Shown here: piece by piece, positions 1-57,078 of the stretch
Layout: the number at the start of each line of letters is the position of its first letter
How positions within the stretch are numbered: the first letter of the stretch is position 1
Source: Prevotellaceae bacterium
Lineage (GTDB): Bacteria > Bacteroidota > Bacteroidia > Bacteroidales > Bacteroidaceae
Assembly: GCA_030531085.1 (NCBI GenBank)
Contig: JAUNOM010000014.1
Coordinates: 1 to 57,078, forward strand
DNA: 57,078 bases
Direction: 5' to 3'
Made by a program: the position numbers and the translations under genes
The notes under the pieces: generated by a model
The model's database searches: none
Told to the model about the DNA's origin: nothing
What the model saw: only the letters and a program-made list of their open reading frames with translations

Positions 1-351
1 CCATGGTATCTGACAATAGGAGACGACTGCTGGCTTGGCGAGGGCTGCTGGATAGATAATCTTGACAAGGTCGTGATTGGCAGCAATGTCTGCATATCAC
101 AAGGAGCAATGCTGCTGACGGGAAATCATGACTACACCATATATAATATGCCTTACAGGAATGCCCCTATACAGATAGAGGATGGTGCTTGGATAGGAGC
201 ACAGGCTACTGTATGTCCAGGAGTGACTGTACACAGGAATGCTATCCTTACAGTGGGTAGCGTGGCAACAAAGGATATGGACGAGAATGGCATATATCAG
301 GGAAATCCGGCTGTACGGATTAGGGACAGGAAGATGAAACAAACATTTTAG
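1..351 (+). CDS. WcaF-type hexapeptide-repeat acetyltransferase (5' end outside window)
   Basis: This is the C-terminal 116 residues of a left-handed beta-helix (LbH) O-acetyltransferase of the WcaF/maltose-acetyltransferase type, which moves acetyl from acetyl-CoA to a sugar in surface polysaccharide synthesis. The frame is open from base 1 and ends at the TAG at 349-351. Hexapeptide repeats such as IGSNVCISQGAML are visible, and so is the GNHDY segment with the usual catalytic histidine. A glycosyltransferase starts 6 nt downstream, which suggests one operon. The protein is strikingly similar to the complete homologue encoded at 52222-52773 on the other strand. The missing N-terminus is outside the window. 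Confidence 0.9.
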   Translation, partial: PWYLTIGDDCWLGEGCWIDNLDKVVIGSNVCISQGAMLLTGNHDYTIYNMPYRNAPIQIEDGAWIGAQATVCPGVTVHRNAILTVGSVATKDMDENGIYQGNPAVRIRDRKMKQTF

Positions 352-357
352 CAAAAT

Positions 358-1110
358 ATGAAAGTAACAATAATAACATCATGCTACAACCGTGAAAGCA
401 CAATACGTGGATGCATAGAGAGTGTATTGGTACAAGATTATCCTGACATAGAGTATATTGTGATAGACGGCGCATCAACGGACGAATCGTTGGCTGTAAT
501 AAATGAGTACAGAGACAGGATAACAAAAATCATATCCGAACCGGACAAGGGTATGTATGAGGCCATAAATAAAGGACTTCGCGCCGCTACTGGTGACATA
601 GTAGGACTGGTACATTCTGACGACTTCCTGTATTCTCCACACACTATAAGCCATATTGTAGAAAGATTCAAACAGACAGGAGCTGACTTCTTATACGGTG
701 ATGGCTTATTTGTCAATGCGGATAGGACCGACAAGGTTGTGCGCAATTGGATAGGCGGAAACTACCGTTTATGGAAAGTAAAGCACGGCTGGCTTCCTCT
801 GCATCCAACCTGCTATATCCGTAGGGATGTCATTGAGAAGCGGGGATATTACAACGAGACCTACAAGATTGCTGCGGACTCTGACCTGTTATTCCGTTAT
901 CTTCTCGGAGGAGAATTGTCTGTCACTTATCTTAATGAGTATATCATTAGGATGCGCATGGGAGGTCTTAGCACAGACAGCGCCAAACGCAGACAAATGT
1001 GGAAAGAGGACATACGGATGTATCACTCGCACGGTATGAACCCCATTATCACCAAACTGGAGAAGATGCTTTGGAAGATACCACAGTTCATTATGGCGAA
1101 GTTTAAATGA
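358..1110 (+). CDS. Glycosyltransferase family 2 (WcaE/WcaA-like)
   Basis: A 250-residue cytoplasmic GT-A fold glycosyltransferase, expected to add a sugar from an NDP-sugar to a lipid-linked polysaccharide precursor. The N-terminus MKVTIITSCYNRE is typical of family 2. The nucleotide-binding segment VIDGASTDES lies near residues 35-44, and the metal-binding HSDD is at about 86-89. There is no membrane segment. The gene follows the acetyltransferase by 6 nt and is the last gene of that operon, closed by the hairpin at 1132-1166. The donor and acceptor sugars cannot be told from the sequence. Confidence 0.92.
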   Translation: MKVTIITSCYNRESTIRGCIESVLVQDYPDIEYIVIDGASTDESLAVINEYRDRITKIISEPDKGMYEAINKGLRAATGDIVGLVHSDDFLYSPHTISHIVERFKQTGADFLYGDGLFVNADRTDKVVRNWIGGNYRLWKVKHGWLPLHPTCYIRRDVIEKRGYYNETYKIAADSDLLFRYLLGGELSVTYLNEYIIRMRMGGLSTDSAKRRQMWKEDIRMYHSHGMNPIITKLEKMLWKIPQFIMAKFK

Positions 1111-1131
1111 TAAAAAATGATATAAAAGAAT

Positions 1132-1166
1132 AAGGTTCACAACTATTTTGTTAAGTTGTGAACCTT
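1132..1166. terminator. Bidirectional hairpin terminator
   Basis: A perfect 13-bp inverted repeat (AAGGTTCACAACT at 1132-1144, its complement at 1154-1166) with a 9-nt loop lies between the convergent glycosyltransferase gene and tRNA-Ser. It can end transcription from both sides. Confidence 0.75.
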
Positions 1167-1189
1167 GTAGGTTTATTAAGACTTGTCTG

Positions 1190-1277
1190 CGGAGAGAGGG
1201 GGATTCGAACCCCCGTGACCTTTTTGAGGTCTACACGCTTTCCAGGCGTGCCTCTTAAGCCACTCGAGCACCTCTCC
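1190..1277 (-). tRNA. tRNA-Ser (anticodon GGA)
   Basis: The minus strand from 1277 to 1190 folds as a class II tRNA. The acceptor GGAGAGG pairs with TCTCTCC (one G-U). The anticodon arm is CACGC-CTGGAAA-GCGTG with anticodon GGA. A long variable arm (GACCT/AGGTC) is typical of serine tRNAs, and the T arm is GGGGG-TTCGAAT-CCCCC. The discriminator is G and the CCA end is not encoded. It reads UCC and UCU codons. A consensus promoter lies about 60 bp upstream. Confidence 0.96.
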
Positions 1278-1336
1278 TTGCACTCTATCGTTGCTTCTTT
1301 TACTGCAAACGACTATACTTTGAGGTAATGCGGTTG

Positions 1337-1368
1337 CAAAGGTAATAATATTTTTTCATACTTACAAA
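1337..1368 (-). promoter_or_regulatory. Promoter of tRNA-Ser
   Basis: On the minus strand the -33 box TTTG (1368-1365) is followed after 20 bp by the -7 box TACCTTTG (1344-1337). Both match the Bacteroidetes primary-sigma consensus. The tRNA starts about 60 nt downstream of the -7 box. Confidence 0.75.
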
Positions 1369-1404
1369 TTTTTCTTCATTTTTATAAAATCTTTTATGCA
1401 ATAT

Positions 1405-1435
1405 TTTGTCATATCATTTGATTTTTGTACATTTG
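1405..1435 (+). promoter_or_regulatory. Promoter of the aldo/keto reductase gene
   Basis: TTTG (1405-1408), 19 bp, then TACATTTG (1428-1435). This is a good Bacteroidetes -33/-7 pair and gives a leader of about 75 nt before the ATG at 1518. Confidence 0.7.
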
Positions 1436-1517
1436 CATTATGGCATTAACAAAAAAGATGCTGATGATATACAAACGGCATTTATGATGTCTAATATTAA
1501 TACACCTTATATTATAT

Positions 1518-2474
1518 ATGAATCTACGCGAACCATACATAGCCTCAGATCATAGATACGACAACGAGGAAAAGATGTACCGCAGATGCGGACGATCTGG
1601 TGTGATGCTACCAAAAATCAGCCTTGGCTTTTGGCATAACTTCGGATATGATGATCCATACACCCGTTGCCGCGCCATTACCCACTATGCCTTTGATCAT
1701 GGTATAACTCATTTTGACCTTGCCAATAATTATGGCCCACCGTATGGCGCAGGAGAGGAAACGTTCGGCCGTCTCATGGACGAAGATTTCAGATCATATC
1801 GAGACGAGTTATTCATTGCGACAAAGGCGGGATATGACATGTGGCCCGGACCATACGGAAACTGGGGCTCACGGAAATATATGTTCTCCAGTCTTAACCA
1901 AAGTCTGAAACGTATGAGACTGGACTACGTAGACCTATTCTACAGTCACCGTTATGATCCTGAAACACCTCTTGAGGAGACTCTACAGGCCTTGGTAGAC
2001 ATTGTAAGACAAGGTAAGGCACTATATGTCGGAATATCACGATGGCCGTTAGAAGCCTTAAAGACGGCTAAGACATACCTTGAAGCACACGATGTCCCAT
2101 TACTGATATACCAGGGACGGTTGAACCTCATTGACCGCCAACCGCAAGAAGAAGGAATACTTGACTACTGTGCAGATAACGGCATTGGCTTCATCTCGTT
2201 CTCTCCATTGGCACAAGGACTTCTGACGGAGAAATACCTAAATGGCATTCCGGCTGATTCACGTATGACACACAGCGCATACCTCAAGCCGGACTGTCTG
2301 ACTCCAGAACTTGTAGAACGCCTGCGCAGAATGTCCAACGAGGCAAAAGAAGAAGGAAAGACATTGTCAGACAAGGCTTTGGAATGGGTACTACAGCAAA
2401 GAGGCATCACATCTGTACTTGTCGGAGTGAGCAAGGTGGAACAGATGGAACGAAACCTTAAAGCCATAAACTGA
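1518..2474 (+). CDS. yghZ: Aldo/keto reductase, YghZ (L-glyceraldehyde 3-phosphate reductase) type
   Basis: A 318-residue (beta/alpha)8 NADPH-dependent oxidoreductase. The N-terminal part, with YRRCGRSGVMLPKISLGFWHN-like sequence and FDLANNYGPPYG, is diagnostic of the YghZ/Gpr branch. That branch reduces L-glyceraldehyde 3-phosphate and detoxifies methylglyoxal-type aldehydes. The AKR tetrad is present: Asp67, Tyr72, Lys103 (ATKAG) and His144 (FYSHRYD). The length is a little under the roughly 346 residues of the E. coli protein. It has its own promoter and is followed 17 nt later by an unrelated HSDR_N protein, so the two may be cotranscribed. The physiological substrate here is inferred from the family. 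Confidence 0.93.
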   Translation: MNLREPYIASDHRYDNEEKMYRRCGRSGVMLPKISLGFWHNFGYDDPYTRCRAITHYAFDHGITHFDLANNYGPPYGAGEETFGRLMDEDFRSYRDELFIATKAGYDMWPGPYGNWGSRKYMFSSLNQSLKRMRLDYVDLFYSHRYDPETPLEETLQALVDIVRQGKALYVGISRWPLEALKTAKTYLEAHDVPLLIYQGRLNLIDRQPQEEGILDYCADNGIGFISFSPLAQGLLTEKYLNGIPADSRMTHSAYLKPDCLTPELVERLRRMSNEAKEEGKTLSDKALEWVLQQRGITSVLVGVSKVEQMERNLKAIN

Positions 2475-2491
2475 CAAAAGAAAGAACACTG

Positions 2492-2965
2492 ATGAATTTG
2501 CCCGAATACAAGAACATCAGAATACGACTGGCGCAGAATGGGCGACACGAAGTGCTCGACATTCTGCGCCACCGTTTTGTGGCACTGACACCAGAAGAAT
2601 GGGTGCGCCAGCACTTTGTAAACTACCTCGTAAACTACAAAGGATACCCCGTTGCACTGATGGCAAACGAGGTGGAATTGACTGTCGGCGAGAAGAAACT
2701 GCGCTGCGATTCCGTAATGTTCGACAGATATAAACGTCCACGCATCATTATGGAGTACAAAGCAGAGAGCGTACCAATAACCAACAAGGTACTCACACAG
2801 ATTGCAACATACAATATGCTGCTACACGTTGACTACCTGTTCATCAGCAATGGTATAACCCATCTGTGCCTACACTACAGCCACGAACGCGGCAAATGGG
2901 AATTTCTTGAAGACATTCCTGATTACAAGTCCATAGATGCCCCCATTTACTCAAGTACAAAATAA
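2492..2965 (+). CDS. HSDR_N_2-type protein (type I restriction enzyme R N-terminal-like nuclease fold)
   Basis: A 157-residue stand-alone protein resembling the N-terminal domain of type I restriction HsdR subunits. A PD-(D/E)xK-like core can be read: Asp73 in LRCDSVMF, then Glu88-x-Lys90 in IMEYKAES. No helicase, specificity or methylase gene is near, so this is not a restriction system. Single-domain proteins of this kind are common in Bacteroidetes and their role is not known to me. It starts 17 nt after the aldo/keto reductase gene. It may be an active nuclease or a DNA-binding remnant. Confidence 0.8.
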   Translation: MNLPEYKNIRIRLAQNGRHEVLDILRHRFVALTPEEWVRQHFVNYLVNYKGYPVALMANEVELTVGEKKLRCDSVMFDRYKRPRIIMEYKAESVPITNKVLTQIATYNMLLHVDYLFISNGITHLCLHYSHERGKWEFLEDIPDYKSIDAPIYSSTK

Positions 2966-2997
2966 TATCTTTAATCATACATTTTACATTGAAATAT

Positions 2998-3028
2998 TTT
3001 GCAGAACAAAAAAGAATTTGTAACTTTG
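2998..3028 (+). promoter_or_regulatory. Promoter of the nif3-like gene
   Basis: TTTG (2998-3001), 19 bp, TAACTTTG (3021-3028). The predicted start of transcription is about 30 nt before the GTG start at 3065. The box lies downstream of the HSDR_N stop codon. Confidence 0.7.
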
Positions 3029-3064
3029 CAGCAAAATAAGAACTAACAAAACATATCACATAGC

Positions 3065-3850
3065 GTGAAAATAAAGGATGTAACAAGTGCCCTTGAGTGT
3101 TTCGCGCCTTTGCCCTTGCAAGAAGACTATGACAATGCCGGCCTGCAAGTAGGATTGACAGAGGCGGAAGTTTCAGGGGTCTTATTGTGTTTGGACGTTA
3201 CAGAGGATACGCTCCAGGAAGCAATAGACAAGGGGTGCAACATGATTGTTGCGCATCACCCTCTGATATTCCGCCGCCTAAAGCGCATAAGCAATGATGA
3301 CTATGTGCAGCGATGCGTAATGAAGGCTATCAAGAATGATATAACCATAGTGGCGATGCACACTAATCTTGACAGCGTCAATGGTGGCGTGAACTATATG
3401 ATAGCCAGAAAACTGGGACTACATAGTGTGGAACAAATAGAGCCACACACTGTTTGCAGCACAGAGGCGGGATGTGGAGTGATAGGTTTGTTGCCAAGCC
3501 CAATAACGGCAGAGGAGTTCATCACCACACTAAAAGGAACATTCAACGCTGCGTGCGTCATGACAAACCAACTTTTGGAACGCCCCATCAGCAAGATTGC
3601 CATCTGTGGAGGCTCTGGAGCCTTTGTCTTACCAAAGGCTATTGCAGCCGGGGCGGACGCATTCATAACCGGTGAAATGCACTATCACGAGTTCTTCGGA
3701 CAGGAACAGAAGATACAGATAGCCGTAATGGGACACTATGAGAGCGAACAGTTCACCATAAACCTGCTGGAGGAGATTATAAAAGACAGATGCAGCGGAG
3801 TAAGAACAGTGGTGACAGAAAAGTGTACCAATCCTATCATCTACCATTAA
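3065..3850 (+). CDS. Nif3-like dinuclear metal centre protein
   Basis: A 261-residue Nif3/YbgI/DUF34 protein, a toroidal hexamer with a dinuclear metal site. It has been proposed to act as a GTP cyclohydrolase-type or metal-insertion protein, and its true function is unsettled. The GTG start at 3065 gives the family-typical beginning MKIKDVTSALE...LQEDYDNAGLQVG. Metal ligands are visible as His64-His65 (VAHHPLIF), His99/Asp103 (HTNLDS) and the C-terminal MGHYESE. It is the short form, without the extra CutA-like domain. A zinc-ribbon coiled-coil protein follows by 39 nt, a pairing that is common in Bacteroidetes. Confidence 0.93.
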   Translation: MKIKDVTSALECFAPLPLQEDYDNAGLQVGLTEAEVSGVLLCLDVTEDTLQEAIDKGCNMIVAHHPLIFRRLKRISNDDYVQRCVMKAIKNDITIVAMHTNLDSVNGGVNYMIARKLGLHSVEQIEPHTVCSTEAGCGVIGLLPSPITAEEFITTLKGTFNAACVMTNQLLERPISKIAICGGSGAFVLPKAIAAGADAFITGEMHYHEFFGQEQKIQIAVMGHYESEQFTINLLEEIIKDRCSGVRTVVTEKCTNPIIYH

Positions 3851-3889
3851 TAAACAGAAAAGATTTTAATTCCATTATATACAAGTACT

Positions 3890-4705
3890 ATGGCAAGAAA
3901 AGACCCTAAAGACCTTACCGTGGAGGAGAAGCTCGAAGCTCTCTTCAAGTTGCAAACCACCCTCTCACAGATAGATGAGAAGCGTGCACTGCGCGGAGAA
4001 CTGCCCTTAGAGGTGGAAGACCTTGAGAACGAGGTGGAAGGACTCAGCGTGAGACTGAACAAAATCACGCAGGAGATAAAGGACCTTCACGACGCTGTAC
4101 AGAAGCGTTCTATCGACATAGAGGAGGCCAAGGCCAGCGTAGAGCGATACAACAAGCAACTGAATGACGTAAAGAACAACCGTGAGTTTGACACCCTCAC
4201 AAAAGAGATTGAGTTCCAGTCACTTGAAATTGAGCTTTGCACCAAGAAGATACGTGAGGCTGAACAGCGTATCATCGAACGCGAACGCGACAAGGAACGC
4301 GTAGAGGAGCAAATCAATGACCGTGAGCACGACCTGGAGGACAAGCGCGGAGAGCTTGACGAGATCATGCAGGAGACACGCGAGGAAGAGGATATTCTGA
4401 AGGCAAAGGCCAAGGATCTGGAGCTGAAGATAGAGACACGACTGCTGCAAAGCTTCAAGCGTATACGCAAGAATGCACGCAACGGTCTCGGCATAGTATA
4501 CGTACAGCGTGACGCCTGTGGCGGATGCTTTAACAAGATTCCACCTCAGAGACAGCTGGACGTAAAGATGCACAAGAAGATAATCGTATGCGAGCACTGC
4601 GGACGTATCCTCATTGATCCGGAACTCGCAGGCGTAAAGGTGGAGGCAGCTGTCATAGACAAGCCAAAGCGCAAGCGTGTGATACGCAAAAAAGCTGAAG
4701 AGTAA
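3890..4705 (+). CDS. C4 zinc-ribbon coiled-coil protein (DUF164/CdsZ family)
   Basis: A 271-residue protein. Residues about 10-195 form a long charged coiled coil. A C4 zinc ribbon follows, with CGGC in RDACGGCFNKIPPQ and CEHC in VCEHCGRIL. A basic tail, KPKRKRVIRKK, ends it. The family is described as zinc-ribbon nucleic-acid or ribosome-associated. It lies between nif3 and the deiminase gene, and its TAA shares a base with the next ATG (TAATG, 4703-4707), so translation of the two is probably coupled. Confidence 0.88.
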   Translation: MARKDPKDLTVEEKLEALFKLQTTLSQIDEKRALRGELPLEVEDLENEVEGLSVRLNKITQEIKDLHDAVQKRSIDIEEAKASVERYNKQLNDVKNNREFDTLTKEIEFQSLEIELCTKKIREAEQRIIERERDKERVEEQINDREHDLEDKRGELDEIMQETREEEDILKAKAKDLELKIETRLLQSFKRIRKNARNGLGIVYVQRDACGGCFNKIPPQRQLDVKMHKKIIVCEHCGRILIDPELAGVKVEAAVIDKPKRKRVIRKKAEE

Positions 4706-5817
4706 TGATGATACGCAACATCTGCCTGCCGGCGGAATGGGAACCTCAGAGCCTGGTGATGCTTACATGGCCTCATCAGGCTACTGACTGGAAGCCTTTT
4801 CTGAAGGACATCACAGAAACTTACGTCGAGATGGTGGATGCCATCACAAAATATGAGTCCGTTGTCATAGCCACTCCACATCCTATACAGGTAGGAGCAC
4901 TGTTAAGCAGCAGAATTGACAAGGTCCAAATGGCAAAGGTATATATATGCCACTGCAAGACCAATGACACATGGGCACGCGACCATGGCCCCATAACACT
5001 TAAAGAAAAGTCGTCAGGTGACAATAAAGACGGCCATAAAGCCACGGCATTAACGATGCTGGACTTCTGCTTTAACGGATGGGGAGAGAAGTTTGAGGCT
5101 GATTTAGACAACAAGATAACGCAGTGTCTGCACGCTGACGGCGCTTTTGACACAGAGGAAAACGGAAGGCCACGACTGGCAGACAACAACGACTTCGTAC
5201 TTGAGGGAGGGGCTATTGAGAGTGATGGCAACGGAACCATATTCACAACAGAATTCTGTCTCACCGCTCCCAACAGGAACCAGCCACTCACCACAGAGGA
5301 GATAGAGCAGGAACTGCGCTTCAGACTGAAGGCAAAGCGTATAGTATGGCTGCACCACGGCCGACTTATCGGAGATGATACAGACGGACACATAGACACG
5401 ACAGTGCGTCTGGCCCCAGACAACACCATACTCTACAACAGATGTTATGACGAGAGTGACGAACAGTATGAGGATTTCATAGCACTCGAAGAAGAGTTGA
5501 AGGCCCTGCGCACCATTGACGGACAACCATACAGGCTAATCCCCCTGCCACAGCCTAAAGCCATATACGACAATGGCGAACAGCTATTAAGCAGTATGGA
5601 GGACGGAGCGGAGCGTTTGCCTGCAACATACGCCAACTTCCTCATCATCAACAATGCGGTAATAGTGCCAACGTATGCACAGCCCGACAGAGACAAGGAA
5701 GCCTGCGAGGCGATATCCAAGGCTTTCCCTAACAGGGAGATAATCCCCATCGACTCACGCACCATCATCCGACAGCATGGCTCCATACACTGCTGCACCA
5801 TGCAGGTGCCGCAATAA
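4705..5817 (+). CDS. aguA: Agmatine deiminase
   Basis: A 370-residue member of the peptidyl-arginine-deiminase-like superfamily. It hydrolyses agmatine to N-carbamoylputrescine and ammonia. Motifs in order are TWARDHGP (about 90-97), LEGGAIESDGNGT with the active-site acid, DDTDGHIDT with the catalytic His, and the C-terminal GSIHCCT with the nucleophile Cys363. There is no signal peptide, which points to the cytosolic biosynthetic enzyme and not a secreted PPAD. The ATG overlaps the zinc-ribbon stop codon. The next gene encodes the amidase that uses its product. Confidence 0.95.
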   Translation: MMIRNICLPAEWEPQSLVMLTWPHQATDWKPFLKDITETYVEMVDAITKYESVVIATPHPIQVGALLSSRIDKVQMAKVYICHCKTNDTWARDHGPITLKEKSSGDNKDGHKATALTMLDFCFNGWGEKFEADLDNKITQCLHADGAFDTEENGRPRLADNNDFVLEGGAIESDGNGTIFTTEFCLTAPNRNQPLTTEEIEQELRFRLKAKRIVWLHHGRLIGDDTDGHIDTTVRLAPDNTILYNRCYDESDEQYEDFIALEEELKALRTIDGQPYRLIPLPQPKAIYDNGEQLLSSMEDGAERLPATYANFLIINNAVIVPTYAQPDRDKEACEAISKAFPNREIIPIDSRTIIRQHGSIHCCTMQVPQ

Positions 5818-5836
5818 ACCACAATCACGCACTACT

Positions 5837-6721
5837 ATGAGAGAACTGAAGATAGGAATACTGCAACAGCATAACGTTGCAAGCAGAGAAAAGAACATGA
5901 CACGCCTTGCAGAAGGCATTGTCGACCTTGCAAGGCGCGGAGCAGAGCTTGTAGTATTACAGGAACTGCATAACAGCCTTTACTTCTGCCAGACAGAAGA
6001 CGTGGACCTCTTCAACCTTGCAGAACCTATCCCCGGCCCGTCCACTCACTTTTTCGGCGACCTCGCAAAGGCATTGGGGATAGTGATAGTGACATCGCTT
6101 TTTGAGAAGCGCGCACCGGGACTCTACCACAACACTGCCGTTGTGATAGAGCGTGACGGTTCCATTGCCGGGAAATACCGCAAGATGCACATTCCTGATG
6201 ACCCTGCATATTACGAGAAGTTCTATTTCACCCCAGGCGACCTTGGATTTGAACCTATAGAGACATCAGTAGGAAAGTTAGGGGTCATGGTCTGCTGGGA
6301 CCAGTGGTATCCCGAGGCAGCACGTCTGATGGCACTGACCGGCGCGGAGATACTGATATACCCGACAGCCATAGGATATGCGGCAAGCGACACACCACAG
6401 GAGCAACAGCGACAGAGAGAGGCATGGACCACAGTACAGCGTGGTCATGCTGTAGCCAACGGCCTCCCCGTGGTAGCTGTAAACCGTGTAGGCTTTGAAC
6501 ATGACCCAAGCGGCCAGACAGCAGGAATACAGTTCTGGGGCTCATCATTCGTGGCCGGACCACAAGGGGAACTATATTACAGAGCATCAGACAATGAGGA
6601 GGAGAGCGTTATCGTAAACATCGACCTCGACCACAGCGAGGATGTAAGGAGATGGTGGCCGTTCCTACGCGACAGACGAATAGACGACTATGCAGACATT
6701 CTGAAAAGGTTCAGGAAATAG
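5837..6721 (+). CDS. aguB: N-carbamoylputrescine amidase
   Basis: A 294-residue nitrilase-superfamily amidase that converts N-carbamoylputrescine to putrescine, CO2 and ammonia. The catalytic triad is visible as Glu43 (LQELHNSLYF), Lys116 (YRKMHIP) and Cys153 (VMVCWDQWYPE). I chose the ATG at 5837 because MRELKIGILQQ is the usual start. An upstream in-frame ATG at 5777 would overlap the deiminase gene and add an unrelated leader. Together with the preceding gene it completes the agmatine route to putrescine, which many Prevotella and Bacteroides use. Confidence 0.95.
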   Translation: MRELKIGILQQHNVASREKNMTRLAEGIVDLARRGAELVVLQELHNSLYFCQTEDVDLFNLAEPIPGPSTHFFGDLAKALGIVIVTSLFEKRAPGLYHNTAVVIERDGSIAGKYRKMHIPDDPAYYEKFYFTPGDLGFEPIETSVGKLGVMVCWDQWYPEAARLMALTGAEILIYPTAIGYAASDTPQEQQRQREAWTTVQRGHAVANGLPVVAVNRVGFEHDPSGQTAGIQFWGSSFVAGPQGELYYRASDNEEESVIVNIDLDHSEDVRRWWPFLRDRRIDDYADILKRFRK

Positions 6722-6759
6722 ATCCTGTTCAGAATAAAGACTCATGTACATCCGCAACC

Positions 6760-6844
6760 GTCCTTATTAAAGGACATATAGAAATTCAGACCTATAACAC
6801 CCTAATGTCCCTCTTTCCCTCAATGCAGAGAGGGGAAGAGGGAC
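6760..6844 (+). other. Two hairpins in the leader of holA
   Basis: The 140-nt gap before holA holds a small hairpin (GTCCTT 6760-6765 / AAGGAC 6770-6775). It also holds a strong one (GTCCCTCTTTCCC 6807-6819 / GGGGAAGAGGGAC 6832-6844, one G-U pair). The second ends 17 nt before the holA ATG and is not followed by a clean T-tract, so it could be an mRNA processing or regulatory structure and not a simple terminator. Confidence 0.5.
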
Positions 6845-6861
6845 TTATCATTTCATCATTT

Positions 6862-7908
6862 ATGGCAGAAAAGAAACCTAACTCCCTTGACACATTCAAG
6901 CAGATCATGACAAAGCTCAAACAGGGACAGACAGCGCCTGTATACCTGCTGATGGGCAATGAGAGCTATTATATAGACAAGATATGCGACTGGATGGCCT
7001 CAAACCTGCTGAAAGCGGAAGAGCGCGACTTTAACCTGAACATCCTATACGGAGCGGATGTAACGTCGAAACAGGTCATGGAAGAGGCGCGCCGCTATCC
7101 CATTATGGCCGACAGGCAAGTGCTTATAGTAAAGGAGGCACAGGGAATGAAAGACGTTGACGCGCTTGAGAAATACATGGACAAGCCCGTCAGCACCACT
7201 GTTCTCGTCATCTGCTACAAGGGAGGAACCATAGACGGCAAGAAAAAGATAGTAGCGAAGGCGGCACAATGCGGTACTGTGTTCGTAAGCGAGGCTCCAC
7301 GCTACGACAAGGATATTATAACCTTTATAAACGACTACATCAAGCAGCCTGATTACAATGCGAAAATAGACCCGAGGGCAGCACAAGTGATGGCAGCACA
7401 TATAGGCGGCGACCTGAAACGCCTCTCCTCCGAACTGGACAAACTGCTTCTGGCCTTCAGTCCGGGCGCTCCACGTAAGATAACGTCAGAACTGATAGAG
7501 GCCAAGATAGGCATAAGCAAAAGCTACAACGTATTTGAACTGCGCGACGCACTGATAAACAGGGACGCACTAAAAGCCCACAGAATAGCAAAATACTTTG
7601 ATGACAACCCAAAATCTGGAGGACTGTTCGCCATACTTCCACAAGTATTCAGTTTCTTTCAGAACCTAATGCTTGCATACTACACCCCAAAGCCCATCAA
7701 CGAGACTGCCATTATGTCACAATTAGGATTAAAATCCCCGTGGGCAACACGTGACTACATAACGGCCATGCGCAATTTTCCGGCACGTAAAACATTGCAG
7801 GTAATATCTAAAATACGCGAGATAGACGCACGCTCCAAGGGCCTTGACAACGCAAACACGCCCCCGGGTGAACTGCTCAAGGAACTGATCACCTTCATAC
7901 TATTGTAG
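6862..7908 (+). CDS. holA: DNA polymerase III subunit delta
   Basis: A 348-residue clamp-loader delta subunit, which opens the beta sliding clamp at primed sites. The start at 6862 (MAEKKPNSLDTFKQIMTKLK) matches the family, and the longer in-frame extension back to 6652 runs through aguB and the hairpin leader. Features are PVYLLMGNESYYID at about 31-44 (degenerate nucleotide-binding segment), the GGDLKRLSSELDKL helix and a C-terminal LKELITFIL. It follows aguB on the same strand, and the hairpin in between may separate expression. A terminator lies at 8126. Confidence 0.93.
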   Translation: MAEKKPNSLDTFKQIMTKLKQGQTAPVYLLMGNESYYIDKICDWMASNLLKAEERDFNLNILYGADVTSKQVMEEARRYPIMADRQVLIVKEAQGMKDVDALEKYMDKPVSTTVLVICYKGGTIDGKKKIVAKAAQCGTVFVSEAPRYDKDIITFINDYIKQPDYNAKIDPRAAQVMAAHIGGDLKRLSSELDKLLLAFSPGAPRKITSELIEAKIGISKSYNVFELRDALINRDALKAHRIAKYFDDNPKSGGLFAILPQVFSFFQNLMLAYYTPKPINETAIMSQLGLKSPWATRDYITAMRNFPARKTLQVISKIREIDARSKGLDNANTPPGELLKELITFILL

Positions 7909-8125
7909 CATTACGGAGGAACTCCAGAGCACCTGTCCTACACATACAGAAGCATCGGATCGCAACAGCTTAGGAACAAAAATACAACAGCGCAAACAAT
8001 AGCCACGGCATAACAGGAACCATAAAACCACCACGCTGGATATACAAACAAGCAACATTGCAAGACATATCACAACGCTGCATCCACGTAATCTGAAAGA
8101 CATCATAACACATCATCTACACATC
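7909..8125. other. Gene-free stretch downstream of holA
   Basis: I see no convincing gene in the stretch between the holA stop and the terminator at 8126. A minus-strand reading frame of 68 codons (8106 to 7900) has a hydrophobic, cysteine-rich sequence that could be a small membrane protein. It has no recognisable promoter and overlaps the holA 3' end, so I do not call it. Confidence 0.4.
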
Positions 8126-8163
8126 GAGCCCCATATGAAGTAGCAATCATATTGGGCTCTTTT
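8126..8163 (+). terminator. Rho-independent terminator after holA
   Basis: GAGCCC...ATATGA (8126-8138) pairs with TCATAT...GGGCTC (8147-8159) with one internal mismatch, followed by TTTT. It is in the right place to end the nif3-holA transcript. Confidence 0.75.
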
Positions 8164-8962
8164 ACATATCCGATAAGAATGCTCTGAAAATGTAAATCAG
8201 CCTCAGAAACGCATTCCGCGATGAATTTTTCGAGGCCTTTTCCTCCATTTTTCATCGTGTAAAATGGCGAAAACTAGTCTTTTTATCGCTAAATTCTCTC
8301 TATTTTCAACTTTTCAGAACATCATTTTTTTAGCATTTACACACTCATTTTCAGCCACTTCAATACATTTTTCGTCCCGTAGAACAGCCGTTTTTCCCAC
8401 GCGCAGACACCCTTTCATGCAGAAGTTTAGTATTCGATTTATTTGCAATAAATACACCTTGCAAAACACTTGTTAACATTTTATTGCATTTAAATTTTTA
8501 AATTCTACAAATAAAAATACTTGGTCTGTGTTGATTTTTAAAATCAAGAATTGTAAAACGTAAAGCGTTTAGTGTAAATACACATATCAATATTTGTATT
8601 TGTATTTACATTTCAAAATACAAATGTGGCTGAGTTGAATTTTTATTTGATAGGATTTTAATCACTATTTACACTAATTATCAACTACTTGCATTATTTT
8701 GCGAAGGAAATAAGGTCTTCCACATCCACTATTTATGCCCTTTTAGTGAATATTCATATCAAAACAGACATAAATACTGCTAACTATCTAATTACAACCC
8801 AATTCTTTGCCCGTTTTTGTTTAATATAAATATAAAATGACTTTTGTTCACATCTGTCAACAATTTATAATTATACAAATTTAAATCTCTATATGATTAA
8901 GACTTTACAAACATCTACAAATACAGATTGTTGATTTATATTTGAAAAAGATTATAGATTTG
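8164..8962. other. AT-rich non-coding region with stacked palindromes
   Basis: About 800 bp of very AT-rich DNA without a credible gene. It contains TTGATTTT-T-AAAATCAA (8531-8547), GTGTA-AA-TACAC (8572-8583), and a 12-bp inverted repeat TTAGTGTAAATA / TATTTACACTAA (8569-8580 and 8666-8677). The last encloses ATTTGTATTT / AAATACAAAT (8592-8601 and 8616-8625). It lies upstream of an XRE regulator gene. I found no clear DnaA box and no tRNA or known RNA motif. Confidence 0.55.
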
Positions 8963-8993
8963 TTGCATAATTGGGATAAATTGATTAATTTTG
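8963..8993 (+). promoter_or_regulatory. Promoter upstream of the XRE regulator
   Basis: TTG (8963-8965), 20 bp, TAATTTTG (8986-8993). It would give an unusually long leader of about 355 nt before the ATG at 9356. Confidence 0.6.
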
Positions 8994-9355
8994 TAAAAAG
9001 TTTTGTTTTGAGTGTAATTTGGCGTATCTTCTATCACGAACACGCCTCTTACTCGTAAAGAAGGGTGCAAAACAGGAGCGCGAAAAAGTACCCCGACAGA
9101 ACAAAGTGATGCGAAGTCCCAAACCATCCTGCACCCTACCTGAGGCACACATCAATGACAACGGAAAACGCAAAGGCGCACAACGGACAGCATTCACACT
9201 GACATCATCCCTTGCCTTTCACAATTCCGATCCCAACGGCAAGGTATCAAGAGAACGATGCAGGGCAAACCGCAGGGCGCTCACCATACAATCCCACCAG
9301 AAAGGGATCACAAACAAAACGAAGTCCGACACAAAATAAAAGCTATATATAAATA
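8994..9355 (+). other. Long leader of the XRE gene; possible small ORF or structured RNA
   Basis: This stretch follows the promoter at 8963. A frame opening with TTG at 9019 and closing at 9339 encodes 106 basic, low-complexity residues that resemble no family I know. The RNA can pair AGGGTGCA (9062-9069) with TGCACCCT (9130-9137) around a 60-nt loop. Base composition is clearly higher in GC than the preceding 800 bp. It may be a leader RNA, an ncRNA or a decayed gene, and I cannot decide between them. Confidence 0.35.
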
Positions 9356-9874
9356 ATGAAAGACAGAATCAAACAGCTCATGGAGGCGCAGCACATGAAC
9401 CAGCAAACCTTCGCCACCTTCACTGGAATAGGAACTGCATCCCTTAGCAGCATCTTCACAGGACGCACCCGCCCCACCCTAAATCATGTCGATGCGATTT
9501 TAGAGAAGTTCCCCAACGTAAATCCTATATGGCTGTTAAAAGGAGTCGGAGGTATGCTGCTGACCTCCGATGACAATGCCACACAAGACGACAGTCCACA
9601 GACCGTCCTCGCCACCCCAAGCGCCCCGCAAACCGGTACAGAAGGAACATTATTCGGCACTGCCAATATGGCAGAAGCAAACACTTCGGCAAACTATCAG
9701 AATGCAAGGTATCAGAATAACGGCTCTCCTAACAATGCAAACCGCAACTCTCCTCAAGGCTTTCACTTCGATACAGAACAGAAAGTTGTACAGGTCACCA
9801 GAAAGATTACCGAAATAAGAGTTTTCTATGACGACCAGACATGGGAGTCATTTGTACCCAAGAAAGACAAATAG
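9356..9874 (+). CDS. XRE-family helix-turn-helix transcriptional regulator
   Basis: A 172-residue cytoplasmic DNA-binding protein. Residues 1-60 form a phage-repressor-type HTH: MKDRIKQLMEAQHMNQQTFA, then TGIGTASLSSIFTGRTRPT as the recognition part and NPIWLLKGVG. Residues about 75-140 are a low-complexity Gln/Asn/Ala/Thr/Pro linker. The C-terminus (KVVQVTRKITEIRVFYDDQTWESF) looks like a small conserved effector or oligomerisation segment. This architecture is common in Bacteroidales and the regulon is unknown. It has a long leader and is followed at once by a strong terminator, so it is monocistronic. The palindromes upstream are candidate operators. Confidence 0.88.
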   Translation: MKDRIKQLMEAQHMNQQTFATFTGIGTASLSSIFTGRTRPTLNHVDAILEKFPNVNPIWLLKGVGGMLLTSDDNATQDDSPQTVLATPSAPQTGTEGTLFGTANMAEANTSANYQNARYQNNGSPNNANRNSPQGFHFDTEQKVVQVTRKITEIRVFYDDQTWESFVPKKDK

Positions 9875-9905
9875 AAAAAGCCTTCTACCCACAGAAATAC
9901 AAACC

Positions 9906-9950
9906 CATCGGGCGTTTCGCACTCTCATGGTGTGCGAAATGCCCGATGTT
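9906..9950 (+). terminator. Strong hairpin terminator after the XRE gene
   Basis: A 17-bp stem (CATCGGGCGTTTCGCAC at 9906-9922 pairing with 9932-9948, one G-U) with a 9-nt loop, followed by TT, starts about 30 nt after the stop codon. Confidence 0.8.
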
Positions 9951-10038
9951 TATATAATGAGCCAGCCTCAATACAGAGGAAATAGAAACCTCTACGCCAC
10001 GAATCACATTTTAAAAGCACTAAAACTCCCCACAAACA

Positions 10039-10360
10039 AGAAAACTCATTCTAACGTGTTAAAACGAGGTCTGTGGGACAATACGCCACAAAGGCTGCGA
10101 CCTCGTCAGAGAGGCTGTAATGGGGCAAAAAACGAGTCATGATTTTTCACATTGCCATTTATATCAGAACACGCGGCAATTTGATAGCTTTTACTGTCCG
10201 ATCAGATAGCTTTTACCCTGCAATCTGATAGTTATTGCAGAGTAAAAGCTATCTGATTAGAGGGGAATATATGCCCGTTTCGTACCAATATCACACTTTT
10301 CAATGCGTGAATATCCCAAACTAAGGAAACTTTAACATTTGAGCAACTGTCATTTTAACA
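10039..10360 (-). repeat. Dispersed intergenic element, copy 1, with 22-bp phased array
   Basis: This 322-bp stretch is homologous in inverted orientation to 22335-22666. Shared parts are one end (AGAAAACTCATTC..CGTGTTAAAA), a block around GGCTGTAATGGGGCAAAAAACG (10113-10134, 22 bp in all, split by variable bases), the array, and the other end (AAGGAAACTTTAACATTTG). The array at 10176-10260 has four units GYAAT-NN-GATAG-NN-ATTRC (arms degenerate) centred at 10185, 10207, 10229 and 10251. The first three have the core on plus and the last on minus. It lies between convergent genes. No protein-coding capacity is evident. Confidence 0.8.
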
Positions 10361-10401
10361 ATTCCGCCACTCACATTCACAAAGAGCATGAGGCTGAATT
10401 T

Positions 10402-11037
10402 CTACACTCCATACTTATCAAACATCGCCCTATAAGCGTCAACCTTTTTCTCAAAAGCCAACGGATACGCCCGTGACGAGCTTGGAAGTCTGTACAATTC
10501 TACATTACCATCGAGCATACAAGCCCCGTTCACCTTAGGAATAGCATCTATACCATAATAACCACATATCGTCTCTGTGGCCTTCTCGCCTGTCGTTATC
10601 ACGGCCCGCAACCCTTCCAGCGGCTTTATCAGGTTCCTTATATCCGTAGCCTCCACCACTTCCAGGAACTTATCGGAGGCATTTCCCTTTAGTCTACGCA
10701 CCACAGTTGCAGTATCATAGAACGCTATTCCCCTACCCTTACAATGCTCTATTATCGCATCCAACCGAAAACATCTGCGGTCCTTCTCCACAAAATACTC
10801 CTTATCACCATAAAACACCTGCCCCTCAATGCGCCAATGGTCATTGATGAAATTCGGATAATAGAAGTCACAGCACCATTTTTTACGCTGCGGAGGAAAG
10901 CTGCCAAGGAACAGTACCTTGGCATTCTCTGGCAAAAAGGGTATCAGCGGATGATACTCCACACAGCAATCTCCATCAGCCGCGGCACTTTCAGTATTAC
11001 GTGCCACGGCCTGTACATTCAAATATGACTCGGACAT
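10402..11037 (-). CDS. Uracil-DNA glycosylase superfamily protein
   Basis: A 211-residue protein with the uracil-DNA-glycosylase fold, expected to excise deaminated or mismatched bases. The active-site loop VLFLGSFPP is near residues 41-49, the segment AVITTGEKATETI forms the central strand, and the DNA-intercalation-loop equivalent LPSSSRAYPL is near 183-192. It resembles the single-domain Mug/UDG-like proteins of Bacteroidetes more than classical Ung. No iron-sulfur cysteine set is evident. It lies 56 nt after the DUF3089 gene on the same strand and could be cotranscribed with it. The exact base specificity cannot be inferred. Confidence 0.8.
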   Translation of the reverse strand: MSESYLNVQAVARNTESAAADGDCCVEYHPLIPFLPENAKVLFLGSFPPQRKKWCCDFYYPNFINDHWRIEGQVFYGDKEYFVEKDRRCFRLDAIIEHCKGRGIAFYDTATVVRRLKGNASDKFLEVVEATDIRNLIKPLEGLRAVITTGEKATETICGYYGIDAIPKVNGACMLDGNVELYRLPSSSRAYPLAFEKKVDAYRAMFDKYGV

Positions 11038-11093
11038 TATCGCGTACCTATATTATTTTGCAAATAAACCACTCCAAACAATACCTGACGCCA

Positions 11094-12113
11094 TTAGCGT
11101 CGACTCCTTAACTTTACATTCTCCCTAAGATAATCCGCATAGAAAAACAGCTCCTGCAGATGCAGGTTGCCTTCCGGGAACATCTCTTTAAGTGAAGGCA
11201 GACAGTAACGCGGCACATCAAGCCCCTCAACCACCAGCACATTATATTCCTGATTCACACTGACAGTAACGGGCACATCCTGTGATTTGGCTACAACAGC
11301 TGTACCATACGGGAAACGTTTATCATCCTTCTGCGGCACAGCGCCGGCATTCAGGAGCGTTGCAGGGGCACTGGTGGTTGTCCATGACACAGGGTTTATG
11401 CAGGCAATGTTACCTCCGCACAGCTCCTTATTGACGGCATTCAACGATGCCACACTGTTAAAGCAGACTGTAACACCACGTGATGCAGCGTCTGTAGCCA
11501 GACGTATGTGCTGAACACGGTGCTGTCCGGGCATATAAAGCTCCGGATGTGGCATAGTATCGGCAGCTGTAATGCCGTAACCCACCACGTATGCCGCTAT
11601 CATCCTACTGTAAGTCTCGTCATCCATCGCCTTGAGCAGCTCCGTAACCATTCTTGCTCCCTGACTGAAACCGGCCAGCACGAAAGGCCTTCCATTATTA
11701 AAATGTGTAAGATAATACTTGAATGCACTGACGACATCAGCCCTCGCGGTGTCCGCAGCGGCCCTGTACACCGCCTCATCAGGAGTGCCGAACGTGCCCT
11801 GACGATAATATGGCAGGTACAAACGCGCCTCTGTTGCAAAAATAGTATCGGCCAATTCCGCCGACAAACGCCACGCCTTACGGTGCTCTTTCCTCATGGG
11901 GTCAGCGTTATAATGCCTTACGCCCTGTTCATCATCCCATGCAAACACGCAGGTAGGCAACAGATAGAACACATCGTAATCCTTCACTGACTTGCATTTT
12001 GCTGATGACTGATACCACATCGTACTGTCCCCCCAGTTCATTTCCGCACAAACTGCTGATGGCATAATCACAGAGAGGAGCGCCAACACTAAATATCTCA
12101 TTACAACTGTCAT
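11094..12113 (-). CDS. DUF3089 alpha/beta-hydrolase, exported
   Basis: A 339-residue protein with a signal peptide (MRYLVLALLSVIMPSAVCA, residues 5-23). It has an alpha/beta-hydrolase body of the DUF3089 family. The nucleophile elbow is GFSQG with Ser150. The N-terminal DVFYLLPTCVFAWDDEQG is characteristic of the family. It is probably a periplasmic or outer-membrane esterase or lipase with unknown substrate. Translation may start at residue 1 or at Met5 (12101). Its promoter faces away from the blaI promoter across a 226-bp shared control region that holds two dyads. Confidence 0.85.
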   Translation of the reverse strand: MTVVMRYLVLALLSVIMPSAVCAEMNWGDSTMWYQSSAKCKSVKDYDVFYLLPTCVFAWDDEQGVRHYNADPMRKEHRKAWRLSAELADTIFATEARLYLPYYRQGTFGTPDEAVYRAAADTARADVVSAFKYYLTHFNNGRPFVLAGFSQGARMVTELLKAMDDETYSRMIAAYVVGYGITAADTMPHPELYMPGQHRVQHIRLATDAASRGVTVCFNSVASLNAVNKELCGGNIACINPVSWTTTSAPATLLNAGAVPQKDDKRFPYGTAVVAKSQDVPVTVSVNQEYNVLVVEGLDVPRYCLPSLKEMFPEGNLHLQELFFYADYLRENVKLRSRR

Positions 12114-12194
12114 TGTCTTTTATTGATTAAAATTATATATTTCTAAAACATTATCTTTGACTTAAGTTCCACAGTGTCACCTGTTAAAACGGTG

Positions 12195-12226
12195 CAAAGG
12201 TAACACCTTTTTTCGTATCTGACAAA
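12195..12226 (-). promoter_or_regulatory. Promoter of the DUF3089 gene
   Basis: On the minus strand TTTG (12226-12223), 20 bp, TACCTTTG (12202-12195). It diverges from the blaI promoter at 12278-12308. Confidence 0.72.
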
Positions 12227-12242
12227 CAATGCGTCCCTTTTC

Positions 12243-12258
12243 AACTATTAAAATAGTT
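12243..12258. promoter_or_regulatory. Candidate BlaI operator 1
   Basis: Dyad AACTA-TTAAAA-TAGTT lies between the divergent DUF3089 and blaI promoters, upstream of the blaI -33 box. The same half-sites with the same 6-bp spacing recur at 12317-12332. BlaI/MecI repressors bind short dyads near their own promoter. Confidence 0.6.
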
Positions 12259-12277
12259 TAATTTTTCACTGTTTCTC

Positions 12278-12308
12278 TTGCTTGTTATACATAAATGTTG
12301 TACATTTG
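12278..12308 (+). promoter_or_regulatory. Promoter of blaI-blaR
   Basis: TTG (12278-12280), 20 bp, TACATTTG (12301-12308). Transcription would start just upstream of the second dyad. Confidence 0.72.
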
Positions 12309-12316
12309 CACCATCT

Positions 12317-12332
12317 AACTAAAAATATAGTT
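12317..12332. promoter_or_regulatory. Candidate BlaI operator 2
   Basis: Dyad AACTA-AAAATA-TAGTT lies between the predicted transcription start and the blaI ATG at 12340. It has identical half-sites to operator 1, 74 bp centre to centre. A repressor bound here would block transcription. Confidence 0.6.
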
Positions 12333-12339
12333 GAAAGAT

Positions 12340-12696
12340 ATGAACAGACTTACAGCAAAAGAGGAAGAGGTTATGGAACTGATATGGCAGGCAGGTCCGT
12401 GCACACCTAAAGAGATACAGGCCCTATACCCCACCCCTACACCACACATCAACACCATAGCTACCATGTTCCAGTCTCTGGAACGCAAGAGTTTTCTGAC
12501 CCACCGCACTGCCGGACGCGGATATATCTATGAACCTAAGATAAAGAAAGAGGACTACGGACGCGGCAAGCTGAAGCTGTTCGTAAACAAATATTTCGGC
12601 AATTCCTACATGAATGTGGTGTCAACCCTCGTATCAGAAGAGGAAGTGAGCCGTGAGGAGCTACTTGAGTTCATCAACAAACTAAAATCTGAATAA
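12340..12696 (+). CDS. blaI: BlaI/MecI/CopY-family repressor
   Basis: A 118-residue winged-helix repressor. The start MNRLTAKEEEVMELIWQAGP is the classic BlaI opening. I chose the ATG at 12340 over an in-frame TTG three codons upstream. The recognition region follows (NTIATMFQSLERKSFLTH), then the C-terminal dimerisation part. In this family the partner membrane protease triggers cleavage of the repressor. The blaR-like gene starts 6 nt downstream. Two matching dyads flank the promoter. No beta-lactamase gene is near, so the regulated output is probably different, such as envelope stress. Confidence 0.93.
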   Translation: MNRLTAKEEEVMELIWQAGPCTPKEIQALYPTPTPHINTIATMFQSLERKSFLTHRTAGRGYIYEPKIKKEDYGRGKLKLFVNKYFGNSYMNVVSTLVSEEEVSREELLEFINKLKSE

Positions 12697-12702
12697 GCAT
12701 TT

Positions 12703-14544
12703 ATGACAGCATTCTTCATATATATAATAAGGTGGGCGGTCACTCTCACACTGCTCTACTCACTCTACGGACTGCTCTTGCGGCGTGAAACACTACATTT
12801 CATAAACCGCGGCATACTGCTTTTCATCCTCATCGCATCAATGACATTGCCATTATGCACCGTGGAGACATCCCACCCACTACTGGTAGCGGAGGAGATG
12901 GGAAAGATAGAGCAGGCCGTAACGGCCACCGCCATGCCCATAAGCGGCGATGCTGTGTCCGGAACATCAGTTGACGCTACAGAATCATACACTGTACTGT
13001 TCGCACTCATACCCTTCGCCATCTATTCATTGGGGCTTGTTGTGGTATGGTATCGTCTTATCCATAGTATTATCTCACTCGCATGGCTTATATACCGCAG
13101 CAAACGGCGCACCATATACAACACGACTGTGAGGGTATCAGACAAGGTAACCACTCCATTCAGTTTCTTCAACTGGATTGTTATCAGCGAAGCCGACGCG
13201 GCACAGGACTGCCGCAGCACACTGGCACATGAGAAAGCCCATGTAAGGATGCTGCATTCCATGGACATTCTGCTTGCAGAAGCAACGGCCTGTATGCTAT
13301 GGCCCATACCATTTGCATGGATGCTGAAGCGTGACCTGCGCGATGTCCACGAATATCAGGCCGACAGGCAAGTGCTGAAACAGGGTTACAGCAAGGACGA
13401 ATATCAGCAACTGTTAGTAGAAAAGGTAACAGCTACAGGACTGCAGCCTGTAGTTAACGCCTTTAATCAAAGTTCAATAAAAAAGAGATTCAAAATGATG
13501 TACAAGAAACCAAGCAACAGACGCGCCGCCTTAAAGGCAGTCTATGTGGTGCCACTGGCCGCTATTGCCATCTGCGCATTCGCACGTCCGCATATAAATG
13601 AGGAGATTCCCCATTTGATTGGCAATGTGGAGGAGAACATAAAACAGGCTGGCACCATCATCAAACGGACCATATCAACCACAAACGAGGAGAAGAAAGC
13701 CGTTGAACAGGAAGCGATAGTGACAGAAGCCACAGTGAATGACCTTGCGATGAACAGTGCCACGGAGCCTGCAAAGCCACAACCTGCGGTGAAAAGGAAT
13801 ACCGTTACCACGGAGCGCACACCACTTTCCATCCTGGACAGCACCATGCACGCCATTGGAGCACGCCGTATAGCAGAGGGAGTGTACGTGGGTAAGTTCA
13901 AGCCTAACTTCACAAGCGACACCATACGGGTAAGGAGTATCAAGCTATGCGACTCTAATAACACCCAGTTCAAGGAGGAACTGCTGCACAGAAACAATGT
14001 GTCTGATTGTTACGACATACGACTTACCGCCCTGACATCTTCCCAAAGGCAGTATGGACGCGGCTATCACATAAGCCAGATGACATACAGCAGCACCACA
14101 AAAGGAGCAGATTTCCACGATGTGAACAACGGACAGATGCTGGGGGACACACGCCTCAGACAGGCAACTGTGACAAAAGAGGAGCTGGCAGAGATGAAGT
14201 GTAACTTCTATATAGAGCAGCATCCAGATGAGACACACCTCGTCTTACTCTATCCCTCATCCGGAAACAGCAACATTTCCATGGACTTCAGCCGGGCATA
14301 CATATTGGATCCAAAGACCGGAGACCGTTATATGCTGCGCCGTGTGGAGGGTTTCGACTCACCAAACATAACATTTGAAGGCAAAAAGACGAGAAACAGC
14401 ATATTGCAGTTCACTCTCGTATTTCCTCCATTGGCTAAGAGTGTGCGGCAAATAAGTTTCCACCTGCCTTCAAAAAACAACGGTTACGTACCCACATACA
14501 AACTAAAGAACGTGCTGCGCAATCCGAAACGTATCATCAAGTAA
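12703..14544 (+). CDS. BlaR1/MecR1-like M56 metallopeptidase sensor with unusual C-terminal domain
   Basis: A 613-residue membrane protein. Membrane segments are near residues 1-25, 35-51, 97-120 and 277-295. The zinc metallopeptidase motif HEKAH is at 176-180 and the third ligand region HEYQAD at 216-221, so the M56 peptidase looks intact. Residues about 300-370 are a low-complexity linker. Residues 370-613 are a periplasmic domain that is not a penicillin-binding domain. It contains DPKTGDRYMLRRV and LQFTLVFPPLAKSVRQISFH, and the same signature occurs in the next gene. It is expected to sense an extracytoplasmic signal and inactivate BlaI. The ligand is unknown. Confidence 0.88.
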   Translation: MTAFFIYIIRWAVTLTLLYSLYGLLLRRETLHFINRGILLFILIASMTLPLCTVETSHPLLVAEEMGKIEQAVTATAMPISGDAVSGTSVDATESYTVLFALIPFAIYSLGLVVVWYRLIHSIISLAWLIYRSKRRTIYNTTVRVSDKVTTPFSFFNWIVISEADAAQDCRSTLAHEKAHVRMLHSMDILLAEATACMLWPIPFAWMLKRDLRDVHEYQADRQVLKQGYSKDEYQQLLVEKVTATGLQPVVNAFNQSSIKKRFKMMYKKPSNRRAALKAVYVVPLAAIAICAFARPHINEEIPHLIGNVEENIKQAGTIIKRTISTTNEEKKAVEQEAIVTEATVNDLAMNSATEPAKPQPAVKRNTVTTERTPLSILDSTMHAIGARRIAEGVYVGKFKPNFTSDTIRVRSIKLCDSNNTQFKEELLHRNNVSDCYDIRLTALTSSQRQYGRGYHISQMTYSSTTKGADFHDVNNGQMLGDTRLRQATVTKEELAEMKCNFYIEQHPDETHLVLLYPSSGNSNISMDFSRAYILDPKTGDRYMLRRVEGFDSPNITFEGKKTRNSILQFTLVFPPLAKSVRQISFHLPSKNNGYVPTYKLKNVLRNPKRIIK

Positions 14545-14557
14545 ACCTTTCCACATT

Positions 14558-15202
14558 ATGAGAACATTAAAAACAGTCATAGTCCTGACAGCAATCATGC
14601 TGCTGGCAGACCTTCAGAACCTGGCAACCATGTCCGCTGCCCCCAAGTATGATGAGCGTCCATACAACGAAAAGCCAACACTGGAACGCCCGGCATGGCC
14701 TAACTATAATATAAACAACGATAACTCATTCGCCATATTCAGCAATATACTGACCATAACCAACAGCAAAGCTCTCGGCATGAGCCTGAGGATGAATACG
14801 GAATACCGCTCTGGAGAGCGCTATTCACTATACCGTTGCAAGGATGCCACATATATTGCCATGGACATATTCATACCAAATATATGGCATCACCTATGCT
14901 TCTACGAGGGCAGATGTATCATAGACGCGGATACAGGCGATGAGTATCAACTGCGCAAACTGGAATACTTTCCACTGAACCAATGCATCTGGATTCACAA
15001 TATGCGCAACAAATGGGTGCGTTTCATATTTGTCTACCCTCCTTTACCTGACAAGGTGAAGCGTATTCAGCTGTTCAATCCCGGCGGACCAGGCAGAACA
15101 GGGTTCAGTTCTAATCCAAAACGCACGGATGTCATTAACATTGACAAACTGCGCAAGGCTAAACCAGCAAGCGAACAGAAGCGTGGCCGCATTATTTATT
15201 GA
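14558..15202 (+). CDS. Secreted protein paralogous to the sensor domain of the upstream BlaR-like protein
   Basis: A 214-residue protein with an N-terminal signal peptide (MRTLKTVIVLTAIMLLADLQ, cleavage perhaps after MSAAP). The body repeats the C-terminal region of the preceding protein. DADTGDEYQLRKLEYFP aligns with DPKTGDRYMLRRVEGFD, and VRFIFVYPPLPDKVKRIQLF aligns with LQFTLVFPPLAKSVRQISFH; both also share a late NPKR. No enzymatic motif is visible. It starts 13 nt after the blaR-like stop codon and ends at a strong terminator, so it is the third gene of the operon. It may be a soluble ligand-binding or modulating partner, which is inference. Confidence 0.75.
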   Translation: MRTLKTVIVLTAIMLLADLQNLATMSAAPKYDERPYNEKPTLERPAWPNYNINNDNSFAIFSNILTITNSKALGMSLRMNTEYRSGERYSLYRCKDATYIAMDIFIPNIWHHLCFYEGRCIIDADTGDEYQLRKLEYFPLNQCIWIHNMRNKWVRFIFVYPPLPDKVKRIQLFNPGGPGRTGFSSNPKRTDVINIDKLRKAKPASEQKRGRIIY

Positions 15203-15206
15203 TACA

Positions 15207-15252
15207 AAGACAGCGTAAAACCATAATTTTCACATTGGTTTTACGCTGTCTT
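15207..15252. terminator. Bidirectional terminator
   Basis: A perfect 17-bp inverted repeat (AAGACAGCGTAAAACCA at 15207-15223, complement at 15236-15252) with a 12-nt loop lies between the convergent blaI operon and the symporter gene. Confidence 0.85.
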
Positions 15253-15273
15253 CATTATGTCTGTCCAGACTTA

Positions 15274-16767
15274 TTAATGCCGTATTGCCACCACCGCCTT
15301 CAGGGCGCAGAATGTTATCAACCCGTTTATCATCAGCAGCTCATAGCCAAAATGATAACCCGTAAGCATGGGAACAATGTCATCAAGCGCCATACACACT
15401 AAAGGTGAGGCTATACAGATTATCACCGGTGCCCAACCTGTAATCATTTGCGGTGCGGTATGGTTTCTTCTCTGTAGAATAGCAAAGGAAAACAGACCGA
15501 GAAGCGGCCCATACGTATAGCTGCACAGACGGTAAATGGCATCAATCAGCGAGGTATTGTTGAATATATGGAACAGCATTATGCACACGATGAACACCAA
15601 CGCCATACCTATATGCACCACAAGGCGAGTGCGTTCCATACGTTCTGCACCAGAATCATCGTCCGGTTTCATTCCTAAGAAGTCCACACAGAAACAGGTA
15701 GTGAGTGCAGTCAGGGCGCTGTCGGCACTGCTGAAAGCGGCAGCCACTATGCCAAGGGCGAACAATACAAGTACTGTATTACCGAGATTACCCGTTGCGG
15801 CAAACATTGTCAGCAGCTGATCGGGATTCTCCGGCAGCGACATCCCACTGGCAGCACACAGCATACTAAGCATCACTCCAAGGCTAAGGAACAGCAGATT
15901 GGCAGGTATGAAGGCGAAACCGTATGTGCACATATCCTTCTGGGCATCACGAAGAGTACGGCAAGTGAGGTTTTTCTGCATCATATCCTGATCCAGTCCC
16001 GTCATAACTATGACAATAAAGATGCCGGAAAGGAATGAGATGAAATGCGCACTCCACGCTCCGCCCAGCAACACAGCACGCTGTTCATAGATAGAAGAGA
16101 ACGCCTCATGAAGTGCATCTGCTGCCGATAACTGCGGATACAGAGCCTCAGCCACCTTATATATAATAAGGCACAGGGCGGTAAACATACACAATGTCTG
16201 CAATGTGTCAGTCCAAACAAGAGTGCGTATGCCACCACGGCGAGTGTATATCCATATCATCGACACCATCACCACTACCGTTATAGGGAATACATAGGAT
16301 AAGGTCTGCGTCTGATTTGCTCCCTCTCCAGCCATTCCCGTAAGGCTTTGGCTGATGATAAAGCACGGAACATAGAAACGGGCAGCGGCCCCTGTCATCT
16401 TGGAAAGAATGAAAAAGGCGGCTCCTGTCTTATAAGACTTATTCCCAAGCGGACGCAACAGGCTGTAGATGGTGGTAAGATTGAGGTTGTAATATATCGG
16501 CAACAGGATGAAGGCTACAGCAAAATATCCCACAATGAAGCCCAGACAGGTATACAGATAGGCCATTCCGGAGTGTAACACCATTCCCGGCACACTGACA
16601 AAACTGATACCTGAGATGCTGGCACCAATCATTCCGAACGCAACAAGATACCATGGCGACTGCCTTGCACCACGAAAAAAAACACTATTATTGCTCCTTC
16701 GCGCCGTAAGTTTACTGACACCAAGGAGCAATAAGAAATATAATACTATTACAATAACGAACATCAC
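15274..16767 (-). CDS. Sodium:solute symporter (SSS family)
   Basis: A 497-residue inner-membrane protein with about 13 hydrophobic segments. The opening (LYFLLLLGVSKLTARRSNNS, then GMIGASISGISFVSVPG) and the segment GLDQDMMQKNLTCRT are hallmarks of the SSS/SSF transporters, which bring in sugars, sialic acids or similar solutes with Na+. Its ATG overlaps the stop codon of the upstream GH43-like gene by 4 bp, so translation is coupled and the substrate is probably released by that enzyme. The substrate itself cannot be named. The terminator at 15207-15252 follows. Confidence 0.92.
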   Translation of the reverse strand: MMFVIVIVLYFLLLLGVSKLTARRSNNSVFFRGARQSPWYLVAFGMIGASISGISFVSVPGMVLHSGMAYLYTCLGFIVGYFAVAFILLPIYYNLNLTTIYSLLRPLGNKSYKTGAAFFILSKMTGAAARFYVPCFIISQSLTGMAGEGANQTQTLSYVFPITVVVMVSMIWIYTRRGGIRTLVWTDTLQTLCMFTALCLIIYKVAEALYPQLSAADALHEAFSSIYEQRAVLLGGAWSAHFISFLSGIFIVIVMTGLDQDMMQKNLTCRTLRDAQKDMCTYGFAFIPANLLFLSLGVMLSMLCAASGMSLPENPDQLLTMFAATGNLGNTVLVLFALGIVAAAFSSADSALTALTTCFCVDFLGMKPDDDSGAERMERTRLVVHIGMALVFIVCIMLFHIFNNTSLIDAIYRLCSYTYGPLLGLFSFAILQRRNHTAPQMITGWAPVIICIASPLVCMALDDIVPMLTGYHFGYELLMINGLITFCALKAVVAIRH

Positions 16768-17840
16768 TTCCTGTTTTGTGAATGCTTTTCACTCCACTTC
16801 TTTAACCTATTGTATTCCTTTTTGGTTATACGCATGAAAGAACCATGCTGTGGAGCCGTCACGCCCACAATGTCATGTGGGTCGGAGAAGTTACGCATAT
16901 ACTTGTCAGCCTTACATATTCGATAGTGCTTTGGGCGTGAGGAGTACTCTATATAAGCCACTCTCCAACCGTCCTCACCATCTATCTGGAACGCAGACAC
17001 GCCCTCGCACTTCTTGTTTCCCTCAAAGTTCACGTAGTCATCCTCCACAGGTTCGCCCCAAGGCCCTCGCAGACTCTTGGATGTTGCGGTAAACAATCCC
17101 GGCTTTCCTCCCTCCTTCTTTATCATCATGTGAAACAGACCGTCGGCCGGAACATAATTTATATCAGCGTCAATGGTGGCATATCCCCAATCAAAGAGCG
17201 GCTGCGGCTGTGTCAATTTAGTGAAAGACTTGTCCGCATAGGAGTAATACATACGGTCATACTTCTCCTCTGAGCGGTTCCACATGGAGTAATAGATGAA
17301 GTATCCGCCCTTAGTTCCATCCTTCCACACGTATGTCTCGTCCCAGAATATCTGTGGTGCCCACACTCTGTTGACCTTACTCCAGTCCTTATAGACCGGT
17401 GTTATGCTCTTATCATCACCGTCACAGAAGATGTCAAGCCCCTTACGATAGTCGAATGTGGTCGACTTCCAGTCCACAAGATTGTCAGATGTAAGCAGAT
17501 CTATGCCATAATTGTCCCAGTCCGATACCTTACCGAGTTTCTTTGTCATAGAGTTCTTCATGTCAGTCGTTACCATTATATAACGTTTCATATCATGTGA
17601 GCGGCAGATATAGGCATCTCGCGTGCCGCCTTCTATTCTTGCCAGCTCATAACTTGAGAATATTGAGTCGCCACCTATAATGTCTTCATAATTTAATCCG
17701 TCCTTACTCACGGCAAAGGCCGTCCACTGTCCCTTGTCACTCATGTGACAATACAGGTAGTACTCACCCTTCTGGGGGTTGACAGCCTGCGCTCCATAGG
17801 CGGCAGCTGCCAGACATAGTGTTGTTAAAAACTTCTTCAT
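16764..17840 (-). CDS. Exported GH43-like five-bladed beta-propeller glycosidase
   Basis: A 358-residue protein with a signal peptide (MKKFLTTLCLAAAAYGAQA). Propeller-type segments resemble family 43 glycoside hydrolases, which cleave arabinosides and xylosides: GGTRDAYICRSHDMKRY, VWAPQIFWDE, TIDADINYV and CEGVSAFQ. The Asp of GGTRDAY, the Asp of IDADIN and the Glu of CEGVSAF are candidates for base, pKa modulator and acid, by analogy. The usual N-terminal Asp-Pro of GH43 is not obvious, so a non-canonical subfamily is likely. It overlaps the symporter gene by 4 bp and lies 31 nt after mfd. Confidence 0.72.
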   Translation of the reverse strand: MKKFLTTLCLAAAAYGAQAVNPQKGEYYLYCHMSDKGQWTAFAVSKDGLNYEDIIGGDSIFSSYELARIEGGTRDAYICRSHDMKRYIMVTTDMKNSMTKKLGKVSDWDNYGIDLLTSDNLVDWKSTTFDYRKGLDIFCDGDDKSITPVYKDWSKVNRVWAPQIFWDETYVWKDGTKGGYFIYYSMWNRSEEKYDRMYYSYADKSFTKLTQPQPLFDWGYATIDADINYVPADGLFHMMIKKEGGKPGLFTATSKSLRGPWGEPVEDDYVNFEGNKKCEGVSAFQIDGEDGWRVAYIEYSSRPKHYRICKADKYMRNFSDPHDIVGVTAPQHGSFMRITKKEYNRLKKWSEKHSQNRK

Positions 17841-17871
17841 ATAGTTCTGTTGTTAGTAATATAATATGTAA

Positions 17872-20800
17872 TCAGCCTTTCTTCTCCGGTTCCATCTTCC
17901 TCAAACACGCCACAGCATCGGTCACAGTGGCGACATTCTTCACTACAAGTCTGTTATGACCGCCCACAACCTTGAAGTCACAATACTTAGGATGCGCGGC
18001 AACATAGTTGAGAATAGCCCCAAAATGCTTGCTCTGGTAAAAGACACTGCTTTGATTTGACACGAACTGCATCTGCATCTGGTGCTGTTTAAGGATGAGT
18101 TTCTCGCATCCGAGACGCCGTCCAAGCCTTCTAAGCATAACAACCTGCATCAGTTCCTCACCCTCTTTGGGCACGGGTCCGAAACGATCCTCCATACGCT
18201 TGCGGTACTCTTTCAGGTCGCTGTCTGTCTCTATGCTGTCCAATTCACGATAAAGGCTCATCCTCTCACTGCTTCCCGGAACATAATTGTCAGGGAAATA
18301 CATCTGCAAATCACTCTCAACATTACAGTCATCCACAAAGTCCTCGCCTGTCAGAACCTCTCCATCAGCCATCTGTTCCGCATAAAGATCCTGAAATTCA
18401 TCATTCTTCAGCTCGTTAACCGCTTGCGAAAGAATCTTCTGATATGTCTCATATCCAAGGTCTTCCATGAAACCTGACTGCTCCGCCCCAAGCAGATTAC
18501 CCGCTCCGCGTATATCAAGATCCTGCATGGCGAGGCTAAATCCCGCCCCAAGGTCAGAGAAAGTCTCCAGAGCTTCCAGCCTACGTCTGCTGTCAACAGG
18601 CAGACACGTCAGCGGAGGAGCAAGCAGATAACAGAAGGCCTTGCGGTTACTACGTCCCACACGTCCACGCATCTGGTGCAGATCAGACAGTCCGAAGTGG
18701 TTGGCATCATTGATAATAATGGTGTTGGCGTTAGGTATGTCAATGCCATTCTCCACTATTGTGGTAGACAGCAGCAGGTCATAGTCGTGGTTTATGAACC
18801 CCATCACAATCTTTTCCAGTTCCTCCGGCTTCATTTGGCCATGTCCTATGGCCACACGACAGTCCGGAACATGGCGTTCTATGATGCGTTTCATACTGTC
18901 AAGCGTAGCGATGCGGTTGCATACAAAATACACCTGACCATCCCTACTCAACTCAAAGTTAATCGCCTCCGCTATCAATTCCACCGAGAACGTAGCCACC
19001 TGCGTGTCTATAGGATGGCGATTGGGCGGCGGTGTGCGCATTATGCTCATGTCACGCGCCCCCATCAGAGAGAACTGCAATGTCCTTGGTATAGGAGTAG
19101 CGGACATTGTGAGTGTGTCCACATTCGTCTTCAGCTGCCTTAGCTTCTCCTTTGTGGAGACACCGAACTTCTGTTCCTCGTCAATAATGAGCAGTCCGAG
19201 GTCATGCCACTTCACAGTCTTGGACAACATACGGTGAGTACCGACCAGTATGTCCACCTTTCCATCCTCAAGCCGTTGCAATACGTCCTTAGTCTGTTTC
19301 GGTGTCCTTGCCCTTGACAAGTAATCAACCGACACAGGCAATCCTCCCAGCCTCTTGCTGAAAGTCTTGAAGTGTTGAAATGCAAGCACTGTCGTTGGCA
19401 CAAGTACCGCCACCTGCTTCGAATCGCACGCAGCCTTAAAGGCGGCACGCACTGCCACCTCCGTCTTTCCAAAGCCTACATCTCCGCATACCAGCCTGTC
19501 CATAGGCCGTTGTGCCTCCATATCATGCTTAACCTCCTGCGTAGCCTTCAGCTGATCGGGTGTGTCCTCATACAGGAACGACCCTTCCAGCTCATGCTGC
19601 AAATACGAATCCGGCGAGAAAGCGAAGCCTTTCTCATGGCGGCGCTTGGCATATAGCTTTATAAGGTCACGCGCTATGTCCTTTATCCGCTTCTTTGCCT
19701 TATCCTTTATGCGCTCCCAGGCACCGGTACCCAGCGTTGACAGCCTCGGAGGCTCGCCGCTGTCCGCACGCCGGTACTTGCTTATCTTATACAGAGCATG
19801 GATGCTTACATCCACCTTGTCATTCTTCTGGTACACTATGCGTATCACTTCCTGATAGCCGGACGTCTGAGTACCGTCCGCGTTCTTTGTGATTGTGGGC
19901 ACACGCACCAGTCCTGCAAACTTACCTATACCGAAATCCACATGGACAATGAAGTCCCCGGGCTCCATCTCCTGCAGTTCCTTCATCGTCAGGGCCATCT
20001 TTCCCTTCTTTGCAGCCTGCGCCTTCAGCTGATACTTATGAAAGCGCTCGAAGATCTGATGGTCCGTGAACAGCACCGCACGCATGATATTGTCCACATA
20101 GCCCTCATGTATAACGCCCTTAACAGACTGCCACGCCAGCTGATGGCCCCCATCTGCCTGCGGTCTTACATTCCGCATTATCTCCTTCAGGCGTTCATGC
20201 TGCTTCTCACTCTCTGAAAGCACGTACAGAGCGTACCCCTTCAGGGAATAATCCTCCAGCGTTTGCGCCAGAAGCTCAAAATTCTTGTGCAGCAGAGGCT
20301 GCGGTGATGTGGAGAAATCATCCCCACGTTCTGTCAGTTCCACAGCCTTGAAACTCGTCAAAGCCTGTTCAAGACACGTGGCGGTGCACAGGTTCAGCGT
20401 CGCAGTCAGCTCGCGCGTGATGTCCGCCTTCTCCACTTCTGTAGCCACAGCAAGGCGGTCTGACAGCGCCTGCTGCGAGAAACCCTCCTTATATATATAG
20501 TCCACAGCATCCACGATGTAACGCTCTCCGTGCGTCACCACAACGGTATCGTCCGGCAGGAAGTCAAGGAACGGTATCTTCTCTGTCTTTGTACATACTA
20601 TCTCCGGCACTATATCCAACTTGTCAAGCTTGTCAAGTGACAGCTGATCCTCTACATTGAACGTGCGCATGGAGTCGATTTCGTCATCAAAGAAGTCTAT
20701 ACGGAAAGGCTGTTCTGAACTGAACGAGTACACATCCACTATGCTTCCCCTCACGGCAAACTGTCCCGGCTCATAGACATAGTCCACCTCGTGGAACTCA

Positions 20801-21309
20801 AGCTCACGCAGTTTCCTGACCAACTGTGTTATGTCTATATGCTGTCCCTTTTGCAGTGACAGGCTGCTGTCATCCAGATTCTGCTGGGATATCACGAGTT
20901 CCGCTATTGCGGCAGGATAAGTCACCACCACAGGACAATGTCCGGCGGACTGCAATGACGCAGGTCTGGACAATGCGGTGAGCACCTCCGTGCGCATTAT
21001 ACCATTAGCCGCATCACGCTGTCCGAACTTCACCGCCCTCTTATATGATGAGGGGAACAGCATTGCATCATCCTTTCCCAATATGTTTGCAAAGTCCTGA
21101 TACAGATAACCAGCCTCATCTGCGTCACGCATGACAAAGAGCAACAAACGCGGCAGCTGACGTTGAACAGCCGAAAAACACATGGCAACGGCGGACTGCG
21201 TAAGACCACCGACCGTAATCCTACGTTCCCCACCCTTACCAAGCTGCCGTACCAATGCCTTAGTCTGCGGCATCCTGCCATATAACGTTAAAAAATCGCT
21301 CAGTAACAT
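17872..21309 (-). CDS. mfd: Transcription-repair coupling factor
   Basis: A 1145-residue Mfd, the DNA translocase that removes stalled RNA polymerase and recruits UvrA. The N-terminal UvrB-homology region covers about residues 1-340. The CarD-like RNA-polymerase-interacting domain begins EPGDFIVHVDFGIGKFAG. Then come the RecG-like motor with Walker A GDVGFGKTEVAVRAA, DEEQ in LLIIDEEQKFGV, the motif SATPIPRT and QMRGRVGRSN, and the C-terminal TRCF domain. The length is normal. The gene diverges from the DPM-type transferase gene. The GH43 and symporter genes follow closely and may share its transcript. Confidence 0.97.
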   Translation of the reverse strand: MLLSDFLTLYGRMPQTKALVRQLGKGGERRITVGGLTQSAVAMCFSAVQRQLPRLLLFVMRDADEAGYLYQDFANILGKDDAMLFPSSYKRAVKFGQRDAANGIMRTEVLTALSRPASLQSAGHCPVVVTYPAAIAELVISQQNLDDSSLSLQKGQHIDITQLVRKLRELEFHEVDYVYEPGQFAVRGSIVDVYSFSSEQPFRIDFFDDEIDSMRTFNVEDQLSLDKLDKLDIVPEIVCTKTEKIPFLDFLPDDTVVVTHGERYIVDAVDYIYKEGFSQQALSDRLAVATEVEKADITRELTATLNLCTATCLEQALTSFKAVELTERGDDFSTSPQPLLHKNFELLAQTLEDYSLKGYALYVLSESEKQHERLKEIMRNVRPQADGGHQLAWQSVKGVIHEGYVDNIMRAVLFTDHQIFERFHKYQLKAQAAKKGKMALTMKELQEMEPGDFIVHVDFGIGKFAGLVRVPTITKNADGTQTSGYQEVIRIVYQKNDKVDVSIHALYKISKYRRADSGEPPRLSTLGTGAWERIKDKAKKRIKDIARDLIKLYAKRRHEKGFAFSPDSYLQHELEGSFLYEDTPDQLKATQEVKHDMEAQRPMDRLVCGDVGFGKTEVAVRAAFKAACDSKQVAVLVPTTVLAFQHFKTFSKRLGGLPVSVDYLSRARTPKQTKDVLQRLEDGKVDILVGTHRMLSKTVKWHDLGLLIIDEEQKFGVSTKEKLRQLKTNVDTLTMSATPIPRTLQFSLMGARDMSIMRTPPPNRHPIDTQVATFSVELIAEAINFELSRDGQVYFVCNRIATLDSMKRIIERHVPDCRVAIGHGQMKPEELEKIVMGFINHDYDLLLSTTIVENGIDIPNANTIIINDANHFGLSDLHQMRGRVGRSNRKAFCYLLAPPLTCLPVDSRRRLEALETFSDLGAGFSLAMQDLDIRGAGNLLGAEQSGFMEDLGYETYQKILSQAVNELKNDEFQDLYAEQMADGEVLTGEDFVDDCNVESDLQMYFPDNYVPGSSERMSLYRELDSIETDSDLKEYRKRMEDRFGPVPKEGEELMQVVMLRRLGRRLGCEKLILKQHQMQMQFVSNQSSVFYQSKHFGAILNYVAAHPKYCDFKVVGGHNRLVVKNVATVTDAVACLRKMEPEKKG

Positions 21310-21317
21310 AAATCACT

Positions 21318-21326
21318 GCAAAAGTA
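21318..21326 (-). promoter_or_regulatory. -7 box of mfd
   Basis: TACTTTTGC on the minus strand lies just upstream of the mfd ATG at 21309. A matching -33 TTG is not evident at the right distance, so the promoter is weak or the leader is nearly absent. Confidence 0.45.
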
Positions 21327-21346
21327 CGAAAAAAATCTTTAATAGC

Positions 21347-21377
21347 TTTGGTATTTTAATATTATTTCGTACTTTTG
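21347..21377 (+). promoter_or_regulatory. Promoter of the DPM-type glycosyltransferase
   Basis: TTTG (21347-21350), 19 bp, TACTTTTG (21370-21377). It gives a leader of about 75-95 nt, depending on the start codon used. Confidence 0.7.
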
Positions 21378-21479
21378 CATGGAAAATCAGCGAAAAACAG
21401 CGGGATAGCACGCTTTACACATACAAAAAGGCAAGGCACCTACCGCCACTCTTTTATAATGAACACAAAAAATACAACC

Positions 21480-22229
21480 ATGCGCCCCAGTGATAGCATT
21501 ATCATAATTCCCACATACAACGAGAAGGAGAACATAGAGAAAATCATACGCGCCATTTTCTCACTGGAAAAACAGTTTCACATCCTTGTCATTGACGATG
21601 GCTCACCTGACCATACCGCAGACATTGTGAAGCGGATGATGGCAGAAGAGTTTCAGGGACAGCTGTTCATAGAGGAGCGTTCAGGAAAGTTAGGGCTCGG
21701 CACCGCATACATAAAGGGCTTCAAGTGGGCTTTGGAGCATGACTATCAGTATGTGTTCGAGATGGACGCAGACTTTAGTCATGACCCGAAAGACCTGCCA
21801 AGACTGTACAGCGCGTGCGCTGATGAGGGATATGATGTGGCCATCGGCTCACGGTATGTCAGCGGAGTCAACGTGGTGAACTGGCCCATTGGCAGAGTGC
21901 TGATGTCGTATTTTGCATCCAAATACGTCCGTCTGGTTACGGGGTTCAAGGTACACGACACCACAGCGGGCTTCAAATGCTACAGGCGCAGGGTGCTCGA
22001 GACCATAGAGCTGGACAAGATACGCTTCAAGGGATATGCCTTCCAGATAGAGATGAAGTTCACCGCATACAAGATAGGCTTCCGGATAAAAGAGGTTCCC
22101 GTAATCTTTGTCAACAGACAGGAAGGTGTCAGCAAGATGAACGGAGGCATATTCGGTGAGGCTTTCTTTGGAGTCATGAGGCTGAGACTGGACGGATGGA
22201 CCAGGAAATACCCGAAGATGAAACAATAA
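21480..22229 (+). CDS. Polyprenol-phosphate mannosyltransferase-type GT2 (DPM1-like)
   Basis: A 249-residue soluble family 2 transferase of the dolichyl/polyprenyl-phosphate sugar synthase type, which makes a lipid-linked sugar for periplasmic transferases. Features are IIIIPTYNEKENIEK near the N-terminus, VIDDGSPDHTADIV, EMDADFSHDP with the metal-binding DAD, and GSRYVSGVNVVNWPIGR. There is no C-terminal membrane anchor. I prefer ATG 21480 (MRPSDSIIII). ATG 21459 is in frame and also possible, but the frame back to 21375 overlaps the promoter. A terminator follows at 22284. Confidence 0.93.
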   Translation: MRPSDSIIIIPTYNEKENIEKIIRAIFSLEKQFHILVIDDGSPDHTADIVKRMMAEEFQGQLFIEERSGKLGLGTAYIKGFKWALEHDYQYVFEMDADFSHDPKDLPRLYSACADEGYDVAIGSRYVSGVNVVNWPIGRVLMSYFASKYVRLVTGFKVHDTTAGFKCYRRRVLETIELDKIRFKGYAFQIEMKFTAYKIGFRIKEVPVIFVNRQEGVSKMNGGIFGEAFFGVMRLRLDGWTRKYPKMKQ

Positions 22230-22283
22230 AACGAAATAAACATATATGGGGACGCGCTTATCTCTCCCCAGAAATGATTAGTC

Positions 22284-22320
22284 AAAGGTCCGTTAAACAT
22301 GAATTTAGCGGACCTTTTTC
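22284..22320 (+). terminator. Terminator of the DPM-type gene
   Basis: A 14-bp stem (AAAGGTCCGTTAAA at 22284-22297, TTTAGCGGACCTTT at 22304-22317, one G-U) with a 6-nt loop, followed by TT. Confidence 0.8.
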
Positions 22321-22334
22321 ATTGAAGGCCAAGT

Positions 22335-22666
22335 GTTAATTTCACCTGTCTCCAAATGTCAAAGTTTCCTTAATGATGGAGGTACAGGTTTCCAAAACAG
22401 CATTTTATACCACAGTAAGGTCTTATTTGCACGATTTCCCACTGCTATCAGATAGTTATTACAATGCAATCTCTATCAAATCACACCGCAATATCTATCT
22501 GATTACCGTGCAATTTGATAGACATTACAGCAGGAACTGGCACAAACAGAAAATGCAGAAAATGCACATCGCGTTTTTGCCACTTTACAGGCGTTTTGAG
22601 AGAGCCATGTCCTTTATGGCACAAGTGTCCGCCAACACCATTTTAACACGGCAGAATGAGTTTTCT
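22335..22666 (+). repeat. Dispersed intergenic element, copy 2, with 22-bp phased array
   Basis: A 332-bp non-coding element homologous to the reverse complement of 10039-10360. The shared left end is AAATGTCAAAGTTTCCTTA, the shared right end is TTTTAACACGGCAGAATGAG, and the block GCGTTTTTGCCACTTTACAG lies at 22571-22590. The array at 22444-22528 has units centred at 22453, 22475, 22497 and 22519 with core orientations plus, minus, minus, plus. Spacing is exactly 22 bp each time. A 100-codon reading frame that crosses the element (22373-22675) is not conserved in copy 1 and is rejected as a gene. Confidence 0.82.
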
Positions 22667-22804
22667 AAATTTTAGTGTTTTTCCGCCAAACTAAAGCATC
22701 TCAAATCCCGTTTTCATCACGCCATCACTTTTCATTACATCAATACAGAGTCCGGACATTCAAAAAAAATTGCATAGCGATATGTTTTTCTGAAAACTAT
22801 TGTT

Positions 22805-22812
22805 TAACTTTG
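22805..22812 (+). promoter_or_regulatory. -7 box upstream of vsr
   Basis: TAACTTTG, followed by CAG, 118 bp before the vsr ATG. No good -33 TTG is seen 19-20 bp upstream. Confidence 0.5.
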
Positions 22813-22929
22813 CAGAAAAATACCGACAGCATCTCCGCGGAAACCCATCCCTGCCCTACCGCGGCAGAATACAATTATCCGCAGAGAAACGGAAGGATGT
22901 AAATTCAATACAACATTACTGTAGTAACT

Positions 22930-23436
22930 ATGGACAAGCTAACACCGGAACAGCGACACCTCTGCATGGCTAATATACGGAGCCGCAACACCAAACCGGA
23001 GATAATAGTACGGCACTATCTCTTCAGTAAAGGGTTCCGATACAGGCTGAACCATCCCCGATTGCCAGGCCATCCAGACATAGTACTGCGTAAATACCGC
23101 ACTGTCATCTTCGTTAACGGATGCTTCTGGCATGGACATGACGGGTGCAGGCTTTACCGTCTGCCACAGACCAATGTAGATTTCTGGCGCGACAAGATTA
23201 CAAGAAACATACGCCGTGACAAGGAGGAGCAGCAGAAACTGGCAAAAATGGGATGGCACTGCATAACAGTATGGGAGTGCCAGCTAAAGCCTTCCGTACG
23301 CCAGACAACGCTCGAGGCACTGGTCTACACACTGAACAGGCTATATCTTGAGGACCGCCGTCCACGCTGTTATGCGCCCGTGGAGGAGGACAGCATGGGG
23401 ATGGCCGCAGAATCCGTCATGACGGAAGACTGGTAG
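22930..23436 (+). CDS. vsr: Very-short-patch mismatch repair endonuclease
   Basis: A 168-residue Vsr endonuclease, which nicks next to T:G mismatches made by deamination of 5-methylcytosine. Family landmarks are LTPEQRHLCMANIRSRNTKP at the N-terminus, GHPDIVL with the catalytic Asp, and VNGCFWHGHDGC with the zinc and catalytic His cluster. ITVWECQLK follows. The length is normal. No cytosine methyltransferase is adjacent (DPM-type gene before, MscS gene after), so it is an orphan in this window. The C-terminal tail from about residue 140 is extra and acidic. Confidence 0.94.
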   Translation: MDKLTPEQRHLCMANIRSRNTKPEIIVRHYLFSKGFRYRLNHPRLPGHPDIVLRKYRTVIFVNGCFWHGHDGCRLYRLPQTNVDFWRDKITRNIRRDKEEQQKLAKMGWHCITVWECQLKPSVRQTTLEALVYTLNRLYLEDRRPRCYAPVEEDSMGMAAESVMTEDW

Positions 23437-23493
23437 GCTCCGTGTTCTCGTCACATTTTTATATTGTCAAAGGATAGCTTTACAGTAATTTAT

Positions 23494-23524
23494 TTTGCAA
23501 ATTGGAAATAAAAGTGTAACTTTG
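23494..23524 (+). promoter_or_regulatory. Promoter of the MscS-type channel gene
   Basis: TTTG (23494-23497), 19 bp, TAACTTTG (23517-23524). The ATG at 23544 follows about 20 nt after the -7 box, so the leader is very short. Confidence 0.75.
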
Positions 23525-23543
23525 CATCAAATTTGCAAATTTA

Positions 23544-25922
23544 ATGACAAAAATAAGATTGTACATACTCCTGCTGTTTGCACTGATAACAGTAATACCT
23601 GCCAATGCGGTATTGAAGGAGGACAGCCTCGGCAACACGCTGGGAATATTAAGACAGGAACTGACTAAGTATCATGACGAATACGGACAGAAGCAGGTCC
23701 TGATGCGGAAAGCGGAGCAGAGGGTATTCAAGACTCTGATGCAGGCAATGCAGAACAGTAACCAGAACGCGCTGATGCTGTACTCACAGAAGGACGGTTA
23801 CGTCTTTGACCTGTCGTATGCCTGCCATGAAGCCATAAGGGAGTACAAGGAGTTTGAGAGACATCTTGTGCCATTCACATCATTGGTGGAGAAGAACCGC
23901 GGCGAGGTGGTGAGGATGGACAGTCTGATACAGTGCCTGAAGGCAATGCCTGTGATGGTGCTTGACAAGCAGGCCAAGATTGACCGTGATGTATGTCTGG
24001 CCTTAGCTGTCAACACAAGGAGGATGGTAGCAGAGGATATGGCACAGATGAACGAGTACATAGCCTACTACAAGATGACGGAGAGCCGTCTGAAGTACCT
24101 TAACGACTATGCCAACGGAAAGTATGCGGAACTGCAGAACAGCATTTTCATGAATGGCAGTGAGAACTACTGGACCATAATATCACGTTTCGGCGAATAC
24201 ATCATGGAGACCCGTGAGAGCATAGGCGAAAAGTACAGGAGCTACAACAATATAGGCTCGCAGTGGGATGCGAGGTGGATGTTCGGCATCTTTGTCATCA
24301 TTGCCTTCTACGGACTCATTGCCGTGGCGCTAAACCTGCTCATTGTAAGGTGGCTTGGGACAAAGCTCATAGAGCGGGGTATGCTAAGCAGGGTCGGAGA
24401 ATGGTTCATGGCCAAGCGCACCTGCATAGTCCTTGCATCCACAGCCGTGACGTTTGCCATCATATTAGGAGTGGTGCTGGCACTAGCAAAACAGGACTTC
24501 ATCGTCATGGCATCATCGCTGTTGGTACAGTTTGCATGGCTTATGAGTGTCATAATAATCTCCACACTGCTGCGTGTGGACGCGGACAAGACTCTGAAGA
24601 CGCTGTACCTGTATATGCCGCTGCTTGTCAACGGCTTCATAGTGATAAGTTTCCGTGTCGTACTTATACCTAACGCCCTTGTAAATCTGGTGTTTCCACC
24701 GATACTGCTGATATGCTGCCTGTGGCAGTGGCGTATGCTTAGCCGTCTGAAGAAGGACGTGGACCGCAGCGACAGGGGCTATGCGTCATTCTCGCAGTTC
24801 ATATTCATAGTGTCATTATGCAGCTCCATGTTTGGCTACACGCTGCTGTCTGTACAGATACTGATATGGTGGATAATGCAGCTGACGTGCATTCTCACCA
24901 TCACCTGTATGCGGGACTGGTACCGCGGCTATGCTGACAGCAGGCATTTGGACGAGAAGCCCATAACAGAGACATGGTATCACGGCGTGATATACAGTGT
25001 GGGCCTGCCTACGGCCGGGGTATTCTCCGTTGTGCTGAGCCTGTACTGGGCGGCTGATGTGTTTAACCTTACAGACCTTACACTGACCCTTTTCACACGG
25101 GCCTTCATTGATACGCCAAACTTCAAGGCCAGTATCTTCGGCATAGCGATGGTGGTGACGCTGTGGTTTGTATTCAACTATATAAACAGGACGGCGAAGG
25201 CCTTTGTAAAGTACTATCTGGAACAGCGTGACTCGGTCAATGCGGCACAGAGGTTCATGATGGTAAAGAACGTGATGCAGGTCGTGGTATGGGGAATATG
25301 GTTCCTTGTGTCACTGGCTATATTCAACATCTCAAGCCAGTGGATAGTAATAATATCAGGAGGTCTGTCAACGGGCATCGGCTTTGCATCAAAGGATATT
25401 CTGGAGAACATATATTATGGAATATCACTGATGATGGGACGCATAAAGATTGGTGACCTTATAGTATGTGACGGCATACGAGGCACTGTCTCAAGCATAT
25501 CATACACGTCAACGATGATAGACACAACGGACGGTTCTGTGATAGCATTCCAGAACTCACAGCTGTTCACTAAGAACTACAAGAACATGACCCGTAACCA
25601 TGGTTACGAGCTGCACGCGCTGGATGTGGGTGTGGCATACGGCACAAATGTGGCAAAGGCGAAGGAGCTTATCATAAATGCCGTGGGCGCCCTTGACTGC
25701 ATTGACAGGAAAAAGGGCTGCAAAGTAGTTCTGAAAGAGCTTGGAGACTCCGCACTGTTGCTGAAAGTAATAGTATGGGTGGATGTGTTCACGCAGTACT
25801 CTGACGACGGGGTGATACTTGAATGTATATACAACACTCTCAATGACAATGGCATTGAAATACCATTCCCACAGACAGACGTACACATAAAGAACGAAAT
25901 GGTGTCTCTGTCTGCCGAATAA
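23544..25922 (+). CDS. MscS-family mechanosensitive channel, large form
   Basis: A 792-residue protein. A signal peptide (MTKIRLYILLLFALITVIPANA) is followed by a periplasmic alpha-helical, coiled-coil-like domain (about 25-235). Some ten membrane segments come next. The MscS core begins near residue 600 with the pore helix SGGLSTGIGFASKDILENIY, followed by the beta domain (RIKIGDLIVCDGIRGTV) and the cytoplasmic vestibule. The build resembles MscK/YbiO-type large channels that release solutes during osmotic downshift. The gene has its own promoter. The PLD-type gene starts 10 nt after its stop, which suggests a shared transcript and an envelope role for both. Confidence 0.92.
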   Translation: MTKIRLYILLLFALITVIPANAVLKEDSLGNTLGILRQELTKYHDEYGQKQVLMRKAEQRVFKTLMQAMQNSNQNALMLYSQKDGYVFDLSYACHEAIREYKEFERHLVPFTSLVEKNRGEVVRMDSLIQCLKAMPVMVLDKQAKIDRDVCLALAVNTRRMVAEDMAQMNEYIAYYKMTESRLKYLNDYANGKYAELQNSIFMNGSENYWTIISRFGEYIMETRESIGEKYRSYNNIGSQWDARWMFGIFVIIAFYGLIAVALNLLIVRWLGTKLIERGMLSRVGEWFMAKRTCIVLASTAVTFAIILGVVLALAKQDFIVMASSLLVQFAWLMSVIIISTLLRVDADKTLKTLYLYMPLLVNGFIVISFRVVLIPNALVNLVFPPILLICCLWQWRMLSRLKKDVDRSDRGYASFSQFIFIVSLCSSMFGYTLLSVQILIWWIMQLTCILTITCMRDWYRGYADSRHLDEKPITETWYHGVIYSVGLPTAGVFSVVLSLYWAADVFNLTDLTLTLFTRAFIDTPNFKASIFGIAMVVTLWFVFNYINRTAKAFVKYYLEQRDSVNAAQRFMMVKNVMQVVVWGIWFLVSLAIFNISSQWIVIISGGLSTGIGFASKDILENIYYGISLMMGRIKIGDLIVCDGIRGTVSSISYTSTMIDTTDGSVIAFQNSQLFTKNYKNMTRNHGYELHALDVGVAYGTNVAKAKELIINAVGALDCIDRKKGCKVVLKELGDSALLLKVIVWVDVFTQYSDDGVILECIYNTLNDNGIEIPFPQTDVHIKNEMVSLSAE

Positions 25923-25932
25923 AGATTAGAAG

Positions 25933-27231
25933 ATGAAGCATATAATAGTAACATTCGCTGTATTCTTGCCCACCGTCCTTATGGCACGGGCGGCAGACGA
26001 CACCTCTTGTGCCGCTGATAGCCGCGAGACAGCAGACTCGCTTGTGGCACGTGACCTGCGCAGCCATGGCATAACTTTCTCGCATGACAACAGTGTGACG
26101 CTGCTAACTAACGGTCAGGAGAAATATGATGATATGTTCAAGGCCATAAGACAGGCCAAGAGTAGCGTGCATCTGGAGTACTTCAACTTCCGGAATGACT
26201 CCATTACAAGCGAGCTGATTGCTATACTTGCGCAGAAAGTAAAGGAAGGTGTGGAGGTGCGCGCGCTGTTTGACGCATTTGGAAACGCATCAAACAACCG
26301 GCCGTTGCGCAAGAAGCACCTCCGTAAGATACGTGAATGCGGAATAGAGATATATGAATTTGACCCGTTAAATTTCCCTTGGATAAACCATGTGTTCCAT
26401 AGAGACCACCGAAAGATAGTAGTCATTGACGGACAGATAGCCTATACCGGTGGAATGAACGTGGCGGACTACTACATACACGGTACGGAAGTGGTGGGTG
26501 AATGGCACGATATGCACTGCCGTATAGACGGAGAGGAGGTGAATACACTGCAAAAGATATTCCTGAGAATATGGAACAAGACCGCGAAACAGAATGTGCA
26601 TGGGGCGAAATACTACAGAGGATGGAGACCGGCGGAATATTTTCAGGGGCTGAAACCTGACACCACGGCCACAGCATACCATAAGATGGTGGGCATAATA
26701 AACCGTGAGCCGAATATCACTAATAAGATAATGAGGCAGTTCTACATCTCCGCACTGGACAATGCCAAGGATAGCATAAAGATTCTCAACCCATATATGA
26801 CGCTGGTGCGCCCTGTCAAGAAGGCTATCAAGAGGGCTTTGAAGCGGGGAGTGAAGATGGACGTGATGATTTCAGAGAAGAGTGACATACCAATGTCACC
26901 GGACTGCTCTTTCTATCACATGCACTGGATGATGAAACGCGGTGCGAACGTGTACATATATCAGGGCGGCTTTCATCACACAAAGGTGATAATGGTTGAC
27001 GGAAGGGTATGTACAGTGGGCAGTTGCAACCTTGACTCACGCTCACTACGTTGGGACTATGAGGCCAATGCAGTGATACTGGACAAGAACACCACGGCGG
27101 AACTGTCACGACTCTTTGATGCGGACAAGAAGAAGAGCTTCTTACTCACGCCCGAGAAATGGGACTCATGGCGTACAAGATGGCAGAAGACAAAGGGATG
27201 GCTGTCACGCCTATTTGAATTCTGGCTGTAA
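25933..27231 (+). CDS. Phospholipase D-family cardiolipin synthase-like protein with signal peptide
   Basis: A 432-residue PLD-superfamily enzyme with two HxKx4D motifs: HRDHRKIVVID (first copy, about residues 156-166) and HHTKVIMVD (second, about 348-356). Cardiolipin synthases join two phosphatidylglycerols, or transfer phosphatidyl groups. Instead of the usual two N-terminal membrane helices it starts with MKHIIVTFAVFLPTVLMARA, which looks like a cleavable signal. That would place the enzyme in the periplasm. The gene follows the MscS gene by 10 nt and precedes a sigma factor by 29 nt. An alternative is a secreted phospholipase or nuclease of the same superfamily. Confidence 0.88.
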   Translation: MKHIIVTFAVFLPTVLMARAADDTSCAADSRETADSLVARDLRSHGITFSHDNSVTLLTNGQEKYDDMFKAIRQAKSSVHLEYFNFRNDSITSELIAILAQKVKEGVEVRALFDAFGNASNNRPLRKKHLRKIRECGIEIYEFDPLNFPWINHVFHRDHRKIVVIDGQIAYTGGMNVADYYIHGTEVVGEWHDMHCRIDGEEVNTLQKIFLRIWNKTAKQNVHGAKYYRGWRPAEYFQGLKPDTTATAYHKMVGIINREPNITNKIMRQFYISALDNAKDSIKILNPYMTLVRPVKKAIKRALKRGVKMDVMISEKSDIPMSPDCSFYHMHWMMKRGANVYIYQGGFHHTKVIMVDGRVCTVGSCNLDSRSLRWDYEANAVILDKNTTAELSRLFDADKKKSFLLTPEKWDSWRTRWQKTKGWLSRLFEFWL

Positions 27232-27260
27232 TTTCTTAACCTCATAAACCATTTTAAACT

Positions 27261-27983
27261 ATGCAATCATTCGATACACTTGATGCCTATTGGCAGGAAA
27301 TACACAATATACCACAGCTTAGCGATGAGGAAGAGCTACAGTTGGCCGAGAGAATACAGCAAGGAGACAGTGCGGCGATAGATAAACTTGTCACATCAAA
27401 CCTAAAGTTTGTGGTAAGCATAGCGCGGCAGTATGCTGATAAGGGAGTGAGTATGGACGACCTTATCAGTGAGGGGAACATTGCCCTGATGATGTGCGCA
27501 AGGAAATGGAAGCCCAAAGAGGATGAACGCTTCGTGAACTTTGCGGTATGGGATGTAAGAAAGGCCATGCAGCAGGCGCTGCCGGAACAGGGAGCAATGA
27601 TAACTTTGCCGAAAAACAGACAGGTGGAAGAGTCGAAAGTGCGCCGTCTGTCAACGGACGCACCATTACACCCGGGACAGGTCAATACTCTTGGAGATAT
27701 GCTGAAGGCCGGCAAGCCTATGACTGATGACGCTACGGAGAACAATGAGATAAGCTATGCGCTGCTACAGGCACTCAAAGTCCTTAACGAAAGGGAACAG
27801 GCGGTGATAAAGGCGTTCTATGGCATAGGCGAAACCGCACAGATGACGATGGCGGAGATAGCGGAAGAAAGGGGATTGAAGCGTGAACGCGTCAGACAGA
27901 TACGCAAAACAGCAGAGAGAAAGATGCGCAGAGTGATGAAACTGATAGAGAAAGACCCAAGGCTTACATCCATATTGAATTAG
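27261..27983 (+). CDS. Second RpoD/SigA-type sigma-70 factor
   Basis: A 240-residue sigma factor without region 1.1. Region 1.2 is TLDAYWQEIHNIPQLSDEEE. Region 2 contains LVTSNLKFVVSIARQYADKG and LISEGNIALMMCARKWKP. Region 3 is short and poorly conserved. Region 4 ends with MAEIAEERGLKRERVRQIRK, the -35/-33 recognition helix. The principal Bacteroidetes sigma factor is about 286 residues with a full region 3, so this is probably an alternative group 2-like factor. It follows the PLD gene by 29 nt with no promoter of its own visible. Its target promoters are unknown. Confidence 0.9.
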   Translation: MQSFDTLDAYWQEIHNIPQLSDEEELQLAERIQQGDSAAIDKLVTSNLKFVVSIARQYADKGVSMDDLISEGNIALMMCARKWKPKEDERFVNFAVWDVRKAMQQALPEQGAMITLPKNRQVEESKVRRLSTDAPLHPGQVNTLGDMLKAGKPMTDDATENNEISYALLQALKVLNEREQAVIKAFYGIGETAQMTMAEIAEERGLKRERVRQIRKTAERKMRRVMKLIEKDPRLTSILN

Positions 27984-28014
27984 AATATTAGACATTGATA
28001 TAACAAAAGTATTT

Positions 28015-28515
28015 ATGAATAGGGTACTGAATATAATAGTAGCACTGATGGTGGGCACTACTGCCATTGCAGAGCCATTGACAGACAACACTTCCAAAGA
28101 CGTGACTACCAAGGCAGAGAAGAAAAAGGCCAAGGCAGAGAAGAAAAAAAAGAACAAGGAGGAGAATGATACACAAAAGGAGGTCATTGAAGCCGGTACT
28201 ATATATATATATGGTATAGCCTATTCTCCTATGGACTCCATGGTGTATGTCACTGATGAGTTAATGCTTAAAGACGCACAGACATACAGAAAGTCCAAGT
28301 TTCTCTATGGCAGGGAGGAGCTTTCCAAACAGCTGAAGACCCACTTAGCCCAGAAAGGAGAACGTGACAGAATATGTTCCGTAACATTCGCCAGTACTGT
28401 CAAGGAGCTTGACAAGGAGTATGCGAAACAGATGAAGAAGCTGAAGAAGAACGGTTTCCTTATAAAAAGCGTTGGACAGAACGAGTTCCGCTTCACAACC
28501 ATACGCTGGGAATAA
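28015..28515 (+). CDS. Exported Lys/Glu-rich protein of unknown function
   Basis: A 166-residue protein. The N-terminus (MNRVLNIIVALMVGTTAIAE) is a signal peptide. Residues about 31-55 are a highly charged Lys/Glu stretch with repeated KAEKKKAK-type sequence. The rest (IYIYGIAYSPMDSMVYVTDE, then RICSVTFASTVKELDKEYAK) appears folded and ends in FRFTTIRWE. I do not recognise the family. It sits 31 nt after the sigma factor gene and 53 nt before aspS, and may share transcripts with either. Confidence 0.72.
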   Translation: MNRVLNIIVALMVGTTAIAEPLTDNTSKDVTTKAEKKKAKAEKKKKNKEENDTQKEVIEAGTIYIYGIAYSPMDSMVYVTDELMLKDAQTYRKSKFLYGREELSKQLKTHLAQKGERDRICSVTFASTVKELDKEYAKQMKKLKKNGFLIKSVGQNEFRFTTIRWE

Positions 28516-28568
28516 GGGTATCACAGCAGAGATGATGAATGATTATAAACAATAAAACATTATATACA

Positions 28569-30326
28569 ATGTACAGAACAAATACCTGCGGAGAACTCCG
28601 CATTGAGAATGTCGGCCAGACCGTGACACTTGCCGGCTGGGTACAGGGAGTGCATAACCTTGGTGCACTCACTTTCGTTGACCTGCGCGACCGTTATGGC
28701 ATAACGCAGCTGGCATTTAATGAGGATGCACCGCAAGAACTGAAGGAGCTTGCAGGACGACTGGGACGTGAATTTGTTATACAGGCTACGGGAACAGTAG
28801 CTGAACGATATTCAAAGAATAAGAAACTCGCCACTGGAGACATTGAGATCTTCGTGACAGACCTGAAGGTTATAAGCGAGAGCGCAACCCCTCCATTCAC
28901 CATTGAGGATAATACTGACGGCGGAGATGAGCTAAGAATGAAATACCGTTACCTTGACTTACGCCGTAATTGTGTAAGGAAGAACCTTGAACTGCGCCAC
29001 AGGATGACTATACTTATACGCAATTTCCTGGACTCACGACAGTTTATTGAGGTGGAGACACCTATTCTTATTGGCTCTACTCCAGAGGGAGCGCGCGACT
29101 TTGTGGTTCCTTCACGCATGAATCCGGGACAGTTCTACGCTCTACCACAAAGTCCGCAGACTCTGAAGCAGCTGTTAATGGTGTCCGGTTTCGACCGTTA
29201 CTTCCAGATAGCGAAATGTTTCCGTGACGAGGATCTGCGTGCTGACCGTCAACCGGAGTTCACTCAGATTGACTGCGAGATGTCATTTGTGGACCAGGAC
29301 GATGTGATAAACATCTTTGAGGATATGGCCCGCCATCTGTTCAAGGAGGTACGTGGAGTGGAACTGCCTGCAAAACTGCGCCAGATGACATGGCATGAGG
29401 CCATGGCGAAATATGGTTCCGACAAGCCGGACCTCCGTTTCGGCATGGAGTTCGTTGAAATGATGGACGTTTTGAAGTTAGGCACATTCCAAGTGTTTGA
29501 CAATGCGGAGTATATAGGTGGTATCGTGGCCGAAGGCTGCGCATCTTACACCCGCAAACAGCTGGACCAGCTTACAGACTTTGTGAAGTCACAGCAGGTA
29601 GGCGCCAAAGGACTTGTCTACATAAAGCTGAATGAGGATGGCAGCATAAAGTCAAGTGTGGACAAATTCTATACAACAGAACAGCTGCAGGCCGTTGCGG
29701 ACAAGGCAAATGCCAAGAAAGGCGACCTTATACTTATACTTTCCGGTGACAATGCAAACAAGACGCGTGTGCAGCTCTGTTCTTTACGCCTTGAAATGGG
29801 CAAGCGTCTGGGCTTGATGGATAAGAACAAGTTTGAGTGTCTGTGGATAATTGACTTCCCATTGTTTGAATGGAGCGACGAGGAGCAGCGCCTTATGTCA
29901 ACGCATCATCCGTTCACCATGCCTAATCCGGATGACATTCCATTGCTGGACAGTGATCCTGCAAAGGTTCGTGCTAAGGCATACGACTTTGTATGCAACG
30001 GTGTTGAGGTGGGCGGTGGCTCACTGCGTATCCACGACGGTAAACTTCAGGCCAAGATGTTTGAAGTGCTTGGCTTCACAGAGGAACGCGCCATGGCACA
30101 GTTCGGTTTCCTTATCAATGCGTTCAAATACGGTGCGCCACCACACGCAGGTCTTGCCTTTGGTCTAGATCGCTTTGTTAGCATCATGGCAGGACTGGAC
30201 AGCATCCGCGACTGCATTGCATTCCCGAAGAATAACAGCGGACGTGACGTGATGCTTGATGCCCCGTCAGCCATAGATCAAAAGCAGCTTGACGAGTTAA
30301 AACTGCAACTGTGTAAGGAAGAATAA
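28569..30326 (+). CDS. aspS: Aspartyl-tRNA synthetase
   Basis: A 585-residue class II synthetase that charges tRNA-Asp. The start [20 protein letters not shown] at 28569 is the bacterial AspRS opening. An in-frame ATG 30 nt upstream gives an untypical leader. It has an N-terminal OB-fold anticodon-binding domain (residues 1-105). Class II motif 2 is [18 protein letters not shown], and a bacterial GAD insertion lies at about 290-420. Motif 3 is GLAFGLDRF near the end. Length and features are normal. The hairpin at 30334-30387 follows. Confidence 0.97.
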
Positions 30327-30333
30327 CAGTTAT

Positions 30334-30387
30334 ACGGCAATGGTCTGGTATCAATGAAACTATTTAATTATATCAGGCCATTGCCGT
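30334..30387 (+). terminator. Hairpin terminator after aspS
   Basis: A 14-bp stem, ACGGCAATGGTCTG (30334-30347) with CAGGCCATTGCCGT (30374-30387), one G-U, with a 26-nt loop, starts 8 nt after the stop codon. It is followed by TTTA and a run of C. Confidence 0.65.
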
Positions 30388-30478
30388 TTACCCCCCCTAT
30401 TATGTTGACGCAAGTCAAAACTTTGCATAAAAACAGGCGATTTTTAATGCTACAAGTATTTTTCTCACTGAAAATCGT

Positions 30479-30486
30479 TACCTTTG
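30479..30486 (+). promoter_or_regulatory. -7 box of the winged-helix gene
   Basis: TACCTTTG, 78 bp before the ATG at 30564. The upstream region is T-rich but shows no clear TTG at 19-20 bp. Confidence 0.55.
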
Positions 30487-30563
30487 CAGCGTAAAATTGA
30501 TGCGAAGACCTCCCTTGGATATTAATAAAAGAGAGAGCATAGCATAAACTTAACTAAAAGATA

Positions 30564-30884
30564 ATGGCAGAAAAGACAACAAAGAAGGCAGCCGCAACAA
30601 AGGCAGCCACAGAGAAGAAGACGGCAAAGTCTTGCACAACTAAGACCTGCACGACCAAGACTACCAGCAAGAAGGCCGCTGTTATTTATGTAAATGCAGA
30701 GAATGCAGGCTTCCGCGCAGGTGATGTTTATCAGGTGCTTGCCGCATCTGAGAGCGCTCTTTCTGTGGCAGAGATTGCAAAAGCTGCTAAAGTAGCCGTT
30801 GAGGACGTTTATCTCGGACTTGGATGGTTGCTGAAAGAGGGTAAGATTGCCTCTACAGAAGATAACAAGATTGTTCTGGCATAA
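30564..30884 (+). CDS. Winged-helix protein with histone H1-like Lys/Ala/Thr-rich tail
   Basis: A 106-residue protein. Residues 1-38 are very rich in Lys, Ala and Thr (EKTTKKAAATKAATEKKT) and contain a tandem SCTTKTCTTKT. Residues 40-106 form a winged helix of the DUF2582 type (VYQVLAASESALSVAEIAKA, then VYLGLGWLLKEGKIAST). Such proteins are abundant small DNA-binding proteins in Bacteroidetes. A chromatin-like role is plausible but inferred. It has its own -7 box and a terminator at 30943-30985, so it is likely a short, highly expressed transcript. Confidence 0.85.
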   Translation: MAEKTTKKAAATKAATEKKTAKSCTTKTCTTKTTSKKAAVIYVNAENAGFRAGDVYQVLAASESALSVAEIAKAAKVAVEDVYLGLGWLLKEGKIASTEDNKIVLA

Positions 30885-30942
30885 GACATATCATAATCTT
30901 CGCTAATTAGAAAGACAACTACTATAAAGTACAAAATAGATG

Positions 30943-30985
30943 AAGAGTGAGCGTAACCCATAGAAAGGTCTGCTCACTCTTTATT
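30943..30985 (+). terminator. Terminator of the winged-helix gene
   Basis: A 10-bp stem AAGAGTGAGC (30943-30952) / GCTCACTCTT (30972-30981) followed by TATTT. It ends just before the next small gene's ATG at 30994, so readthrough or an unrecognised promoter would be needed to express that gene. Confidence 0.75.
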
Positions 30986-30993
30986 TGTTATAT

Positions 30994-31272
30994 ATGCAGT
31001 ACGAGCGCTATATACTAATGATTCTTGCAGAGGCAGGCCCTGTAGGCATGCCTGTACGGCGTATAGCCCTTAATGTTTATAACATCACCAATTCGCTCTT
31101 CGCTCCACTTTGTTTGGAAAAGGTGTATGCAGACGTGGCGGAATGGCTGCGATCAGAAAGCCAGAAGAGCGGAGGAACGGTCAGAAAGACTGACACAAGA
31201 GGATGGTACAGGCTGAATGAGCAGTCAACAAAGGTAGAACAACTGATGCTGGAGTTCATACCAGAATACTAA
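30994..31272 (+). CDS. Small conserved-looking protein, possible winged helix
   Basis: A 92-residue cytoplasmic protein beginning MQYERYILMILAEAGPVGMP. I chose ATG 30994; a TTG three codons earlier lies against the terminator. The arrangement of helices (ILMILAEAGPVGMPVRRIAL, then VYADVAEWLRSESQ, then KTDTRGWYRLN) suggests a DNA-binding winged-helix fold, like the preceding gene product. I do not recognise the family. No promoter of its own is evident, and the terminator of the preceding gene abuts its start. Confidence 0.65.
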   Translation: MQYERYILMILAEAGPVGMPVRRIALNVYNITNSLFAPLCLEKVYADVAEWLRSESQKSGGTVRKTDTRGWYRLNEQSTKVEQLMLEFIPEY

Positions 31273-31392
31273 TCACCAAATGACTAAAACCTTTTCTCGC
31301 CACTAATACATTAATCATAAGGCTCCAGTGTGCAAAAAGACCAAACTACTCCAAAAAACATTAAAATATTTTTTCATATAGAAGATATTATG

Positions 31393-31400
31393 TAATTTTG
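31393..31400 (+). promoter_or_regulatory. -7 box of the META lipoprotein gene
   Basis: TAATTTTG about 40 bp before the ATG at 31440. A -33 TTG is not clear in the preceding T-rich stretch. Confidence 0.5.
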
Positions 31401-31439
31401 TATTCAGATTACATAATATACAAACATATTACAGTCAAC

Positions 31440-31877
31440 ATGAAAAGATTTTTCCTTACAACCATTGCCACCGCAATGCTTACAGCCTGCGGTACAGGCA
31501 GCAAGATTACGTCCTCAAACAGCATAACAGGCGAGTGGGACATCGTAAAGATTGATGGAAAGGCTCTTAATGGCAACAGTGAGAATACTCCTTTCCTCGG
31601 TTTTGACACTAAGGAGAACCGCATATACGGCAATGCAGGATGCAACCTCATCACGGGTTCGCTGACAACAGACGCCAAAGCAGGCACTATAGACCTCAGC
31701 AAGACTGGAATGACACGCATGATGTGTCCTGATATGGATACAGAAAGCCGCGTTACAGAGGCTATGGGACGGATAAGCAAATACAGTTTTGGCAAGGATG
31801 GTGCACTGATGCTGAACAGTGCCGATGGAAAAACGGTAATGGAACTGAAAGCAAGAGCCATTAAGACACAGAAATAA
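31440..31877 (+). CDS. META/HslJ-domain lipoprotein
   Basis: A 145-residue lipoprotein. The start at 31440 gives MKRFFLTTIATAMLTACG, with the lipobox LTAC and Cys17 as the lipidated residue. An earlier in-frame ATG (31398) would overlap the -7 box and hide the signal. The mature part is one META domain (TGEWDIVKIDGKAL, GNAGCNLITGS, GMTRMMCPDMDTE), related to HslJ, which is linked to heat-shock and novobiocin tolerance in E. coli. It probably sits in the outer or inner membrane facing the periplasm. The glf gene starts 64 nt downstream. Confidence 0.9.
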   Translation: MKRFFLTTIATAMLTACGTGSKITSSNSITGEWDIVKIDGKALNGNSENTPFLGFDTKENRIYGNAGCNLITGSLTTDAKAGTIDLSKTGMTRMMCPDMDTESRVTEAMGRISKYSFGKDGALMLNSADGKTVMELKARAIKTQK

Positions 31878-31941
31878 TAAGGCATTCACGCGACAGGAAC
31901 ACTAATATTGCGATAATATCCCTTAACAAAACCATTCTACA

Positions 31942-33066
31942 ATGAAGTACGACTATCTCATTGTTGGCTCCGGACTGTTCGGCGCCACATTTGCCCATTG
32001 CGCCACCAGACAGGGTTCCAGATGCCTTGTCATAGACAAAAGGCCGCAATTGGGCGGCAATGTGTATTGTGAGAATGTGGAAGGTATCAACGTACACAAG
32101 TATGGAGCGCACATTTTCCATACTTCCAATGAACGAGTATGGGAGTTTGTCAACAGCATAGTCAAGTTCAACAGATACACAAACAGCCCTATCGCAAACT
32201 ATAATGGCCGACTTTACAACCTGCCATTTAACATGAACACCTTCCAACAGATGTGGGGAGTAAGCACACCACAGCAGGCTCAGGCCGTATTAGAGGCTCA
32301 AAAGGCTGAAGCTATAAAGACTCTCGGTGGGCGTGAACCACAAAACTTGGAGGAACAGGCTCTGACACTGGTGGGAAAGGATATTTTCGAGACCCTGATT
32401 AAGGAATATACAGAGAAGCAATGGGGAAGGAAATGCACCGAACTGCCTGCGTTCATCATCAAAAGACTGCCTGTCAGACTGGTATTTGACAACAATTACT
32501 TCAACGATAAATATCAGGGGATTCCAATAGGAGGATATAACAGGCTCATAGAAGGTCTGCTTGAAGGTGTGGAATGCAAGACCAACACCGACTTCTTCCA
32601 TTCTGAATACAGGGACTGGCGCAGCATTTCCGAGCGTCTTGTGTACTGCGGACCACTTGACGAGTACTTCGATTACTGTCTGGGCAGGCTGGACTGGCGC
32701 ACGGTGTCATTCAAGACACGCGTGGAAGACACTCCCAACTACCAGGGTAACGCCGTGGTTAACTACACAAGCCATGACGTTCCATACACACGCATCATCG
32801 AACACAAGCACTTTGAGATGTTCGGTGATGAGGTATATCAAATACCTAAGACCGTGGTGAGTGAGGAATACTCCACTGAATACAGCACTGGCATGGAGCC
32901 ATACTATCCAGTGAACAATGAAAGGAACAACAGTATCGCCAACGAATACCGCATGATGGCGGCAAAAGAAGATAACGTGACATTCGGCGGACGGTTGGCA
33001 CAATACAGGTATTACGATATGGCACCAGTAATAGAGCAGGTGCTTGACATATTTGCCAGCCATTAA
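31942..33066 (+). CDS. glf: UDP-galactopyranose mutase
   Basis: A 374-residue FAD enzyme that interconverts UDP-galactopyranose and UDP-galactofuranose, the donor for galactofuranose in surface glycans. The FAD-binding start is YDYLIVGSGLFGATFAH, and KRPQLGGNVY and KYGAHIFHTSNERVW are signature segments. EKQWGRKCTELPAFIIKRLP and the C-terminal GRLAQYRYYDM complete the family. It stands away from the polysaccharide clusters at both ends of the window but could supply them. The tcdA start lies 10 nt after its stop, so cotranscription is likely. Confidence 0.97.
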   Translation: MKYDYLIVGSGLFGATFAHCATRQGSRCLVIDKRPQLGGNVYCENVEGINVHKYGAHIFHTSNERVWEFVNSIVKFNRYTNSPIANYNGRLYNLPFNMNTFQQMWGVSTPQQAQAVLEAQKAEAIKTLGGREPQNLEEQALTLVGKDIFETLIKEYTEKQWGRKCTELPAFIIKRLPVRLVFDNNYFNDKYQGIPIGGYNRLIEGLLEGVECKTNTDFFHSEYRDWRSISERLVYCGPLDEYFDYCLGRLDWRTVSFKTRVEDTPNYQGNAVVNYTSHDVPYTRIIEHKHFEMFGDEVYQIPKTVVSEEYSTEYSTGMEPYYPVNNERNNSIANEYRMMAAKEDNVTFGGRLAQYRYYDMAPVIEQVLDIFASH

Positions 33067-33076
33067 TCATACTCTT

Positions 33077-33820
33077 ATGCAGAATATATTCAACAGAGCG
33101 GAACGTCTGCTTGGCACAGAAACCATGCAGCGCATCGCAGCCAAGCGAGTACTTATAATAGGAGTAGGCGGTGTTGGCTCATGGTGCGCAGAAAGTCTTG
33201 TGCGCTCAGGAATACAGAGTCTCACCATCGTTGACAGTGACTGCGTATGCGAAAGCAATGTAAACCGTCAGCTCATGGCCACAATGCGGACAATAGGCAG
33301 GCCCAAGGTGGAAGCTCTAAAGGAAAGGCTGTTGGAGATAAACCCCACGGCTGACATCACAGCTATATGCGAAATATACAGCGAGGAGCGTAATGCGCTG
33401 TTCAACCTCGACAGCTTTGACTATATAATCGACTGCATCGACTCTCTAAAGGACAAGATGGCACTGCTTCTGAACGCCACAAAGACACGCGCCACAGTAT
33501 TCTCCTCAATGGGAGCAGCGCTGAAGATGGATCCTACACAGATTAAGGTGGCGGAATACTGGAAGGTGCGTGGGTGTCCGTTAGGGGCTGCTTTGCGCAA
33601 GAAAATGAAAAGGGCCGGGCTGAAACCAGCCAAGCCCGTAATGTGTGTGTACTCTGAAGAGCTATTAGAGAATAAAGGCTGCGACAACGAAGGACCTGAA
33701 GCGCTGAACACCGGCAGCGGCATCAAGGCACAGGTCAATGGAACCATGGCGCATATCACGGCCATATTCGGCTTCACTCTCGCAGGTCTTGTGCTACAGA
33801 ACGCAGCCTATTCCTCGTAG
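33077..33820 (+). CDS. tcdA: tRNA threonylcarbamoyladenosine dehydratase
   Basis: A 247-residue E1/ThiF-fold enzyme that uses ATP to form the cyclic ct6A base at position 37 of ANN-decoding tRNAs. The start at 33077 (MQNIFNRAERLLGTETMQRI) matches the family, while the frame back to 33044 overlaps glf. The ATP site is VLIIGVGGVGSWCAESL, the adenylation region is SDCVCESNVNRQL, and the segment DYIIDCIDSLKDKM follows. Its 3' end overlaps the convergent Dabb gene by 13 bp. Confidence 0.94.
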   Translation: MQNIFNRAERLLGTETMQRIAAKRVLIIGVGGVGSWCAESLVRSGIQSLTIVDSDCVCESNVNRQLMATMRTIGRPKVEALKERLLEINPTADITAICEIYSEERNALFNLDSFDYIIDCIDSLKDKMALLLNATKTRATVFSSMGAALKMDPTQIKVAEYWKVRGCPLGAALRKKMKRAGLKPAKPVMCVYSEELLENKGCDNEGPEALNTGSGIKAQVNGTMAHITAIFGFTLAGLVLQNAAYSS

Positions 33821-34113
33821 TCGAGACACGTACGCTGTACCGTATATGGCCTTACTGCACTGTCAGCCACAGCCACATGGGCGGGATGAACAGCGTATGC
33901 CTTTAAAGCATCGAATGACTCAAGGGTACTGTCCAGCATCACATCACAGTTTGATGTGTCAAGCCTGCCATCCACATTCACCTTTACTGACAGCAGGCCG
34001 GGAACCTTACCCACCAGGCCTTCAAGGCCTTTCTTGATATTAGCCTTAACATTCTGCTTCTCCTCCTCGGAGAGTTCCGGATTCAATGTCCAGAGAATAA
34101 TGTGCTTTACCAT
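33808..34113 (-). CDS. Dabb-family (stress-responsive A/B barrel) protein
   Basis: A 101-residue ferredoxin-like dimeric alpha-beta barrel protein. MVKHIILWTLNPELSEEEKQ is the typical start, and the C-terminal HPAHVAVADSAVRPY holds the conserved His/Arg-type residues. Members range from plant stress proteins to small enzymes acting on aromatic or polyketide substrates, so no reaction can be assigned. It ends inside the 3' end of tcdA and starts 120 nt downstream of the C10 protease stop codon, beyond a bidirectional terminator. Confidence 0.88.
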   Translation of the reverse strand: MVKHIILWTLNPELSEEEKQNVKANIKKGLEGLVGKVPGLLSVKVNVDGRLDTSNCDVMLDSTLESFDALKAYAVHPAHVAVADSAVRPYTVQRTCLDYEE

Positions 34114-34161
34114 TTCTACTTATACTTAAAATTATTGTTCTTTCTGATATAATACATATAC

Positions 34162-34199
34162 AACAAAGAGCGTACCATGACACGGTAACGCTCTTTGTT
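34162..34199. terminator. Terminator between the C10 protease and Dabb genes
   Basis: AACAAAGAGCG (34162-34172) pairs with CGCTCTTTGTT (34189-34199), and ACC/GGT can extend the stem after a bulge. It ends the C10 protease transcript running toward lower coordinates. Confidence 0.75.
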
Positions 34200-34232
34200 A
34201 CTTTTATTATCTGTATCAGGCGTACAGGTTCA

Positions 34233-36785
34233 TCACCTTACCACCACCTTATTCTTGTTCACAATATACATACCTGCAGGGAGATTGACAGTAGTCTGCT
34301 CTCCAGCCGACATCGTGACAGTTCTGACAAAGGCACCTCCAGCAGTGGCAATGTACACCTTGGTGTCCGCATTGGCTTTAAGAGTTATGCAGCCTGCACC
34401 ACCTGTCGCTGTGAGAACATCACCATCAACCGCTACACTGTTAACATTGTCCGGGTCACCGGCAAAATAACATAGGGCAAAATTGGGTAAACATACAACA
34501 GAACTATTGCCATTAACATCCATTATATTATAAAGGTTGTCAGTCATACCTGCAAGATTAGCGCCTGTACTTTGGATACTTATAGCATAAACATCTCCTA
34601 TACTACCGTCAAGAGTATATGTAAATGAAGAAGTTGCATTAGCAGCTATGTCCAATGTACGCTTTTCTACAAGTCTGGACAATTGTGTATAGTTATCCTT
34701 GTAAACGACAAACTCACCAGAATATGCACCGCCTGCATTCTTAATATTTATGACATACTCCGCCTTTAGGCTCTTGATAATATCCATTTCAAACAGACTT
34801 GATCTATAATTTGCGTAGACCTTATCGCCAGATGCATTGACACACTTTATAGACTCGATTGAGAGGATTGGGGCCTCTGATGTGGCGAAGGTTATGGAGT
34901 TAGAGCCAATAGGCGTTAATTTTGATGAATTAGACTCCATATTGGCAAGAACCCAGAAATAATATGTACCGGCCTTGTTCGGAGCATAGTTAAAGGTCAG
35001 AGCCTTTGTCTCACCTTCCAACACCGTCATGCCTGATGAATAATCAAACTCCGTCACATTATCCGGTGTTGCCGTAGCATCATCTGTGACCCAAACATAT
35101 ACTTTATTGTAAAATTCCTTGTCAGAATTGTTGCTGACAGCGACACTTATACTATTATTCGTACCTGATGTTCCCTCCGTATTCTCTGAAGCAAGTCCTA
35201 CAGTCGCAGAGAGAGAGCTTACCTTATTGGATGTTTGCAGCTTGCCATTTTCCACCCATACCAGTAGGGATGTATTGACAGCGTTGAGACATGGAGTCCA
35301 TACTGTCTGGTCATCACTCTCTATCAGGAACAGTTCCTGTTTCTGTCTGCTGATAAGAAGAGTCACTGGTAAATACGCTATTCTACCAGAATTATGCCCA
35401 TAATTTTCAGAATCAAACGATATAGGATTGGATGTGACATTAACAATGTTACCATCCTTGTCCCTATAACCTACACCCACATAGGTCTTGCCATTAAGAC
35501 AGCTATTTAATGGAGTTATATTTACAGTACCGGTAATAACACCCTTATCCACTTTACCATTCATAGTTAATGGCTCATAAGACAAGATGGAAGCCCATTC
35601 ACGCTTGTCCTCCACACCATTGTCAGGGGCAATGCCTATAATCATTGTATTGACAGAACTATAACCATCCTCTGTTGAGCTGGCTCCTATTCCAGAATTA
35701 TTATGCGGATTCAGCACAGTAATGTCAAAATAACCATCACAGTAGCCACTCCATCCCCAGTTTACATAGTACAGGCCATCCTTATAACCGTTGACAACGA
35801 AAGCGTGCCCACCGCCAGCGGACTGTCCGTCATACAGTACAGGACGCTCTTCGTGCATCTCTTTGTAAAGAATGGCATCCCATGTTGCAAAATCATACGA
35901 TGAACGAGTCACCTGTCTGGTAAGTTCCTTATCCATACCGAAGTACTTGGTAAACAGTTCTGCCGTTACAGCAGCAGAAGAAGAAGGTCCATAGTTCATC
36001 TTTACAGCACAGCCAATGTGCAGCATCAGCTTTGCCACAGCTTCCTTCTGTGTCTCGGTCTCGGAACCATTATATGTATCAAGCATATTATCCCAGTCAT
36101 ATATATCACCGGCTTTGACCTCATCCATCTTTATACCATACGCTGTAGTATACGCAGGTATATCCGCCAGCAATGCGGATGGATAACGGTATTTGCCTAA
36201 TATCTGCGCAACAGCAGTGGCAACACATCCCGTAACAGATTTTATTCCTTGTACATATTCCGGACACTTACCATTATAAGGCATTCCCTGATCCCATTCT
36301 GTCTTTATGAACGGCTCAACCGATGTGCGTTCTGCCGCAACCCGTTCCCTTTCTTCTGTGACCTGCTGTAACTGCTCGTCAGTGGCAGAGTCCATAAACT
36401 CCTCGTACGCCTGCATGAAGCTGACCATATTAGGAGGCAGATTGTCGGCATCGTATGTACCGTTAGTGGAGTAGCCAACAATGGCCGGCATACGGTCATC
36501 ACCGGACACTATGGCATAGCCTTTGCCCCTTTTGGGAGAGAACACGTAATAATAAGCCTCGTCATTGCCGCGCTTCTCCTTTACATACACCAACTGCGGA
36601 GTGGCATCCGCCATAGTTGTCACGGTACCCTTGTGTCCATTCCCCACTTCACTGCCACGCATCACCTGCACAGCCTCACGGCGTGCCTGCTCCAAACTGC
36701 GTGGAGCAGCGACTGTAACAACACTTGAAGACAGGAATAGCGCCAACAGCAGGCCCGTACGTCTTGAAAGTAATAATTGTTTCAT
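34233..36785 (-). CDS. C10 (streptopain/interpain-type) cysteine protease, multidomain, secreted
   Basis: An 850-residue secreted protease. Signal peptide residues 1-27, then a streptopain-type propeptide (about 28-150; YAIVSGDDRMPAIVGYS). The papain-like catalytic domain has Cys187 (SVTGCVATAVAQ) and His327 (GGGHAFVVNGY), with EWDQGMPYN as the oxyanion segment and NWGWSGYCDGYF downstream. Residues about 400-760 are beta-rich repeats. The last 80 or so residues (VYIATAGGAFVRTVTMSAGE, LPAGMYIVNKNKVVVR) look like a type A T9SS sorting domain, so export through the Por system is likely. It is closest in build to interpain A of Prevotella intermedia. No staphostatin-like or SPI-like inhibitor gene is adjacent. 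Confidence 0.93.
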   Translation of the reverse strand: MKQLLLSRRTGLLLALFLSSSVVTVAAPRSLEQARREAVQVMRGSEVGNGHKGTVTTMADATPQLVYVKEKRGNDEAYYYVFSPKRGKGYAIVSGDDRMPAIVGYSTNGTYDADNLPPNMVSFMQAYEEFMDSATDEQLQQVTEERERVAAERTSVEPFIKTEWDQGMPYNGKCPEYVQGIKSVTGCVATAVAQILGKYRYPSALLADIPAYTTAYGIKMDEVKAGDIYDWDNMLDTYNGSETETQKEAVAKLMLHIGCAVKMNYGPSSSAAVTAELFTKYFGMDKELTRQVTRSSYDFATWDAILYKEMHEERPVLYDGQSAGGGHAFVVNGYKDGLYYVNWGWSGYCDGYFDITVLNPHNNSGIGASSTEDGYSSVNTMIIGIAPDNGVEDKREWASILSYEPLTMNGKVDKGVITGTVNITPLNSCLNGKTYVGVGYRDKDGNIVNVTSNPISFDSENYGHNSGRIAYLPVTLLISRQKQELFLIESDDQTVWTPCLNAVNTSLLVWVENGKLQTSNKVSSLSATVGLASENTEGTSGTNNSISVAVSNNSDKEFYNKVYVWVTDDATATPDNVTEFDYSSGMTVLEGETKALTFNYAPNKAGTYYFWVLANMESNSSKLTPIGSNSITFATSEAPILSIESIKCVNASGDKVYANYRSSLFEMDIIKSLKAEYVINIKNAGGAYSGEFVVYKDNYTQLSRLVEKRTLDIAANATSSFTYTLDGSIGDVYAISIQSTGANLAGMTDNLYNIMDVNGNSSVVCLPNFALCYFAGDPDNVNSVAVDGDVLTATGGAGCITLKANADTKVYIATAGGAFVRTVTMSAGEQTTVNLPAGMYIVNKNKVVVR

Positions 36786-36889
36786 CTACTTTTATTATTT
36801 GTAATTTAACGATATAATATATTAAGTCTCTTGTTTATATATATGGTATATGGATTATTGTCATATTGGGTAATGCAAATCGTTGCAGT

Positions 36890-37012
36890 TCATTTTCTTT
36901 TCTTCTTAGCATTCTTATACTCCTTGCGTACCCATTTGCCCTTTTCCATACAGACACGATACAACAGATATGCAAAAATACATACTGTGATTATAATTAT
37001 AGGAACATTCAT
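36890..37012 (-). CDS. 40-residue single-pass membrane protein
   Basis: A small gene not obvious from length alone. ATG at 37012-37010 and TGA at 36892-36890 give 40 residues. Residues 3-21 (VPIIIITVCIFAYLLYRVC) form one membrane helix, and the rest is strongly basic with Trp-Val (KGKWVRKEYK, ending KKKRK), as in many bona fide small membrane proteins. A -7 box TATATTTG lies at 37050-37043, so transcription would begin about 25 nt before the ATG. It is 104 nt upstream of the C10 protease gene on the same strand. Its function is unknown. Confidence 0.6.
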   Translation of the reverse strand: MNVPIIIITVCIFAYLLYRVCMEKGKWVRKEYKNAKKKRK

Positions 37013-37042
37013 TTATAACACATATTAAAAACCTTTTGGTTG

Positions 37043-37050
37043 CAAATATA
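37043..37050 (-). promoter_or_regulatory. -7 box of the 40-aa gene (and possibly the C10 protease)
   Basis: TATATTTG, followed by CA, on the minus strand. It is the only Bacteroidetes-type -7 box found upstream of the C10 protease gene, so the protease may be expressed from the same transcript. No -33 TTG is clear. Confidence 0.5.
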
Positions 37051-37173
37051 ATAATTTTTCCGCACATAAAGACATTCATGGACACTTTTTTTCTCTTTTG
37101 CCTGAAAAACTTCACATATCATGGACTTTGATAGGAAATATCCCTCAATATGATGACAACAGGCCAAAAGTGA

Positions 37174-37215
37174 AAAAAGGCCCAACTTACAATCTGTAAG
37201 AAAAAAGGCCTTTTT
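37174..37215. terminator. Nested hairpin, terminator-like
   Basis: AAAAAGGCC (37174-37182) pairs with GGCCTTTTT (37207-37215) around an inner stem CTTACA-atc-TGTAAG. It is symmetrical, so it could stop transcription in either direction. No known gene ends here, which suggests an unannotated transcript from the element to the right. Confidence 0.55.
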
Positions 37216-37282
37216 GCTTACAGTCCGCATTTCCATGCCCCTCAGAGAATGGCGTATTTGAAAATTATTTCCCTACGGACGC

Positions 37283-37614
37283 GTACAGCGCATTCTCGCA
37301 ATTTCCATTAATTCTCTGACAGTCTTGCAGTTGCGTAAAGTTCTCCCCGAAAAGGTATGCAAAAACGCATGAGAAAGGACGTTTTTGCGCTGCAATCTGA
37401 TAGAGATTACTCTGCAAAATGATAGAGATTACACCGCAAAAGCTATCAAATCACAGGGTAAAAGGATAGAGATTGTGCCCAAACCCATGTTTTTCATCTT
37501 ACAGGAAGCAGAAAATGAACAGTTTTCTCTCTAAAACGCATGGTGAGGACGACACTTCTAAAAACATTGACTGTTATTAAAACAGCCGTTTTACTTACGG
37601 ATTGTAAGTTGTAT
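37283..37614 (+). repeat. Dispersed intergenic element, copy 3 (diverged flanks), with 22-bp phased array
   Basis: Array at 37392-37476: units centred at 37401, 37423, 37445 and 37467 with core orientations plus, plus, minus, plus, again exactly 22 bp apart. The downstream block GTTTTTCATCTTACAGG (37489-37505) corresponds to the blocks in copies 1 and 2. The outer ends are weakly similar and the limits are set by analogy with copy 2. A 17-bp inverted repeat (37184-37200 and 37594-37610, one mismatch) brackets a larger 427-bp unit. It lies between the divergent 40-aa and rubrerythrin genes. Confidence 0.7.
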
Positions 37615-37803
37615 GCTTTTAAAACCACATCCTGTGGTCAATGATTGACACACCCTTAAAGTACCCTGCAACGGCTACAGGCAATGTGTGTTAAAATATT
37701 GTGTAAAAGGATTTCTCTCTGTTAAGGCTGCAACTTTTTAGTAAAAATATATTTATAATGTTGCAAAAGAATAATTATAAGTTCAAAAAAACGCAAAAAG
37801 GTA

Positions 37804-37833
37804 TTGCTGCATCAGATTTTATTTGTACTTTTG
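37804..37833 (+). promoter_or_regulatory. Promoter of rubrerythrin
   Basis: TTG (37804-37806), 19 bp, TACTTTTG (37826-37833), about 50 bp before the ATG at 37884. The 190 bp between the element and this promoter are AT-rich with nothing else recognised. Confidence 0.75.
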
Positions 37834-37883
37834 TCACAGAAAATTTCACTTTTAAGTTTAACCTTTCAAAAAACAAAACGATT

Positions 37884-38462
37884 ATGAACAAAAGCATTAA
37901 AGGGACTCAGACAGAAAGAAATCTCATGATGTCGTTTGCCGGTGAGAGCCAAGCCAGAATGCGTTACACCTATTTTGCCTCCAAGGCAAAGAAGGAAGGC
38001 TATGAGCAAGTGGCCGCCATTTTTGAAGAGACAGCCAACCAGGAGAAGGAACACGCCAAGCGTATGTTCAAGTATCTGGAAGGTGGCACGTGCGAGATCA
38101 CCGCAACATTCCCTGCCGGAGTAATCGGTACTACCGCAGAAAATCTGCAGGCCGCCATAATGGGTGAGCACAGCGAGGCGGAAAATGACTATCCTATGTT
38201 TGCAGATGTGGCAGATCAGGAAGGTTTTAAGGAGATAGCAACCATGTACCGCAACATTGCCATCGCCGAGCATGGACACGAAAAGCGCTACAAGGCGTTG
38301 CTAAAGAACATTGAGGAGGACACAGTCTTCAAGAAGGACGGCAAAGTATACTGGCAATGCCGCAACTGCGGATTTATAATCGAAGCGGAAGCCGCGCCAA
38401 AGGAGTGCCCTGCTTGTCTGCACGCACAGGCGTACTTCGAGGTCATGAAAGACAACTATTAA
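37884..38462 (+). CDS. rbr: Rubrerythrin
   Basis: A 192-residue non-haem di-iron peroxidase that reduces hydrogen peroxide in anaerobes. The start MNKSIKGTQTERNLMMSFAG at 37884 is canonical, while the open frame back to 37758 crosses the promoter. The ferritin-like four-helix domain carries the iron ligands within NLMMSFAGESQARMRY, ANQEKEHAK and AEHGHEKRY. The C-terminal rubredoxin domain has CRNCG and CPAC. It starts a short oxidative-stress operon with sodB 31 nt after its stop. Confidence 0.97.
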   Translation: MNKSIKGTQTERNLMMSFAGESQARMRYTYFASKAKKEGYEQVAAIFEETANQEKEHAKRMFKYLEGGTCEITATFPAGVIGTTAENLQAAIMGEHSEAENDYPMFADVADQEGFKEIATMYRNIAIAEHGHEKRYKALLKNIEEDTVFKKDGKVYWQCRNCGFIIEAEAAPKECPACLHAQAYFEVMKDNY

Positions 38463-38493
38463 GGATAACACAAAAAGAAGAAAGGATTGTACT

Positions 38494-39093
38494 ATGGATA
38501 ACAATAAGTTTACGATGCCAGAATTGTGCTATGAGACAGACGCTCTTGCACCAGTTATCAGCGAGGAGACCATCGACCTGCATTATGGCAAGCACCTGCA
38601 GACATACATCGACAACCTGAACAGGCTGCTTCCAGGCAGTGGATTTGAGAACAAACCTCTCGAGGAGATTGCCGCAAAGGCCGATGGTCCTCTTGGTAAC
38701 AATGCGGGACAAGTATTGAACCACTCCCTGTACTTTGCGCAATTCTGCCCCAATGGCGGCAATACGACAAGACCATCCGACTGCCTTAGAAGAAGGATAG
38801 AGATGTCGTTCAGCAACATGGACGAAATGTGCAGCAAGCTAAGCGAGGCGGCCATAGGACTTTTCGGTTCTGGATGGGCATGGCTGACTATAAACGACAA
38901 CGGAAACATTGAGATACACCAAATGCCAAACGCTGACAACCCACTGCGCCACGGTCTGTATCCGCTGATGACCATAGACGTATGGGAGCACGCATACTAC
39001 CTGGATTACCAGAACAGAAGGGCTGAACACGTCAGGAACATTTGGGAAATCATAAACTGGAATGTGATTTCAGAGCGTGCAAGGAAATGTTAG
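38494..39093 (+). CDS. sodB: Superoxide dismutase (Fe/Mn)
   Basis: A 199-residue cytoplasmic superoxide dismutase. Metal ligands are the His of DLHYGKHLQTY, the His of VLNHSLYFAQF, and Asp/His of IDVWEHAYYLDYQNRR. The Gly-rich FGSGWAWL segment is typical. Bacteroidetes enzymes of this type are often cambialistic, so the metal in use cannot be read reliably. It follows rubrerythrin by 31 nt and is closed by the terminator at 39174, forming a two-gene peroxide/superoxide defence unit. Confidence 0.96.
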   Translation: MDNNKFTMPELCYETDALAPVISEETIDLHYGKHLQTYIDNLNRLLPGSGFENKPLEEIAAKADGPLGNNAGQVLNHSLYFAQFCPNGGNTTRPSDCLRRRIEMSFSNMDEMCSKLSEAAIGLFGSGWAWLTINDNGNIEIHQMPNADNPLRHGLYPLMTIDVWEHAYYLDYQNRRAEHVRNIWEIINWNVISERARKC

Positions 39094-39173
39094 CACAGTA
39101 AAGAGAACATACCATGTTAATTCAACATAATATACTGTAGATTATCAAAAACGTGCAAAGATTGTAAAAAACG

Positions 39174-39213
39174 CAGGGCGGCAGACTGGAAAATGTCCAG
39201 ACGTGCCGCCCTG
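39174..39213. terminator. Terminator between sodB and azlD
   Basis: CAGGGCGGCA (39174-39183) pairs with TGCCGCCCTG (39204-39213), with an inner CTGGA/TCCAG stem. It lies between convergent genes and can serve both. Confidence 0.82.
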
Positions 39214-39250
39214 TTATCATGTCATTACAACACATTGACATACAGTCCCC

Positions 39251-39556
39251 TCATAACAGCCCCTCTATGACAAACACTATCACACAGCATATAACTGATA
39301 CAGGAAACAGGCCAAGGCCAAACATCGCCGCAACAACGCCCAGAACAAGGGCCGCGCCTCCGGCCAAGGGGGAGGCAGTTGTCCCGACTATGGCAGGGAA
39401 AGTCATCACGGCCAGCGTGACGTATGGCACGTAATATAAGAAGCTACGCATGAAGCGGTTACGGATTCTGCCTCGGATAAGCAGCACACCGACCACACGG
39501 AGCAGGTTGGTGACAAGAACCATTATCAATATGTACACCCAAATACGCATATCCAT
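39251..39556 (-). CDS. azlD: AzlD-family small subunit of branched-chain amino acid exporter
   Basis: A 101-residue hydrophobic protein with about four membrane helices, matching AzlD (VYILIMVLVTNLLRVVGVLL, then VPYVTLAVMTFPAIV). AzlD works with AzlC to export branched-chain amino acids and analogues. The azlC gene ends 5 nt upstream, so the two are an operon. Substrate specificity is assumed from the family. Confidence 0.9.
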   Translation of the reverse strand: MDMRIWVYILIMVLVTNLLRVVGVLLIRGRIRNRFMRSFLYYVPYVTLAVMTFPAIVGTTASPLAGGAALVLGVVAAMFGLGLFPVSVICCVIVFVIEGLL

Positions 39557-39561
39557 AGTCT

Positions 39562-40278
39562 TTATATTTCAGCATTATCGTCCACTGGCTTCAGCAATGC
39601 CGCAGCAGAGGATATTATCACTGTAAGAAGGATGGTCCTTGTACCACCGGACATTTCCGACAGAAGCGGCAATATGGAGCATACGCCACTAAGAACAAAG
39701 CTCGCCACAACGGCGCAGGCTACAGCTCTGTCACGTTTGGAGGGAGGGATTATGATGGCTATGAACATACCATAAAGCGCAACGCTAAGGGCTGAGACAA
39801 TATTTGATGGCAGCACATCGCCCGCTATGATACCGGAAGCGGTGCCGGAAGCCCAGAACACGGTGGAGATTATGGATGCTCCAAAAGTATAGGTAGGAGC
39901 AAGACTGCCGGGATATGCTATGGATATGCCGAACACCTCATCCGTTATGCACAGCGATACAAGAATGCGCTTGCACAATGAGGTTCTCTCACTGAACTTC
40001 TGTGACAGGGCTGTACTCATCAGCAGATAGCGCAAATTGGCGACGAGACTCATGCCTACCACCTCAACGTATGTGGTAGAGGCCGCCACAAGGGTGTAGA
40101 CACCATACTCTCCCGCTGATGCCCTTGTCAGAAAGCTGCTGGCAAAACCCAATATGGCACCAATACCTGCATTACTGGCAATGATGCCCAACGAGAAGGC
40201 CACGGCATAATACCCCAAGGCTATAGGGATGCCATCGCGTACACCATGAAGAAAAATAGAACGTGTATCTGTATTCAT
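39562..40278 (-). CDS. azlC: AzlC-family large subunit of branched-chain amino acid exporter
   Basis: A 238-residue integral membrane protein with about six to eight helices. The opening FLHGVRDGIPIALGYYAVAF and ITDEVFGISIAYPG are AzlC signatures. I chose the ATG at 40278 (MNTDTRSIFLHG); an in-frame start at 40302 adds eight residues. Together with azlD it forms a two-component exporter. The pgi gene ends about 150 nt upstream of this start, and no clear promoter was found in that gap. Confidence 0.91.
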   Translation of the reverse strand: MNTDTRSIFLHGVRDGIPIALGYYAVAFSLGIIASNAGIGAILGFASSFLTRASAGEYGVYTLVAASTTYVEVVGMSLVANLRYLLMSTALSQKFSERTSLCKRILVSLCITDEVFGISIAYPGSLAPTYTFGASIISTVFWASGTASGIIAGDVLPSNIVSALSVALYGMFIAIIIPPSKRDRAVACAVVASFVLSGVCSILPLLSEMSGGTRTILLTVIISSAAALLKPVDDNAEI

Positions 40279-40450
40279 CTGTATATGTGCACAACCACAC
40301 AAAGCCCCACCCTATCATCATGCTATTTAGGTATATAACACGATAAAAGGGTTGGGCTAAAATGCCTGTATGTGTATGCCGGACGCATACACAGGACATC
40401 CTTCATATATATAATGTCTGTGTTTGTGTCCGGCAACTTATGTTTATAGA

Positions 40451-41806
40451 TTAATCCTCAGCGGCGAGCTTTGCCCTTATGGCCTTTGTCTCCTCCTCGT
40501 ATCCAGGCTTCTCAAGCAGTGCGAACATATTCTTCTTATACGCCTCCACACCAGGCTGGTTAAAGGCGTTAACACCAAGCAGCTGGCCGGAAATGCCACA
40601 GGCAATCTCAAAGAAATAGATAAGCTGACCATAGTTATATGCGTCAAGACGCTCTATGGATATAAGGATATTGGGAACTCCACCGTCCACGTGTGCCAGA
40701 CGTGTGCCAAGCTCCGCATTCTTGTTGACCTCATCAATGCGCTTGCCTGCAAGGAAGTTCAGACCGTCAAGGTTCTCCTCGTCAGATGGGAACAGAAGGC
40801 TGTGCTCCGGTGTCTCAACAGAGATGCAAGTCTCAAAGATTGTACGCTCACCGTCCTGTATCCACTGTCCCATTGAGTGCAGGTCAGTGGTGAAGTCGCA
40901 TGATGCGGGGAAGATACCCTTACCATCCTTACCCTCTGACTCACCGTAAAGCTGCTTCCACCACTCTGCGTAATAATGCAGTTTAGGCTGATAGTTGATG
41001 AGTATCTCTATCTTCTTGCCGTTCTGATAAAGCGCATTTCGTGTAGCAGCATATATTGCGGCAGGATTCTCCTCAAACGGAACGTCAATGGCACACTGCT
41101 TCTCCATAGCCTGTGCGCCTGCCACAAGCTGCTCTATATCTATGCCAGCGCACGCTATTGGCAACAAGCCTACAGGGGTCAGGACAGAGAAACGTCCGCC
41201 CACATTGTCAGGAATGATGAATGAACGGTATCCCTCCTTGTCAGCACAGGTACGTGCCGCACCCTTCTTGGCATCGGTAACAGCAACTATCAGGTCCTTG
41301 GCGGCAGCCTTACCGACCTGTGACTCAAGCTGAGTCTTCAACAGACGGAATGTCAGGGCTGTCTCTGTTGTTGTGCCGGACTTTGATATATTGATTATGG
41401 CGAATGTCTTTCCACTAAGATATGCAGTGAGTTCAGAGAGATAGTCCTCACCGATATTGTTGCCGGCGAACACTACCGCCGGTGTCTTAGCATCCTTAAC
41501 GAGCCATGCAAAAGAGTTCTGCAACCCCTCTATCACTGCCTTCGCGCCAAGATATGAGCCACCGATACCGGCTACGACAATAACCTCTGCCTTGGAACGC
41601 AGGTCTGCGGCCACAGCCTTTATCTCGCTTACAAACTCTGGCGTGATGCTTGAAGGCAGATGAAGCCAGCCAAGGAAGTCGTTACCTGGAACAGTACCTT
41701 CCTCAAGGCCTTTACGGGCCGCGTCAGTCTGCTCCTTCAGTGCCATCACTGCACCAGCAGGAAGAAACTGCTGTGCCTTTCTAATGTCTAATGAAATGCT
41801 TTTCAT
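40451..41806 (-). CDS. pgi: Glucose-6-phosphate isomerase
   Basis: A 451-residue PGI of the shorter bacterial type, which interconverts glucose 6-phosphate and fructose 6-phosphate. The sugar-phosphate loop is [15 protein letters not shown], the following segment [12 protein letters not shown] belongs to the SIS domain, and [12 protein letters not shown] lies in the first SIS domain. The C-terminal region contains [15 protein letters not shown] with the catalytic Lys/His neighbourhood. It has its own promoter at 41894-41925 and is monocistronic or leads into azlCD. Confidence 0.96.
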
Positions 41807-41893
41807 AATTAAATGTTGTGATTTATGTAAAGATTATATATATTTATTGCAAAATGCGGATAACGCATACTCTCCGCAACCTCTTTCAGGGCT

Positions 41894-41925
41894 CAAAGGT
41901 ACAAATATTATTTCATAACTCCAAA
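41894..41925 (-). promoter_or_regulatory. Promoter of pgi
   Basis: On the minus strand TTTG (41925-41922), 20 bp, TACCTTTG (41901-41894). The leader is about 80 nt. Confidence 0.72.
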
Positions 41926-41973
41926 CATGAAAGGCGAAAAATGTCATGTACAGACATAAAAACACAAAAAAGA

Positions 41974-42017
41974 ATAGCGCAAACACCTGCATATGCAACT
42001 ACAAGTGTTTGCGCTAT
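41974..42017 (-). terminator. Terminator of the L31 gene
   Basis: A 13-bp perfect stem (ATAGCGCAAACAC at 41974-41986, complement at 42005-42017) with an 18-nt loop, 45 nt after the stop codon, followed on the minus strand by TTCTTTTTT. Confidence 0.82.
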
Positions 42018-42061
42018 CTGCCACTCTCCTTAACGGGGAGACCTTATTTGAAGATATTTTA

Positions 42062-42313
42062 TTACTTCTTCAGGTTACCGTAGCGGTTCATGAAGCGGTC
42101 AACGCGACCTGCTGTGTCAACAAGTTTGCTCTTACCTGTATAGAATGGGTGTGAGCTGCTTGAGATTTCGACCTTAACCACTGGGTAAGTCTCACCTTCA
42201 AACTCTACAGTGTCATTAGTCTTGCATGTAGACTTTGTAAGGAACATATCGCCGTTGGACATATCCTTGAATACGACGGGGCGATAGTTTTCTGGATGAA
42301 GATTCTTTTTCAT
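42062..42313 (-). CDS. rpmE2: 50S ribosomal protein L31, type B
   Basis: An 83-residue ribosomal protein of the large subunit. The start [20 protein letters not shown] at 42313 is typical of type B L31, which lacks the zinc-binding CxxC of type [16 protein letters not shown] and FMNRYG follow as expected. An in-frame start 42 nt upstream (42355) would run through the promoter. It is a single-gene transcript between the promoter at 42353-42383 and the terminator at 41974. Confidence 0.96.
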
Positions 42314-42352
42314 TTCCGGTTTATAATTAATGTTTAATAAAAATTGCGTTTG

Positions 42353-42383
42353 CAAAGTTACTAATAATTAACGATATGGCAAA
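42353..42383 (-). promoter_or_regulatory. Promoter of the L31 gene
   Basis: On the minus strand TTTG (42383-42380), 19 bp, TAACTTTG (42360-42353). Confidence 0.75.
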
Positions 42384-42475
42384 GTAAAGTAACAGAAAGA
42401 TTCTTTCCTGTTACCTTTTTTAACATATTGTCACAGCCAAACAATGTATTTAACATTCAATTTGATACTGTCATC

Positions 42476-42506
42476 TTGCATAATTGGGATATTCATTGTA
42501 CCTTTG
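42476..42506 (+). promoter_or_regulatory. Promoter of the ClbS-YciI-reductase genes
   Basis: TTG (42476-42478), 20 bp, TACCTTTG (42499-42506). Transcription would begin just before the VOC-like remnant. Confidence 0.68.
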
Positions 42507-42541
42507 CACGTACGAAAGGGACAGCAATAAGGCAAAAAGCA

Positions 42542-42622
42542 ATGCCTTGGGGACAATGCACCTGCCACATCACCGATCCTGAGGGCACTCTGATAGAGAC
42601 ACATTCATTCATAAAAGAATAG
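42542..42622 (+). pseudogene. C-terminal remnant of a VOC (glyoxalase/bleomycin-resistance) family gene
   Basis: A 26-codon reading frame from ATG 42542 to the stop at 42622. It contains MPWGQ and HITDPEGTLIE, which match the last strands of VOC-superfamily proteins (PWGQ...DPDGxxIE), including the C-terminal metal-ligand Glu. The rest of such a protein (about 90 residues) is missing, and a consensus promoter sits directly upstream. It is probably a deletion remnant fused to a promoter region, though it could still be translated as a leader peptide 4 nt before the ClbS-like gene. Confidence 0.5.
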
Positions 42623-42626
42623 CATA

Positions 42627-43172
42627 ATGGCAAGACCTGCAAACAAACAACAACTGATATCAGCAGCAGCGGACAACTACGATAAGCTGACAGCATTCAT
42701 TGCGTCCATGAACGAAGAAGAGCTGAACACACCATTCGACTTCTCTGCTGACGAAAAGAAAAAGGAAGCACACTGGAGACGTGACAAGAATCTGCGTGAT
42801 GTCATAATGCACCTTGTGCGATGGCAAGAACTATTGCAAATATGGGTGGCAAACAACATGAAAGGCTTGACTGTACAGTTTCTCCTTCCCGGTTATACAT
42901 GGAAGACATACGGTGACATGAACATTCTGTTTTGGAAAGAATGTCAGAATATACCCACCGATGATGCTATGAAGAGACTAAGTGACAGCCACAGACAGAT
43001 AATGAATCTGGCAGAGCGTTTTACCGACAAGGAATTGTTTGGCAAAGCCCATTACAATTGGACAGGAACGACCTCACTTGGCTCATATTTCATCAGTACA
43101 ACAAGCGCACACTATGACTGGGCACTGAAGAAACTGAAGGCACATAGAAAGAACATGAAAAGTATAAAATGA
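42627..43172 (+). CDS. ClbS/DfsB-family four-helix bundle protein (DUF1706)
   Basis: A 181-residue cytoplasmic protein with the DUF1706 pattern: MARPANKQQLISAAADNYDK at the start, KNLRDVIMHLVRWQELLQ in the middle and TTSAHYDWALKKLKAH at the end. The best known member, ClbS, protects E. coli from colibactin by hydrolysing its cyclopropane, while DfsB is linked to acid or thiol stress. No colibactin genes are near, so a general protective role against reactive compounds is likely. The YciI-like gene follows by 8 nt. Confidence 0.88.
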   Translation: MARPANKQQLISAAADNYDKLTAFIASMNEEELNTPFDFSADEKKKEAHWRRDKNLRDVIMHLVRWQELLQIWVANNMKGLTVQFLLPGYTWKTYGDMNILFWKECQNIPTDDAMKRLSDSHRQIMNLAERFTDKELFGKAHYNWTGTTSLGSYFISTTSAHYDWALKKLKAHRKNMKSIK

Positions 43173-43180
43173 CGTAAGAT

Positions 43181-43480
43181 ATGTTTATCGCAATTCTCAC
43201 ATACAAAAAGCCGCTAAGCGAGGTTGACAAATATCTTGCTGCGCATCGTGAATATCTCGCAAAATATTATTCTGCCGGAAATTTTATCGCTTCAGGTCCG
43301 CAAACGCCACGCATCGGCGGAGTGATAATGATGAAAGCGGAGAATCGTAATACCGTGGACTTTATCATTTCGCAAGATCCATTCAATATAAATGGTATCG
43401 CTGACTATCAGATTGTCGAATTTACTCCGACAATGTTCAAAGACAAAAGTCTGGAACAGGCATTAAATGATAAAGACTGA
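43181..43480 (+). CDS. YciI-like protein
   Basis: A 99-residue ferredoxin-like dimeric alpha-beta barrel protein. FIAILTYKKPLSEVDKYLAA and AHREYLAKYYSAGNFIASGP contain the conserved His of the YciI family, and DPFNINGIADYQIVEF closes it. YciI members are chlorohydrolase-like or ligand-binding proteins without an agreed function. It sits between the ClbS-like gene and the flavin reductase gene (32 nt), so all three probably form an operon for stress or xenobiotic defence. Confidence 0.9.
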   Translation: MFIAILTYKKPLSEVDKYLAAHREYLAKYYSAGNFIASGPQTPRIGGVIMMKAENRNTVDFIISQDPFNINGIADYQIVEFTPTMFKDKSLEQALNDKD

Positions 43481-43512
43481 AGAACCAATATTTTGACCTT
43501 GGGAAAAGAGTA

Positions 43513-44085
43513 ATGAAAGTAATAGGAATTAACGGCAGTGCTCGCAACAATGGCAATACGGCTATCATTATCAATAAAGTCTTCGATGAACTCAACAAAG
43601 ATGGCATAGAAACCGAACTGATACAATTGGCAGACCTTGACATTCAACCTTGCCGTGGCTGCTTCGCGTGTAAAGGCAGAGGTAACTGCGTGTTCCATAA
43701 CGATAATTTTACAGAGACATTCAGCCGTATGATGGAAGCTGACGGCATCATACTCGGTTCGCCGGTGTATTCTGCTGATGTATCTGCTAAAATGAAAGCA
43801 TTTCTGGAGCGTAGCGGTGTGGTTGTCAGCACAAATCAGGGATTGTTGAGACACAAAGTAGGAGCATCTGTTGCTGCTGTTCGTCGTGGTGGCGGTATGA
43901 CAACTGTCGACACAATGAATCACTTTATGCTTAACAAAGAGATGATTGTAGTCGGTTCTACTTATTGGAATATGGTTTATGGCAAAAACATCGGTGATGT
44001 TCTCAGTGACGAAGAGGGAATGGATAATATGCTTAATCTCGGCAAAAATATGGCAATAATCATCAAAAGAATGCAGACTAAATAA
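43513..44085 (+). CDS. NADPH-dependent FMN reductase / iron-sulfur flavoprotein-type protein
   Basis: A 190-residue flavodoxin-fold oxidoreductase. The FMN phosphate-binding loop is GINGSARNNGNTAI (residues 4-17). The cysteines in PCRGCFACKGRGNC fit the compact cluster motif of the Isf-type iron-sulfur flavoproteins, and GSPVYSADVSAKMKAF is the second FMN segment. It may reduce quinones, oxygen or nitro compounds. It ends the ClbS operon, and the strong terminator at 44130 follows. Confidence 0.92.
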   Translation: MKVIGINGSARNNGNTAIIINKVFDELNKDGIETELIQLADLDIQPCRGCFACKGRGNCVFHNDNFTETFSRMMEADGIILGSPVYSADVSAKMKAFLERSGVVVSTNQGLLRHKVGASVAAVRRGGGMTTVDTMNHFMLNKEMIVVGSTYWNMVYGKNIGDVLSDEEGMDNMLNLGKNMAIIIKRMQTK

Positions 44086-44129
44086 AACAATATACAAAAA
44101 GATAGAGTTTATCTTACCAAATGAAAAAC

Positions 44130-44167
44130 AATAAGGCCACTGAATATTGTTGTTCAGTGGCCTTATT
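44130..44167. terminator. Bidirectional terminator
   Basis: A perfect 15-bp inverted repeat (AATAAGGCCACTGAA at 44130-44144, complement at 44153-44167) with an 8-nt loop lies between the convergent FMN reductase and asnA genes. Confidence 0.85.
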
Positions 44168-44264
44168 GGCTGTTTAACCTTGACTTAATGCAAATCACCC
44201 GATATATAGGCATTGGATATCCTAATGCTTCTACATATCCGGATGATAAAAACAGGATTAAAGC

Positions 44265-45302
44265 CTAAATAAGGTTCATGCCCATTTGCTTGCATTCGCT
44301 GCGCTGTTCCTCCGGCCATATACTTGACTGTATCTCGCCTATATGTCCCTTATGAAGCAACACCATGCACAAACGGCTCTGGCCAATGCCACCACCTATA
44401 GACAACGGCAGTTTATCACCAAGCAGCTGTTTATGGAAGAAAAGTTCCTTACGGTCCATCTTCCCTTCTATCTCCAACTGCCTCAACAGACTTTCCTTAT
44501 CAACACGTATACCCATAGAGGACAATTCAAATGAACGTTCCAACACTGGATACCATATAAGGATGTCGCCATTGAGCCCCATAAAGCCATCACTGTTAGG
44601 TGTTGTCCAGTCATCATAATCAGGAGCGCGGCCATCATGCTTCTCTCCATTACTCAACTTACCGCCAATACCTATAACGAACACCGCACCATACTTCTTG
44701 CATATCTCGTCCTCACGCTCCTTTGGTGACAGATCTGGATACATCTGCAACAATTCCTCACTGTGTACGAAATGTATCTCACGCGGCAGGAAAGGCTTTA
44801 TCTGCGGATATGTCTCACATGTAAGATACTCTGTACGCAGGATTGCAGAATATATACGTTTCACCACATCTTTAAGGAAATCCAAATTACGGTCATCCCT
44901 GCTCATGGAGGCTTCCCAATCCCACTGATCCACATACAGCGAATGAAGATTATCCAGTTCCTCATCGGCACGTATGGCATTCATGTCGGTATATATGCCA
45001 TACCCTGGCTCTATACCATATTCCGCCAGTGTCAGCCTTTTCCATTTGGCAAGTGAGTGTACTACTTCCGCCTTCTGGTCTCCAAGGTCCTTTATAGGGA
45101 ATGTAACAGCGCGCTCTACGCCGTTAAGATCATCATTGATGCCAAGCCCCTGTAATACAAAAAGTGGTGCGGTGACGCGGCGCAGCCTTAATTCTGTGGA
45201 AAGATTCTGTTGGAAGAACTCCTTTATGAGTTTAATACCTTGCTCGGTTTGTTTCAAATCCAGTAAGGCTTTATAAGCTTTTGGTTTGATTAATTTACTC
45301 AT
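44265..45302 (-). CDS. asnA: Aspartate--ammonia ligase
   Basis: A 345-residue AsnA that makes asparagine from aspartate, ammonia and ATP. It has a class II tRNA-synthetase-like fold. Landmarks are LRLRRVTAPLFV, AEVVHSLAKWKRLTL, HSLYVDQWDWE, and the C-terminal SIGGGIGQSRLCMVLLHKGH that binds ATP. The length is slightly above the E. coli enzyme (330). It is monocistronic with a strong promoter. It depends on free ammonia and not glutamine, in line with a gut or rumen anaerobe. Confidence 0.97.
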   Translation of the reverse strand: MSKLIKPKAYKALLDLKQTEQGIKLIKEFFQQNLSTELRLRRVTAPLFVLQGLGINDDLNGVERAVTFPIKDLGDQKAEVVHSLAKWKRLTLAEYGIEPGYGIYTDMNAIRADEELDNLHSLYVDQWDWEASMSRDDRNLDFLKDVVKRIYSAILRTEYLTCETYPQIKPFLPREIHFVHSEELLQMYPDLSPKEREDEICKKYGAVFVIGIGGKLSNGEKHDGRAPDYDDWTTPNSDGFMGLNGDILIWYPVLERSFELSSMGIRVDKESLLRQLEIEGKMDRKELFFHKQLLGDKLPLSIGGGIGQSRLCMVLLHKGHIGEIQSSIWPEEQRSECKQMGMNLI

Positions 45303-45333
45303 GTCGTTGTGTCTGTATTCTTTTTAATGGTTG

Positions 45334-45364
45334 CAAAGTTACTACTTTTTTATTAATTTGCAAA
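45334..45364 (-). promoter_or_regulatory. Promoter of asnA
   Basis: On the minus strand TTTG (45364-45361), 19 bp, TAACTTTG (45341-45334). The leader is about 25 nt. Confidence 0.76.
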
Positions 45365-45470
45365 CACAAACAGGGAATTATTTTACAAAATGTAAGTTTA
45401 AGGACGTTTTTTTTGACTTTTTGACATCTATTTTAGCACCAGACTTTCAATACGTCAACATTCAAACAAT

Positions 45471-46523
45471 CTACATCCCGTCCCTCATAAAATCAAGTGC
45501 CTCTTCTATCTCCTTACAAGTAGCCGTCTGGTTGATGCGTATATCACCAATACCTCCAAGCAATGTGAAATTGATAATACCTGCGGTATTCTTCTTGTCA
45601 TGGGTCATCAACTCTATCAGTTCAGGATAGTCATCACAAGTTATGGGTAACACACCATACACATCACGTACAAAATGTACTGCCTGACGCATTACGTCTA
45701 CAGGGAATCCGGACTTCATCACTGCAAGATAAAGTTCCGGTATCAATCCATAAGCCACAGCGTAACCATGCAATATAGGTTTCTGTCTCCTCATGGCCCA
45801 TGACTCAAAGGCATGCCCCATAGTATGTCCAAGGTTAAGAGCCTTACGTATGCCTTTCTCATGTGGGTCTTCCTCTACAACGTGTTCCTTAACTGCCACA
45901 GAATCCGCTACCATGCGTCCAAGTTTCTGTAAATCAGGATACGCCATATCGAAAGAGACAAGTTCATGCCACATATCCGGTGTGGATATCAGTCCATGCT
46001 TCAGCATCTCAGCATAACCAGAACGTATATTCTCATCATCAAGTGTCTTCAAGAAGTCCATACACAGAATGACATAACGCGAGTCATTAAAAACTCCTAT
46101 CTCATTCTTCAATCCTCCGAAGTTCACACCTGTCTTACCTCCAACACTCGCATCAACCATAGCCAAAAGGGTTGTAGGGATATTTATGAAGTTAATGCCA
46201 CGCTTGAATGTGCTGGCGGCAAACCCACCAAGGTCTGTAACCATTCCACCTCCAAGATTTATCATAAGCGAATGACGCGTGGCCCCACCCTGTTGCAGAC
46301 TGCGCCACACGTGTGCCGTACTCTCTATAGTTTTCTCAACATCCGTTGCATTAATGGTTATTACCGTAGCCTCACGAAGGCAGGGGAAATCCTTTACCAA
46401 AGGCAGGCAGAGCCTGTTGGTTGTAGTATCAGTAAGCACAAAGATACGGTCATGCTCACACTCATTGACAGCGGCTGACAAATCAGCCTCAAGATTACTG
46501 GATATTATTATTCTCTGGTTCAT
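45471..46523 (-). CDS. aroB: 3-Dehydroquinate synthase
   Basis: A 350-residue NAD- and metal-dependent enzyme that converts DAHP to 3-dehydroquinate in the shikimate pathway. The Rossmann part contains NLGGGMVTDLGGFAASTFKR and IPTTLLAMVDASVGGKTGVN. Metal ligands are in SGYAEMLKHGL (Glu), LNLGHTMGHAFE (His) and HGYAVAYG (His). The length is normal. The gene starts 15 nt after the PBP4-type gene, so the order nadB - PBP4 - aroB is probably one transcript. Confidence 0.96.
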   Translation of the reverse strand: MNQRIIISSNLEADLSAAVNECEHDRIFVLTDTTTNRLCLPLVKDFPCLREATVITINATDVEKTIESTAHVWRSLQQGGATRHSLMINLGGGMVTDLGGFAASTFKRGINFINIPTTLLAMVDASVGGKTGVNFGGLKNEIGVFNDSRYVILCMDFLKTLDDENIRSGYAEMLKHGLISTPDMWHELVSFDMAYPDLQKLGRMVADSVAVKEHVVEEDPHEKGIRKALNLGHTMGHAFESWAMRRQKPILHGYAVAYGLIPELYLAVMKSGFPVDVMRQAVHFVRDVYGVLPITCDDYPELIELMTHDKKNTAGIINFTLLGGIGDIRINQTATCKEIEEALDFMRDGM

Positions 46524-46538
46524 GTCTTTCTATTAACT

Positions 46539-47774
46539 TTATCTACATAATTCTACGCAAACTCTGTCCTGGAATGCCTTTGCAGGGGCCGCACGCATTA
46601 CTCCCTGATTCAGGATTGCAAAGCATAATTCGTGTCCATTACCTGCAGTACAATATCCTGCCAGACTGTTAATTCCAGCAAGGGTACCTGTTTTGGCACG
46701 CACATTCTTAGCCGCCCTTGTGCCTCTCATACGTTTTTCCAACGTTCCGTCAACAGCCGCTATCGGCAGAGAATATAACAGGTTCGTATATATGTCGGAA
46801 TTATTATAAGCATATCTCAAGAAGGCCACCTCAATCTCAGCAGATACATAGTTATAAAGCGACAGCCCTGAGCCGTCAGCCAGACGGTGTGGGGTACCAT
46901 GCAACTTCATCTTACGCAACATTGCCTCAATAGCACTACGCGACTTACGTGCAGTAGAAGGACGTCCTTTTGACAGTCCCAACTGATAGAACATTGTCTC
47001 TGCGTAAAGATTGTCACTGTCCTTCATCATGCGGTGCAGCACCTGTTCTATTGTATGTGTCCTCACACACAGTTCCGTAGCTCCTGCCGGACATTTACTT
47101 ACCTGCAGTTCTCCATCAAGATATACTCCGACATCACACAGTTCCTTGACAAGAACCTGCAACAGGTTGTCCTTACGGGCATACACTAATGGGGATAATA
47201 CCGGATTGTCATCATCCCAGCACCATCCCTCGCCTAACAGGTCTGCATCCTTCATGGAACGGTCTGCATACAGATTTCCCCTTATGGTGTCCACACCAAG
47301 CTCTTTTACCGCCAAGGCAAACGAACGTATATCATCATGGCCCAGACGCGGGTCCATTCCACCTATTATATAAATATTCCCCTGAAGCGTCCTTACACTG
47401 TCAACAACACTACCAGTATAACACAGACGTGTCTTATAGAGATATGCTCCTCCAAGATTATCCAACGCCGTTACGGCCGTCAGTAACTTCATTGTTGATG
47501 CCGGCCGTAGTGCCTGTTTCTCTCCATAAGCATACAGGACAGAATCAACAGTGAGGTCATATACCATCAGCCCAAGCTGCGAAGTCTTTAAAAATGCGCT
47601 CTTACCTATAATACTGTCAAGACGCATCTGCAACGACTGGGGCCACGGAAGAACTGACGGCACTGTATCCTGACAGACGGTGTCATCGCAAACAGTATCA
47701 GCATACTCCTCTATCGTATATGTGGCAAGGGTGTCGGTATTCAATTCCGACGCCCCTGCCAACAGTGTCACCAC
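46539..47774 (-). CDS. dacB: D-Ala-D-Ala carboxypeptidase/endopeptidase (PBP4, S13 family)
   Basis: A periplasmic peptidoglycan hydrolase. The motifs of the S13 family are present: SxxK in RPASTMKLLTA, SxN in KDSDNLYAE and KTG in RAKTGTLAG. The first usable canonical start codons are GTGs at 47774 and 47771, giving 411 residues. However, the same frame continues upstream as IRFIIVTSLLSVVTLLAGAS, a convincing signal peptide, to a TAA with no ATG, GTG or TTG. Translation may therefore begin at a non-standard codon such as ATT or ATA near 47800-47825. It lies between nadB and aroB in one operon. Confidence 0.9.
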   Translation of the reverse strand: MVTLLAGASELNTDTLATYTIEEYADTVCDDTVCQDTVPSVLPWPQSLQMRLDSIIGKSAFLKTSQLGLMVYDLTVDSVLYAYGEKQALRPASTMKLLTAVTALDNLGGAYLYKTRLCYTGSVVDSVRTLQGNIYIIGGMDPRLGHDDIRSFALAVKELGVDTIRGNLYADRSMKDADLLGEGWCWDDDNPVLSPLVYARKDNLLQVLVKELCDVGVYLDGELQVSKCPAGATELCVRTHTIEQVLHRMMKDSDNLYAETMFYQLGLSKGRPSTARKSRSAIEAMLRKMKLHGTPHRLADGSGLSLYNYVSAEIEVAFLRYAYNNSDIYTNLLYSLPIAAVDGTLEKRMRGTRAAKNVRAKTGTLAGINSLAGYCTAGNGHELCFAILNQGVMRAAPAKAFQDRVCVELCR

Positions 47775-47852
47775 ACTCAGCAGTGACGTAACTATTATAA
47801 ACCTAATCGTATCTATAAAAATTTGAAAGTTATATTAAACAATACTCTCTCA

Positions 47853-49442
47853 TCATTTGTTGTCATACGCATGATGAGGATAATCCGTTGTAAAATGAAG
47901 TCCGCGGCATTCCTTACGCTCAATAGCCCATCGCGTAATGAGATAACCGACATTTATCATATTACGCAACTCACATATATCACGACTGGCATAAACGTGC
48001 TTGAACAATTCCTCGGTCTCCTCATACAGGACATCAAGCCTACGCCATGCACGCTTCAGACGCAGGTCCGAACGTACTATTCCCACATAATGAGCCATTA
48101 TCTGCCCGACTTCCTGCACACTTTGAGTTATAAGCACACGTTCCTCATTTGACAGTGTGCCCTCGTCATTCCATTCCGGTACCATTGTGTTAAAGTCGTA
48201 CTCGTCCACGTGTTCCAGCGAATGGCGTGATGCTGTCTCTGCGTATACCACAGCCTCTATAAGCGAATTGGAAGCAAGTCGGTTACCGCCATGCAGTCCT
48301 GTGCAAGCACACTCTCCTATAGCATACAGCCGCTTGATACTTGAGCAGCCGTTGAGGTCTACCTTTATGCCACCACACATATAGTGGGCAGCAGGACGTA
48401 CAGGTATATATTGCTTAGTGATATCTATACCTATGGACAGACATTTCTGATAAATATTAGGGAAGTGATGACGCGTTTCCTCTGAATCCTTATGCGTTAC
48501 ATCCAGACACACATGATCCAGACCATGTATTTTCATCTCCTTATCTATGGCACGGGCCACAATATCTCGCGGAGCAAGTGAAAGGCGTTCATCATACTTC
48601 TCCATGAACGTCTCCCCATTAGGCAGACGCAAGATACCACCATAGCCACGCATGGCCTCCGTTATCAGATAAGCGGGATGCGTCTCTCCTGGATGATACA
48701 ATGCCGTTGGATGGAACTGCACAAATTCCATATCTGCCACCGTACCCTTGGCACGGTACACCATCGCCTCACCGTCACCAGTAGCTATGACAGGATTGGT
48801 TGTAGTCTGATAGACCGCCCCACATCCTCCTGTACACATCAGAGTGACCTTGCTAAGATATGTGTCCACCTTTTGCGTCTCAGGATTGATGACGTATGCG
48901 CCATAACACTCTATATCAGGAGTCCTTCTTGTCACCTCTATACCAAGATGATGCTGCGTTATAATCTCCACTGCAAAATGGTTCTCCTTCACTTCGATAT
49001 TTGGATTACTGCGCACTGCCTCTATAAGGCCACGCTGTATCTCTGCACCCGTATCATCTGCATGGTGCAGAATGCGGAATTCAGAGTGTCCCCCCTCCCT
49101 GTGCAGATCAAACTCTCCATCATCCTTCCTGTCGAATTTCACGCCCCATTTCACCAGTTCCTTGATTTGCGATGGGGCCATACGCACTACCTGTTCCACA
49201 GCGGCGTGGTCAGAGATATAGTCTCCTGCAATCATTGTGTCTTTTATGTGCTTCTCAAAGTCATCCACGATAACGTTGGTAACAGACGCCACACCACCTT
49301 GTGCAAAATTCGTATTAGCCTCTGCAAGAGTAGTCTTGCATATAAGACAAATCCTGCCCTTGTTAGCGCGAGCCACCTTTAGGGCATAACTCATACCGGC
49401 AACTCCTGAGCCGATGATTAGGAAATCATATTTGTATACCAT
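47853..49442 (-). CDS. nadB: L-aspartate oxidase
   Basis: A 529-residue FAD enzyme that oxidises aspartate to iminoaspartate, the first step of NAD synthesis. It can use fumarate as electron acceptor in anaerobes. The FAD site is DFLIIGSGVAGMSYALKVA, substrate residues are in HREGGHSEFRILHH, and RPAAHYMCGGIKVD with ECACTGLHGGNRLASNSL is the C-terminal FAD region. nadA and nadC are not in the window. It has its own promoter and leads the PBP4-aroB genes. Confidence 0.96.
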   Translation of the reverse strand: MVYKYDFLIIGSGVAGMSYALKVARANKGRICLICKTTLAEANTNFAQGGVASVTNVIVDDFEKHIKDTMIAGDYISDHAAVEQVVRMAPSQIKELVKWGVKFDRKDDGEFDLHREGGHSEFRILHHADDTGAEIQRGLIEAVRSNPNIEVKENHFAVEIITQHHLGIEVTRRTPDIECYGAYVINPETQKVDTYLSKVTLMCTGGCGAVYQTTTNPVIATGDGEAMVYRAKGTVADMEFVQFHPTALYHPGETHPAYLITEAMRGYGGILRLPNGETFMEKYDERLSLAPRDIVARAIDKEMKIHGLDHVCLDVTHKDSEETRHHFPNIYQKCLSIGIDITKQYIPVRPAAHYMCGGIKVDLNGCSSIKRLYAIGECACTGLHGGNRLASNSLIEAVVYAETASRHSLEHVDEYDFNTMVPEWNDEGTLSNEERVLITQSVQEVGQIMAHYVGIVRSDLRLKRAWRRLDVLYEETEELFKHVYASRDICELRNMINVGYLITRWAIERKECRGLHFTTDYPHHAYDNK

Positions 49443-49791
49443 AAGTCAGATGCCCCACCTGGCCGGACATAGTCACTGACAGCAGGCATTAGCTTTGAGG
49501 GGGTATTGTAATTGCTTTATAGATAATGCCTGCAAAGTTACAAAGTTTTTTCAACAATGCCAAATTATATTATAAAAAACATTACTCCCATTAGCATAAA
49601 GTATATAACTCTGTAAACACAGCCATACTTAATTGATATGCTGGAATAACTATGTTTATAAAAATATAAAGTATTAGATTAGAAAATATGGCAACAAATG
49701 ATTATTTAAGTTAACCAACAAAATTAATCAGCAGTTTTTTTGTTTATCACGAGACTCTCATCCAATTTTACCGATTGCAACTTGCAGGAAT
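49443..49791. other. Intergenic region between nadB and the polysaccharide operon
   Basis: It holds the nadB promoter and leader on the right of nadB. The remaining 230 bp up to the epimerase stop codon are AT-rich, with no gene, known RNA or convincing terminator recognised. Confidence 0.5.
49533..49564 (-). promoter_or_regulatory. Promoter of nadB
   Basis: On the minus strand TTTG (49564-49561), 20 bp, TAACTTTG (49540-49533). The leader is about 85 nt. Confidence 0.75.
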
Positions 49792-50805
49792 TCAAAGTAA
49801 ATATTTTCGTTCATTATCATTATACCAGTCCTCAATCGCCTCCTCAAACGACCACCTGAACTTATATCCACATTCTGTCAACTTCTTTCCGCAGATATTT
49901 GTTGAAATCTGCAGCTTCTTCACTCTTGCTGGACAAATGCCCATGGGAGCACCTAGCGCACCAACGATCGTCGACGTCGGCATAATTATCCAATTGGGAA
50001 TATCCGGTACGAACTGTGTCAATCCTGTTATTTTCTTCATCACCTGTACTATATGCTCTATCGTATATGCAGGCTCAAAACAACAATTATATATATCAAA
50101 CGGTGATTTACGTTCCATCACATTCCAAAGAATAAATCTCACCAATTCCTTAACATAGACACAAGCCTTGATAGTGTCTTTACGTCCAGGATAAGCAAAT
50201 TTATGACCACGTATAGCCCAATAGAGACGGGTGAAGTTTCCATTCTCTCCCTTTCCAAACACCACGCCAGGACGGACGATTGTCAGATGCCTGTCCTTTC
50301 CGCCATTCTGCCATGCCTGATGAATTTTCTCTGCTACCAGCTTTGATATTCCGTATGGAGTGTTCGGAGTAGGCAGTGTCGTTTCCTCCTTCAGCTCCTC
50401 TGCAGCACCGTAAGGTGCAATAGACGAAGTGAACACCATCCTCTTTATTCCCCATTTTTCTGCAAATTCACACACGTTCTCCGCACCACGTATGTTAGTC
50501 TCAAAATACTCATGGTCCTCATGTCCAGGTGTGCGATGCACTGCAGCAAAATTGAAGATGATATCATCTTCTGTTGGAGTGAAAGGTAAATCCTCTATAG
50601 GCTTTCTGATGTCACACTCCACGTATGTGGATTGCAACGTCTGCCCATGACGTAAAGCAGGCTTATAGTCCCTTACTACAGGATTGGGAGTGCCCGGTTT
50701 CACTATGTCTATATTCCAAACTTGAGCATCTGGGCAATGTTCTTTTATTAAATTCGTGAGATGGGTACCGATGAACCCTGTACCGCCAGTTATTATATAA
50801 TTCAT
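49792..50805 (-). CDS. NAD-dependent sugar epimerase/dehydratase (extended SDR)
   Basis: A 337-residue extended short-chain dehydrogenase that acts on an NDP-sugar. The NAD motif GGTGFIGTHL is at residues 7-16, the active-site serine region is FTSSIAPYG, and the Tyr-x3-Lys is YGISK. It probably supplies an activated sugar to the adjacent glycosyltransferases (UDP-hexose epimerase or similar). The exact reaction is not readable. It is separated by 163 AT-rich bases from the GT4 gene upstream and could be the last gene of the operon. Confidence 0.88.
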   Translation of the reverse strand: MNYIITGGTGFIGTHLTNLIKEHCPDAQVWNIDIVKPGTPNPVVRDYKPALRHGQTLQSTYVECDIRKPIEDLPFTPTEDDIIFNFAAVHRTPGHEDHEYFETNIRGAENVCEFAEKWGIKRMVFTSSIAPYGAAEELKEETTLPTPNTPYGISKLVAEKIHQAWQNGGKDRHLTIVRPGVVFGKGENGNFTRLYWAIRGHKFAYPGRKDTIKACVYVKELVRFILWNVMERKSPFDIYNCCFEPAYTIEHIVQVMKKITGLTQFVPDIPNWIIMPTSTIVGALGAPMGICPARVKKLQISTNICGKKLTECGYKFRWSFEEAIEDWYNDNERKYLL

Positions 50806-50968
50806 AAGTTACAATATTTAATAATTTATATACTATTATGTCAAATATTAATAAACGGTTATTTGTTACCTTATATGTACTATATGCCCAGTTTGAAGCG
50901 TACATAATACATTACGAGTGATACATAATTTAGTTAATATATAAAATCATTTATATACTTGTAATCCA

Positions 50969-52225
50969 TTATTTAAGTAAATCTAATAATGCGTCTTTGT
51001 ATGCATTAATTGATTGTCCTTTGGTAAGATTATTCTCTAAATAAGTTCTTCCAGTACTGTGATTTGCCACAAAATATAATCTCTCCTCTATAATCTTGGC
51101 TAAAGTGTTTTCTATTTGCTCATAGTTAGCAGCCTCTGCCAATATGCCACATTGACTTTCTTCAATAATTCTCCATGCTTCACTGCCTTTTTCGAGAATA
51201 CCCCAAATAGGTTTATTAACAGCAAGAATTCCATAAATTTTACTAGGTACAGACACCCCCTTTACCCCAATAGCATTTGTTACGATATGAACATCTGCAG
51301 CATTTAGGCTATAAATCAAATTTTTCTTTTTCTGAAAAGGAGCAAATATCACATTTGTTATTTTTTTCTCCTTAACGTATGACTCTAATATGGGCTTTAC
51401 CAACCCATCACCTACAAAAGCAAAAATTACATCTTTATAAGATTGAAATTTTTCCATTATTTTTAGTAGATTCTCAAAGTCGTAATATAACCCAATATTT
51501 CCAGAAGTCATAATGACGAATTTGCCTTCCAAACCATATTGTTTTCTAAATGCCATGACTTGGAGATTATCTTGCTCTAAAGGATATATTTTTTCTTCAT
51601 CTATCCAATTATTTATAGCAATATTATTTGGTACATTTTTACCTTTAAATCTTTTGACCAAGGTTTCTTGCATATCCCTTCCTAATGTCACTACCACATC
51701 AGAAAGCCGGCAACTTAGTTTGTCAAACCACATCATCGCGCCAAGAACAAGTTTATTGCTGGCATAATTTACAGCCATGGTCTGCTCAGGATTGAAATCC
51801 ATAATCTGATACATCAGTTTACCTTTAGTAACCAATTTACCGATAACACCAAGTAATCCACCTAAAATAGGAGGTTGAGTAACCGTAAATACAAGATCAA
51901 ACTTTCCTGCTTTCATGGTAGCTCCTATACAGTTAAAAAAATACGATAAAATATATTTTATCCTTGACATTTTACTCTGTTTGTTTACTTCTGGAACCCT
52001 GACTCGGATAACTCTAATTCCTTTGTAATTTTCAAAGTAATATCTCTGTGTTTTATACCGTTCTTCCAGTTTCATGGCATAACTCGGAACCTCACAGATT
52101 ACAGTTACGTCAAATGTTTCAGATAGTCCTTCAGCCAATTCTGTTAATATCTGTCCTGTCGTAGCTACTTCTGGATAGAAATAGTTGGTATACATTAATA
52201 GCTTTTTCTTCTGTGTCATCATCAT
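50969..52225 (-). CDS. Glycosyltransferase family 4 (WbuB-like)
   Basis: A 418-residue GT-B transferase. The N-terminal domain starts KKKLLMYTNYFYPEVATTGQ with the Gly-rich acceptor loop. The C-terminal donor domain has MTSGNIGLYYDFENLLKIME, FVGDGL and the E-x7-E-like GVSVPSKIYGILAVNKPIWG. It resembles WbuB, which adds N-acetylfucosamine-type sugars. The AT content is far above that of the housekeeping genes. Its start overlaps the stop codon of the acetyltransferase gene by 4 bp. Confidence 0.9.
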   Translation of the reverse strand: MMMTQKKKLLMYTNYFYPEVATTGQILTELAEGLSETFDVTVICEVPSYAMKLEERYKTQRYYFENYKGIRVIRVRVPEVNKQSKMSRIKYILSYFFNCIGATMKAGKFDLVFTVTQPPILGGLLGVIGKLVTKGKLMYQIMDFNPEQTMAVNYASNKLVLGAMMWFDKLSCRLSDVVVTLGRDMQETLVKRFKGKNVPNNIAINNWIDEEKIYPLEQDNLQVMAFRKQYGLEGKFVIMTSGNIGLYYDFENLLKIMEKFQSYKDVIFAFVGDGLVKPILESYVKEKKITNVIFAPFQKKKNLIYSLNAADVHIVTNAIGVKGVSVPSKIYGILAVNKPIWGILEKGSEAWRIIEESQCGILAEAANYEQIENTLAKIIEERLYFVANHSTGRTYLENNLTKGQSINAYKDALLDLLK

Positions 52226-52773
52226 TCTATTTTTCTTTCTCTTATTTTTATTGCAGGAATCCCCTGATAGATACCATTCTCCTCCATATCTTTTGTGGCT
52301 ATACTACCCACAGTAAGTATGGCATTTGTGTGTACAGTCACTCCTGGACACACCGTAGTCTGTGCACCTATCCATACCCCGTCCTCTATCACAATCGGGG
52401 CATTACGGTAAGGCATCGAGGAAACTGTGTAGTCATGATTTCCAGTCAAGAGCATTGCTCCCTGCGATATGCAGACGTTGCTGCCGATTGTCACCTTGTC
52501 GAGATTGTCTATCCAACAGTTTTCACCAATCCAGCAGTCGTCACCTACAATCAAATTCCATGGAGATTTTATAATCACATTATTCTTTATACAAATTCTT
52601 TTCCCTATCTTTGCCCCAAAGATGCGTAACAAAGCAATCTTAATACTCATAAATGGATTCCACGATGCACGGACAATCAGCGCATTCACGAAATACCATA
52701 AGATAATTCTTAAGAATCCAGCACCTTTGTTGAAATCAGAGCCATCAAATGCGGCTAAATTCACTTCATTCAT
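52222..52773 (-). CDS. WcaF-family hexapeptide-repeat O-acetyltransferase
   Basis: A 183-residue trimeric LbH acetyltransferase like WcaF of colanic acid synthesis. A helical N-terminus (SDFNKGAGFLRIILWYFVNA) precedes hexapeptide repeats (KIGKRICIKNNVIIKSPWNL) and the active-site GNHDY with its His. The protein is nearly the same as the partial one at 1-351 over the shared part, differing mainly by conservative changes. It overlaps its neighbours on both sides by 4 bp, so the operon is tightly coupled. Confidence 0.93.
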   Translation of the reverse strand: MNEVNLAAFDGSDFNKGAGFLRIILWYFVNALIVRASWNPFMSIKIALLRIFGAKIGKRICIKNNVIIKSPWNLIVGDDCWIGENCWIDNLDKVTIGSNVCISQGAMLLTGNHDYTVSSMPYRNAPIVIEDGVWIGAQTTVCPGVTVHTNAILTVGSIATKDMEENGIYQGIPAIKIRERKIE

Positions 52774-53867
52774 TGTTCTGACAATTTATGATACAGACTG
52801 TCATAAAGCCCATATACTATTTCCATACGATAAGCATTATAAACCTTCTGATACGCTTTATAACATAATTCATCTGCTTTCAATGGATTATCCATACACC
52901 ATCTAATGGCTTTTGCAATGTCATCAATGGAATGTTCTTTTACTAAAATACCACATTCGCTACCATCCAATGCAGTAAGCATATCCTTAATGGCTGCTCT
53001 TGGAGTAGAGATAACAAGCTTGCCAAGACTCATGGCTTCCAATATGGATATTGGGAAAGCCTCCCAAGGATAATATGTAGGAAGTGCCACTATGTCAACA
53101 GTATTCATAAATTCTACAGCCTCGACATTTGGTAGTCTCCCCAATATAAATATTTGTTTATCTATTTTATCGCCTACAATAGCCTTTATATGATTAACCG
53201 TATCATCATCGCCACTGCCCACAATCGACAACCTAACTCTATTATCTGGCAATTTACAAACAGCCTGCACCAATTCATAAAGTCCTTTAGTCGGTATCAA
53301 ATTTCCTATAAAAGCTATATGCTGATAGTTCTTATGAGTTATTTCCAAACCTTCCTCAACTGCTATAGAATTAGGCGTAAGATATACCTTATCTTCCAAT
53401 CCTTTAATCTGTCTTAGAGTTTTTAATGACCGGCTATCAAGTACCCATACTTGGCTAAACTGTCTCATTGTATATCGAAGAAACCATCCATATATACATT
53501 TGTGTACATCTTCGGTGATACAGCCATAGCGGCAATGCATAACTGAATGAATATTAGAACGTTGTGCGATTTTTGCAATCATATAATCACGAAAAGTCCC
53601 AAAGCTTCCACTTGTTGTTGTATGAATAATATCAACATTTCGATTTTGTATTACCTCTTTAACCTTACGCTTGATAACCTTCATCTCCTTGATTCCTGCC
53701 GTCAGACGGCTCCACAAAGAATTATCATCAAAACTTCTCCCCCTTACAGCTCTGTCAACAGGAATTATACGATAGTTATCTTTGCCAAAAGTCTTGATAA
53801 ACTTATGACTCCAAGAAGCAATTCCGCCATTACCCGTAAGTGGAGTTAATAATAATATGTTCTTCAT
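52770..53867 (-). CDS. Glycosyltransferase family 4
   Basis: A 365-residue GT-B enzyme. ILLLTPLTGNGGIASWSHKF is the N-terminal Gly loop. IAFIGNLIPTKGLYELVQAV begins the donor domain, and PTYYPWEAFPISILEAMSLG with the E-x7-E type motif binds the NDP-sugar. The sugar is unknown. It overlaps the acetyltransferase start by 4 bp and lies one base after the serine-acetyltransferase-like gene. Confidence 0.92.
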   Translation of the reverse strand: MKNILLLTPLTGNGGIASWSHKFIKTFGKDNYRIIPVDRAVRGRSFDDNSLWSRLTAGIKEMKVIKRKVKEVIQNRNVDIIHTTTSGSFGTFRDYMIAKIAQRSNIHSVMHCRYGCITEDVHKCIYGWFLRYTMRQFSQVWVLDSRSLKTLRQIKGLEDKVYLTPNSIAVEEGLEITHKNYQHIAFIGNLIPTKGLYELVQAVCKLPDNRVRLSIVGSGDDDTVNHIKAIVGDKIDKQIFILGRLPNVEAVEFMNTVDIVALPTYYPWEAFPISILEAMSLGKLVISTPRAAIKDMLTALDGSECGILVKEHSIDDIAKAIRWCMDNPLKADELCYKAYQKVYNAYRMEIVYGLYDSLYHKLSEQ

Positions 53868-53868
53868 T

Positions 53869-54438
53869 TCAGTCTTTATTTTTACGTTTCACTATTTTTG
53901 CAGGAATACCAGCAACTACACAATCGTCAGGAATCTCTTTCATATTTACAACAGCCCCAGCCGCTACTGTAACATTGTTACCAATCCTACATGGAGCAAG
54001 AACAGTAACACCTGTACCAAAATAGCAATTATCACCGACTATAATCTGATTGAAATCAGGCACGTCGGGTGTTCGTTTACCGAATAGCGTCATAGGAAGT
54101 ACAGTACAATTCTCTCCAAAATGAGTTATACCATAACTTCGAAAAAAACCAAGATGCACGATATGAAATCCTTTGTCAGCATCACCAGGTCCTAAATGCA
54201 GTTGGGTCTTGATTCTCCATCGACGATGCAAAATATAAAATATACCCCATGGTATGATAAAAAAAAAATTCTTGGTCTTCTTATAACCATAATATTCCAA
54301 ATGCCTTAGAATCCACATGTAAGAATATATCATGGCGAATTCGCTACCTGTGAAATATTGTATCCAGAAATGACGAATATTGAGTTTATCAGCTTCTATA
54401 CGAAGCCATTCTCTCATTTGCTTTCTTGATGTAATCAT
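53869..54438 (-). CDS. Serine acetyltransferase-like LbH transferase
   Basis: A 189-residue hexapeptide-repeat acetyltransferase. An N-terminal helical part holds FWIQYFTGSEFAMIYSYMWI. It is followed by LHLGPGDADKGFHIVHLGFF and coils such as GDNCYFGTGVTVLAPCRIGN and VAAGAVVNMKEIPDDCVVAG, as in the CysE-like enzymes of capsule and O-antigen loci. It likely acetylates a sugar and not serine. The start overlaps the GT4 gene upstream by 4 bp. Confidence 0.9.
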   Translation of the reverse strand: MITSRKQMREWLRIEADKLNIRHFWIQYFTGSEFAMIYSYMWILRHLEYYGYKKTKNFFFIIPWGIFYILHRRWRIKTQLHLGPGDADKGFHIVHLGFFRSYGITHFGENCTVLPMTLFGKRTPDVPDFNQIIVGDNCYFGTGVTVLAPCRIGNNVTVAAGAVVNMKEIPDDCVVAGIPAKIVKRKNKD

Positions 54439-55526
54439 AACGACTCTATCAGTTTTATATATTTATCAACAAATACTACTTCTGAGCATTTCTCTTCAAC
54501 AATCTTTCGACTTTCCTTGCCATAAACACTGAGAATATCAGAATCAATACGAGAAACTTCAAGTAATTTATTAACCATATCATCAACATCCATTTGATTG
54601 AACAGCCAACCATTTCTATTAGGCTGCACAAAAATAGAATTGTCACAAACATTGCCTGCCATTACAGGAAGCCCAGAGGCCATAGCCTCACATATTACAT
54701 TAGGAGTTCCTTCAAACATAGATGGCAGACAAAACACATCAGCCTCCCTATATGCCCTATCTATATCCTTGCGTTTGGAAAGCAACTTTATTCTATTGCT
54801 AAAACCGCTCTCCTCTACCATTCTTAAGCACTCATCTGTGTATTTTACATATTCTGGAATATCTGTATTTCTGTCATTGACCCCATACCAGACAACATCA
54901 ATGTCACACCCCATTTTAAGTGCCTTAATACAAGCTTCAATATAGCGTTTTGTATTCTTTGATGCCTTAATTGAAGCTGCAGTCATGATGACGGTTCTTT
55001 CATTTGCCTTTATAATGCAATCTGAATGGAACTTGTATAAATCAACGAAATTGGTTATCACCACCGTCTTTTTTTTTAGAAATGGAAATGCCTCATAAAT
55101 GAACCTTTCTTCTGAAAATGAATTTGGCACAATGTAATCTGCAAAACGATACAAGTTGAATATAATTCTATCTTTTAAGGATACCGACTGATGTGTATTC
55201 CTTTCAGATACTATTAGTCTCACCCCACATATCTTTGCAGCAATACAAGCAATGGAATTAGGGTCTGTTTGAAACGATATTAGAATATCCGCCTTAAATC
55301 TCCTGATTCCGTTTATCAATTTTGGTAAAGACAGTTTCGAATCTACATGAAAACACTCGTACGGTACATCTCCATCCTCCAGCAACGGTCTATAAAAAGG
55401 ATGATCATAATATGTAGCTGTCATCACTTCATAGCCATGCTGTTTGAGCAGACACGCCAATCCTACAAACTGCCGTTGAGCACCTCCCGGACCAAGAGAA
55501 TCCATGAATAAATATATCCGTTTCAT
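54435..55526 (-). CDS. Glycosyltransferase family 4
   Basis: A 363-residue GT-B transferase of the capsule type. The start is KRIYLFMDSLGPGGAQRQFV with the typical GGAQR loop. The donor part includes VIMTAASIKASKNTKRYIEA and VFCLPSMFEGTPNVICEAMA (E-x7-E). The donor sugar is unknown. Its start overlaps the stop codon of the broken acyltransferase gene by 4 bp, so it belongs to the same operon and may still be expressed by reinitiation. Confidence 0.92.
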   Translation of the reverse strand: MKRIYLFMDSLGPGGAQRQFVGLACLLKQHGYEVMTATYYDHPFYRPLLEDGDVPYECFHVDSKLSLPKLINGIRRFKADILISFQTDPNSIACIAAKICGVRLIVSERNTHQSVSLKDRIIFNLYRFADYIVPNSFSEERFIYEAFPFLKKKTVVITNFVDLYKFHSDCIIKANERTVIMTAASIKASKNTKRYIEACIKALKMGCDIDVVWYGVNDRNTDIPEYVKYTDECLRMVEESGFSNRIKLLSKRKDIDRAYREADVFCLPSMFEGTPNVICEAMASGLPVMAGNVCDNSIFVQPNRNGWLFNQMDVDDMVNKLLEVSRIDSDILSVYGKESRKIVEEKCSEVVFVDKYIKLIESL

Positions 55527-56423
55527 CGTTTTTGGGTTATAAACACTTTGTTAGTTATGGATTTACAGAGATAGGCAATCATAATGGTTAATATGAACAC
55601 AACAGCGATGTATAATCCAATGTTTTCTTTCATGCTTTTGGGAACAAGCAAGAAGGTTATTCCTTGACAGACATACACTTCATAACTGATTTCGCTTAAG
55701 AACTTTGCCAGTCTGGTTTCAGAGGTTTTCATATTGGAAATAAGTATAGTGGTCACCATTGGTATGGCAAATGAAAACAACCTAATACAAAGGCTGTTCC
55801 ACAGAGGTTGTCTGATGTAAACTAAGGATGTAACTCCTGAAAATAGCAATAACGTTACACATATGGTAGGTACTTTGTATCTGTCCTAATGCCATAAGTA
55901 CAGTAGAAACAGCTATTCCTATCGCAGTTAATATTACTACATATTTAAAACGTATAGTTAACGAGCTTGCACTATAGAATACAAAATACAACAGCCATAA
56001 TGAGACAATAAACCAAGTGTAGGGTAATATTAATCCATATCCGCTTATTTCCCCTATCACCTCATCTATAGACAATCTTTGACAAGCAAATAGCAAGAAA
56101 ATATAGATGATAGAAGGAATTACCAAAGGGATGGCCTGTTTCCTTACCATTGGCAGTATTTCTCTTAGTGAAAAATATTCTTTTATTTCTCTCTTACATT
56201 CTTGTCCATATCCTGAGATAAAAAAGAACAGGCTTACAACAAAGACTCCAACACACTTAAAATCTTCAAATATCCACGTATGATGAATGATTATCATAAA
56301 GGGAAGTACAGATTTCAATATAACAGTTTTGTCTCTTGTAAAAAGAGACCCCTGATTATCATTGATATGATTGTCATAAAATATCAAAGCAAAAAAGGAA
56401 AAAACAACAAAAATTATAATCAT
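55523..56423 (-). pseudogene. Acyltransferase 3-family gene broken by a frameshift
   Basis: Two overlapping frames on the minus strand make up one membrane acyltransferase. The upstream part (56423 to about 55885) has PFMIIIHHTWIFEDFK and LFFFISGYG, typical of the family, with several membrane segments. After MALGQ (about 55885) the meaningful sequence moves to the next frame, as DRYKVPTICVTLLLFSGV and then SEISYEVYVCQGITFLLVP. The downstream frame is closed just upstream by TAG, so no start codon explains it. A one-base loss or two-base gain near GGACAG would join them into about 300 residues. It could be true decay, a phase-variable state or a sequencing error. Confidence 0.72.
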
Positions 56424-56593
56424 AAAAAATATATTATTTTCTGATTCTTTGTACTATAAAACTTGGTATATAAAGAGCAACAAAAATTATTCTGTATGAA
56501 TAAAAACTCCTGCCGATTGAACAGAAGCGCCAGCCTTTTAATATTGTAGTTGTAAATATTGAAGAAAAGATAATTATATAACATAGAAAAGTG

Positions 56594-57078
56594 TTAAAAC
56601 AACAATGAGTTATAAGGTGTTACAGAATATCTATCTTTTTCAAAATCCAAAAACATGATATAAGAATATAGTATCACTGTAAAAATAACAAAAAACACTC
56701 TAAATTCATTATATTTTATCATTTTTACAATATAAGGTATAATAATCATCAGAGAGAAAGAAAAATATAAGTTCAGCCTTTGCATCAAAACAAAATTGCT
56801 ACCTGCAAATTGCAAAATAAATGCTATACCTAACACTTTGAAAAAGAAATTCTCAATTAGAGTCTCGTCTCTATTTTTGGCAGCAAGAAAGGCATACACC
56901 ACAAAATATAATAGATAGATTAATGCCATTTTATAATTTCCATCAGAAGACACCTCACTTTCCATATACGAATCATACCCATTCAATGTATCAACAGCAA
57001 GATAAAAAAGATTATTAATTGCTATAGTGATTATAGCTGTTGATAAGATAAATATCATTGTACTTTTAAAAGATAGAC
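56594..57078 (-). CDS. EpsG-like polysaccharide polymerase/membrane protein (partial at window end)
   Basis: The frame is open to base 57078, so only the C-terminal 161 or so residues are visible. At least four hydrophobic segments are seen (IFILSTAIITIAINNLFYLA, MALIYLLYFVVYAFLAAKN, VLGIAFILQFAGSNFV, VFFVIFTVILYSYIMF). NFVLMQRLNLYFSFSLMII recalls the conserved C-terminal region of EpsG/Wzy-type proteins. It would polymerise repeat units for the polysaccharide made by this operon. The identification is by overall pattern, and the N-terminus is missing. Confidence 0.65.
   Translation of the reverse strand, partial: LSFKSTMIFILSTAIITIAINNLFYLAVDTLNGYDSYMESEVSSDGNYKMALIYLLYFVVYAFLAAKNRDETLIENFFFKVLGIAFILQFAGSNFVLMQRLNLYFSFSLMIIIPYIVKMIKYNEFRVFFVIFTVILYSYIMFLDFEKDRYSVTPYNSLLF

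Follow-up and report, generated by a model that had tools for sequence, protein, structure and literature searches.

The window analysed here is the whole of contig C14 (57,078 nucleotides) of draft genome G000, which is 2.37 Mb long and 81% complete. Three of its intergenic regions each carry four 19-bp dyads at a 22-bp pitch, located by unit search and profile scan. Array 1 (10176-10260, no strand assigned) lies in a convergent region between an HTH_3 gene (9356-9874, forward strand) and a gene of no assigned family (10402-11037, reverse strand). Its units read forward at 10176-10194, 10198-10216 and 10220-10238, with 1, 3 and 0 mismatches to the search pattern GYAATNNGATAGNNATTRC, and reverse at 10242-10260, with 2 mismatches. 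Array 2 (22444-22528, no strand assigned) follows a glycosyltransferase gene (21375-22229, forward strand) and has forward units at 22444-22462 (1 mismatch) and 22510-22528 (0 mismatches) around two reverse units at 22466-22484 (1 mismatch) and 22488-22506 (0 mismatches). The gene downstream of it, vsr (22930-23436, forward strand), encodes a very-short-patch repair endonuclease. Array 3 (37392-37476, no strand assigned) occupies a divergent region between a C10 peptidase gene (34233-36785, reverse strand) and a rubrerythrin gene (37758-38462, forward strand). Its units are forward at 37392-37410 (0 mismatches), 37414-37432 (1 mismatch) and 37458-37476 (2 mismatches) and reverse at 37436-37454 (2 mismatches). 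The C10 peptidase, about 600 bp from array 3, carries a Spi inhibitor prodomain.

The earlier note had described twelve 19-bp units with an exact GATAG core, and all twelve are found where it placed them, with 0-3 mismatches. The dyad centres fall at 10185, 10207, 10229 and 10251, at 22453, 22475, 22497 and 22519, and at 37401, 37423, 37445 and 37467, and nine of nine intervals are 22 bp despite the strand flips of the core. When mismatches were counted per unit in the window and its shuffles, 19 matches with at most three mismatches were obtained against 6.2 expected (highest of 100 shuffles, 16). The seven matches outside the arrays are dispersed and have three mismatches each.

Arrays across the genome and the genus

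The pattern recurs throughout G000, where 221 units match with at most one mismatch and the reversed pattern gives none. The outcome that the earlier note had named as refuting, no further copies or copies with random spacing, did not occur: 161 of the 173 pairs less than 200 bp apart lie at 22, 44 or 66 bp. In 766 kb of contiguous G000 sequence, pairs within 200 bp fall at 22 bp (82 pairs), 44 bp (54), 66 bp (25) and 88 bp (one). A four-unit profile scan of these 766 kb located 37 arrays at pitch 22, and at control pitches of 18-21 and 23-26 bp it returned at most one place with a score of 20 or more; pitches of 33 and 44 bp cannot serve as controls, since they pick up the same units again. 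The number of clear units per array is exactly four in 28 of the 37, five or more in 3 and fewer in 6. All 37 are intergenic in sequence that is about 84% coding. Core orientation looks free within arrays, with 12 patterns among 33 of them. The core is also well conserved in this genome, but the search pattern favoured it. Contigs C8, C12, C15, C24, C28, C35, C37 and C46 of G000 have an array unit less than 300 bases from their start; since several draft contigs start near array units, the arrays or their surroundings may break assemblies.

Units matching GYAATNNGATAGNNATTRC with at most one mismatch were counted in 298 other genomes of the genus, where the counts included 295 in G274, 20 in G101, 13 each in G246 and G350 and 8 in G116, and in 100 other genomes of the family, which held 0-7 each. 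YAA-N11-TTR units form multiple arrays with the 22-bp pitch in stretches of G274, G350, G139, G184 and G116, and the four-by-22 design occurs with other cores in G274, G350, G139, G184, G117 and G116, part of the G350 and G116 entries being weak. The array core is GTAATCAGATAGCGATTAC in G274, CTAAAAGCTATGCTTTTGC in G139, GCAAAAGCATTGCTTTTAG-like in G350, GTAACTTGACGCAAGTTAC-like in G116 and GCAAAACCTACGCTTTTAC-like in G184. Other pitches, where scanned in relatives, gave one G116 match at 21 bp and nothing else. One to six arrays each were found in G246, G101, G110 and G146, and 60-kb stretches of the array-poor genomes G124 and G103 contained none. Array positions in G000 and G274 coincide in a few cases, and others lie on the opposite side of the same genes, in a comparison made with no formal test. 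On this comparison of genomes, the GATAG core is a trait of the species, and the geometry is kept with other cores across the genus. The earlier proposal that the dyad centre, rather than the core, is the phased feature is borne out by a 22-bp pitch that is conserved while cores change.

A wider profile, R1, was built from sequence alone using 38 arrays of G000, G274, G350, G246 and G101. It matches 46 of 120 genus genomes, 25 of these at least 10 times (both strands counted), and under its strict filters finds no match in the other 74. Nine of 121 genomes sampled across the family match, five of them outside the genus, and among 198 genomes of the order G000 alone does. R1 absences and counts are lower bounds because of the five-genome training, the roughly 37 candidates scored per genome and the strict filters. 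As 74 of 120 genus genomes have no match, the genus can do without the arrays. They are genuine, occur genome-wide and belong to a broader Prevotella design.

Placement is intergenic for 113 of the 114 arrays in seven genomes, and one lies in a gene. Of 110 placed arrays, 37 lie in convergent gene pairs, a class that makes up 73 of the 441 intergenic regions 150 bp or longer (P = 0.00015), an enrichment, and 14 lie in divergent pairs, which make up 111 of the 441 (P = 0.005), a depletion; this background includes the array-bearing regions, and genes were called with a simple purpose-made caller. Arrays come on average once per 5-18 kb in the seven genomes for which this was determined; the densities for G274, G139, G116 and G350 are biased upwards because their stretches were picked around known matches. 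Gaps in G000 (n = 31) have a mean of 17.6 kb, a coefficient of variation (CV) of 0.40 and a minimum of 8.0 kb, and those in G274 (n = 13) have a CV of 0.25; both are more even than random intergenic placement (P < 1/4000 each). In G139 (P = 0.036) and G116 (P = 0.048) evenness is marginal, and in G184 (CV 0.76, P = 0.13), G117 (CV 0.79, P = 0.57) and G350 (CV 0.62, P = 0.20) the spacing cannot be told from chance. Even spacing as a universal rule is rejected, three of seven genomes being at chance.

Conservation and turnover of a 188-bp element

In G184 the array forms the centre of a conserved 188-189 bp element that is shared with G117; G117 is taken as Prevotella falsenii and G184 as its close relative. 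Both ends were found for 16 copies in the two genomes, and 15 of these are 188-189 bp long. The exception is a G117 copy of 145 instead of 189 bp, which lacks exactly two units. When one 188-bp element was used as a query against G184, 40 of 287 candidates were scored, query included. These 40 copies lie on both replicons and have 85-90% identity to the query; 38 align over positions 1-188 and the other two over 1-187 and 1-186. The element ends, TTTGTAAA and TTTAC[AG], are loosely inverted. A 29-base pattern taken from the element matched 18 stretches of a collection of named genomes, all of them from Prevotella falsenii DSM 22864 = JCM 15124. In G184 and P. falsenii the element has polarity, and between tandem genes it runs in the direction of transcription in 17 of the 23 copies scored (P = 0.035; 18 arrays skipped).

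Orthologous copies in G184 and G117 separate the parts of the element by rate of change. Five elements were compared after two of seven pairs had been dropped, one a two-unit pair out of register and the other a degenerate array. The flank count covers nine of the ten flanks, the tenth, with 18 differences, being left out. Arm positions 3-6 and 14-17 changed at 1 of 160 sites, and changes affected 35 of 140 core sites, 11 of 45 linker sites and 103 of 464 sites in the rest of the element (22-25%). The arm rate differs from the flank rate (P = 1e-13), whereas the core rate does not (P = 0.49), which indicates that between these two genomes the arms are maintained in place and the core changes as neutral sequence would. 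On this evidence both the arms and the spacing appear to be under selection where they stand.

Whole copies are less stable than their arms. Thirteen G117 arrays could be mapped with their flanks to G184 sequence, and the matching place holds an array in 7 cases and none in 6, so copies come and go. One of the six G117-only places contains 353 extra bases that hold the element and are bounded by a 6-bp direct repeat, which could be the trace of an insertion that duplicated its target or of a deletion between small repeats in G184. Two other G117-only places that were read have no evident duplication of this kind. One G117 stretch (L211; contig C92, 75001-95000) has two G117-only copies, at about 5730-6330 and 12600-12960, beside a further short repeat, CGTGAGTTCGG. 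The two also have sequence in common ahead of the 188-bp element and are possibly part of a larger composite element; a 6-bp direct repeat encloses one of them. In a G184 stretch (L206; contig C1, 200001-220000), positions 17029-18578 hold two direct copies of the 188-bp element around a 1.2-kb segment, whose open frame of 164 codons is lipoprotein-like. The presence of a two-unit copy in G117 where G184 has two copies suggests recombination between copies.

Proposed dimers on duplex DNA and alternative explanations

The symmetry of the units could arise from protein dimers on duplex DNA or from hairpins. Covariation between the arms was examined in 33 G000 arrays (132 units), the 4 weakest of the 37 being left out. 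Arm positions 2 and 18 are independent, with 25 CG, 28 CA, 38 TG and 41 TA combinations (Fisher P = 1.0). The window's array 1 has a predicted fold of -36.3 kcal/mol (z = -8.6 against dinucleotide shuffles), and seven of eight folded arrays have z of -2.4 or lower, the eighth having z = -0.2. Chimeras with swapped units fold equally well: mean energies of native and chimeric arrays are -25.3 and -23.8 kcal/mol in G000 (P = 0.12), -24.1 and -26.6 kcal/mol in G274 (P = 0.12) and -33.7 and -32.9 kcal/mol in G184 (P = 0.70). Unit 1 is closer to the complement of unit 3 than expected from comparisons between arrays (P = 0.002, one of about 12 comparisons). Rfam models at the gathering threshold gave no match over the arrays in the window, and tRNA only elsewhere in it. 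The independence of the arms and the folding of the chimeras argue for dimers on duplex DNA rather than hairpins, and on balance this best explains the unit symmetry. A transcribed hairpin or terminator that acts as RNA, or a cruciform, would account for the low z-scores of seven of the eight arrays and for the 17 of 23 tandem copies along transcription, but the same two results, the array with z = -0.2 and the Rfam search count against it, and we consider it very improbable.

Array DNA is predicted to be curved. Values range from 0.77 to 1.46 deg/bp in seven genomes compared with 0.37-0.44 deg/bp for base shuffles, about two to four times as much, on a table of wedge angles. Flanks in G000 have A/T maxima near -7, -18, -28, -39 and -60 from the array edge. 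Their phasing is imperfect, with lesser peaks at -24 and -35, no peak near -50 and a periodogram that is highest at 11.0 bp and rises again at 9.75 bp. The A/T signal in G274 flanks is weaker, with a weak maximum at 11.5 bp. As phased A/T, weaker than in the array, extends about 40-60 bp outwards in G000, a bound complex would probably bend or wrap more than the 85-bp array.

The reading we favour, with confidence just short of even, is that an array is a bent architectural platform for four dimers between transcription units. Four dimers of one DNA-binding protein would each occupy one pseudo-palindrome and read its outer arms (YAA...TTR), which are separated by about 12 bp. Neighbouring dimers would lie about two helical turns (22 bp) apart, so that their pitch, and their being four, would follow from protein-protein contacts. 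Array DNA would be bent, as predicted, and the complex would be fixed in place between transcription units, with the copies most likely serving chromosome architecture as a bend, domain boundary or anchor. What we observe is where and how often the arrays occur, their geometry and spacing, the conservation and independence of the arms and the recurrence of the design in several genomes; we infer protein binding, bending in vivo and the architectural role. Several results speak against this reading: spacing is not even in G184, G117 and G350 and only marginally so in G139 and G116, copies come and go between G117 and G184, G000 and G274 seldom share positions, 74 of 120 genus genomes have no R1 match, and the phasing of the flanks is imperfect. 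The earlier note had suggested symmetric dimers that read the arms every two turns or so, and this fits the missing covariation, the arm-specific conservation and the constant pitch. It had also named a nucleoid, partition or regulatory array. The nucleoid role stands as the best guess. Partition is unlikely because arrays occur all along large contigs and on both G184 replicons, and classical promoter regulation is unlikely for most copies because convergent pairs are enriched and divergent pairs depleted. A more ambitious version, which we regard as speculative and less probable than the platform itself, holds that the arrays are genus-level wrapping sites for four dimers of an architectural protein, nucleosome-like, with conserved geometry and drifting sequence, placed at approximately even intervals of 10-20 kb in some species and organising chromosome loops.

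A mobile origin is the main rival reading, although we think it less likely than not. The arrays would belong to a non-autonomous, MITE-like element of fixed length, and the four dyads would be sites at which a transposase or recombinase acts in trans. Where species show even spacing, target immunity or selection against neighbours would be the cause. The ends of Tn7 and Mu also have clustered 22-bp sites. Near full-length alignment of the G184 copies (38 of 40 over 1-188), constant length in 15 of 16 copies and the loosely inverted ends agree with a mobile element, which would also explain the gain and loss of copies seen in the 6 of 13 mappable G117 arrays that have no G184 counterpart. The 6-bp repeat is one possible target duplication, but the 353-bp piece is longer than 188 bp and a G184 deletion fits equally. 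The absence of an evident duplication at two other G117-only places counts against mobility, as does the persistence of the design with different cores and flanks in other genomes. The arms are kept in place while the rest drifts, whereas dead copies should decay evenly.

An operator or enhancer array of a global regulator that controls the adjacent genes is improbable. Multiple phased dyads are operator-like, and array 3 lies between the divergent C10 peptidase and rubrerythrin genes, but such a role is at odds with the excess of convergent and deficit of divergent pairs. Nor do neighbours recur much: gene families adjacent to arrays form 11 small clusters present in at least three genomes with no other recurrence, a number that by rough estimate is near chance level.

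Comparison with known systems

An Lrp/AsnC octamer consists of four dimers, which could explain both the four dyads and the wrapping. As the reader of the arrays it was rejected: orthologues are as common without arrays as with them, in all 13 array-poor genomes and in 20 of the 21 that bear arrays. Of 30 loci, 28 yielded an open reading frame, and recognition helices were compared at 24 of these, with wrong-frame ones of G106, G165, G191 and G153 left out. The helix VSRAAIHQRVQHL is identical in array-bearing G176, G184, G117, G146, G110 and G116 and in array-poor G103, G124 and G135; it differs by one change in array-poor G127 and G129 and by more in G139 (VSGAAIHQRIQKL). The comparison is not exhaustive, since G139 differs and G000 and G274 gave other paralogues. 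HU-family domains number 4-17 in each of 22 genomes, with no visible association with arrays.

REP/BIME elements, which are linked to RAYT transposases, are clustered intergenic pseudo-palindromes of alternating orientation with proposed architectural roles. The arrays too are clustered intergenic pseudo-palindromes in either orientation, but they differ in having an exact pitch and no hairpin covariation. A REP/RAYT system was rejected on two grounds. No Y1_Tnp match was found in 7 of 13 array-bearing genomes (G000, G350, G117, G139, G146, G178 and G184), of which G350 and G184 are 99% and G000 and G139 81% complete. The pairing arms of a REP hairpin are also missing, as the arms do not covary and chimeras fold equally. 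CRISPR arrays have near-identical repeats with long unique spacers and are ruled out by the degenerate units and 3-bp linkers.

No description of 22-bp dyad arrays in Prevotella was found in the literature searched, which covers subscription journals thinly, and as far as these searches reach the geometry and its selective maintenance are undescribed. Two published elements come close. BrickBuilt, a minisatellite or MITE of Porphyromonas gingivalis, is described as 23-bp tandem repeats without spacers in 19 copies, with leader and tail flanks and small inverted-repeat ends (PMC4596501). It resembles the Prevotella arrays as an intergenic short-period repeat element of a related oral bacterium and differs from their 19-bp dyads, 3-bp linkers, either core orientation and usual number of four.

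PINSR comes closest. The section on it in PMC4755523 describes a 188-bp intergenic repeat without assigned function in the P. intermedia group. Two P. intermedia genomes carry 177 and 184 copies of it, roughly one in every 15-18 kb, and it is reported from four species, including P. falsenii, which was PCR-positive. The elements of P. falsenii and G184 resemble the PINSR of that section in being 188-189 bp long and numerous, and contain four 22-bp dyads. That section mentions no dyads, no 22-bp pitch and no constant number of four, nor any relatives beyond one clade. By length, species, copy number and location, the P. falsenii/G184 element is very probably PINSR. The statement of the earlier note that no named Bacteroidetes repeat has this geometry holds for the text of the PINSR section, in which the geometry is absent, and probably fails for PINSR itself, which very probably has it. 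The window arrays and the PINSR-like element have architecture in common but not sequence, and the flanks in G000 differ. Like PINSR, the G000 arrays are intergenic and would exceed 100 copies, as 37 arrays per 766 kb extrapolate to about 115. Judged by their shared layout, the window arrays are relatives of the PINSR-like element in architecture. Regular spacing in some species and selection on the arms make chromosome organisation in Bacteroidota directly testable, with an 85-bp bait defined. PINSR gains a likely anatomy of four selected dyads on a fixed 22-bp grid and would be one example of a broader Prevotella design whose geometry lasts longer than its sequence.
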